From Deltaproteobacteria bacterium (GTDB lineage Bacteria > UBA10199 > SBBF01): a stretch of 33,261 nt of DNA. Of the stretch, positions 1 through 33,261 are shown in pieces (the stretch's first letter is position 1; the number at the start of each line of letters is the position of its first letter). Where the stretch lies: the NCBI GenBank assembly GCA_016183175.1, contig JACPFC010000103.1, positions 1 to 33,261 of the forward strand. Direction: 5' to 3'. The translations under genes and the position numbers were made by a program. The notes below the pieces were generated by a model, which was not told the origin of the DNA, searched no databases, and worked only from the letters and a program-made list of their open reading frames with translations.

Positions 1-801
1 GAAGGGTGCAACTGTACCGAAGGGGAAACCCAGTCCTGCGGCAGTGACGAAGGGGAGTGCGTGGCCGGCACGCAAACCTGCGCCAACAACCAGTGGAGCG
101 ACGATTGCGACGGCGAGACAGGGCCAAGCGACGAAACCTGCGACGGCGCCGACAACGACTGCGACGGCGAGACGGATGAAGACCTCACCGAAGCGTGCTA
201 CACCGGCGCCGCCGGGACGGAGAATGTGGGAGTCTGTACCGGCGGGACAAAAAACTGCACCAGCGGTAGTTGGGGCGACTGCGAGGGAGAAACCACCCCG
301 GCAAGTTCCGAAACCTGCGACGATGGCCTCGACAACGACTGCGACGGTACGGTGGATGAGGATTGCGCGGACTCGGGAGAAACACCGGTGGAAACATCCG
401 CATCCGCCATCGACAATTGTGTCCCGTCGGATGGAAGCCCTTCGACCCTGGGGAGCGATGATTTCGACCCGGCCTTAAGTATCAGTGATATATTGGGCCT
501 CCAGGAAGGGGGATTGATCACAACTTATGCCGCTGGCCAAGAATATACGGCAACCTGGAACGATTCAACCGGCAAGGTTGACCTGAAAAGTGTGGCCACC
601 GGCGAGATGACAACCTGTGAGTATCTGGCCGAGGCCGAGGTGGGGGTACGGGCCGCCGGCGGTGGCTGTTTGAATATGGGTGGTTCGGCGGCGATGCCCG
701 CATCTCCCGTTCCATTTATCTGGCTGATCGTCAACCTTGGGGTGTTGTTCGGATTCAGACTGCGCCGGCTATTTCTTCGCCATCGCAATTCCCAGCTCTA
801 A
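1..801 (+). CDS. MopE-type Cys/Asp-rich surface protein with GGGC C-terminal sorting tail (5' truncated)
   Basis: The reading frame is open from base 1, so the gene starts before the window and 266 C-terminal residues are visible. The first ~120 residues carry Cys-rich repeats of about 50 residues containing ETCDGxDNDCDGxxDE, the Asp-rich pattern of the MopE/thrombospondin type 3-like 'putative metal-binding motif' family; calcium binding is expected from the family. A Ser/Asp-rich stretch without repeats follows. The last ~40 residues are GGGC, then a short linker, one hydrophobic segment (VPFIWLIVNLGVLFGF) and an Arg-rich end (RLRRLFLRHR). That layout is the one of C-terminal surface-sorting tails such as MYXO-CTERM and Synerg-CTERM, where the Cys is thought to be modified and the tail cut by a CPBP-type protease. 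The 3' end overlaps the aspS 3' end by 33 bp (769-801). Inferred role: exported, surface-anchored metal-binding protein of unknown purpose. Confidence 0.8.
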   Translation, partial: EGCNCTEGETQSCGSDEGECVAGTQTCANNQWSDDCDGETGPSDETCDGADNDCDGETDEDLTEACYTGAAGTENVGVCTGGTKNCTSGSWGDCEGETTPASSETCDDGLDNDCDGTVDEDCADSGETPVETSASAIDNCVPSDGSPSTLGSDDFDPALSISDILGLQEGGLITTYAAGQEYTATWNDSTGKVDLKSVATGEMTTCEYLAEAEVGVRAAGGGCLNMGGSAAMPASPVPFIWLIVNLGVLFGFRLRRLFLRHRNSQL

Positions 802-2550
802 AAGCTGTTTTGGGTCCACCGGCGACGGGGCCTCTGTCATCGGGTCGGTGGCCTTTTGCGTCTTGGGAAAGGCAATCACGTCGCGGATGTTATCGCACCC
901 GGTTAAAAGCATGATGAGGCGGTCAAGCCCGAAGGCGATCCCTCCGTGGGGAGGCGCGCCGTACTGAAGGGCCTCGAGCAAAAAGCCGAACTTTTCGCGG
1001 GCCTCTTCCTTTCCGATTTTGAGCAGATCAAAAACCTTTTCCTGAATCTTAAAATCGTGGATACGGATCGAGCCTCCTCCCACCTCGGTGCCGTTTAAGA
1101 CGAGATCGTAGGCGTTTGCCTGACACTTGAGCGGGTCGGAATCCAAGAGAGAGAGTTGCTCAAATTTTGGCGATGTAAAGGGATGATGAACGGCAACCGG
1201 TCTCTTTTGCTCTTCATCCCAGTCGAACAAGGGAAAATCGACCACCCAGACAAAACTATATTTGGTGTCATCGATCAATCCGATTTTTTTACCGATATGT
1301 TCCCGAAGATTCCCCAGAGAGTCGTTGACAATTTTGGCCTTGCCGGCGCCAAAGAACACAATATCACCGGTTTTAAGACCGAGTGTTTCCTGTAACTGTT
1401 TTTTCTCGGCGTCGGAGAGAAATTTCGTGATCGGCGACTGCCATTCATTTTCCAAAATTTTAATATATGCCAGCCCCTTGGCGCCGTAGATGCCGGCAAA
1501 TTTCGTGAAATCGTCGATCTCGCTTCGGCTGAAATCGGATTTTCCCGGAACCACCAGAGCCTTGATCATTTCGCCCACACGGGCAATCTCGCCAAAAACC
1601 TTGAACCCTGAATTTTGAAAAATGGGGGTGACCGTTTTGAGCTCGATCCCAAACCGGGTGTCGGGGGCATCAAGCCCGTAGCGTTCCATACATTCGTCAT
1701 AGGAAAGTCGGGGGATGGGGAGAGGAATTTCGACGTTCAAAACCTTTTTCCAGACATTTGCAATAAGCCCCTCCATGATGGAAAGAAAATCATCCCGGCT
1801 CAAAAAAGAGGCCTCGAGATCGATCTGCGTGAACTCCGGCTGGCGGTCGGCGCGAAGATCCTCGTCACGAAAACAACGGACAATCTGAAAGTAGCGCTCA
1901 AAGCCGGAGACCATCAAAATCTGCTTGAACAACTGCGGCGACTGGGGAAGCGCGTAGAAATGGCCGTGATGAATCCGCGAGGGCACCAGATAGTCGCGCG
2001 CCCCTTCGGGCGTGGATTTTGTCAAAAACGGCGTCTCGATTTCGAGAAAACCGTTTTGCGCCAGATATTCCCGCACAATCTGCGAGACGCGGGAGCGGAG
2101 AATAATGTTGTTCTTGAGGGCAGTGCGGCGCAGGTCGAGGTAGCGGTATTTCAGCCGCGTCTCTTCGTTGACGTTGATCTCGTCTTCCAGCACGAACGGC
2201 GGCGTTTTGGAGCGGTTCAGGATTTCAAATTCTTCCACAACAACCTCAATCTCTCCGGTCTTCAGTTTCGGATTCGCCATCCCGTCCGGCCTTGCCCGGA
2301 CCTCCCCGCTGATGGCCAGACAATATTCCGTCCGGAGTTCCCCTCCAAGCTCATGCGTTTTGGCGTCAACCTGCGGATTAAAGACAATCTGGGTAAGCCC
2401 TTCGCGGTCGCGAAGATCGACAAAAATCAACCCGCCGTGATCGCGCCGCGTGTCCACCCACCCCATCAGCACCACTTTTTTGCCGACATCGGTTTTCGCG
2501 AGCTGGTTGCAGTGGTGGGTTCGTTTGAGTTGGGTGATGAATTCCGACAT
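769..2550 (-). CDS. aspS: Aspartyl-tRNA synthetase, probably non-discriminating (Asp/Asn)
   Basis: A 593-residue protein, the normal bacterial AspRS length, that charges tRNA with aspartate in the cytoplasm. The N-terminal OB-fold anticodon-binding domain is at about residues 1-110. Class II motif 2 (FRDEDLRADRQPEF) lies near 227-240 and motif 3 (GGIAFGLDRL) near the C-terminus, with the bacterial insertion domain between. Residue 38 is His in RRDHGG and a Gly follows in RPDG near 90. In characterised bacterial enzymes His/Gly at these places mark non-discriminating AspRS, which also makes Asp-tRNA(Asn) for GatCAB, whereas discriminating enzymes have Leu/Lys. That assignment is inference. The ATG start at 2548-2550 directly faces a palindrome separating it from divergent ileS. 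Its 3' end converges on and overlaps the surface protein gene. Confidence 0.97.
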   Translation of the reverse strand: MSEFITQLKRTHHCNQLAKTDVGKKVVLMGWVDTRRDHGGLIFVDLRDREGLTQIVFNPQVDAKTHELGGELRTEYCLAISGEVRARPDGMANPKLKTGEIEVVVEEFEILNRSKTPPFVLEDEINVNEETRLKYRYLDLRRTALKNNIILRSRVSQIVREYLAQNGFLEIETPFLTKSTPEGARDYLVPSRIHHGHFYALPQSPQLFKQILMVSGFERYFQIVRCFRDEDLRADRQPEFTQIDLEASFLSRDDFLSIMEGLIANVWKKVLNVEIPLPIPRLSYDECMERYGLDAPDTRFGIELKTVTPIFQNSGFKVFGEIARVGEMIKALVVPGKSDFSRSEIDDFTKFAGIYGAKGLAYIKILENEWQSPITKFLSDAEKKQLQETLGLKTGDIVFFGAGKAKIVNDSLGNLREHIGKKIGLIDDTKYSFVWVVDFPLFDWDEEQKRPVAVHHPFTSPKFEQLSLLDSDPLKCQANAYDLVLNGTEVGGGSIRIHDFKIQEKVFDLLKIGKEEAREKFGFLLEALQYGAPPHGGIAFGLDRLIMLLTGCDNIRDVIAFPKTQKATDPMTEAPSPVDPKQLLELGIAMAKK

Positions 2551-2554
2551 AAAA

Positions 2555-2584
2555 CGTAAGGGCGTACGGCTGTACGCCCTTACG
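2555..2584. repeat. 13-bp perfect inverted repeat between aspS and ileS
   Basis: CGTAAGGGCGTAC at 2555-2567 is mirrored by GTACGCCCTTACG at 2572-2584 around a 4-nt loop. It lies 4 bp from the aspS start codon, in the divergent aspS/ileS spacer. The GGGCGTA core resembles REP-like repeats scattered in many genomes. No T-run follows, so a terminator is unlikely. It would form a hairpin in the aspS leader and could affect its translation; that is speculative. Confidence 0.75.
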
Positions 2585-2669
2585 GCGAGCGATTTAAACG
2601 TGCAGACCCGCTGGCGTCAAGGGATTTAAATTGACATTACCGGAACTTATATGATTTTTTGGTCGATTG

Positions 2670-5495
2670 ATGGAATACAAGAAAACTCTCAATCTTCCCA
2701 AAACTGATTTTCCCATGAAGGCGGAATTGCCGAAGCGGGAGCCGGAACTCCTTAAAAAATGGAAGGAGACCGGCGTCTACGAAAAACTTCTGAAAAAAAA
2801 CGAAGGGAAACCAAAGTTCATCCTCCACGACGGCCCCCCTTATGCCAACGGCCATATCCATTTCGGCCACATTCTGAACAAGATTTTGAAGGACATCATC
2901 GTCAAATTCAAAAACATGTCGGGGCGTTTTAGCGCTTTCATCCCCGGTTGGGACTGTCATGGCCTGCCGATTGAACTGGGCGCGATCAGGGAACTTGCCG
3001 AAAAGGAAAAAGACCCGAAAAAACGGACCGATCCCCTTGTGCGCCGCGAGGCCTGCCGGCAATATGCGGGCGCCTTTGTCCGCGCCCAGACAGAAGAGTT
3101 CATCCGCCTCGGGGTTTTTGGCGACTGGGAACATCCTTATCTCACGATGACCAATCGGTACGAGGCCGACATCGCCCGCGAATTTGTGAAACTGTATCTG
3201 AACGGCTATGTCTATCGCGGCAAAAAGCCGGTCTTCTGGTGTCCCTCCTGCCAGACCGCGCTGGCCGAGGCCGAGGTGGAATATGAGAATCACACCTCTC
3301 CTTCCATCTACGTAAAATTTCAACTCCCTCACATCGATAAGCTGGATCTGCCCGTCAAGAACAAACCGGTTTTCTTTGTGATTTGGACAACCACTCCATG
3401 GACGCTCCCGGCAAACGTGGCGCTGGCTGTCGGGGCAAAGTATGACTATGTCGCCCTCGAATGCGACGCCGAAATCTATCTTGTGGCCAGGGATCTCAAA
3501 AATTCTTTTCTCAAAGCGATTGATTTTATCGGCAATCCTGCCGAATTAAAAACCTGGACCGGACAAGAACTGTCCGATCCCGGCTTGTGCGCCAGCCACC
3601 CCTTCATGGCCAGGGATTCCCGCATCGTGCCTGGGGAACATGTCACGCTGGAGTCGGGAACCGGCGTGGTGCATATCGCCCCCGGCCATGGTCAGGAGGA
3701 CTATGAGGTCGGACAGAAATACCGGTTGGAAACGTTGTGCCCGGTCGATGCCCAGGGGAAATTCACCTCTCTTTCCGACGCGCAGTATGAGGAAGTCAAA
3801 AAATGGGAAGGGCTGTTCGTTAAAAAGGCGGACAAACAGATTGTCGAATTCCTCTTTCAAAAAAAATTTCTGCTGAACGAGCCGGGCCAGACCCTGACCC
3901 ACAGCTATCCCCATTGCTGGCGGTGCAAAAACCCGATCATCTTCCGGGCCACCGAGCAGTGGTTCTGCTCGCTCTCCCACAACGATCTCCGCAAAAAGGC
4001 CCTGAATGCCGTCAACTGCAACGTCAAATGGATTCCCAACTGGGGGCAGGACCGGATCTACGGCATGATCGAGACGCGCCCCGACTGGTGCCTCTCGCGC
4101 CAGCGCATCTGGGGGGTGCCGATCATTGTCCACCGCTGTGCCGACTGCGGTGAAAATCTTCTGGACCAAAAAATCGGCGAATATATCTGCGACGTTTTTG
4201 AAAAAAAAGGGGCGGACGCCTGGTGGGGGGATGATAAGCCGCTTCTGCCCAAGGGAGTCCGTTGTTCCTGCGGATCGGAAAAAATGATCAAAGAAGGGAG
4301 CATTCTCGACGTCTGGTTCGACTCCGGCGTCTCGTTTGCGGCGGTCTGCGAACGGCATCCACAGCTTGGTCCCCAGGGTGATTTATACCTCGAAGGCTCC
4401 GACCAGCACCGGGGGTGGTTTCATTCGTCCCTCCTTGTTTCGCTGGCGACAAGAGGGGGGGCCCCCGCCCGCGAGGTCTTGACCCACGGATTCGTGGTGG
4501 ATGGAGAAGGGAAAAAATATTCCAAATCGGCCAAAAACTATGTCCCGCCGGAAAAGGTGCTGAATGAAATGGGAGCGGAGCTTTTGCGCCTCTGGGTGGC
4601 GGCGGAGGACTACAAAAACGACATCCGCGTCTCGGGCGAGATCATGAAGGTTCTGGCGGAGGTCTACCGCAAAATCCGGAACACCTGCCGATTCATGCTG
4701 GGGAACCTTTTTGATTTCAAGTCCGCGAGCCACCGCGTACCGCCCGAAAAGAGGACGGAGCTGGACCGCTTTGCGCTTCATCTTCTGGCCAGGGTCGTTC
4801 AAAAGGTCGAGAAGGCCTATGAGACTTATGAATTCCATGTGGTTCACCACACCTTAAACAAATTTTTTACCGTCGATCTCTCGGCCATCTATCTCGATAT
4901 CCTGAAGGACCGCCTCTATTGCGACCGGGCGGACGGCGTCTTGCGCCGCTCGGCGCAGAGTAGCCTCTATGACATCCTGACCTCGGTGGCCCCGCTTTTG
5001 GCCCCGATCCTTTCGTTCACCGCCGAGGAAATCTGGCAGTTTATCCCCAATCGGGAAAAACTCCCCGAATCGGTCTTTCTCGCCTCCTGGCCGGAGGAGC
5101 ACCCGAACTGGATCGACAATAATCTCGAGACCCGCTGGGAGCGGATCGGCACAATCCGCGATGAGGCGCTCAAAGCCCTCGAACAGGCGCGGCAGAAAAA
5201 GGCGATCGGCCATCCCCTGGACGCCAGGGTCCTTTTGGCCGGCGATGCCGAGACTCTCACCTTTCTGAAGAGCTATGAGGCGGACTGGCCGCAGATATTC
5301 ATCACCTCACAGGTGGAAATTCGCGGCCGGCTCGACGCATTTCAGATCGAAAGCAAGGCGGTCCCCTCGCTGAAGGTGGCCGTCGAACCGGCCGAAGGGA
5401 AAAAATGCGGGCGTTGTTGGAATTACTCGGTAGAGACGGGATGCAACAAAGCACATCCGACCCTCTGCGGGCGGTGCGTGGAGGCGGTGCGATGA
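2670..5495 (+). CDS. ileS: Isoleucyl-tRNA synthetase
   Basis: About 941 residues, the full length of bacterial IleRS; it charges tRNA(Ile) and edits valine. The class I HIGH motif is HIHFGH within PPYANGHIHFGH near residue 60. The CP1 editing region contains TTTPWTLPAN. The signature loop is KYSKS (GKKYSKSAKN) rather than KMSKS. The C-terminus carries a zinc-binding Cys cluster (CGRCWNYS...CGRCVEAV). ATG at 2670 is chosen; a TTG sits immediately before it at 2667. No Shine-Dalgarno is seen. A TATGAT -10-like box at 2650-2655 would place transcription start only about 8 nt before the ATG, so the mRNA may be nearly leaderless (inference). The stop overlaps the lspA start as ATGA, indicating translational coupling. 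Confidence 0.97.
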   Translation: MEYKKTLNLPKTDFPMKAELPKREPELLKKWKETGVYEKLLKKNEGKPKFILHDGPPYANGHIHFGHILNKILKDIIVKFKNMSGRFSAFIPGWDCHGLPIELGAIRELAEKEKDPKKRTDPLVRREACRQYAGAFVRAQTEEFIRLGVFGDWEHPYLTMTNRYEADIAREFVKLYLNGYVYRGKKPVFWCPSCQTALAEAEVEYENHTSPSIYVKFQLPHIDKLDLPVKNKPVFFVIWTTTPWTLPANVALAVGAKYDYVALECDAEIYLVARDLKNSFLKAIDFIGNPAELKTWTGQELSDPGLCASHPFMARDSRIVPGEHVTLESGTGVVHIAPGHGQEDYEVGQKYRLETLCPVDAQGKFTSLSDAQYEEVKKWEGLFVKKADKQIVEFLFQKKFLLNEPGQTLTHSYPHCWRCKNPIIFRATEQWFCSLSHNDLRKKALNAVNCNVKWIPNWGQDRIYGMIETRPDWCLSRQRIWGVPIIVHRCADCGENLLDQKIGEYICDVFEKKGADAWWGDDKPLLPKGVRCSCGSEKMIKEGSILDVWFDSGVSFAAVCERHPQLGPQGDLYLEGSDQHRGWFHSSLLVSLATRGGAPAREVLTHGFVVDGEGKKYSKSAKNYVPPEKVLNEMGAELLRLWVAAEDYKNDIRVSGEIMKVLAEVYRKIRNTCRFMLGNLFDFKSASHRVPPEKRTELDRFALHLLARVVQKVEKAYETYEFHVVHHTLNKFFTVDLSAIYLDILKDRLYCDRADGVLRRSAQSSLYDILTSVAPLLAPILSFTAEEIWQFIPNREKLPESVFLASWPEEHPNWIDNNLETRWERIGTIRDEALKALEQARQKKAIGHPLDARVLLAGDAETLTFLKSYEADWPQIFITSQVEIRGRLDAFQIESKAVPSLKVAVEPAEGKKCGRCWNYSVETGCNKAHPTLCGRCVEAVR

Positions 5496-6061
5496 GGCGC
5501 CGATTGACAATCATCGCCGTCATTTCCCCCCTTATCTTCGCGCTCGACCAGTTTACCAAGGAGTTGATCGTCCGGAATATCCCTCTGGGGGGGAAAGTAA
5601 CCATCTGGCCCAACCTTTTTGATCTCGTCTATTTTCAAAACCGGGGAGCCGCCTTCGGCATCCTTTCCGGCTGGGATTCTTCATTTCGGGACATCTTCTT
5701 TTATTGCATCTCCGTTCTTGCGCTCTTCTTTCTCTTTTATTACCTGAAAAAACTCCCGCCGGGAGACAGGGTTTCTCCCATCCCTGTCGCCCTCATCTTC
5801 GGGGGGGCGCTGGGGAATGTCTTCGACCGGATTTTTCGCGGATCGGTCGTTGATTTTCTTTCTTTTCACTGGAATAATAAGGTGATTGACTGGCGGATAT
5901 TCGGTCTGTCGGTCCATTTCGATCTGGTCTGGCCGGCCTTCAACGCCGCCGACAGCGCCATCACGGTGGGGGTTTTCTGGCTGTTGATTTTGATGGCGAT
6001 ACACCAGAGGAGGGAACACAGACAAATGTCAAAGTTCAAAGTTCAAAGTTCAAAGAAATGA
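5492..6061 (+). CDS. lspA: Lipoprotein signal peptidase (SPase II)
   Basis: A 189-residue inner-membrane aspartyl protease that removes the signal peptide from diacylglyceryl-modified prolipoproteins. Four hydrophobic segments are visible. The two conserved Asp regions are present: GGALGNVFDRIFRGSVVDF and WPAFNAADSAITVG. The N-terminal LDQFTKELI matches the family. ATG at 5492 overlaps the ileS stop; no upstream start in this frame makes sense because it would lie inside ileS. The last ~11 residues (MSKFKVQSSKK) are encoded by a dispersed AAAGTTC repeat (6031-6055), so the natural C-terminus has been replaced or extended by repeat sequence. It sits between ileS and an lgt homologue, a lipoprotein-maturation pairing. 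Confidence 0.95.
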   Translation: MRRRLTIIAVISPLIFALDQFTKELIVRNIPLGGKVTIWPNLFDLVYFQNRGAAFGILSGWDSSFRDIFFYCISVLALFFLFYYLKKLPPGDRVSPIPVALIFGGALGNVFDRIFRGSVVDFLSFHWNNKVIDWRIFGLSVHFDLVWPAFNAADSAITVGVFWLLILMAIHQRREHRQMSKFKVQSSKK

Positions 6062-6087
6062 TCTTTGGCATTTGAAATTTGACATTT
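6024..6087. repeat. TTTGACATT/AAAGTTC palindromic repeat, lspA-lgt junction copy
   Basis: AAATGTCAAA at the left end is mirrored by TTTGACATTT at the right end. Inside are three tandem AAAGTTC units (6031-6051). The copy spans the lspA stop codon and the upstream TTG/leader of the lgt-like gene. It belongs to the same family as the copies at 24903-25019, 25880-25996 and 29381-29408. Confidence 0.85.
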
Positions 6088-6095
6088 CTTCACCC

Positions 6096-6881
6096 ATGCT
6101 TCCGTTTCTCATTCACACTAAAAACATCACCATCCCCACCTTTTTCTTCATGGTGATGGCGGCCTCCCTGGCGGCCACTTTTTATGTTTATTATCAGGCC
6201 CCCAAAAAGGGCCTCTCGCAGGTGGTGATCCTCGATCTGGCGATGGTCGGCACTATTGTCGGCATTATCGGCGCGCGGCTTTTCCATGTGTTTGTCGAGG
6301 CGCCCGATTATTACTGGGAGCATCAAACCTATGTGTTCCATTTCTGGCGGGGGGGATTTGTCGGCTACGGCGTTTTTATCGGCATCCTTTTGGGGGTGAT
6401 CGGGTACTTGAAAATCCGGAAACTCCCGCTCCTGAAATACTGCGACTTGGTGGCTCTCGGATGTCCGCTCATTGTCTTTTTTGTCCGGATCGGCTGTCTG
6501 GGGGCCGGTTGCTGTTATGGAACACCCACCGACTTTTTTATTCATCTGACTTTTAACAATCCCGCCTCCGACGGAGGACGCGACTTTCCGGGAGTCGCCC
6601 TTCATGCCACGCAGATCTACGATATGGCGAATGCCGTTGTCACCTTTATGGTTGTTCACTGGGTGGATAAACGAAAAAAATTTCAGGGACAGGTGATGCT
6701 CACATTTTTCATGACTTACGCCTTTTTCCGCTTTTGGATTGAATTTTTACGTGGCGACGAAGATCGCGGCGTCTACTTCGGCGGCGTCGTCTCCACGTCG
6801 CAAATTACAGGGGCGATTTTCATTATCATCGGCCTCTTTCTCTGGCGGCGTTGGAAGAAAAAATATTCCATTGAACCGTAA
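6096..6881 (+). CDS. lgt: Prolipoprotein diacylglyceryl transferase family protein (divergent Lgt)
   Basis: About 261 residues with seven or so hydrophobic segments, matching the Lgt family, which transfers diacylglycerol from phosphatidylglycerol to the lipobox Cys. The Lgt signature region reads RIGCLGAGCCYG where E. coli has RIGNFINGELWG: the Arg (E. coli R143) and last Gly (G154) are kept, but Asn146 is Cys. The HGG region reads WRGGFVGYGVFIG, with Tyr where catalytic His103 is expected. The C-terminal RFWIEFLRGDEDRG matches the family's Arg-containing end. It may therefore be a variant Lgt or a paralogue with changed chemistry. ATG 6096 is preferred; the in-frame TTG at 6072 lies inside a repeat. 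The gene overlaps the next one by 11 bp. The symbol is given by family only. Confidence 0.8.
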   Translation: MLPFLIHTKNITIPTFFFMVMAASLAATFYVYYQAPKKGLSQVVILDLAMVGTIVGIIGARLFHVFVEAPDYYWEHQTYVFHFWRGGFVGYGVFIGILLGVIGYLKIRKLPLLKYCDLVALGCPLIVFFVRIGCLGAGCCYGTPTDFFIHLTFNNPASDGGRDFPGVALHATQIYDMANAVVTFMVVHWVDKRKKFQGQVMLTFFMTYAFFRFWIEFLRGDEDRGVYFGGVVSTSQITGAIFIIIGLFLWRRWKKKYSIEP

Positions 6882-7533
6882 ATCGCTCATCACCGAAACC
6901 TGCATTGCCTGGGCCGTCGTGATTACAGCTTGCCATCTGGCCTGGCGCCTTCAGGGGGTTGCCTGGATCGCCGAAAATACCTCGCTGGTCTCGGCCGTCT
7001 TTCTCCTCTACACGCCGCTTGTCATCTACTATCGCAAAAAAGGAAAAATCGCCTTCCTTGATGCTTCATTATCCGGTTTCGGCAAATCGGTTGTGATCTT
7101 TCTGATTTTTTCGGCGATTATTTTTCCGTTGGCCGCTGTCGGGAATCATTTTTACCAGCGGATTTTTTTCTCCTTCGGCTACCACCCCGGCCTCTTTCCC
7201 AAACCGGCAAAATGGGCCCTTTTTCAGCTCTTGCTTGTGGCCCTGCCGGAGGAGTTTTTCTTCCGCGGCTATTTTTTGGAACGGATGAACGAAATTTTCG
7301 GCAAGCGATGGCGTCTGTTGGGGGCCTCCGTCGGAGGGGGCCTGTTTGTCACGTCGCTTGTTTTTGCACTTTCGCACAGCCTGATCCATGTTCAGTGGTG
7401 GCATATCTTCATTTTCTTTCCTGCCCTGGCCTTTGGATGGCTGAAGGAAAAAACCGGGACCATTACGGCGCCGATTCTCTTTCACACCACGGCAAATGCC
7501 TTCTCGTATTGGGTGGCCCTGCATTATTTTTAA
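6871..7533 (+). CDS. CPBP-family glutamic intramembrane protease
   Basis: About 220 residues with repeated hydrophobic segments. The three CPBP/Abi (PF02517) motifs are visible in order: PEEFFFRGYF (EExxxR) near residue 123, FALSHSLIH, and the terminal HTTANAF (HxxxN). These supply the glutamate/histidine active site inside the membrane. TTG at 6871 is chosen because it overlaps the end of the lgt-like gene by 11 bp and precedes the first hydrophobic segment; earlier in-frame codons lie deep inside lgt. In some lineages CPBP proteases process C-terminal sorting tails containing a conserved Cys. The gene's place after lspA and lgt, and the GGGC tail encoded at 600-801, make such a role plausible here but unproven. 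Confidence 0.85.
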   Translation: MNRKSLITETCIAWAVVITACHLAWRLQGVAWIAENTSLVSAVFLLYTPLVIYYRKKGKIAFLDASLSGFGKSVVIFLIFSAIIFPLAAVGNHFYQRIFFSFGYHPGLFPKPAKWALFQLLLVALPEEFFFRGYFLERMNEIFGKRWRLLGASVGGGLFVTSLVFALSHSLIHVQWWHIFIFFPALAFGWLKEKTGTITAPILFHTTANAFSYWVALHYF

Positions 7534-7543
7534 ACTTGTCATC

Positions 7544-7583
7544 GGACGGATCGGACTGATAGGACGGATCGGACTGATAGGAC
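7544..7583 (+). repeat. Tandem 18-bp repeat upstream of nfeD
   Basis: GGACGGATCGGACTGATA occurs twice head to tail (7544-7561 and 7562-7579), followed by GGAC. Shorter GGA-C/T subrepeats are visible inside the unit. It fills most of the 54-bp gap between the CPBP gene and nfeD and ends five bases before the nfeD ATG, where it replaces any clear ribosome-binding site. Confidence 0.85.
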
Positions 7584-7587
7584 AAAT

Positions 7588-8892
7588 ATGCCTGCCATTT
7601 TTCGCGCCATTTTTATTTTTCTCGCTTCCTGTTTCCTGCTTCCTGCTTCGGCCGGAGCAACACCGCAAATAATCCACTACACCCTGGACGACACCATCCA
7701 TGGCGGGACTGTTGAGATTCTCGAACGCATTTTCGACAAGGCGAAAAAGGAAAATGCCGAGGCGATCTTAATTCAAATGGACACGCCGGGAGGCCTTCTC
7801 GATGCGACGGAGGAGATCGTCAAACTCTTTCTCAACTCACAAAATCCCGTCATCGTCTATGTCGCCCCCAGCGGGGCCAAAGCAGGCTCGGCGGGCACCT
7901 TTATCACGCTGGCCGCCCATATCGCCGCCATGGCGCCCGGCACCTACATCGGGGCGGCCCATCCGGTGGAAATGTTCGGCGGCGGCGAGGAAAATGAACA
8001 GCAAAAGATCATGAAGAAAAAAATCGAATCGGCCACCACGAGCTTTATCGAGGCGATTGCCGAACAGAGGGGGCGAAACGTCGAATGGGCCAGAAAGGCG
8101 GTGCTGGAGAGCGAGACGCTCACGCAGGACAAGGCGTTAAAAAACCGGGTGATCGATATCGTGGCTCCATCGAAAGAGGAACTGCTTAAAGTCCTGCACG
8201 GCAGGAAAGTGAAATTGCCCGACGGGGAAAAAACACTCAATACGCAAAATGCCGTCTTGGTTCCCTATGAACCCGGCCTCAAACTCCGCTTTCTGAACAC
8301 GGTCGCCTCGCCGACCATGATCTATCTTTTGATTCTCGCCATGATCGCCGGCATCTATCTTGAAATCTCCCATCCGGGAAGCATCCTGCCGGGGGCGGCG
8401 GCCGGAGCCTGTCTCGTCCTCCTTCTCATCGCGACGCGGACTCTTCCCGTAAACGCCCTGGGCATCCTTTTGATGGGCACTGCGCTTGTCCTGCTGATTG
8501 TCGAGATTTACGTCGTCAGCTACGGCCTTTTGACGGTGGGGGCCATCGCCTGTTTTTTTATCGGTTCGCTTTTTCTCTTCGATCCGGTGGAGACCGATGT
8601 GCAGGTCCCTCTCCCGTTTATTATCGGAAGCACCGGGGCGCTGGCCGCCATTGCGGGGGTGATCGGCTATTCGGTGGTTCGAACCCTTGGCCGAAAACAG
8701 GCCTCCGGCCGCGAATCGATGATCGGCGCAAGAGGGACGGTGGAAGAATCGGTTGGCCCCGAAGGGCCGGGAAAGATTTTTGTTCAGGGGGAGTATTGGA
8801 ACGCGGTGTCGGATGTCCCCATCGAAAAAGGGGCATCTGTTGAAATTGTGGAGATGAGAGGGTTGTCGGTTGTTGTTAAAAAAAGCGGTTAA
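7588..8892 (+). CDS. nfeD: NfeD-type membrane-bound ClpP-class serine protease
   Basis: A 434-residue protein of the long NfeD type. Residues 1-24 form a signal peptide. A ClpP/SppA-like domain follows with MDTPGGLLDAT near 64 and the catalytic Ser in GAKAGSAG (about residue 101); the partner Lys lies in the charged stretch after residue 135. Four or five hydrophobic segments span about 240-360. The C-terminus (roughly 375-434) is a beta-rich NfeD OB-fold domain (GARGTVEESV...GKIFVQGEYWNA). In archaeal homologues the protease cleaves the C-terminal hydrophobic region of a partner slipin/stomatin. Here a slipin gene follows 15 bp downstream, the conserved pairing. Cleavage of that slipin is inferred from family knowledge. 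Confidence 0.92.
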   Translation: MPAIFRAIFIFLASCFLLPASAGATPQIIHYTLDDTIHGGTVEILERIFDKAKKENAEAILIQMDTPGGLLDATEEIVKLFLNSQNPVIVYVAPSGAKAGSAGTFITLAAHIAAMAPGTYIGAAHPVEMFGGGEENEQQKIMKKKIESATTSFIEAIAEQRGRNVEWARKAVLESETLTQDKALKNRVIDIVAPSKEELLKVLHGRKVKLPDGEKTLNTQNAVLVPYEPGLKLRFLNTVASPTMIYLLILAMIAGIYLEISHPGSILPGAAAGACLVLLLIATRTLPVNALGILLMGTALVLLIVEIYVVSYGLLTVGAIACFFIGSLFLFDPVETDVQVPLPFIIGSTGALAAIAGVIGYSVVRTLGRKQASGRESMIGARGTVEESVGPEGPGKIFVQGEYWNAVSDVPIEKGASVEIVEMRGLSVVVKKSG

Positions 8893-8907
8893 AAAAAAGG
8901 AGGTTCT

Positions 8908-9654
8908 ATGAGCGGCACATTTCTTTTTGGGGCGATATTCTTTGTCTGGTTTTTAAGCGGCGTCCGGATCATCATGGAATACCAGCGGGGGGTGGTCTTC
9001 CGTTTCGGCCGTTTGATTAAAATCAAGACGGCGGGCTTGAGATGGATTATTCCGCTGGTTGACCGGATGCGGAAAATCGACCTCCGCACCGTCACCATGG
9101 ATGTGCCGCCGCAGGATGTCATTACCAAGGACAACGTCTCGCTTAAGGTCAACGCTGTCATCTATTTCCGGGTGGTCGATCCCGACAAGGCGGTGGTGCA
9201 GGTGGAGCATTATCTCTTTGCCACCTCCCAGCTCGCGCAAACGACGCTCCGCTCGGTTTTGGGCCAGCATGAGCTCGACCAATTGCTGGCCGAACGGGAG
9301 CAGATCAACAAACGCCTCCAGGAAATTCTTGACCGGCAGACCGATATCTGGGGAATCAAGGTTTCCGCGGTGGAGGTGAAACATATCGATCTTCCGGAGG
9401 AGATGAAGCGGGCCATGGCCAAGCAGGCCGAGGCCGAGAGAGAGCGGCGGGCGAAGGTCATTCATGCCGACGGCGAATTCCAGGCCGCCGCCCGGCTGGG
9501 AGACGCCAGCGATATTATCGGAAGCCACCCTCCCGCGTTGCATCTCCGTTATCTGCAGGCCCTAACCGAGATCGCCGCGGAAAAGAACTCGACCACCATC
9601 TTCCCCGTGCCGATGGATTTGCTGGATGCGTTTATGAAGAAGGTGAAGAGTTAA
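8908..9654 (+). CDS. Slipin / stomatin-like SPFH-domain membrane protein
   Basis: A 248-residue protein with one N-terminal membrane segment ([15 protein letters not shown]), then an SPFH domain beginning [13 protein letters not shown] and including the typical [13 protein letters not shown] coiled-coil segment rich in Glu/Arg/Ala ([19 protein letters not shown]) and an oligomerisation C-terminus ([21 protein letters not shown]) follow. Such proteins scaffold membrane microdomains and pair with NfeD proteases, as here. A strong AGGAGG Shine-Dalgarno at 8898-8903 precedes the ATG, one of the few clear ones in this operon. The stop codon overlaps the aguA stop on the other strand in a palindromic TTAA (9651-9654). 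Confidence 0.93.
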
Positions 9655-10763
9655 ATGGCCGGTTGCTGTTGAGTCACGCAGTGAAAGGCCCCAAGGCCCC
9701 AGACAAAATCCGTGGCGTTGATGCCGACCACCTTTCGATCCGGAAAAAAATCCTGCAAAATCGCCCGTGCCCGATCGTCGTTGGCATGATGATAGGTGGG
9801 AAGCAAAACCACTTTGTTGGCAATGTAGAAATTTGCGTAGCTGGCGGGAAGGCGCTGGCCCTCATAATACACGGCCCCGGGCATGGGGAGGGGGATAATT
9901 TTCAAGGGATTGCCGTTCTGATCCTTCATCCGTTGAAGCCTCTTTAAATTATCCTGAAGAATTTTGTAATTTTCATCATGTGGATTTTCTTCAACAGCCG
10001 TGACCACAGTCGTGGGATTCACAAACCGGGCAATGTCGTCGATATGCCCGTCGGTATCGTCTCCCGTAATGCCGTCGCCGAGCCAGAGGACATGGGAGAT
10101 TCCCAGGCAATCCTTTAAATATTGCTCGATCTGATCCTTTATCAGATGTGGATTCCGGTTTTTATTCAACAGACATTGTTCGGTTGTCAGGAGCGTTCCT
10201 TTTCCATTGACGTCAATGGAACCCCCCTCCAGCACCATGTCGATTTTGAACGCCGGAATATCGAGTTCCTTTTCGATTTTTTCAGGCACCGCGTTATCCA
10301 GCTCCCACGGCGGATATTTGCCCCCCCATTTGTTGAATTTCCAGTTGGTAATAGCTAACGACTCTTTATCAAATCCCCCCTCACCCCCCTTTGCTAAAGG
10401 GGGGGATTGGTTTCCTCCCCCTTTGAAAAAGGGGGATTGAGGGGGATTTTTCACGACAAATATCGGACCACAGTCCCGCATCCAGCAGTCATCCGTCACA
10501 ATCCGGTGAAAAATCACTTTTTTCAGATCCACATCGGCCTTTTTGAGGAGACCCTGCGCCTCTTTCTCCATTTTTTCGTCGTTCACATTAAGATGAATTT
10601 TTTCGCCGGTGGTGAGGTGACGGATCATCTCGACCCATACGCCGGGAATCGGCTCCATCTTGCCGGGCCAGGTTTCAATGTTGTGGGGCCAACTAAGCCA
10701 TGTGGCCTCGTGCAGTTCCCATTCGGCGGGCATGCGGTAGTCGGATTGTTGAGGAGTTTTCAT
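9651..10763 (-). CDS. aguA: Agmatine deiminase with an in-frame repeat insertion
   Basis: A 370-residue protein that hydrolyses agmatine to N-carbamoylputrescine and ammonia. Family motifs are [14 protein letters not shown] near residues 91-104, [16 protein letters not shown] at 141-156, [15 protein letters not shown], and the C-terminal catalytic Cys (about 362) in [11 protein letters not shown]. Residues 105-134 ([11 protein letters not shown] and [11 protein letters not shown]) are encoded by a dispersed GC-rich palindromic repeat at 10371-10449. They sit in the loop between FVV and LAITNW, where homologues have a short linker, so activity is probably kept. ATG at 10763 overlaps the aguB stop as ATGA; a longer open frame upstream would lie inside aguB. 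It follows aguB in one transcript, giving the two-step route to putrescine. Confidence 0.95.
10371..10449. repeat. AAATCCCCC/GGGGGATTT composite palindromic repeat inside aguA
   Basis: The outer ends AAATCCCCCCTCA and TGAGGGGGATTT are inverted repeats. Inside are two smaller hairpins: CCCCCCTTTGCTAAAGGGGGG and CCCCCTTTGAAAAAGGGGG. The whole 79-bp unit is translated without a stop as part of agmatine deiminase. A shorter relative lies between genes at 22157-22204. Confidence 0.9.
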
Positions 10764-11608
10764 TTCGGTTCGGCTATTTTCATCCGCCGGCAATCGAGAA
10801 AGGGCCATGACTCACGAACCTCTTGAATACGCGAAAGGTCACAGGCTGAAAGAATAATTTCCTCCCGATCATGCCCGGCCTGTTGCAAAACTTTGCCGAA
10901 CGGATCGGAGACAAACGACCCCCCCCAAAAATCGAGGTTTTGCTCCAAGCCGGTGCGATTGGCCGCGGCGATAAAGACGCCGTTCGCGATGGCGTGGGAA
11001 CGCTGGATGGTCACCCAGGCATCGAACTCGGTTTTAGCCACATCCTTCCCTTTTTCACTCACCGGCCAGCCGATGGCGGTCGGATAGAAGATAATCTGCG
11101 CCCCCTTTTCGGCCAGGACGCGTGCATTTTCCGGGTACCACTGGTCCCAGCAGACCGAGACGCCGATGGTCCCGTAATGTGTTTTAAAAACCGGCAGGCC
11201 CAAATTCCCCGGTTTAAAGTAAAAGAGTTCCGAGTAATGATGCCCCGGATCGTCCGGAATGTGGAGCTTTCGGTATTTTCCCAAAACCGACCCATCGGCG
11301 TCAAAAACAACTGCGGTGTTGTAATGGTCTTTGCCGTCTTTTTCGAAAAACGAGCCGACAATCACGATACCAAGCTCTTTGGCCAGTTTTGAAAAAGCCC
11401 CGGTGTTCGGTCCGGGAATTGTTTCGGCCAGAGAAAAAAACCGGCGATCATTGGTTTGGCAGAAATATTTGGAGAGAAAAAGCTCCGAGACAGAAACAAT
11501 CCGCGCCCCTTGACCCGCGGCCTCACGGATTCTGCCGATTGCTTTTTCGAGATTTTGAGCAGAGGTCTCCACATGGGTCATCTGGATGAGGGCGACATTG
11601 ACTTTCAT
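10760..11608 (-). CDS. aguB: N-carbamoylputrescine amidase
   Basis: A 282-residue nitrilase-superfamily enzyme that hydrolyses N-carbamoylputrescine to putrescine, CO2 and ammonia. The Glu-Lys-Cys triad is visible: Glu in VSELFLSKYF, Lys in KYRKLHIPDDPG, Cys in VSVCWDQWYPE. The IPDDPGHHYSELFYFKPG stretch is typical of AguB. ATG at 11608 (MKVNVALIQM) fits the family start; a longer open frame to 11698 runs into untranslated hairpins. The gene is immediately upstream of aguA with a 4-bp overlap, so the two act in series. Confidence 0.96.
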   Translation of the reverse strand: MKVNVALIQMTHVETSAQNLEKAIGRIREAAGQGARIVSVSELFLSKYFCQTNDRRFFSLAETIPGPNTGAFSKLAKELGIVIVGSFFEKDGKDHYNTAVVFDADGSVLGKYRKLHIPDDPGHHYSELFYFKPGNLGLPVFKTHYGTIGVSVCWDQWYPENARVLAEKGAQIIFYPTAIGWPVSEKGKDVAKTEFDAWVTIQRSHAIANGVFIAAANRTGLEQNLDFWGGSFVSDPFGKVLQQAGHDREEIILSACDLSRIQEVRESWPFLDCRRMKIAEPK

Positions 11609-11654
11609 AATTTCGTATGTTTCGTCCTGCGGTGAAACACCACGAGTCGTATGT

Positions 11655-11684
11655 TCAGCCAGAGGCTGATCCGCCTCCGGCGGA
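11655..11684. repeat. Back-to-back hairpins between tRNA-Leu and aguB
   Basis: TCAGCC-AGA-GGCTGA (11655-11669) is followed without a gap by TCCGCC-TCC-GGCGGA (11670-11684). Both stems are perfect 6-mers with 3-nt loops. No T-run adjoins either, so they are not classic terminators; processing of the tRNA-Leu transcript or a dispersed repeat are the alternatives. Confidence 0.7.
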
Positions 11685-11724
11685 AATTTGCACACCAAGC
11701 TCTTGCGGAATTACACAGCAGATG

Positions 11725-11806
11725 TGCCGGGAGCGGGACTCGAACCCGCAAGCCTTGCGGCATACGCCCCTCAAACGTACGTGTATACCAATTCCACCAT
11801 CCCGGC
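11725..11806 (-). tRNA. tRNA-Leu(GAG)
   Basis: The reverse strand folds as a class II tRNA of 82 nt. The acceptor stem GCCGGGA pairs with TCCCGGC. The anticodon stem TACGT/GCGTA closes the loop TTGAGGG, giving anticodon GAG. A long variable arm follows, then T-arm GCGGG-TTCGAGT-CCCGC and discriminator A. No CCA is encoded. It lies 11 bp after the secG stop codon and is probably cotranscribed with it. Confidence 0.95.
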
Positions 11807-11817
11807 AAAAAATTCTG

Positions 11818-12204
11818 CTACTGCCCCGCCGGCTTTTCCGCCGGAGCCGCCTCGGGGGCTCTTTCAGCAGGGGCGGGCGCCGCAGGAGCCTCCTCCACAG
11901 GCGCCTCCACGGGAACGTTGTCCACCGCCGATTCGCCGCCGCCGGTTTTTGAGCGCCCTTTGTGAATGGCCGCCAGCGAAATGGAGGTGAGCAAAAAGAC
12001 CAGGGCGCCGGTTGTCGTGAGCTTCGACAAAAACGTGGCCGCTCCCCGCGCGCCAAAAAGGCTTTGCGAACTTCCCGCCCCGAAAGTGGCGCCGATGTCG
12101 GCCCCTTTTCCGGCCTGAAGCAGAATCACCACAATCAGGAAGAAACAGACGATAAAATGAACCACCAATATCAGCGGCTCAATGGTTTCCAAAAAGATCA
12201 ACAT
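11818..12204 (-). CDS. secG: Preprotein translocase subunit SecG
   Basis: A 128-residue inner-membrane protein with two hydrophobic segments (about residues 10-30 and 54-73), the SecG topology. Between them is the family stretch LLQAGKGADIGATFGAGSSQSLFGARGAATFL. It stimulates the SecYEG translocon. The last ~45 residues are a low-complexity Ala/Pro/Glu tail (EEAPAAPAPAERAPEAAPAE), common in deltaproteobacterial SecG. ATG at 12204 is chosen; the open frame extends further upstream through a palindromic element and has no homology there. The position after gap-pgk-tpiA is a widely conserved order. Confidence 0.95.
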   Translation of the reverse strand: MLIFLETIEPLILVVHFIVCFFLIVVILLQAGKGADIGATFGAGSSQSLFGARGAATFLSKLTTTGALVFLLTSISLAAIHKGRSKTGGGESAVDNVPVEAPVEEAPAAPAPAERAPEAAPAEKPAGQ

Positions 12205-12300
12205 AATATCGGGGGCTTTGCCGCTGGCGCCCCCGTACCCCCCATTCGCTCGGACGGAACAAGTCCGATCCTCGCTCACAATAATTAACGAACCCAACGA

Positions 12301-12422
12301 CAAACAAAGAGAGTCCTTTTGGCGGCGCAATTTTCGTTCCCGCCAGCCACATCCGCCGACGATACAACCCAACTCCTAGCGGCTTGCGAAAATTGCGAAG
12401 ACAAAGGGACTCTCTTTGTTTG
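12301..12422. repeat. 122-bp palindromic element, copy A (tpiA-secG gap)
   Basis: The ends CAAACAAAGAGAGTCC and GGACTCTCTTTGTTTG are perfect inverted repeats. A second inner pair is GCAATTTTCG / CGAAAATTGC. The centre (about 12345-12377) is an unpaired or weakly paired loop. The element ends 5 bp after the tpiA stop. A second copy with conserved arms but a diverged centre lies at 28470-28592. Fifth-base C in the left arm and G in the right arm are T and A in the other copy, so pairing is kept. Confidence 0.9.
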
Positions 12423-12427
12423 CGGCA

Positions 12428-13183
12428 TCAGGTATAATTAACAATCCGCGCAAAAGAGTCAACCTCAAGCGAGGCCCCCCCCACCAACACCCCGTCGATA
12501 TCGGGTTTTTTCATCAGAACCGCAGTGTTGTCGGGTTTGACCGATCCACCGTACAGAATCCGCATCTGACCCGCCGCAGACGCCGTGAAATGCCGCACAA
12601 ACCACCGGCGGATCGCCTCGTGCACCTCTTGGGCCTGTTCGGGGGTGGCGTTTTTGCCCGTCCCGATGGCCCAGACCGGCTCATAGGCAATAACCAGCGC
12701 GGGCGCCGACGAGGCAAAAACCTCTTTCAGTCCTTCTCCCAGCTGTCTTTCAATGACCTCCGCTGTTTTACCCTTGTCGCGCTGATCTTCCGTCTCGCCG
12801 ATGCAAAAAATCGGCGTCATCTCATTGGCGAAAACAGCCGCGATTTTTTTGCAAACCTCTTTGTCCGTTTCGTGAAACAACTGCCGCCGCTCCGAATGCC
12901 CCACAATCACATACTCGCAGTTCAGCTCTTTAAGAAACGCCGCGCCGATCTCGCCGGTAAAAGCCCCCTTCTCCTCCCAATGGCAATTTTGCGCCCCCAG
13001 TTTGACCGTTGGCTTCTCGGAGAGCGCCACCGAAAGCGAATACAGAGAGGTGAAGGGGGGGCACAAGACAACTTCCACCTGCCCCTCGGACGGCAAATCT
13101 TTCTGGATGCGGGTGGCGAACTTGAGCCCCTCCTTTACCGTATGGTTCATCTTCCAGTTTGCGACAATAAGAGGCTTGCGCAC
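12428..13183 (-). CDS. tpiA: Triosephosphate isomerase
   Basis: A 251-residue glycolytic enzyme interconverting DHAP and glyceraldehyde-3-phosphate. The catalytic Lys is in NWKMN near residue 12, the catalytic His in VGHSERRQLF, and the catalytic Glu in AYEPVWAIGTGK. The phosphate loop LYGGSVKPDN and GVLVGGASLE complete the TIM barrel. The start is GTG at 13183, supported by a GGAGG Shine-Dalgarno at 13191-13195 that overlaps the end of pgk. The gap to pgk is 2 bp. A large palindromic element begins 5 bp after its stop. Confidence 0.98.
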   Translation of the reverse strand: MRKPLIVANWKMNHTVKEGLKFATRIQKDLPSEGQVEVVLCPPFTSLYSLSVALSEKPTVKLGAQNCHWEEKGAFTGEIGAAFLKELNCEYVIVGHSERRQLFHETDKEVCKKIAAVFANEMTPIFCIGETEDQRDKGKTAEVIERQLGEGLKEVFASSAPALVIAYEPVWAIGTGKNATPEQAQEVHEAIRRWFVRHFTASAAGQMRILYGGSVKPDNTAVLMKKPDIDGVLVGGASLEVDSFARIVNYT

Positions 13184-13185
13184 TA

Positions 13186-14364
13186 TTATACCTCCAGAAC
13201 CTTTAGTCCGGGCAATGGCTTCCCTTCCAAAAATTCCATCATGGCTCCCCCTCCCGTCGAGAGATGGGTCATCTTGTCCGCCATGCCTGATTTGCGGATG
13301 GCCGAAACCGAATCGCCGCCGCCCACAACCGCCACCGCCCCAGCCTCCCCGACGGCGCGGGCGATTTCAAACGTTCCCTTTTCAAAATCGGGAATTTCAA
13401 AGACCCCCATCGGGCCGTTCCAAAGAATGGTCCTGGCCAAACGGACCTTCGCGGAAAAAAGGGCGATTGTCTGCGGGCCGATATCGAGCGCCTTCAATCC
13501 ATCCCACTTTTCACCGTTCGTGGCGGTGCGGGAGGGAGACCCCGGTTTTATTTCGGCGGCCAGAACGGAATCGACCGGGAGCAAAATTTCGATTCCCTTG
13601 ATCTCGGCCCGCTTGAGGATTTTTTCCGCCTGGTGGATTTTTGCCTCGTCCACGAGCGACCCGCCGACATCGACCCCTCGCGCCTTTAAAAAGGTGTAAG
13701 CCATCCCGCCGCCGATGACAAAGGCAGACACATGGTTCATCAGATTTTCAATCACCCCGATTTTATCCGACACCTTGGCCCCGCCAAAAATGGCCAAAAA
13801 GGGTTTTTTGGGGTTTGAAAGCAAACCCTGCAGACATTCAACTTCCTTTTTGACAAGAAAACCAACCCCCTTTTCCTTGAAATAAGAAACCATCCCGACC
13901 GTGGAGGCATGCGCGCGATGAACCGTGCCAAAGGCATCGCCGATATAAACCTCGGCAAGGGAGGCAAGCTGTCTGGAAAAGTGCGGGTCATTTTTTTCCT
14001 CCTCCGGATGAAAGCGCAAATTTTCCAGAAGCAGGATTTCCCCCTCCCGCAGATCGCCGGAGAGTTTCTTGACGGCGTCGCCGACACAGTCCTCCGGAAA
14101 AAAAACATCGCGATCGAGAAGAGCGGACAGATGTTCGGCAACCGGAAGGAGCGAATATTTCGGATCTTTTACCCCTTTGGGGCGGCCCAGATGAGAGCCG
14201 AGAATCACTTTTGCCTTGCGCCCTATGGCATGTCCGATCGTGGGAAGGCTTTCCTGAACCCGGCGGTCATCGGCGATTTTGCCGTCCGCCAAAGGGACAT
14301 TGTAGTCAACGCGGATAAAGACCCGTTTCCCTTCGATGGCGATTTGATCGATGGTTTGGTACAC
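13186..14364 (-). CDS. pgk: Phosphoglycerate kinase
   Basis: A 392-residue, full-length phosphoglycerate kinase, making ATP from 1,3-bisphosphoglycerate. The N-terminal RVDYNVPL (substrate-binding Arg and Asn), GSHLGRPKG, NLRFHPEEE and AHASTVG are the usual substrate-side motifs. The nucleotide-side motifs FGGAKVSDKIGVI, WNGPMGVFE and GGGDSVSA follow. The start is GTG at 14364, directly abutting the gap stop (14365-14367), so translation is likely coupled. Confidence 0.98.
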   Translation of the reverse strand: MYQTIDQIAIEGKRVFIRVDYNVPLADGKIADDRRVQESLPTIGHAIGRKAKVILGSHLGRPKGVKDPKYSLLPVAEHLSALLDRDVFFPEDCVGDAVKKLSGDLREGEILLLENLRFHPEEEKNDPHFSRQLASLAEVYIGDAFGTVHRAHASTVGMVSYFKEKGVGFLVKKEVECLQGLLSNPKKPFLAIFGGAKVSDKIGVIENLMNHVSAFVIGGGMAYTFLKARGVDVGGSLVDEAKIHQAEKILKRAEIKGIEILLPVDSVLAAEIKPGSPSRTATNGEKWDGLKALDIGPQTIALFSAKVRLARTILWNGPMGVFEIPDFEKGTFEIARAVGEAGAVAVVGGGDSVSAIRKSGMADKMTHLSTGGGAMMEFLEGKPLPGLKVLEV

Positions 14365-15372
14365 TTAAAGCGTCCTGCCGATATACTCCGTTACATCCAC
14401 CATCCGGTGGGAAAAGCCCATCTCATTGTCGTACCACGCAATAACCTTCACGAGCTTTTTGTCGATGACGCGGGTGCAGAGGGAATCGACGATGGAGGAA
14501 CGGGGATCGCCGATGTAATCGGCCGACACCAGCGGCTCGGCACTGTAACCGAGGATCCCCGTTAATTCCCCGTTGGCCGCCTTCTCGAACGCCGCATTGA
14601 TTTCCTTTTCGTCCGTCTCTTTGGCTACATCGCAAACAAGATCGATGCACGAGACATCGGCAGTGGGGACGCGAATGGCCATGCCGTCAAACTTTCCCTT
14701 CAACTCGGGAAGGACCAGGCCGATCGCCTTCGCGGCTCCCGTCTTGGTGGGAATCTGCGACAGGGCGGCTGAACGGGCCCGGCGAAGATCGTCGTGCGCC
14801 ACGTCGAGAATCCGCTGATCGTTCGTGTAGGAATGAATGGTGGTCATCAACGCGCGTTCGATGACGAAATTGTCGTTCAAGACCTTGGCCACCGGCGCCA
14901 AACAATTCGTGGTGCACGAGGCGTTGGAAACAACATGGTGATTTTTTGGATCATACGCATTGAGGTTGATTCCGGCGCAAACGGTGAGATCGGGATTTTT
15001 TGCGGGCGCCGAGATGATGACCTTTTTGGCCCCTCCGGCGAGATGGAGACCTGCCTTTTCGCGGTCGGTAAAAAGGCCGGTGCATTCAAGAACAATATCA
15101 ACGCCGAGATTTTTCCAGGGGATTTCGGCCGGATTTTTGTGGGCCGTCACCCTGATTTCGCGTCCATCGACAACAAGAGAATCTTCCTTTGCCTGAACTT
15201 CAACCGCGAGCCGCCCATGCACCGAGTCGTACTTCAAGAGATGGACGTTGGTTTTCAGATCGCCAAGCTCGTTGATGGCAATCAATTCCAGATCGGTTTT
15301 CCCTTTCAGCAGTGCGCGGACAATACAGCGGCCGATGCGGCCAAATCCGTTGATTCCGATGCGAATTGACAT
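14365..15372 (-). CDS. gap: Glyceraldehyde-3-phosphate dehydrogenase (type I)
   Basis: A 335-residue enzyme oxidising glyceraldehyde-3-phosphate with NAD. The N-terminal dinucleotide fold begins IRIGINGFGRIGR. The catalytic Cys lies in SNASCTTNCLAPVAKV. The C-terminal WYDNEMGFSHRMVD is also typical. ATG at 15372 is chosen for an AAGGAGG Shine-Dalgarno at 15378-15384; the longer open frame to 15420 would overlap the promoter. It is the first gene of gap-pgk-tpiA-secG, under a strong sigma-70-like promoter. Confidence 0.98.
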   Translation of the reverse strand: MSIRIGINGFGRIGRCIVRALLKGKTDLELIAINELGDLKTNVHLLKYDSVHGRLAVEVQAKEDSLVVDGREIRVTAHKNPAEIPWKNLGVDIVLECTGLFTDREKAGLHLAGGAKKVIISAPAKNPDLTVCAGINLNAYDPKNHHVVSNASCTTNCLAPVAKVLNDNFVIERALMTTIHSYTNDQRILDVAHDDLRRARSAALSQIPTKTGAAKAIGLVLPELKGKFDGMAIRVPTADVSCIDLVCDVAKETDEKEINAAFEKAANGELTGILGYSAEPLVSADYIGDPRSSIVDSLCTRVIDKKLVKVIAWYDNEMGFSHRMVDVTEYIGRTL

Positions 15373-15411
15373 ATTTTCCTCCTTCGCTATCCACTTTAAA
15401 AAAGTCCGCGC

Positions 15412-15439
15412 AGTATACAAAATAGATGGGGGGTGTCAA
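15412..15439 (-). promoter_or_regulatory. Promoter of the gap-pgk-tpiA-secG operon
   Basis: On the minus strand TTGACA (15434-15439) is separated by 16 bp from TATACT (15412-15417), a near-consensus sigma-70 pair. Predicted transcription start is about 15405, giving a leader of about 33 nt to the gap ATG with its Shine-Dalgarno. It lies just beyond the toxin gene terminator. Confidence 0.75.
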
Positions 15440-15464
15440 TGACGAGTCTCTAGATGGGAAGCCC

Positions 15465-15755
15465 CTAAAAAAGAGGCGTCCGGTGCGCCTCAAAAACGGT
15501 CAAAATCAGGACACGGCGCCCCGAAAGTTTATAAATGACACGGTAGTTGCCGACCACTATCTCCCGAATTTCATTGCGCGACAATTCAGGCACGATCCTT
15601 CCCGATTGGGGAAACCGTGTCAGTCGTTCAGCCCTTGATTTTATCTTTTCGATAAGAGAGCGGGCGGCCTGCGGCTTGTCATACGAGATGAAATTTTTGA
15701 TTTGCCGCAAATCGGAAGCCGCTTTTTCCGACCAGACAACTTGAAAGGCTTTCAT
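15465..15755 (-). CDS. RelE/ParE-family toxin
   Basis: A 96-residue protein of typical RelE/ParE size. The core SRAERLTRFPQSGRIVPEL and the following REIVVGNYRVIYKL are the family's signature; the ending ILTVFEAHRTPLF is also typical. Members either cleave mRNA on ribosomes or poison gyrase; which applies cannot be told here. The start overlaps the antitoxin stop as ATGA. The last codons contain a terminator hairpin (GAGGCG/CGCCTC followed by six T on the coding strand). Confidence 0.9.
   Translation of the reverse strand: MKAFQVVWSEKAASDLRQIKNFISYDKPQAARSLIEKIKSRAERLTRFPQSGRIVPELSRNEIREIVVGNYRVIYKLSGRRVLILTVFEAHRTPLF
15467..15491 (-). terminator. Intrinsic terminator overlapping the toxin 3' end
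   Basis: On the minus strand GAGGCG, a 7-nt loop and CGCCTC are followed by TTTTTT, then the toxin stop codon. The hairpin is inside the last codons. It would stop toxin-antitoxin transcription 28 bp before the gap promoter. Confidence 0.6.
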
Positions 15756-16024
15756 GAAAGAAGTTCGTCAAAAAGATCTTTGTGGGAAACGGTTTTACCC
15801 TCTGCGATGTCTTTTTCCCCCTGCGCAATCGCCATAAACAGGGCTCTTTCATACTCCAACCGCTGGTAGGACTGCGGCGTCAAAACCACCGCCGCGCTTT
15901 CGCCGTTTTGGGTGAGAACCAGAACCTCTTGAGAGGCCTTCATTTTTTTGAGGTAGGTCTTGGAAGACTGCCGAAACCGCGAGAGGGGGACAATCCCTTT
16001 TTCAAGATTCAGTAAAGTACTCAT
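15752..16024 (-). CDS. Phd/YefM-family antitoxin
   Basis: A 90-residue protein. The N-terminus (IVPLSRFRQSSKTYLKKMKASQEVLVLTQNG) followed by AAVVLTPQSYQRLEYE is the Phd/YefM DNA-binding fold; the charged C-terminal half is the likely toxin-binding part. It precedes and overlaps the toxin gene by 4 bp, the usual antitoxin-first order. The complex is expected to repress its own promoter; palindromes at 16084-16113 are candidate operators. Confidence 0.9.
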   Translation of the reverse strand: MSTLLNLEKGIVPLSRFRQSSKTYLKKMKASQEVLVLTQNGESAAVVLTPQSYQRLEYERALFMAIAQGEKDIAEGKTVSHKDLFDELLS

Positions 16025-16035
16025 AAAGTACCTTA

Positions 16036-16064
16036 AAAATATCTTAAAAAGACTTTAATGTCAA
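16036..16064 (-). promoter_or_regulatory. Putative toxin-antitoxin promoter
   Basis: On the minus strand TTGACA (16059-16064) and TATTTT (16036-16041) are 17 bp apart. Transcription would start about 5 nt before the antitoxin ATG, so the message would be nearly leaderless. The -10 box is imperfect. Confidence 0.5.
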
Positions 16065-16083
16065 CTTCGGCGGAGGGGTGAAA

Positions 16084-16113
16084 ATTCGCGAATATTCGCG
16101 AATATTCGCGAAT
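16084..16113. repeat. Three tandem copies of the palindrome ATTCGCGAAT
   Basis: The 10-bp perfect palindrome ATTCGCGAAT is repeated head to tail three times with no spacer. It sits in the divergent spacer between the toxin-antitoxin module and leuC, 20 bp upstream of the antitoxin -35 box. It could be an operator array for either transcript or a simple repeat; no direct evidence decides. Confidence 0.9.
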
Positions 16114-16180
16114 CATCTTGACGACTCGATAATCTTCAAATACCGGTCTGTTAGATGCAATGCTTTCCGGAACGCCGCGT

Positions 16181-17599
16181 ATGAAAAAAACCCTCTTCGA
16201 TAAAATCTGGGAAAATCATGTTGTTAAGGTTCTTCCCGACGGCGCAACACTCCTCTACATCGACCGGCATCTGGTTCACGAAGTCACTTCCCCGCAGGCC
16301 TTTGAGGGCTTAAGACTTGCCGGGCGCAAGGTCCGACAGCCGGAACTGACCGTTGCCACGATGGATCATAATGTCCCGACGGTGGACAAAAGGCACATCA
16401 CCGATCCCATTTCCAAGGCCCAGGTGGAAACGCTTGAAAAAAATTGCCGTGATTTTGGGGTGACTCTGTACGGACTGGAGAGCGACAAACAGGGGATTGT
16501 CCATGTGATCGGGCCGGAGTTGGGTCTCACTCTTCCGGGGACAACGATTGTTTGCGGCGACAGCCACACCTCGACCCATGGCGCTTTCGGAGCATTGGCC
16601 TTCGGTATCGGCACATCCGAAGTGGAACATGTGTTGGCCACGCAATGCCTGGTGCAGACAAAACCGAAAACGTTCCGCGTCACCTTCAACGGAAAACGGG
16701 CCAATGGTGTGACGGCGAAGGATTTGATCTTAAAACTGATCGGCATGATCGGCACCGCCGGAGGAACCGGCCATGTTCTCGAATATGCCGGTGAGGCCAT
16801 TACCTCGCTTTCCATGGAAGGAAGAATGACCATCTGCAACATGAGCATTGAGGCGGGCGCCCGGGCCGGATTGATCGCCCCCGACGACACGACATTTAAT
16901 TATATTTCGTCCGGCAACTGCCAGTCGGGCTCCGACCGCCCTTATGCCCCCAAAGGAAAAAAACTTGATGAGGCAATTGCCTTTTGGAAGACACTCCGCA
17001 CCGATGAGGACGCCAAATACGACCGTAAGATTACCATCGATGTGTCGAAGATGGCTCCGCAGGTCACTTGGGGCACCAGCCCCGGCATGGTGACCGATGT
17101 ATCATCGACTGTTCCGCAACCCGATGCTGTGCCTGGCTTGACCTCCACTGATGTTGAAAAGGCCCTCCAATATATGGGTCTGGCCCCTGGCCAGAAAATA
17201 ACCGATCTCGCGGTGGATGTGGTCTTTATCGGAAGTTGTACGAACTCGCGGATCGAGGATTTACGGGCCGCCGCCGGTATTTTTAAAAACCGCAAGGTGA
17301 AATCGGGTGTGACCACGCTGATTGTTCCGGGGAGCGAACAGGTGGCCCGGCAGGCCGAACGCGAAGGATTGGACAAAATTTTCAAAGAGGCAGGCGCCCA
17401 GTGGCGCTCCGCCGGATGCAGTATGTGTCTGGCCATGAATCCCGACAAACTTCAGCCGAAGCAGAGGTGCGCTTCAACGTCAAACCGGAATTTTGAGGGG
17501 CGCCAGGGCAAAGGGGGACGGACGCATTTGGTCAGTCCGCAGATGGCGGCCGCGGCGGCTATCGAGGGACATTTTGTGGATATACGAACATGGAAGTAA
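16181..17599 (+). CDS. leuC: 3-isopropylmalate dehydratase large subunit
   Basis: A 472-residue aconitase-family subunit that, with LeuD, isomerises 2- to 3-isopropylmalate in leucine synthesis. The [4Fe-4S] ligands are visible in [15 protein letters not shown] and [10 protein letters not shown]. The N-terminal motifs ATMDHNVPT and [27 protein letters not shown] are typical of bacterial LeuC. ATG at 16181 ([10 protein letters not shown]) matches family starts; an in-frame ATG at 16160 is a possible alternative. The Shine-Dalgarno is weak. LeuD follows after a 98-bp gap filled with a palindromic repeat. Confidence 0.97.
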
Positions 17600-17603
17600 C
17601 AAC

Positions 17604-17690
17604 CGTTCTTACGTGCCTACGTTTTATACGTTCATACGTTTAATACGTTAAAAACGTAAGCACGTATTAAACGTACAAAACGTAAGAACG
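17604..17690. repeat. ACGT-rich nested inverted repeat between leuC and leuD
   Basis: The ends CGTTCTTACG (17604-17613) and CGTAAGAACG (17681-17690) are perfect inverted repeats. Between them TACGT/ACGTA units recur every 8-10 bp, and TTTAATACGT is mirrored by ACGTATTAAA about the centre. The whole can fold as one long hairpin. It occupies nearly all of the leuC-leuD spacer. Confidence 0.8.
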
Positions 17691-17697
17691 TACGCAC

Positions 17698-18351
17698 ATG
17701 AATTCATTCACCCAACACACCGGAAAAATAGCGGTCTTGAACCGCGCCAACATCGATACCGATCAGATCATCTCGAAGGAATTTCTGAAGTCGATCAAAA
17801 AAACCGGTTTTGGAGAGCATCTGTTTCACGATTGGCGGCACAAAGAGGACGGTCGCTTAAACCCCGATTTCGAACTCAATCAGCCTCGTTTTAAGGGGGC
17901 GTCCATTCTGATCGCGGGAAATAATTTCGGTTGCGGCTCGTCAAGGGAACACGCGGTCTGGGCCGTTTTACAATACGGCTTTCGCGTCGTCATCGCCCCG
18001 CAGAAAATTTCGGGCGGGCAGATTATTCCGGGCTTTGCCGATATTTTCAAAAACAACAGCGTCAAAAACGGTCTTTTGACCATCGAGCTTAAGGAAGAAG
18101 AGGTAAATGAGCTGATTCAACTGGTGGACGCTCATGAAGGTTTAAAAGCCACCGTCGATCTCCCCGCCCAAAAGATCATTCTGCAATTTGCCAACGGGCA
18201 TCAGGCCGAGGGCGAGCGCGAATTTTCGTTTCAGATCGATTCCGGCGTGAAACAGCATTTTTTGGAAGGATTGGACGAAATCGGCCGGAGCCTGAAATAC
18301 GACAAAAAAATCGGCGAATTTGAGAAGAAACACAACACACAAATGGGCTAA
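17698..18351 (+). CDS. leuD: 3-isopropylmalate dehydratase small subunit
   Basis: A 217-residue swivelling-domain subunit pairing with LeuC. Family motifs are NRANIDTDQIISKEFL near residue 16, GNNFGCGSSREHAVWAV near 75-90 and FADIFKNNSVKNGLL near 118. The length fits the proteobacterial LeuD type of about 200-215 residues. ATG at 17698 follows directly after the ACGT-rich repeat and has no clear Shine-Dalgarno, which may reduce coupling with leuC. Confidence 0.97.
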   Translation: MNSFTQHTGKIAVLNRANIDTDQIISKEFLKSIKKTGFGEHLFHDWRHKEDGRLNPDFELNQPRFKGASILIAGNNFGCGSSREHAVWAVLQYGFRVVIAPQKISGGQIIPGFADIFKNNSVKNGLLTIELKEEEVNELIQLVDAHEGLKATVDLPAQKIILQFANGHQAEGEREFSFQIDSGVKQHFLEGLDEIGRSLKYDKKIGEFEKKHNTQMG

Positions 18352-18353
18352 TT

Positions 18354-18446
18354 GTCATTCCCGCGTAGGCGGGAATCCAGTTTTTTTTGTACTGATGCCC
18401 CATTTTAATGAGGACATGTCTGGATCCCCGCTTTCGCGGGGATGAC
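18354..18446. repeat. 93-bp GTCATTCCCGC-type element with terminal hairpins
   Basis: The left end GTCATTCCCGC..GCGGGAATCCAG (18354-18380) and the right end CTGGATCCCCGC..GCGGGGATGAC (18420-18446) are imperfect inverted repeats of 27 bp, and each end is itself a hairpin. It begins 2 bp after the leuD stop. The sequence type is very widely scattered in proteobacterial genomes as a REP/small-palindrome repeat. Confidence 0.85.
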
Positions 18447-18462
18447 AACAGGAAGAGTTCTT

Positions 18463-19230
18463 ATGCGATACTTGTTTTTCCCGATCGTTTTATTGGTGCC
18501 TTCGTTGAGCTTCTCCCAATCCCCTTCCGGATACGACATCATGAAGGAGCAGGAAAAAAGAAACACCGGCTATCACGACGAGAAATCAATCGGTCAAATG
18601 CTGTTGATCGGGTCGCATGGAGAAAAAACCGAGAGGGAATTTGAATTTCGGAAGCTGGAAAAAACAGGGGGCGTGGGAGACAAGTCGCTCATCAAATTCA
18701 TCAAGCCGGCGGACATCCAGCGAACGGGGCTTTTAAGTTTTCAAAACAAAAACCGGAATGATGACCAGTGGCTCTTTCTTCCCGCCATGGGAAAGACAAA
18801 GCGGATTTCCGGAACGGGGAAAAGCGGCAGTTTTGTCGGCTCGGAATTCAGCTATGAGGATTTGATCCCGCCGGACATCGACAAGTATTCTTATCGGTTT
18901 ATCAAAGAAGAGGGATGCAGTGATGGGGTATGCTTTATCATCGAGGCCCGCCCCAAATTTTCCGATTCCGCCTATTCCAAAACCGTCTCGTGGATCCGAA
19001 TGGACAATTATCAGACGATCAAAGTTGACTTTTATGATCTTAAAGGGCGCCTTTTAAAAACCGCCCTCTTCGAAAATCTCACGCTCACCAACAATCGGTT
19101 CTGGCGGCCACTCAAAATTTCGGTGGAAAATCACCGGAACAACAAACAGACCGAACTGATGATCAGCGGCCTCAAACTCGACAACGGTTTTAAGACATCC
19201 GACTTTACGCAGATGGCGCTGGAGAGGTAA
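18463..19230 (+). CDS. LolA-like 'outer membrane lipoprotein-sorting' periplasmic protein
   Basis: About 255 residues with an N-terminal signal peptide (MRYLFFPIVLLVPSLSFSQS). The mature part has the pattern of the LolA-like sorting family (PF17131 type): SLIKFIKPADIQRTGLL, WLFLPAMGKTKRIS, GSEFSYEDL, and a later KVDFYDLKGRLLKT. Such proteins have a lipid-binding half barrel. They commonly occur with a beta-barrel and an RND/MMPL exporter; the barrel follows here but no exporter is in the window. ATG 18463 has AGGAAG seven bases upstream; an earlier ATG at 18442 lies inside the repeat. Substrate unknown. Confidence 0.85.
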   Translation: MRYLFFPIVLLVPSLSFSQSPSGYDIMKEQEKRNTGYHDEKSIGQMLLIGSHGEKTEREFEFRKLEKTGGVGDKSLIKFIKPADIQRTGLLSFQNKNRNDDQWLFLPAMGKTKRISGTGKSGSFVGSEFSYEDLIPPDIDKYSYRFIKEEGCSDGVCFIIEARPKFSDSAYSKTVSWIRMDNYQTIKVDFYDLKGRLLKTALFENLTLTNNRFWRPLKISVENHRNNKQTELMISGLKLDNGFKTSDFTQMALER

Positions 19231-19246
19231 CCTCGCAAAAGGCCCG

Positions 19247-20578
19247 ATGAAGCGCGTCCTTATTATCCTCCTTTGTCTGTTCCCCATCCCGGCTTCCGCC
19301 TATCTTGAATACAAGATCGAACCCTCCTTTGAACACTTGAGCTTCCTCCCCAACCGCGACGATTACCGGATCAACGATCAGGAAACCTTCGAGGCAAAAT
19401 TCGGGTTTGTCTACGACAATGAAAAAAACTTCAAGGTCGACATCCAGCCCCGCTTTAAAATCGACTTTCGCGATTTCAGCCGGAACCGGTATTTTCCAGA
19501 CGATGCTTATCTGAAATATTACCGGCCGGAGTGGGAAATCTGGGGGGGGTTGCAGACGATGACATGGGGGGTTGCCGAATCGTTCAACCCCACCGACATC
19601 CTCAATCGCCGCGATTTTGAGGACAACTACTACGACTCTGAAAAATTGGGAGAGGCGATCGGTGGATTCAAATACGGGTGGAACAGCGCGGGGCCGTTTG
19701 ACAGCCTCACTCTCACCCTCCTTGCCCTCCCTTTTTTTCAGGAGGCGCCTCTGCCGGAGGATGACAGCCGTTTTGCGCTGACCGGGTCGGCGGGGGGGAT
19801 TCCCTATTCCCTCTTCGACGATCAGGATAAAATGGACTATCCCCAATCGATCGGCGGTGCCCTGGAGATTGCGGCAACCATCAAAAGTGTGGACCTCTCG
19901 CTCCATTTTTATCATGGGCCGGAACGAAACCCCGCCTTTCAGCTGATGATCGACGATAACGGGCGCTTAAGGCTTCAACCTTTCTATTATTTGATCGACA
20001 TGATCGGCTTTAATATCGAGGCCTCTGTCGGCAATTTTGTCCTCCGGCTTGAGGCGACGGGAAAAATCACCTCGGTAAACGACCCGAGACCGCACGACCT
20101 CCCTTTTGAGGACAACAACGCAGTGCCTTCGAACCACATCCAGTTTGTCCCCGGCCTTGACTACACCTTCACCGACTTTTTGGGCAAAGGGGCTCTGCGT
20201 TTCATTGTTGAATATCTGGGCGAAGATGACCGCTCCAACACACTTCGCGATTTTCGGCCATTCAAAAACGATTTTTTTGCCGGATTTCAATATGACTTCA
20301 ACAACACCCGTTTAACTCAACTCAAATTCGGCGTCATTAAAGATTTGGCCAATCAGGAGGCAATGATGAAGTTCGAATTTGACACAAAAATCTACCGCGA
20401 ACTCAAATTTGCAATCGAGGGGGTTTTTGTCCACCGCGACAGTACCCTCCCCAACAGCCCGCTTTCCTTTTTTGACAATAATTCCTACCTGTTAGGACGG
20501 CTTTCCTACGCCTTTGGGGAAAGGGTGGAGGCAAGAAAAGACAAAAAGTTTAAGCAACTTCTCCAAGGGCATCATTGA
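19247..20578 (+). CDS. Outer-membrane beta-barrel protein (DUF1302-like)
   Basis: A 443-residue protein with a clear signal peptide (MKRVLIILLCLFPIPASA). The rest alternates polar and hydrophobic residues with many aromatic positions, and lacks long hydrophobic helices, as in outer-membrane barrels. The stretch EIWGGLQTMTWGVAESFNPT resembles the 'GRQ..WG....NP.D' feature of DUF1302-type and related porin-like proteins. The gene lies 16 bp after the LolA-like gene and is probably cotranscribed. Together they suggest export or insertion of an envelope lipid or lipoprotein; the cargo cannot be inferred. Its 3' end overlaps the convergent RHH gene by 29 bp. Confidence 0.75.
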   Translation: MKRVLIILLCLFPIPASAYLEYKIEPSFEHLSFLPNRDDYRINDQETFEAKFGFVYDNEKNFKVDIQPRFKIDFRDFSRNRYFPDDAYLKYYRPEWEIWGGLQTMTWGVAESFNPTDILNRRDFEDNYYDSEKLGEAIGGFKYGWNSAGPFDSLTLTLLALPFFQEAPLPEDDSRFALTGSAGGIPYSLFDDQDKMDYPQSIGGALEIAATIKSVDLSLHFYHGPERNPAFQLMIDDNGRLRLQPFYYLIDMIGFNIEASVGNFVLRLEATGKITSVNDPRPHDLPFEDNNAVPSNHIQFVPGLDYTFTDFLGKGALRFIVEYLGEDDRSNTLRDFRPFKNDFFAGFQYDFNNTRLTQLKFGVIKDLANQEAMMKFEFDTKIYRELKFAIEGVFVHRDSTLPNSPLSFFDNNSYLLGRLSYAFGERVEARKDKKFKQLLQGHH

Positions 20579-20828
20579 TAATGGAATCGCTGACGCCATG
20601 CCTCTTCAGACTCTCAACCAGCTTTTCCACTTTTGGATCTTCAAGACGTTCGAGGTCGGCGCGGAGCCCCTGCCCGATATAGTGCCGCATTAAGGGCTGG
20701 TAGCCGCCAAATCCCAGCACAGGCGCGATTCGCTTCAGATCCTCGATGACATCCTCCGGCATGCGAGCCGTAATCACACTCATCGGACGATCCTTGCGAA
20801 GTCGTTTTCTTAAGCTAGACATCTTCAT
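20550..20828 (-). CDS. Ribbon-helix-helix (CopG/BrnA-like) antitoxin-type protein, orphan
   Basis: A 92-residue protein. The segment SVITARMPEDVIEDLKRIAP followed by GYQPLMRHYIGQGLRADLER fits a beta-strand plus two helices, the RHH DNA-binding fold used by CopG- and BrnA-type antitoxins. The ATG at 20828 has a GGAAAGGAAA Shine-Dalgarno. No toxin gene lies next to it on either side, so it is either a solitary regulator or an antitoxin remnant. Its end overlaps the barrel gene on the other strand. Confidence 0.65.
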   Translation of the reverse strand: MKMSSLRKRLRKDRPMSVITARMPEDVIEDLKRIAPVLGFGGYQPLMRHYIGQGLRADLERLEDPKVEKLVESLKRHGVSDSIINDALGEVA

Positions 20829-20948
20829 AAAATTTCCTTTCCCCGGTCGTCGCCAAGTAGACTCCAACTATATGTACATTGTCAATACGTTTATTTCCTA
20901 TTCTTTTTAAAGTTCTTTGTTGGCTTAAATCTATTAATTATCAAATAG

Positions 20949-22151
20949 TTATAAGAACTTGATCTTCTTAACTTTCCTCTTGCCGACTTGGAGGAGGTAT
21001 TCCCCGTTGGCGGGCAGTTGTATTTGCGGGTCGGAGACTTTTTGTTGGTTGAGTTTGACTCCCCCCTGGACGACCATCCGGCGGGCCTCGCTGTTACTGG
21101 GGGTCAACCCCGCCTGCGTCATCAGAGAGAGAAGGCCGACTTTGCCGGTGCCGGCGGGGAGGCTGAACTCTTCGACCTCATCCGGAAGTGCCCCCCCTTT
21201 GAAAACCGATTCAAACTCAACGGCCGCTTTTTCAGCCTCTTTTTCGGAATGGAATCGGGCAACCATCTCGCGGGCCAGATTGACCTTAACCTCTTTGGGA
21301 TGAAGGGCCCCCTCTTCCACCTTCTTTTTCATGGACTCGATCTCGGAGGTCTCTTTGGCGCTCAACAGTTCGTAATAGCGCCACATGAGTGAATCGGAAA
21401 TCGACATGATCTTGCCGAAGATATCTTTGGGCGGCTCGTCGATGCCGATATAATTGCCATACGACTTGCTCATTTTTCTGATCCCGTCGATGCCTTCCAA
21501 AAGAGGCAGAGTCAGGACAACCTGTGACTCCTGTCCATACCTTTTCTGTAAAGTGCGCCCCATCAACAGGTTGAATTTCTGGTCGGTGCCCCCGAGTTCA
21601 ACATCGGCTTTCAAGTGAACCGAGTCATAACCCTGCATGAGAGGATAATAGAACTCAAGAATGCTGATATCCTGACCCGATTTGAAGCGCATTTTAAAAT
21701 CATCCCTTTCCATCATGCGGGCCACGGTAAATTTTGAGCCCATTTGGGCAAATTCAATGGGGGGCATTTTGCCCAACCATTCGCTGTTGAATACAACTTC
21801 CGTTTTCTTTCTATCCAGAATCTTGAACACCTGACTTTCATAAGTCCCGGCATTTTCTTTCACCTGTTCTGCCGTCATCACCTTGCGTGTTTCCGAAACC
21901 CCGCTGGGATCGCCCACCATTCCGGTAAAATCGCCGATCAAAAAAATCACCTGATGCCCCAGCTCCTGAAACTGGCGCAGTTTATTGAGAAGAACCGTGT
22001 GGCCCAGATGCAGATCGGGGGCGGTGGGGTCGAAGCCGGCCTTGATGCGGAGAGGTTTGCCTTTTTTAAGTTTGGCGGCGAGTTCCTTTTCGGTGATGAG
22101 TTCGACAACGCCCCGTTTGATGAGGGATAATTGTTCGGGAATCGGTTTCAT
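20949..22151 (-). CDS. tyrS: Tyrosyl-tRNA synthetase
   Basis: A 400-residue class I synthetase. HIGH is HLGH in [14 protein letters not shown] near residue 50; KMSKS is intact in [12 protein letters not shown] near 230. The [13 protein letters not shown] stretch is the tyrosine/tRNA recognition region. The C-terminal ~70 residues ([21 protein letters not shown]) form the S4-like RNA-binding domain. The length and the [12 protein letters not shown] form resemble the TyrZ-type branch. The start is ATG at 22151, 51 bp after ymdB-like with a palindromic repeat in between. It is the last gene of the long minus-strand series. Confidence 0.97.
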
Positions 22152-22156
22152 TGATG

Positions 22157-22204
22157 AAATCCCCCCACTCCCCCCTTCGACAAAGGAGGGCGCCGGGGGG
22201 ATTT
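22157..22204. repeat. AAATCCCCCC/GGGGGGATTT palindromic repeat, intergenic copy
   Basis: AAATCCCCCC at the left is mirrored by GGGGGGATTT at the right, with CCTT..AAGG inside. The 48-bp unit lies between the ymdB-like stop and the tyrS start. It is the short form of the repeat translated inside aguA at 10371-10449. Confidence 0.85.
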
Positions 22205-23024
22205 ATTTCGGCCACTGACGAGATACCTCATCCGGAATCCGCTCGCAAACTCTTTTAATCGACACCGCCCGTTTTGCCGTCTCGTCAATCTCGATAATCG
22301 CGCCGCACAGGCGGACGTCACCGCTTGCCACTTCGAACTTCTTCACCGGAAGGGTGGTGCGGAACCGTTTGAGAACCGCCTCTTTTTCCTGGCCGATAAC
22401 CGAATGGTAGGGACCGGTCATTCCCAGATCGGTGATATAGGCGCATCCCCCGGGCAAAATCTCTTCATCGGAGGTTTGCACATGCGTGTGAGTTCCCACA
22501 CAGGCCTGAACCCGTCCATCGGCATGCCACCCCATGGCGCGCTTTTCGGAGGTGGCCTCGGCATGCATGTCCACAATCACGGCATCCGCCTCATTGTCCA
22601 CCTCGTCCAAGACCCGGTCGAGCGCCTGCAGGGGATAATCGGCCTGCTGGGGCATAAAAATCTGCCCGATGATATTGATCACTGCAACCCGCCCCCCTTT
22701 TTTTGTCTCCACGATCCCCCACCCTTTTCCAGGCGCCTCCGAAGGGAAATTGGCCGGACGAATCAGGCGGCACCCCGGTTCATTCAGATACGGATAGATG
22801 TCGTGGCTGTGCCAGATATGGTTTCCGGAGGTGAGAAAATCGACCGACGATTCGAAGAGCTCTTTGGCAAGCCTGACCGAAACTCCCCTCCCTTCCGCGG
22901 CGTTTTCACCGTTGCCGATGACCAGGTCCAGCGCATGCTCGCGCCGCAAACGGGGAACGACTTCACGAACCGCATGGCGCCCCGGTTTGCCGAAGATATC
23001 GCCGATGAAGAGGACTTTAAGCAT
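22203..23024 (-). CDS. YmdB-family metallophosphoesterase
   Basis: A 273-residue protein of the TIGR00282/YmdB family. Metal-binding motifs are visible in order: FIGDIFGKPGR (Asp 8), NGENAAEG, TSGNHIW, DMHAEATSEK and GTHTHVQTSDE, the two-metal phosphodiesterase set. Bacillus YmdB hydrolyses cyclic nucleotides in vitro and affects biofilm formation; the role here is unknown. The ATG at 23024 directly abuts the fthC stop, so the two genes are coupled. Confidence 0.93.
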   Translation of the reverse strand: MLKVLFIGDIFGKPGRHAVREVVPRLRREHALDLVIGNGENAAEGRGVSVRLAKELFESSVDFLTSGNHIWHSHDIYPYLNEPGCRLIRPANFPSEAPGKGWGIVETKKGGRVAVINIIGQIFMPQQADYPLQALDRVLDEVDNEADAVIVDMHAEATSEKRAMGWHADGRVQACVGTHTHVQTSDEEILPGGCAYITDLGMTGPYHSVIGQEKEAVLKRFRTTLPVKKFEVASGDVRLCGAIIEIDETAKRAVSIKRVCERIPDEVSRQWPK

Positions 23025-23588
23025 TTAAAAGATATATTCGTTCTTTTCGGTGATGACTTTTTTCAGCCGGCAATCCCACGCATCCGCGGGGAGTTCATCC
23101 ACCACCTGAAAATCGTAGGCCAGCCCTACCGTCCGGTTGGGAAAGTTTTTCAGCAGATTGTCGTAAAACGCCTTTCCGTAGCCCAGGCGATGCCCCTTTT
23201 TGTCGAAGACAATTCCCGGCGCGACAATCAATCCCAGGTCTTCGAGTTTTTCCAGCGGTGGACAACTGTCTTTAGGCTCGGGGATTCCCCATGCCCCTTT
23301 TTGCAGATCGGAGGGCTCTTGCACCTCATAAAAACGAAGCCCCTGTTCCACGCGCGGAAAATAAACGGAATATCCCGACTCGAGGGCCTTCATGAACAGG
23401 AGTTTGGTCTCCACCTCGTTCTTGATGGGGGCATAGAGGCCGATATTCTCCGTCTGCCCCCACACCTCCGATTTGATCAGCTTTTCCTGAATCGGCTTGC
23501 TTAAAAGATGAACCTTCTCCTCGGGCAGGGCCAGCCTCTTTTCAAGCATTCCCTTCCGCAGTTCTTCTTTTTTCGGATTTTGTGTCAT
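23025..23588 (-). CDS. fthC: 5-formyltetrahydrofolate cyclo-ligase
   Basis: A 187-residue enzyme converting 5-formyl-THF to 5,10-methenyl-THF with ATP. The diagnostic motif GHRLGYGKAFYD near residue 132 and the N-terminal KEELRKGMLEKRLAL are present, as are YFPRVEQG and LIVAPGIVFD. It lies directly after the 6S RNA, as ygfA does in E. coli. Its start (ATG at 23588) is 21 bases after the 6S RNA end, so it is probably read from the same transcript. Confidence 0.96.
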   Translation of the reverse strand: MTQNPKKEELRKGMLEKRLALPEEKVHLLSKPIQEKLIKSEVWGQTENIGLYAPIKNEVETKLLFMKALESGYSVYFPRVEQGLRFYEVQEPSDLQKGAWGIPEPKDSCPPLEKLEDLGLIVAPGIVFDKKGHRLGYGKAFYDNLLKNFPNRTVGLAYDFQVVDELPADAWDCRLKKVITEKNEYIF

Positions 23589-23608
23589 GGAGAATTTAAA
23601 ACAAAAAA

Positions 23609-23797
23609 ATCCCCGCCATTAGGCCGTTTGGGCAGTTATTATTTTTGAACCCTGATTATATCAGGTGGGGCCCATTTTACCCCTTTAGGCTTCCCGCCAC
23701 ACTACGAGGCGGGCATGCTCACCAGGGCAAGGGACAGGCCCCTTTTTAATTCTATCGGTTCTAAAATAATGTAACTCCCCTCGCACCAGGCAGGGAT
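23609..23797 (-). ncRNA. ssrS: 6S RNA
   Basis: About 189 nt between zapA and fthC, the conserved proteobacterial location. The ends pair: ATCCCTGCC at the 5' side with GGCGGGGAT at the 3' side. The minus strand contains GGTGAGCATGC (23713-23723) followed by a hairpin and GAAGCCT, closely matching E. coli 6S; ACCGATA and CAGGGTTCAA match other conserved blocks. A T-run (seven A on the plus strand at 23603-23609) closes the 3' end as a terminator or processing site. 6S RNA mimics an open promoter and binds sigma-70 RNA polymerase. The ends are approximate. Confidence 0.92.
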
Positions 23798-23798
23798 C

Positions 23799-24101
23799 TT
23801 ACATTCTTTCTTTTTTCAATTCCGACACGGCCTCTTCACTGCCGGAAAGCAATTCCTTCATCCGGCCAACCCAACCCCGAACTTTTTCCGCCTGCCGGCG
23901 CTTTTCGTTGAACAGATCCTCCGCGATATTCAGCGCCGCCAAGATGGCCACATTGGCCGTGGAGATCGCCTTTTTGCTCGCGACGATCTCGTGCATCCTC
24001 TTATTAACATAATCGGCCACTTTTTTCACCTGTTTTTCGTCAGCCTCCGTTTTGATGGTGAAGGGCTGATCCAAAATGGTCAGGTCATAGGATTTTTTCA
24101 T
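23799..24101 (-). CDS. zapA: Cell division protein ZapA
   Basis: A 100-residue FtsZ-ring-associated protein. The N-terminal globular part (YDLTILDQPFTIKTEADE) and the helix VKKVADYVNKRMHEIV, then ANVAILAALNIAEDLFNEK, match ZapA; the C-terminal half is a Glu/Lys-rich coiled coil for dimerisation. It bundles FtsZ filaments. A strong promoter lies 26 bp before its ATG, and the 6S RNA begins right after its stop. Confidence 0.95.
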   Translation of the reverse strand: MKKSYDLTILDQPFTIKTEADEKQVKKVADYVNKRMHEIVASKKAISTANVAILAALNIAEDLFNEKRRQAEKVRGWVGRMKELLSGSEEAVSELKKERM

Positions 24102-24126
24102 TGGGTCACCGATTAAGGACGGCGCA

Positions 24127-24156
24127 AATATAAGGAGGGGAACGATTTCTTGTCAA
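24127..24156 (-). promoter_or_regulatory. Promoter of zapA and 6S RNA
   Basis: On the minus strand TTGACA (24151-24156) and TATATT (24127-24132) are 18 bp apart, near-consensus for sigma-70. Predicted start is about 24120, giving an ~18-nt leader to zapA. It separates zapA and the 6S RNA from the upstream rluB end. Confidence 0.7.
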
Positions 24157-24174
24157 GACATAAAGAACCGTTTT

Positions 24175-24897
24175 TCAGGGAGTTAAGGGAAGGGACTTGA
24201 CAAGTTGCTTTGGGTTTAAAACAAGCCAGCCTCCGCGCGGCATGCCGCACAATTTAAAGGGACCATAACCGGTGCGCACCAGCGTTTTTACCGTCAACCC
24301 CACCGCCTCGCACATCCGGCGGATCTGGCGGTTGCGTCCTTCTTCCAGTTCGATCTTAAGCCAGACCGATTTGGGATTTTTGCCGACAATTTGCGCCGAA
24401 AGTGCGCGCGCAAGTCGGCCATCAAGGACAACGCCGTTTGTCAGGCGCTCGATCTGGCGCGGGGTCGGAGGGGGCTGAACTTTTACCTCGTAGGTTTTGC
24501 GGATGTGAAATTTGGGATGTGAGAGTTTTTGCGCCAGGGCGCCATCGTTGGTCAAAAAAAGGAGCCCTTCCGAGTCGTAATCGAGCCTCCCCACCGGTTT
24601 CAGGACTTCAAACTTTTTGGGGAGATAATCGTAGACCGTTTTTCGCCCCTCGGGATCGTCGCGCGTCACCATGCACCGGCGCGGTTTGTGGAACAACAGA
24701 TAATGATGCGCGGGCCTGCCTGAAACCGGCTTGCCGTTGACGGTGATGCGCGAGGAATCGGGATCGGCTTTGGTTCCCAAAACGGTGACTTTTTTGCCGT
24801 CGACAATCACCTTCCCCTGCCGGATCAGCTCTTCGGCCTGCCGGCGGGAATAACGTCCTTCGCTTGCGATGATTTTTTGGAGACGTTCGAGGGGCAT
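24175..24897 (-). CDS. rluB: 23S/16S rRNA pseudouridine synthase (RluB/RsuA family)
   Basis: About 240 residues. The N-terminal S4 domain (ERLQKIIASEGRYSRRQAEELIRQGKVIVDG) precedes the catalytic domain, whose Asp lies in PVGRLDYDSEGLLFLTNDG. The EGRNRQIRRMCEAVG stretch is typical of the RsuA/RluB/E/F group. It makes a pseudouridine in ribosomal RNA, most likely 23S by gene order after scpAB. ATG at 24897 is preferred over one 9 bases upstream; no clear Shine-Dalgarno is seen because a repeat occupies the leader. Confidence 0.93.
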   Translation of the reverse strand: MPLERLQKIIASEGRYSRRQAEELIRQGKVIVDGKKVTVLGTKADPDSSRITVNGKPVSGRPAHHYLLFHKPRRCMVTRDDPEGRKTVYDYLPKKFEVLKPVGRLDYDSEGLLFLTNDGALAQKLSHPKFHIRKTYEVKVQPPPTPRQIERLTNGVVLDGRLARALSAQIVGKNPKSVWLKIELEEGRNRQIRRMCEAVGLTVKTLVRTGYGPFKLCGMPRGGWLVLNPKQLVKSLPLTP

Positions 24898-24902
24898 AAA
24901 TG

Positions 24903-25019
24903 CCAAATGTCAAATATCAAAGTTCAAAGGAATTTCAAAACTACAAAGTCAAAAATAAAAACACTTTGTCATTTGACATTTGTCATTCCTTTGACATTTG
25001 AACTTTGTCATTTGACATT
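24903..25019. repeat. 117-bp TTTGACATT palindromic repeat, copy at scpB 3' end
   Basis: The 117-bp unit starts CCAAATGTCAAA and ends TTTGACATT. It contains AAAGGAAT mirrored by ATTCCTTT, so it can fold on itself. A gap-free copy of equal length differing at roughly ten positions lies at 25880-25996. The scpB stop codon and its last codons (MSNDKVQMSKE) lie inside this copy. Confidence 0.9.
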
Positions 25020-25870
25020 GAAGGCTGGTCAGTCGGCTGATTCTCGTCCGGCGTGAAAATCTTCTTCTCCAGATCCCGCAGACCGCGAAGGGAATTTTCC
25101 AGGTCCTCGATCAGCTCATGAGACCCTTCATCCTCGGCGCCAAAATCGGAATCGGACGGTTCGGCAAAAAGCCCTTCGGCGGTTTCATCCCCTTCGGATG
25201 ATCCGCCTTGAGAAACGGGCGCCCCCTGATCGATCAGCTCAAGGTCTTTAAGCGTGGGAAGGTCGGACAAGGCATGCAGGCCGAAAATCTCCAGAAAGGC
25301 GGCGGTGGTGCCGTAGAGAATCGGCCGCCCCGGATCTTCGCTCCGGCCGACCACGCGCACCAGATCGCGCTCCAATAGTGTGCGCAAAACTCCGCCGCTC
25401 TCCACGCCGCGGATCTCTTCCACCCGCGCGCGGGTAACCGGCTGTTGATAGGCGGCAATCGCCAGCGTTTCAAGGCCGGGGGCGGAAAGGCGGTTGGGAG
25501 CGGCTTTATATAAGGCTTTGACAAAAGGGGTTACCTCCGGCCGCGTCCGGAACTGAAAGCCCTTCGCCACCTCCACCAGCTCAAAACCACGGCCTGTCCC
25601 CTGCCGGTATTCCCCGACTATTTCCATGAGACAATCCTTGATCTCCCCTTTCGAGATCTCTCCTTCGAGCTTCCCCTTCATCTGTTCCAGCTGGGCAACC
25701 GCATCGTTTTCCGGTGACGGCATTTGCGGCATCGCACCGTCGGCCGGTTTTTCCCGATCGGAAGGTTTCCCCACACCATCGATGATCTTTTTGATATCGG
25801 AAACGGTTAGCGGTTCGGTTGACATAAACAATAAAGATTCGACAACAGCTCTTAGTTCGTTTTTATTCAT
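24983..25870 (-). CDS. scpB: Segregation and condensation protein B
   Basis: About 295 residues; it forms the SMC-ScpA-ScpB condensin with ScpA. Winged-helix segments are visible: NELRAVVESLLFMSTEPLTVSDI at the start and LSAPGLETLAIAAYQQPVTRARVEEIRGV, then LGLHALSDLP-like TTAAFLEIFGLHALSDLP. Residues 40-75 carry an extra charged/proline insert. The C-terminal ~85 residues are acidic and low-complexity, and the last eleven come from the 117-bp repeat. ATG at 25870 is chosen; the frame upstream lies in the second repeat copy. Confidence 0.93.
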   Translation of the reverse strand: MNKNELRAVVESLLFMSTEPLTVSDIKKIIDGVGKPSDREKPADGAMPQMPSPENDAVAQLEQMKGKLEGEISKGEIKDCLMEIVGEYRQGTGRGFELVEVAKGFQFRTRPEVTPFVKALYKAAPNRLSAPGLETLAIAAYQQPVTRARVEEIRGVESGGVLRTLLERDLVRVVGRSEDPGRPILYGTTAAFLEIFGLHALSDLPTLKDLELIDQGAPVSQGGSSEGDETAEGLFAEPSDSDFGAEDEGSHELIEDLENSLRGLRDLEKKIFTPDENQPTDQPSMSNDKVQMSKE

Positions 25871-25879
25871 AATTAAATT

Positions 25880-25996
25880 CCAAATGTCAAAATCCAAAGT
25901 TCAAAGGAATTTCAAAACTACAATGTCAAAAATACAAACACCTTGTCATTTGACATTTGTCATTCCTTTGACATTTGACATTTGACCTTTGACATT
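25880..25996. repeat. 117-bp TTTGACATT palindromic repeat, copy between scpA and scpB
   Basis: This is the same length as the copy at 24903-25019 and aligns without gaps. It fills the whole scpA-scpB spacer and reaches into the scpA stop codon (25996-25998). Confidence 0.9.
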
Positions 25997-26763
25997 TATT
26001 GATACGTCTTTTCTTCCTCTATTTTCACTGCCGTTGCAACCTCCCCCACCTCCATATTTCTGGCGACGCGGATCGGCCCGAGCGCCTCCAGCTGGTAAAT
26101 CCGGATCATCTTGAGCCGCGCCATTTCAAGAAGCGCCAGAAAAGTAACCACCAATTCCTCCCGGGTGACGCCTGCCGTAAAAAGATCCTCAAACGGCAGG
26201 CTTTCCGCCCCTTTTAAATGATCCAAAATCTCGTAGATCCGGTCGGTCACCGAGACCCGCTCGGCCGTAATGAAATGGGCCTTGTCTTTGGGCACTTTCT
26301 TTAAAACTTCGTGAAAGGCCTTTAAGAGGGTAAATGGCTCCACCGTAAGCCAATCTTCTCCCTCCGCCGGCGCCTCCGGCGGGGGGACCTTCGGCCTCTT
26401 GAAGACATCCCGGCCCAACAAACGGCGGCCCGTCAGCCATCGGGCGGCGAGTTTGTAGCGCTGATATTCCAAAAGCCGCGCCATGAGATCGGCGCGCGGG
26501 TCTTCCTCTTCCGCGATCTCGTCGTCGCGGTGGAGCAAAAGGCGCGACTTGATGTGCGCCAGCTCCGAGGCCATGAGGATAAATTCTCCGGCGACATCGA
26601 TATCGAGCTCGTGCATCATGTCGATGTATTCGTTGTACTGGTCGAGAACGGGCATGATGGGAATATCCGAAATGTTCAGGTCATTTTTGCGGATGAGATA
26701 CAACAGAAGATCCAACGGACCTTCGAAGATTTCCAAATTTATCTTATAACCTGTCTGATCCAT
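25996..26763 (-). CDS. scpA: Segregation and condensation protein A (kleisin)
   Basis: A 255-residue kleisin linking SMC heads. The N-terminal INLEIFEGPLDLLLYLIRKNDLNISDIPI is the family signature, followed by GEFILMASELAHIKSRLLL. The C-terminal winged helix (TREELVVTFLALLEMARLKMIRIYQ) binds the SMC head. ATG at 26763 follows the trpS stop by 1 bp, so translation is coupled. The scpA-scpB-rluB order is widely conserved. Confidence 0.96.
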   Translation of the reverse strand: MDQTGYKINLEIFEGPLDLLLYLIRKNDLNISDIPIMPVLDQYNEYIDMMHELDIDVAGEFILMASELAHIKSRLLLHRDDEIAEEEDPRADLMARLLEYQRYKLAARWLTGRRLLGRDVFKRPKVPPPEAPAEGEDWLTVEPFTLLKAFHEVLKKVPKDKAHFITAERVSVTDRIYEILDHLKGAESLPFEDLFTAGVTREELVVTFLALLEMARLKMIRIYQLEALGPIRVARNMEVGEVATAVKIEEEKTYQ

Positions 26764-26764
26764 C

Positions 26765-27757
26765 TTATTTACCCAATCCCATCGCCTCATTGGCTTCCGC
26801 GAGCGTTTTTTGCGCGACTTTTCGGGCCGCCTCGGCCCCCGCGTTTAAGATGTCACGCACCTGCTTTGGTTTTTTGGCCAACTCGACCCGGCGTTCGCGA
26901 AACGGACCCAGCGTTTTGTTCATGCCCGAAACAAGAATCTTTTTGCAATCGACACAGCCGATTCCGGCCCTCCGGCATTCGCGGTCGATCTCGCCGATTT
27001 TCGCGGGATCGGTGGCCAGTTTGTGGTACGAAAAAATGGTGCAGACGTCGGGATTGCCCGGGTCCTGCCGCCGGATGCGGGCCGGATCGGTAATGCAGTT
27101 CATCAGTTTTTTTGTCGCCTCCGGTTCCGGGTCGGAGAGGTAGACGGCGTTGTCGTAGCTTTTGGACATTTTCCGTCCGTCGAGGCCCGGCAGTCTGGGA
27201 GTTTCGGTCAAAAGCGAGGCCGGTTCGGGAAAAATTTTGCGGTACAGATAATTGAACCTCCGGACGATCTCGCGGGCCAGCTCGATGTGCGCCACCTGAT
27301 CCTGCCCCACCGGCACTTGGGTGGCCTTGTAGATCGCCACATCAGCCGTCTGCAGGAGCGGATACCCCAAAAAGCCGTAGGTTGATAAATCTTTTCCCGC
27401 AAGTTCCTGCTGGAGTTCCTTGTAGCTCGGCACCCGTTCCAGCCAGCCGAGCGGCGCAATCATGGAAAAAAGGAGATGAAGCTCCGCATGCTCCGGCACC
27501 CGCGACTGGACAAAAAGGACCGCCTTTTCCGGGCTGATACCCGCAGACAGCCAGTCGATGACCATCTCGCGAAGCCAATCCTGAATCTCCCTGATGTTGG
27601 CGTATTCGGTGGTGAGGCTGTGCCAGTCGGCCACGAAGAAATAACATTTCTGCGCCGATTGCAGGCGCTCCCAGTTTTTAAGGACGCCGAAGAAATGGCC
27701 GAGGTGAAGCCTCCCTGTCGGGCGCATGCCGGAGACGATGATTTCTTTTTGTTTCAT
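26765..27757 (-). CDS. trpS: Tryptophanyl-tRNA synthetase with a four-Cys (Fe-S type) motif
   Basis: A 330-residue class I synthetase. HIGH is HLGH in GRLHLGHFFG near residue 17, and KMSKS is in DGRKMSKSYDNAV near 195. The C-terminal part has Cys at DVC, REC, IGC and VDC, spaced about C-x21-C-x6-C-x2-C, very close to the [4Fe-4S] motif known in Thermotoga maritima TrpRS, where it helps tRNA recognition. Whether a cluster forms here is inference. The start overlaps the M50 gene stop by 4 bp (ATGA). Confidence 0.97.
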   Translation of the reverse strand: MKQKEIIVSGMRPTGRLHLGHFFGVLKNWERLQSAQKCYFFVADWHSLTTEYANIREIQDWLREMVIDWLSAGISPEKAVLFVQSRVPEHAELHLLFSMIAPLGWLERVPSYKELQQELAGKDLSTYGFLGYPLLQTADVAIYKATQVPVGQDQVAHIELAREIVRRFNYLYRKIFPEPASLLTETPRLPGLDGRKMSKSYDNAVYLSDPEPEATKKLMNCITDPARIRRQDPGNPDVCTIFSYHKLATDPAKIGEIDRECRRAGIGCVDCKKILVSGMNKTLGPFRERRVELAKKPKQVRDILNAGAEAARKVAQKTLAEANEAMGLGK

Positions 27758-28407
27758 AACAGCAACCCCGCCACAAACTGCACCGGATACCAGACCAGAA
27801 TCCGGAAGGCGCCGGTGAAAAACAGGAGAAGCAAAATCATGAACCCGTACCGTCCCGCAAAGGCGTCGAACCGGTTGGCGTACGGTTGGGGAAGGATGCC
27901 ATAGAGGACTTTCCCGCCGTCCAGCGGATGGATGGGGACCAGATTAAAAAAGGCCAGCGCCAGATTCAGGTAGAAAACCTGGACCAGCGCCCCCAGGATG
28001 GTGAATCCGTTAAAGTTCAAATCGGGGTTCAGCCAGCCCGGTTTTGCCAGCGCCACGCCATGAATGATTCCGGCGAGGATGAGCGCCAAAATGAGATTGG
28101 AAATTGGCCCCGCGATAGCCACATAAAAGCCGTCGCGCTTCCAATTCTTCAAGTTCCGGTAGTCGACCGGGACGGGGATGCCCCAGCCGATGATAAACCC
28201 CCCCATGAAATAACCGAAGATGGGGAGCAAAAGGGTGCCCACAGGATCCATGTGCGGAAAAGGATTAAGCGTCACCCTCCCCAACCGTTTGGCGGTCGGA
28301 TCGCCCAGCCGGTTGGCCACAAGCCCGTGCGCCGATTCGTGAAAGGCCAGCGAGAACAAAAATCCCGGAAAAAAGAGGAGAAAATTGATGACTTTTGCGC
28401 TTAGCAA
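27754..28407 (-). CDS. Site-2-type M50 family metalloprotease
   Basis: A 217-residue polytopic membrane protein. The zinc-binding HESAH (HExxH) lies in the first hydrophobic segment near residue 23, and the third ligand region is NLVPIHPLDGGKVL near 158. It matches the small S2P-like proteases often found next to trpS and scpA; their substrates are mostly unknown. The likely start is TTG at 28407, since no ATG or GTG fits before the first membrane segment. A 123-bp palindromic element lies 62 bp upstream. Confidence 0.9.
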   Translation of the reverse strand: MLSAKVINFLLFFPGFLFSLAFHESAHGLVANRLGDPTAKRLGRVTLNPFPHMDPVGTLLLPIFGYFMGGFIIGWGIPVPVDYRNLKNWKRDGFYVAIAGPISNLILALILAGIIHGVALAKPGWLNPDLNFNGFTILGALVQVFYLNLALAFFNLVPIHPLDGGKVLYGILPQPYANRFDAFAGRYGFMILLLLFFTGAFRILVWYPVQFVAGLLL

Positions 28408-28469
28408 GTTGCAAAAACCCTACCAGAGCCGTTGGTGAGCGTCAACTTCAACTCTTTCGTAACAGTTCG

Positions 28470-28592
28470 CAAATAAAGAGAGTCCTTTTGACGGAGCAAT
28501 TTTCGTTCCCGCCAGCCACATCTGCCGGTGAGACAAGCCTGCTCTTAAGCGGCTTACGAAAATTGCGAAGGCAAAGGGACTCTCTTTATTTG
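28470..28592. repeat. 123-bp palindromic element, copy B (xerD-M50 gap)
   Basis: The ends CAAATAAAGAGAGTCC and GGACTCTCTTTATTTG are perfect inverted repeats, and GCAATTTTCG / CGAAAATTGC form an inner pair. It begins 10 bp after the xerD stop codon on the minus strand. The arms match copy A at 12301-12422 almost completely; the centre has several substitutions and one extra base. Confidence 0.9.
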
Positions 28593-28602
28593 CCGTTTAA
28601 CC

Positions 28603-29544
28603 TTACCCCCTCGGATGAAATTTTTCGTGAATTTCAATCAGCCGTTTGCGGGAGACGTGGGTGTAAATCTGCGTCGTGGAGATATCCGCATGGCCGAGCA
28701 TCACCTGGACCGAGCGAAGATCGGCCCCCCCTTCCAGCAAATGCGTGGCAAAGGAATGACGGAGGACATGGGGGCTTAAACGGGTTTTGATCCCTTTTTT
28801 GAGGCCGTATTTCCTTAAGGTCATCCAGAAGGCCTGACGGCTTAATTTTTTGGCGCGACGGTTTACAAAAACAAAGGGCGATTCGCGCTCCTTAAGCAGT
28901 TTGGACCTCCCGTCTGTGAGATACACCCGGATCGCCTTGACAGCGGAGGTGCCGATCGGAACCACCCTCTCTTTCGACCCCTTGCCGTAGGCCAAGAGAT
29001 ACCCCTCAGCGAGATGGAGGTGCATCATCTTTAAGCCCACCAGTTCGGAGACGCGCAGACCGGCGGCGTAAAGAAGCTCCAGCATCGCCTTGTCGCGCAG
29101 GCCGGCGGCGTCATCCGCCTCCGGCGCCGAAAGGAGGCGGTCAATTTCCAGGACCGTCAGCACATGCGGGAGTTTGCGGTGGATTTTGGGGAGGTCCATG
29201 TTTTGCGTGATATCAACCGGAACAATTTTTTCGCTAGTGAGAAACTGGAACAGGCTCCGGATCGCCGTCAGGTTCCGCGACATGGTGCGGCTATTTACCT
29301 TCTGGTTTTTGCGTCCGATGAGGAAGTGGAGAATTGTTTGGGGGGTAATGCTCGAGATTTCGACCGGGTCAGGATTTTTTGAACTTTGAACTTTGAACTT
29401 TGAACTTTCCCCGGCACTTTTCCCTTGAAGATACTCCGCCCATAATCGTAAGTCATGCCCATAGGCCTCCAGCGTGTTTTTGGAAAGGCCTTTCTCGACG
29501 GTGAGGTAATTTAAAAATTGGTCGATGAGGGAATCGAGGGACAT
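28603..29544 (-). CDS. xerD: Tyrosine recombinase XerD/XerC family
   Basis: A 313-residue tyrosine recombinase that would resolve chromosome dimers at dif. The N-terminal core-binding domain (LIDQFLNYLTVEKGLSKNTL) is followed by the catalytic domain with AAGLRVSELVGL (Arg), HVLRHSFATHLLEGGADLRSVQVMLGH (His-x-x-Arg and His) and the Tyr in TQIYTHVS. The length is slightly above the usual ~300 because residues 46-57 (GESSKFKVQSSK) are encoded by four GAACTTT units in a loop of the N-terminal domain. XerD is favoured over XerC by overall similarity, not certain. It heads the minus-strand series. Confidence 0.92.
   Translation of the reverse strand: MSLDSLIDQFLNYLTVEKGLSKNTLEAYGHDLRLWAEYLQGKSAGESSKFKVQSSKNPDPVEISSITPQTILHFLIGRKNQKVNSRTMSRNLTAIRSLFQFLTSEKIVPVDITQNMDLPKIHRKLPHVLTVLEIDRLLSAPEADDAAGLRDKAMLELLYAAGLRVSELVGLKMMHLHLAEGYLLAYGKGSKERVVPIGTSAVKAIRVYLTDGRSKLLKERESPFVFVNRRAKKLSRQAFWMTLRKYGLKKGIKTRLSPHVLRHSFATHLLEGGADLRSVQVMLGHADISTTQIYTHVSRKRLIEIHEKFHPRG
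29381..29408. repeat. Four tandem GAACTTT units inside xerD
   Basis: GAACTTT is repeated four times exactly (28 bp). It is translated on the minus strand as part of SSKFKVQSSK. It is the tandem core of the repeat family seen at 6024-6087 and 24903-25996. Confidence 0.9.
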
Positions 29545-29592
29545 TTTGTATTTGGGGCCCCGATCGGCCCTCCAAGGATACTACTCGTGTTA

Positions 29593-29627
29593 TTTGGTTC
29601 GTCCGCCAAACTTTGTGGCGGACCAAA
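29593..29627. repeat. Hairpin in the xerD-trmB divergent spacer
   Basis: TTTGGTTCGTCCGCCA (29593-29608) pairs with TGGCGGACCAAA (29616-29627), with a bulge in the left arm. It lies between the divergent xerD and trmB starts. It may be a further small dispersed repeat; no partner copy is seen in the window. Confidence 0.6.
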
Positions 29628-29677
29628 CCCCGCGTTCACAACTGGCAAAGCCAGATTGTTCGCTTGGATTTTCAGAG

Positions 29678-30355
29678 ATGATAGCACAACAAACCGACAA
29701 ACAAAAACAATTCCCCTACGACTTCGAGGCAAAAAAAGAGGTCCTCTTTTATCCTTCCAAGCCGGCGGAGTTTCGTGGCGATATCCTCGAAATCGGCCCC
29801 GGTCGGGGGGATCTTCTGCTGGCAATGGCCGAGGCTCAACCGGACAAAAAGTTCGTCGCGGTCGAAATCGGCAAAAAACGGTATTTCCGGCTGATTCCAA
29901 GGATTGAAAAAAGAGGGATCAAAAACATCTTCCTCATCCGCGGCGATGCCCGCGTGATTATCCCGCGATATTTTGGCGAGGAGACGTTCGAGAAGATATT
30001 TGTCCTTTTTCCCGACCCCTGGCCCAAGGACCGGCACGCCTTCAGGAGGCTTTTGACGGTGGAATTTTTCTGGTTGTTGGGCCACCATTTGAAACCGGAG
30101 GGAGAGCTGATTCTGGCGACGGATGTGGAGTGGTATGCCGAGTGGATGACGGAAAATTTAAGACGGGTTTCTGTTTTAAAAAACCGTTTGGACCCGCAGT
30201 TGTTTGCTTCCGAACTGCCCGGCATCACGCCGACTTTTTTTGAAGAAAAATGGAAAAACGAGGGGCGGAAGATTTATTACCTGCTTTACGGCAAAAATTC
30301 AAGACACCGGCGTCAGGTGGTCCCTCACTCCTCGTTCATTTCCTCGGCAAGATGA
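29678..30355 (+). CDS. trmB: tRNA (guanine-N7-)-methyltransferase
   Basis: A 225-residue SAM-dependent enzyme making m7G46 in tRNA. The SAM-binding motif is LEIGPGRGDLLLAMA near residue 38, and the family motif FPDPWPKDRH lies near 115, followed by RLLTVEFFWLLGHHLKPEGEL and TDVEWYAEWM. ATG at 29678 is chosen; the frame is open upstream into the hairpin spacer but with no homology. The C-terminal ~20 residues (NSRHRRQVVPHSSF) look non-conserved. Confidence 0.94.
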   Translation: MIAQQTDKQKQFPYDFEAKKEVLFYPSKPAEFRGDILEIGPGRGDLLLAMAEAQPDKKFVAVEIGKKRYFRLIPRIEKRGIKNIFLIRGDARVIIPRYFGEETFEKIFVLFPDPWPKDRHAFRRLLTVEFFWLLGHHLKPEGELILATDVEWYAEWMTENLRRVSVLKNRLDPQLFASELPGITPTFFEEKWKNEGRKIYYLLYGKNSRHRRQVVPHSSFISSAR

Positions 30356-30443
30356 TCCATACGCCATATCAAGATCATCAAGCCGTTTCTTGGATTTTTC
30401 CTTTACAATTCTTCACGTTCCGTTGCATATCACCCCCTGCACC

Positions 30444-31145
30444 GTGGCCAGCAAAACCGCCTCTCCAAAACCGACTCGAACTTTAAGCAAAGACGGAAGC
30501 CGCCACGTCACGGATGAAATTTACAACACCCTCATCTCGTCCTTCGGCGCTGTTTGCTCGATAGTCGGTGTTATCCTTCTGCTTTCCTCTTCCATCGGGG
30601 CCCACAAACCATGGCACATTTTGAGCTTTGCCGTTTATGGGGCCGCCTTGATCAACCTTTTTGCCGCAAGCGCCCTTCATCATGGAGTGTCCGGATCCGC
30701 AAGCACCGAACATCTTCTCCGTCAGTGGGACTATTATGCCATCTTTCTGATGATCGCCGGGACTTTTACCCCCATTTGTCTGATTCTTTTCAGGAACACC
30801 CTTGGGTGGAGCACTCTGGGGCTGATCTGGTTTCTGGCCGTTTTGGGAATCGTGTTGAAAACGAAATTTCATCACCTGCCGAAATGGATTTGGCTTGCCC
30901 TGTATATCGGAATGGGATGGCTGGCACTTTTGATTATTGTTCCGCTGTATCGGAAAACCCCTGCGGGATTTGTTGTTCTGATGATCGGCGGCCTTTTCTT
31001 TACGATCGGCGCCTTTTTTTATTATCTGGAAAGGCCGAATCCCTTTCCCGGAAAGTTCGGCTTTCACGAAATCTGGCACCTGTTTGTTTTAGCCGGCGCC
31101 GCCAGCCATTTTTTCGCGATCTATTTTTATCTTCTTCCGTTATAA
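30444..31145 (+). CDS. Hemolysin III (HlyIII/PAQR) family membrane protein
   Basis: About 233 residues with seven hydrophobic segments. The family regions are VTDEIYNTLISSFGA at the start, a middle SALHHGVSG, and the C-terminal HEIWHLFVLAGAASHFFAIYFY, whose His residues match the metal-binding site of PAQR/HlyIII proteins. Function in bacteria is poorly defined. GTG at 30444 is the best start (MASKTASPKP) because no ATG fits between the trmB end and the first conserved residues; the exact start is uncertain. Confidence 0.8.
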   Translation: MASKTASPKPTRTLSKDGSRHVTDEIYNTLISSFGAVCSIVGVILLLSSSIGAHKPWHILSFAVYGAALINLFAASALHHGVSGSASTEHLLRQWDYYAIFLMIAGTFTPICLILFRNTLGWSTLGLIWFLAVLGIVLKTKFHHLPKWIWLALYIGMGWLALLIIVPLYRKTPAGFVVLMIGGLFFTIGAFFYYLERPNPFPGKFGFHEIWHLFVLAGAASHFFAIYFYLLPL

Positions 31146-31226
31146 GAAATGTCTCTGCCAGCTCCTCTCCCACCTCGCTTTATCCTCGCTACTCGCTCGG
31201 CGCTCGGCGGGAACCCTTGTATTCCG

Positions 31227-31255
31227 TTGACTTCAAAAAAACCGTCTGTTATCTA
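31227..31255 (+). promoter_or_regulatory. Putative promoter of tRNA-Lys/tRNA-Glu
   Basis: TTGACT (31227-31232) and TATCTA (31250-31255) are 17 bp apart, followed by GC-rich sequence at the expected start near 31262. The tRNA-Lys begins at 31290. The -10 box matches consensus only partly. Confidence 0.45.
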
Positions 31256-31289
31256 GCCGCAACTTAACGAGATTTATCTGCCGTATTGC

Positions 31290-31362
31290 GGGAGGCTAGC
31301 TCAGTTGGTAGAGCACCGCCCTTTTAAGGCGGGTGTCCCGGGTTCGAATCCCGGGCCTCTCA
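31290..31362 (+). tRNA. tRNA-Lys(TTT)
   Basis: A 73-nt cloverleaf: acceptor GGGAGGC with GCCTCTC, D-arm GCTC-AGTTGGTA-GAGC, anticodon arm CCGCC-CTTTTAA-GGCGG (anticodon TTT), T-arm CCGGG-TTCGAAT-CCCGG, discriminator A. No CCA is encoded. Confidence 0.96.
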
Positions 31363-31387
31363 CAAAACCCACTGATGGTGGGCTAGT

Positions 31388-31444
31388 TGGTCGTTGATGG
31401 TCGATAGTCGATGGTTGTACCTCTATCAACCATTTTCCATCGAC
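31388..31444. repeat. GTCGATGG-type inverted repeat between the two tRNAs
   Basis: Short units of TGGTCG, GATGGTCGATAG and TCGATGGTTG recur, and TCGATGGTTG is mirrored imperfectly by CAACCATTTTCCATCGA. It fills the spacer between tRNA-Lys and tRNA-Glu. A further small hairpin (TCCGCAAAGCGGA) lies just before tRNA-Glu. Confidence 0.6.
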
Positions 31445-31471
31445 GAGCACCCAGTCCGCAAAGCGGATTTT

Positions 31472-31544
31472 GTCCCCTTCGTCTAGCGGTCCAGGACACC
31501 GCCCTTTCACGGCGGTAACACGGGTTCGATTCCCGTAGGGGACG
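31472..31544 (+). tRNA. tRNA-Glu(TTC)
   Basis: A 73-nt cloverleaf: acceptor GTCCCCT with AGGGGAC, D-arm GTCTAGCGGTCCAGGAC, anticodon arm CCGCC-CTTTCAC-GGCGG (anticodon TTC), T-arm CGGG-TTCGATT-CCCG, discriminator G. No CCA is encoded. The open frame of the recombinase fragment on the opposite strand runs through it, which is incidental. Confidence 0.96.
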
Positions 31545-31574
31545 CATTTCAGTAAATGTGCGGGATTTTTTAAA

Positions 31575-31602
31575 AAAATCGGCGGCGAGCGCCGCCGATT
31601 TT
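31575..31602 (+). terminator. Hairpin downstream of tRNA-Glu, probable terminator
   Basis: AAAATCGGCGGC (31575-31586) and GCCGCCGATTTT (31591-31602) form a 12-bp perfect stem with a 4-nt loop, ending in a short T-run. It lies 30 bp after tRNA-Glu and could terminate the tRNA transcript on one strand and the recombinase on the other. Confidence 0.55.
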
Positions 31603-32278
31603 GCGGAAAAAGAGCCCCCCGAAGAGCCCCCCAAGAGATTGGAATTAAAAGAATTGCCCCCCAAAAGAGCCCAGGGATTTTTGAATTCAAAAGAAAGCCG
31701 CCGCCCCCCCACGCGAAAGTTCGAGCCGATTTTTTTGAGCATTTCTCGCTGAGTTTCCAAATTCGCACCGTTCGCCGCCAGCTTACCCGCATGGTGAGCC
31801 GCTTTGAGGAAGTTTTTGGCCGGTTCGAGCCAGCCCGTAACCCCCTTTTCCAGATTGGCCAGCTTGGCCCTTAATTCCATCTCCCGGTTGACCAGCCCCT
31901 TTTTGGTTCGCTGATATTCCGCCTTGTCGATTAGCCCATCTAAATGGGCATGAAGAAGACGGTCCTGTTTAACCCTGATTTGAAGCAACTCCCGATCCAA
32001 TTCCTTTTTGACCTCGGCAACCGGCTGGCTCGCCTCAAGGCCCATTTGGCCTAAAATTTTGAGCGCCTCGGCAAAGGAGTCATCCGGCAGAGCGATTTTT
32101 TGGAGGGCATTTTTGATCTGTTGGGCAAAAGGCTCCTCTCGAAGGTAGTTTTTCTCCTCACAGGGCCCTAGTTTTTTCGTACAGCGATAATAAACATTCC
32201 CCTTTTGCCGCTCTGCCGTGATGGCTCCGCCGCACGAGGCGCACTTTGCCAGGCCAAGAAGAGAAAAACGGTGTTTCT

Positions 32279-32998
32279 TTACCTTGTGGGGTTTTCCACG
32301 GGCGCGATCAGACCATAATAGAAAGGGTTCTGGAAAATTCTGTGGACCATGCCGAGAGAAAGTGTTTTTCCCGCCCGGCTCGCCAGACCCCATTGGAAGG
32401 ATAATTTTCTTGATTGGTCGATCGTATATCGGCCGGTATCGTAAGTCTCAAAGAGCCGCTTGATCAGTGGGCCTTTTACTGGATCCACCTTGGGAAAAGA
32501 ATTTCGGCCGCCGGGCAGATACCCCAAGGGGGGCGGGAAAGGCCATTCACCCCGGCGAAGTTTTTGGCGCTGACCTCTCTTCACGTTCTGGGAGAGATTG
32601 TCGATGAAATATTTGCTCTGACCGAAGGCGATATTGAGCATGAATTTGCCCTGAGGGGTGCTCTCGAACCAAAATGTGGGAAATTTGAGAAATTTGAGAT
32701 GACCGGTGTCGAGTAAATAAATGATCTGGCCGCCATCTAATGAGTTGCGGGCCAATCGATCCGGGTGCCAGGCGATGATGCCATTCGCCTCACCTTTCTC
32801 GATGCGTTTTAACATTTCCTTAAAAACAGGGCGGCCGGGGACTTTAGCTGTCATCGACTCGGTGAACTCGTGGACGATTGATAGTTTCTCCCGTTCGGCG
32901 AACAGACGGGCCTCGACCAACTGGGCCTCGATGGACAAGACCTGTTTTTCCTCGGTGTCGGTCGATTTTCTCGTGTAAAGGAAATAGTTGTCTTTCAT
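32279..32998 (-). pseudogene. Serine recombinase, N-terminal fragment
   Basis: About 239 residues. The resolvase catalytic domain has the nucleophile Ser in YTRKSTDTEEKQ near residue 9, then SIEAQ, AWHPDRLARNS and the long helix GQSKYFIDNLSQNVKRGQ. The recombinase domain begins GEWPFPPPLGYLPGG and runs to IFQNPFYYGLIAPVENPTR, where it stops. Intact relatives continue with roughly 30-40 residues (a GKHEPII-like stretch) before the KPHK region now in the other frame, so a deletion with frameshift has broken the gene. ATG 32998 has a GGGGGAGG Shine-Dalgarno. Confidence 0.85.
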
Positions 32999-33156
32999 GC
33001 TAGCCTCCCCCAAAGGGGCCCCATAGGGGCGGGTGGGTGTTGAAGAAAAAAACTCTGGGCCGATTGTGGATCAAATTGAGTTCACATTGCAAGAATTGAT
33101 CGCATTTGGCTCGCATCTCGGGCTCACTCGCTCGGCTCGCAGGCCCGAAGGGGATG

Positions 33157-33211
33157 CAACAAAAAATTGTGGGGCGTCCGCCGTAGGCGGATGACCCGTA
33201 ATTTTTTGTTG
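33157..33211. repeat. 26-bp imperfect inverted repeat upstream of the broken recombinase
   Basis: CAACAAAAAATT...TCCGCC (33157-33182) and GGCGGA...AATTTTTTGTTG (33186-33211) pair at 22 of 26 positions around a GTA loop. Its right end touches the start of the recombinase 3'-end copy at 33211. With flanking T/A runs it could act as a bidirectional terminator. Confidence 0.75.
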
Positions 33212-33261
33212 AACTTTCGCGTGGGGGGGCGGCGGCTTTCTTTTGAATTCAAAAATCCCTG
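33211..33261 (+). pseudogene. Inverted partial copy of the recombinase 3' region (runs off the window)
   Basis: All 51 bases are the exact reverse complement of 31672-31722. On the plus strand they encode NFRVGGRRLSFEFKNP, the recombinase C-terminal region. Identity begins abruptly at GAAC and continues to the window edge, so the true length is unknown. It could be a second, partial element copy or a contig-end overlap. Confidence 0.8.

Follow-up and report, generated by a model that had tools for sequence, protein, structure and literature searches.

A lineage-specific family of hairpin repeats with compensated stems at gene ends in an uncultured deltaproteobacterial lineage

Introduction

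Compensated base pairs serve as the standard proof that an RNA is functional. In contig JACPFC010000103.1 of a Deltaproteobacteria bacterium (assembly GCA_016183175.1; UBA10199, SBBF01), a stretch of 33,261 nucleotides, called the window here, contains two copies (A and B) of a two-stem palindrome that differ by one compensated pair. The locus raises the question of what kind of element these copies represent and what keeps their stems paired. The original prediction took the compensation as a sign of selection on structure and named a structured RNA, a MITE-like element and an mRNA 3'-end stabiliser as candidates. The reading that we favour, with about an even chance of being right, is that the copies are old, now largely immobile MITE/REP-like hairpins at gene ends, symmetrised by template switching, kept for their fold and perhaps acting as intercistronic or 3'-end RNA hairpins. 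The analysis centred on the window's own genome (G000) and a sister-genus genome (G002, 84% complete), both of which are fragmented metagenome assemblies. Single copies of the element are denoted by L numbers, and its plus strand was defined as the strand carrying GCAATTTTCG...GAAGA.

Two hairpin copies in the window

Direct reading of the sequence confirmed copy A (122 nt) and copy B (123 nt) as they had been described (Table 1). Both contained a perfect outer stem of 16 bp and an inner stem of 10 bp, and in each copy the outer stem extended across a T.G pair to 21 bp. The predicted compensated change was likewise present, pair 5 of the outer stem being C-G in copy A but T-A in copy B, together with the short distances to the stop codons of the minus-strand genes (5 nt for triosephosphate isomerase at copy A and 10 nt for the XerD-like recombinase at copy B). 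The neighbours on the envelope side were identified by Pfam as SecG at copy A and an M50 peptidase at copy B, as proposed. Folding of both copies was much stronger than that of shuffled sequence on either strand, with z values from -6.6 to -8.4.

Two other features of the window were observed. A 6S RNA (RF00013, 108.9 bits) was located at 23606-23799 on the minus strand and was adjoined by the ORFs 23025-23588 and 23799-24101. Two plus-strand tRNA genes (31290-31362 and 31472-31544) adjoined minus-strand ORFs that look serine-recombinase-like by sequence (32279-33013 and 31383-32393), and the region 31290-33013 is possibly a decayed tRNA-associated integrated element.

Table 1. Positions of the two hairpin copies, their parts and adjacent features in the window
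Feature	Position	Strand	Remarks
Copy A, hairpin element	12301..12422	+	Full-length match to all three covariance models; 23 BLAST relatives in genome
Copy A outer stem, left arm (21 nt)	12301..12321	+	Partner 12402-12422
Copy A internal loop, left side	12322..12326	+	With 12397-12401 forms the conserved G.A / R.A / A.G mismatch block
Copy A inner stem, left arm GCAATTTTCG	12327..12336	+	Partner 12387-12396
Copy A apical region: short CCGC/GCGG helix and variable loop	12337..12386	+	
Copy A inner stem, right arm CGAAAATTGC	12387..12396	+	
Copy A outer stem, right arm	12402..12422	+	
ATAATTAAC, left copy of exact 9-bp direct repeat	12281..12289	.	11 bp outside copy A
ATAATTAAC, right copy of 9-bp direct repeat	12434..12442	.	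11 bp outside copy A
Copy B, hairpin element	28470..28592	+	
Copy B outer stem, left arm	28470..28490	+	Partner 28572-28592; pair 5 T-A vs C-G in copy A
Copy B inner stem, left arm	28496..28505	+	Partner 28557-28566
Copy B inner stem, right arm	28557..28566	+	
Copy B outer stem, right arm	28572..28592	+	
Triosephosphate isomerase gene, upstream of copy A	12428..13183	-	PF00121; stop 5 nt from element
XerD-like tyrosine recombinase gene, upstream of copy B	28603..29544	-	PF00589; stop 10 nt from element

Extent of the family and comparison with known repeats

BLAST with copy A recovered 24 copies in the window's genome (E values from 8.5e-59 to 3e-22), and covariance models added 10 more divergent copies, giving 34 in total. 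At least 28 copies of full length were found in the sister-genus genome, along with about a dozen that were truncated or reduced to a single arm. The BLAST and covariance-model search of relatives, which had been proposed with the original prediction, placed the hairpin family in these two genera; no copy was found in a third genus of the same family or in about 95 other relatives from the rest of the order, the class and more distant genomes. The weak matches that a search of 39 genomes gave in G004, G008 and G036 (E about 0.004) were attributed to chance. When the motif was scanned against 84,980 species genomes, a set from which the window's genome is possibly absent, only JACQOY01, the sister-genus genome, matched; the collections of plasmids, phages and viral contigs gave no match to the element. 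With Rfam 15, at gathering and permissive thresholds, only sub-threshold matches to microRNA-type hairpins were obtained; the original prediction had likewise recognised no known family in the element. Although some copies could be read through in an open frame, indels of 1 base in the loop interrupt it from one copy to the next, and a protein-coding element was rejected. The family is a previously unlisted, lineage-specific hairpin repeat of about 120 bp, which is non-coding, dispersed and intergenic. Loop length also varied, with a long inserted loop at one extreme and, at the other, mini-hairpins made up of nothing but the outer tips (G002:C51:8139-8373, C235:1849-1939, C123:3334 and C204:6515).

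The description of the element as MITE-like held, as the copies were dispersed and intergenic with empty sites in relatives. The ERIC, Correia (NEMIS) and RUP MITEs are non-coding, intergenic, dispersed elements of 100-200 bp with long hairpin transcripts and empty sites (PMC2229807). The hairpin family is likewise short, non-coding and dispersed, with terminal inverted repeats and empty orthologous sites, but in contrast to these MITEs it has no TA terminus or consistent target-site duplication, its outer arms differ completely between subfamilies while the geometry is fixed, and the element lies inverted at half of its shared sites. REP elements are palindromic and lie downstream of genes, between tandem or convergent genes (PMC3733652). 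The hairpin family is also palindromic and located at gene ends, whereas REP/REPIN units are 20-40 bp long with a GTAG or CGTC tag and the present element is about 120 bp with neither tag seen. No RAYT (Y1 transposase) was found in the sister-genus genome (84% complete) and one 70-aa fragment was found in the window's genome, and a REPIN/RAYT identity was rejected on both the tag and the RAYT results. The hairpin family is MITE/REP-like but carries neither the defining features of REP/REPIN nor the target duplication of MITEs.

The attC site of integrons is an imperfect palindrome recognised as a folded strand, with shape conserved more than sequence and a variable terminal loop. The hairpin family resembles it as an imperfect palindrome with a variable terminal loop and a shape better conserved than its sequence, but it comes without cassettes and is scattered between housekeeping genes, and no consensus of the RYYYAAC / GTTRRRY boxes was seen in its arms or flanks. 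The form of an intrinsic terminator, in which a U run comes after a short G+C-rich stem, was not found either, the stem being an interrupted one of 21+10 bp with a loop of about 50 nt and no U run following the divergent copies; a strong terminator was rejected on the positions in likely operons and the lack of a U run. At the L112 site without the element, a hairpin of the ordinary terminator type, with a T run, was present.

Fold and covariation

The geometry of the element was fixed and consisted of the 21-bp outer stem, a G.A internal loop, the 10-bp inner stem, an apical CCC...GCTT motif and a variable loop. In the 48 main-type copies, 97% of the stem cells were paired, and two-sided changes occurred at 18 of 35 pairs (64 cells, compared with 6.2 in shuffles). 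In 15 diverse copies, two-sided changes occurred at 23 of 31 pairs (107 cells, compared with 29 in shuffles), with a covariation score of 0.67 against at most 0.21 for slid partners. Between subfamilies the outer arms were almost wholly replaced with pairing retained, and the geometry was identical despite the unrelated arms. One divergent copy had AGAGCTTCGCCATTATTTTTT as its outer arm and another had GCAAAACATTGGATCGTTTTT, each near-perfectly complementary to its own partner arm, and two divergent copies contained a different inner stem, ATCGTTTTTG.

In nearly every main copy, and in most divergent ones, the internal-loop block was made up of G.A, purine.A and A.G. Among the 48 main-type copies, G.A was found in 38 and A.G in 44, and in none was the loop fully Watson-Crick. 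Because the G.A block is present on one strand only, it defines the polarity of the element. In one copy, L022 (G000:C89:3483-3625), an insertion of about 20 bp in one arm was itself palindromic (GTGGCAGCGCCAC...) and resembled a small hairpin landed in the stem.

Insertion and age

Empty orthologous sites were found in G002 for copies L002, L008, L011 and L020 and in the relative G001 for L001 and L009, which shows that the copies were inserted. Eight sites were occupied in both G000 and G002, with homology in both flanks and boundaries that matched exactly or nearly so. At two further sites, a remnant in G000 contained the same unusual arm variants as a full copy in G002 (L064, L072). In the gap before era, G002 retained only a mini-hairpin of the tips, and at the site of a gene that we take to be tsaE it retained half an element. 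Copy divergence, loop included, was the same within genomes as between them. Conversion between copies would lower the divergence within genomes below that between genomes, so concerted evolution was rejected as unsupported. The copies at shared sites were not clearly closer to each other than random copies, with L012/L037 as the sole mutual best match, and some shared sites may have been occupied by independent insertion. We infer a burst of insertion before the two sister genera split, with little spread since, leaving a family that is now largely immobile.

The flanks showed no excess of direct repeats when compared with mismatched flanks, and an IS-derived MITE with duplications was rejected. 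An exact 9-bp repeat was found only at copy A; this repeat, ATAATTAAC, the sole case among the 48 copies tested, is possibly a target-site duplication. No autonomous partner transposon with these ends was seen in the two fragmented assemblies, and the single-arm matches were truncated copies. TAAC near the tips appeared enriched by eye but was sometimes a stop codon and followed no clean rule, and it was rejected as part of the element or as its target. Another short palindrome, TAACNGCTCRGGTGGTTCA (TAACTACTCAGGTAGTTC in its perfect form), flanked five copies (L007, L009, L012, L036 and L070) and stood alone at G000:C104:7601; among the seven genomes searched, it occurred only in the two carriers. 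In the gap upstream of cinA, G000 contained a divergent-type element (L167, C21) and G002 a main-type core with new arms (L078, C178).

Probable template switching between the arms

Template switching between inverted repeats in yeast results in arm homogenisation and spacer inversion, with inversions of 2-5 bp (PMC8604942). For RNA genes, the reconstruction of their histories has led to the suggestion that stems can arise and persist through template switching (PMC8794818). In the hairpin family, the element was inverted relative to its flanks at four of the eight shared sites (L016/L061, L021/L075, L023/L033 and L024/L067), with unambiguous alignment scores, and 15 compensated pairs had arisen within shared sites. 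The two-sided Watson-Crick changes in the outer stem comprised 36 transitions and 21 transversions, a ratio equal to that of the loop (214:137; Fisher p 0.88), which counts against stepwise RNA compensation since a path through G.U would favour transitions. In addition, pairing extended into the flanks (67% at the first outward position against 41% expected), and in L078 the arms were wholly new, one arm pair having been replaced outright. These results point to template switching between the arms of the hairpin, with arm homogenisation and spacer inversion at orthologous sites. Both outcomes are common to the yeast cases and the hairpin family; in contrast to yeast, the hairpins form a whole bacterial repeat family with conserved sites, and the inverted loops are about 50 nt. 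Since template switching makes compensated stem pairs without selection, such pairs, which here would in part be products of DNA replication, do not on their own prove a working RNA. The step from compensation to selection on structure, taken in the original prediction, stands as far as the stems were kept paired in many copies, while its use as a case for selection on an RNA is weakened by the signs of template switching.

Gene context and the RNA reading

Among the alternatives, the one that survives best, although we consider it unlikely, is a cis-acting RNA element that acts between operon genes as a signal of mRNA processing or stability, such as an RNase III substrate or an exonuclease block, and evolves by ordinary RNA covariation. 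The strong covariation and the conserved purine G.A internal loop are consistent with it, as is the placement of the copies at gene ends and between cistrons: 36 of 50 main-type copies lay -22 to 27 nt from a stop codon, and copies were present within likely operons (tpiA-secG, upstream of era, and ftsA-ftsZ). It is also supported by the divergent copies, of which all eight that follow a gene were on the coding strand (p 0.008), most of them 0-3 nt after the stop, at sites including aroB-aroQ, ribF-aroE and an efflux operon. In the main type, however, orientation to the neighbouring gene was random (14 against 13, by heuristic gene calls) besides being inverted at half of the shared sites, G.U was not favoured over A.C on the transcribed strand of the copies with a clear gene direction (15 and 14), and one third of the compensated changes were of transversion type, for which no G.U path exists. 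An RNA role is plausible for the divergent-type copies; for the main-type copies, A and B included, an mRNA role was not supported by orientation or by the G.U/A.C counts. The earlier suggestion of an mRNA 3'-end stabiliser is accordingly a candidate mainly for the divergent copies with their one orientation after the gene. In L013, L019, L035 and L065, the TTTTGA of the left arm appeared to supply the stop of the upstream gene, with the element encoding the last residues of the protein.

Probable selection on the fold

A second alternative, which we regard as improbable, is purely mutational: the copies would be inert remnants of an old MITE burst without present function, and their arms would be complementary only through homogenisation by template switching. 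The loop inversions, the loop-like ratio of transitions to transversions, the pairing into flanks, the outright replacement of an arm pair in L078 and the truncated and solo-tip copies all agree with this explanation. Against it, template switching alone would pair the mismatched internal loop, which was never converted to full pairing in the 48 copies, and the inner stem had diverged by only 5% at shared sites, ten times less than the silent (fourfold-degenerate) sites of the flanking genes (48%). Both points argue that the fold is also selected, and the identical geometry of subfamilies with unrelated arms likewise speaks against mutation alone. The outer stem had diverged by about 15% and the loop by 27-39%. 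The earlier claim that the stems are constrained and the loop is not was correct for the stems, but the loop, compared with the fourfold sites, was more conserved than had been thought.

A third alternative, a folded single-stranded DNA substrate, is very doubtful. Its shape would be recognised as in attC sites or in the hairpins of IS200/IS605 and REP elements, and a tyrosine or HUH enzyme would move or recombine it. In its favour, shape was conserved over sequence, the G.A loop was strand-specific, insertion occurred without consistent target duplication and G.T exceeded A.C on the element's own strand whatever the gene direction (22:7; p 0.008 if the copies are independent, which shared ancestry weakens). 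Against it, there was no RAYT-type transposase beyond the 70-aa fragment in G000, neither a GTAG nor a CGTC tag was present, the arms showed no attC R-box and no cassette array was seen. A related conjecture, also rather improbable in our judgement, is that the element is coded by shape, with an enzyme or RNA machinery reading the folded strand (21/5/10 geometry and G.A loop) with any arm sequence and in either orientation. If this were true, the arms would be free to turn over completely, and the element would be a new hairpin-recognised one, distinct from attC, REP and IS200/IS605.

Proposed history and meaning

The favoured reading, of old gene-end hairpins symmetrised by template switching and kept for their fold, would proceed as follows. 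Before the sister genera split, a hairpin unit of about 120 bp would have spread by insertion to the ends of many genes and to gaps between cistrons, and one strand would fold into the fixed shape, the conservation of which was observed directly while its folding in the cell is presumed. During replication the arms would pair and the polymerase would switch template between them, as four independent signs suggest. The switch would copy new mutations from arm to arm and could turn the loop round in place, so that the arms would stay complementary while their sequence turns over. The folded strand would also be under selection, in keeping with the retained mismatched loop and the little-diverged inner stem. 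In the most tentative step, the hairpin would be transcribed from the neighbouring genes and may act as an intercistronic or 3'-end RNA hairpin.

In the hairpin family, compensated pairs occur together with loops that have been inverted at fixed sites, and the mutation spectrum differs from that of stepwise RNA evolution. The family therefore offers a case on which the separation of template switching from selection on structure can be tested; the retained G.A internal loop, which the mutational process alone would be expected to remove, serves as an internal control. With this family, the uncultured lineage also gains a multi-copy repeat that had not been listed before.
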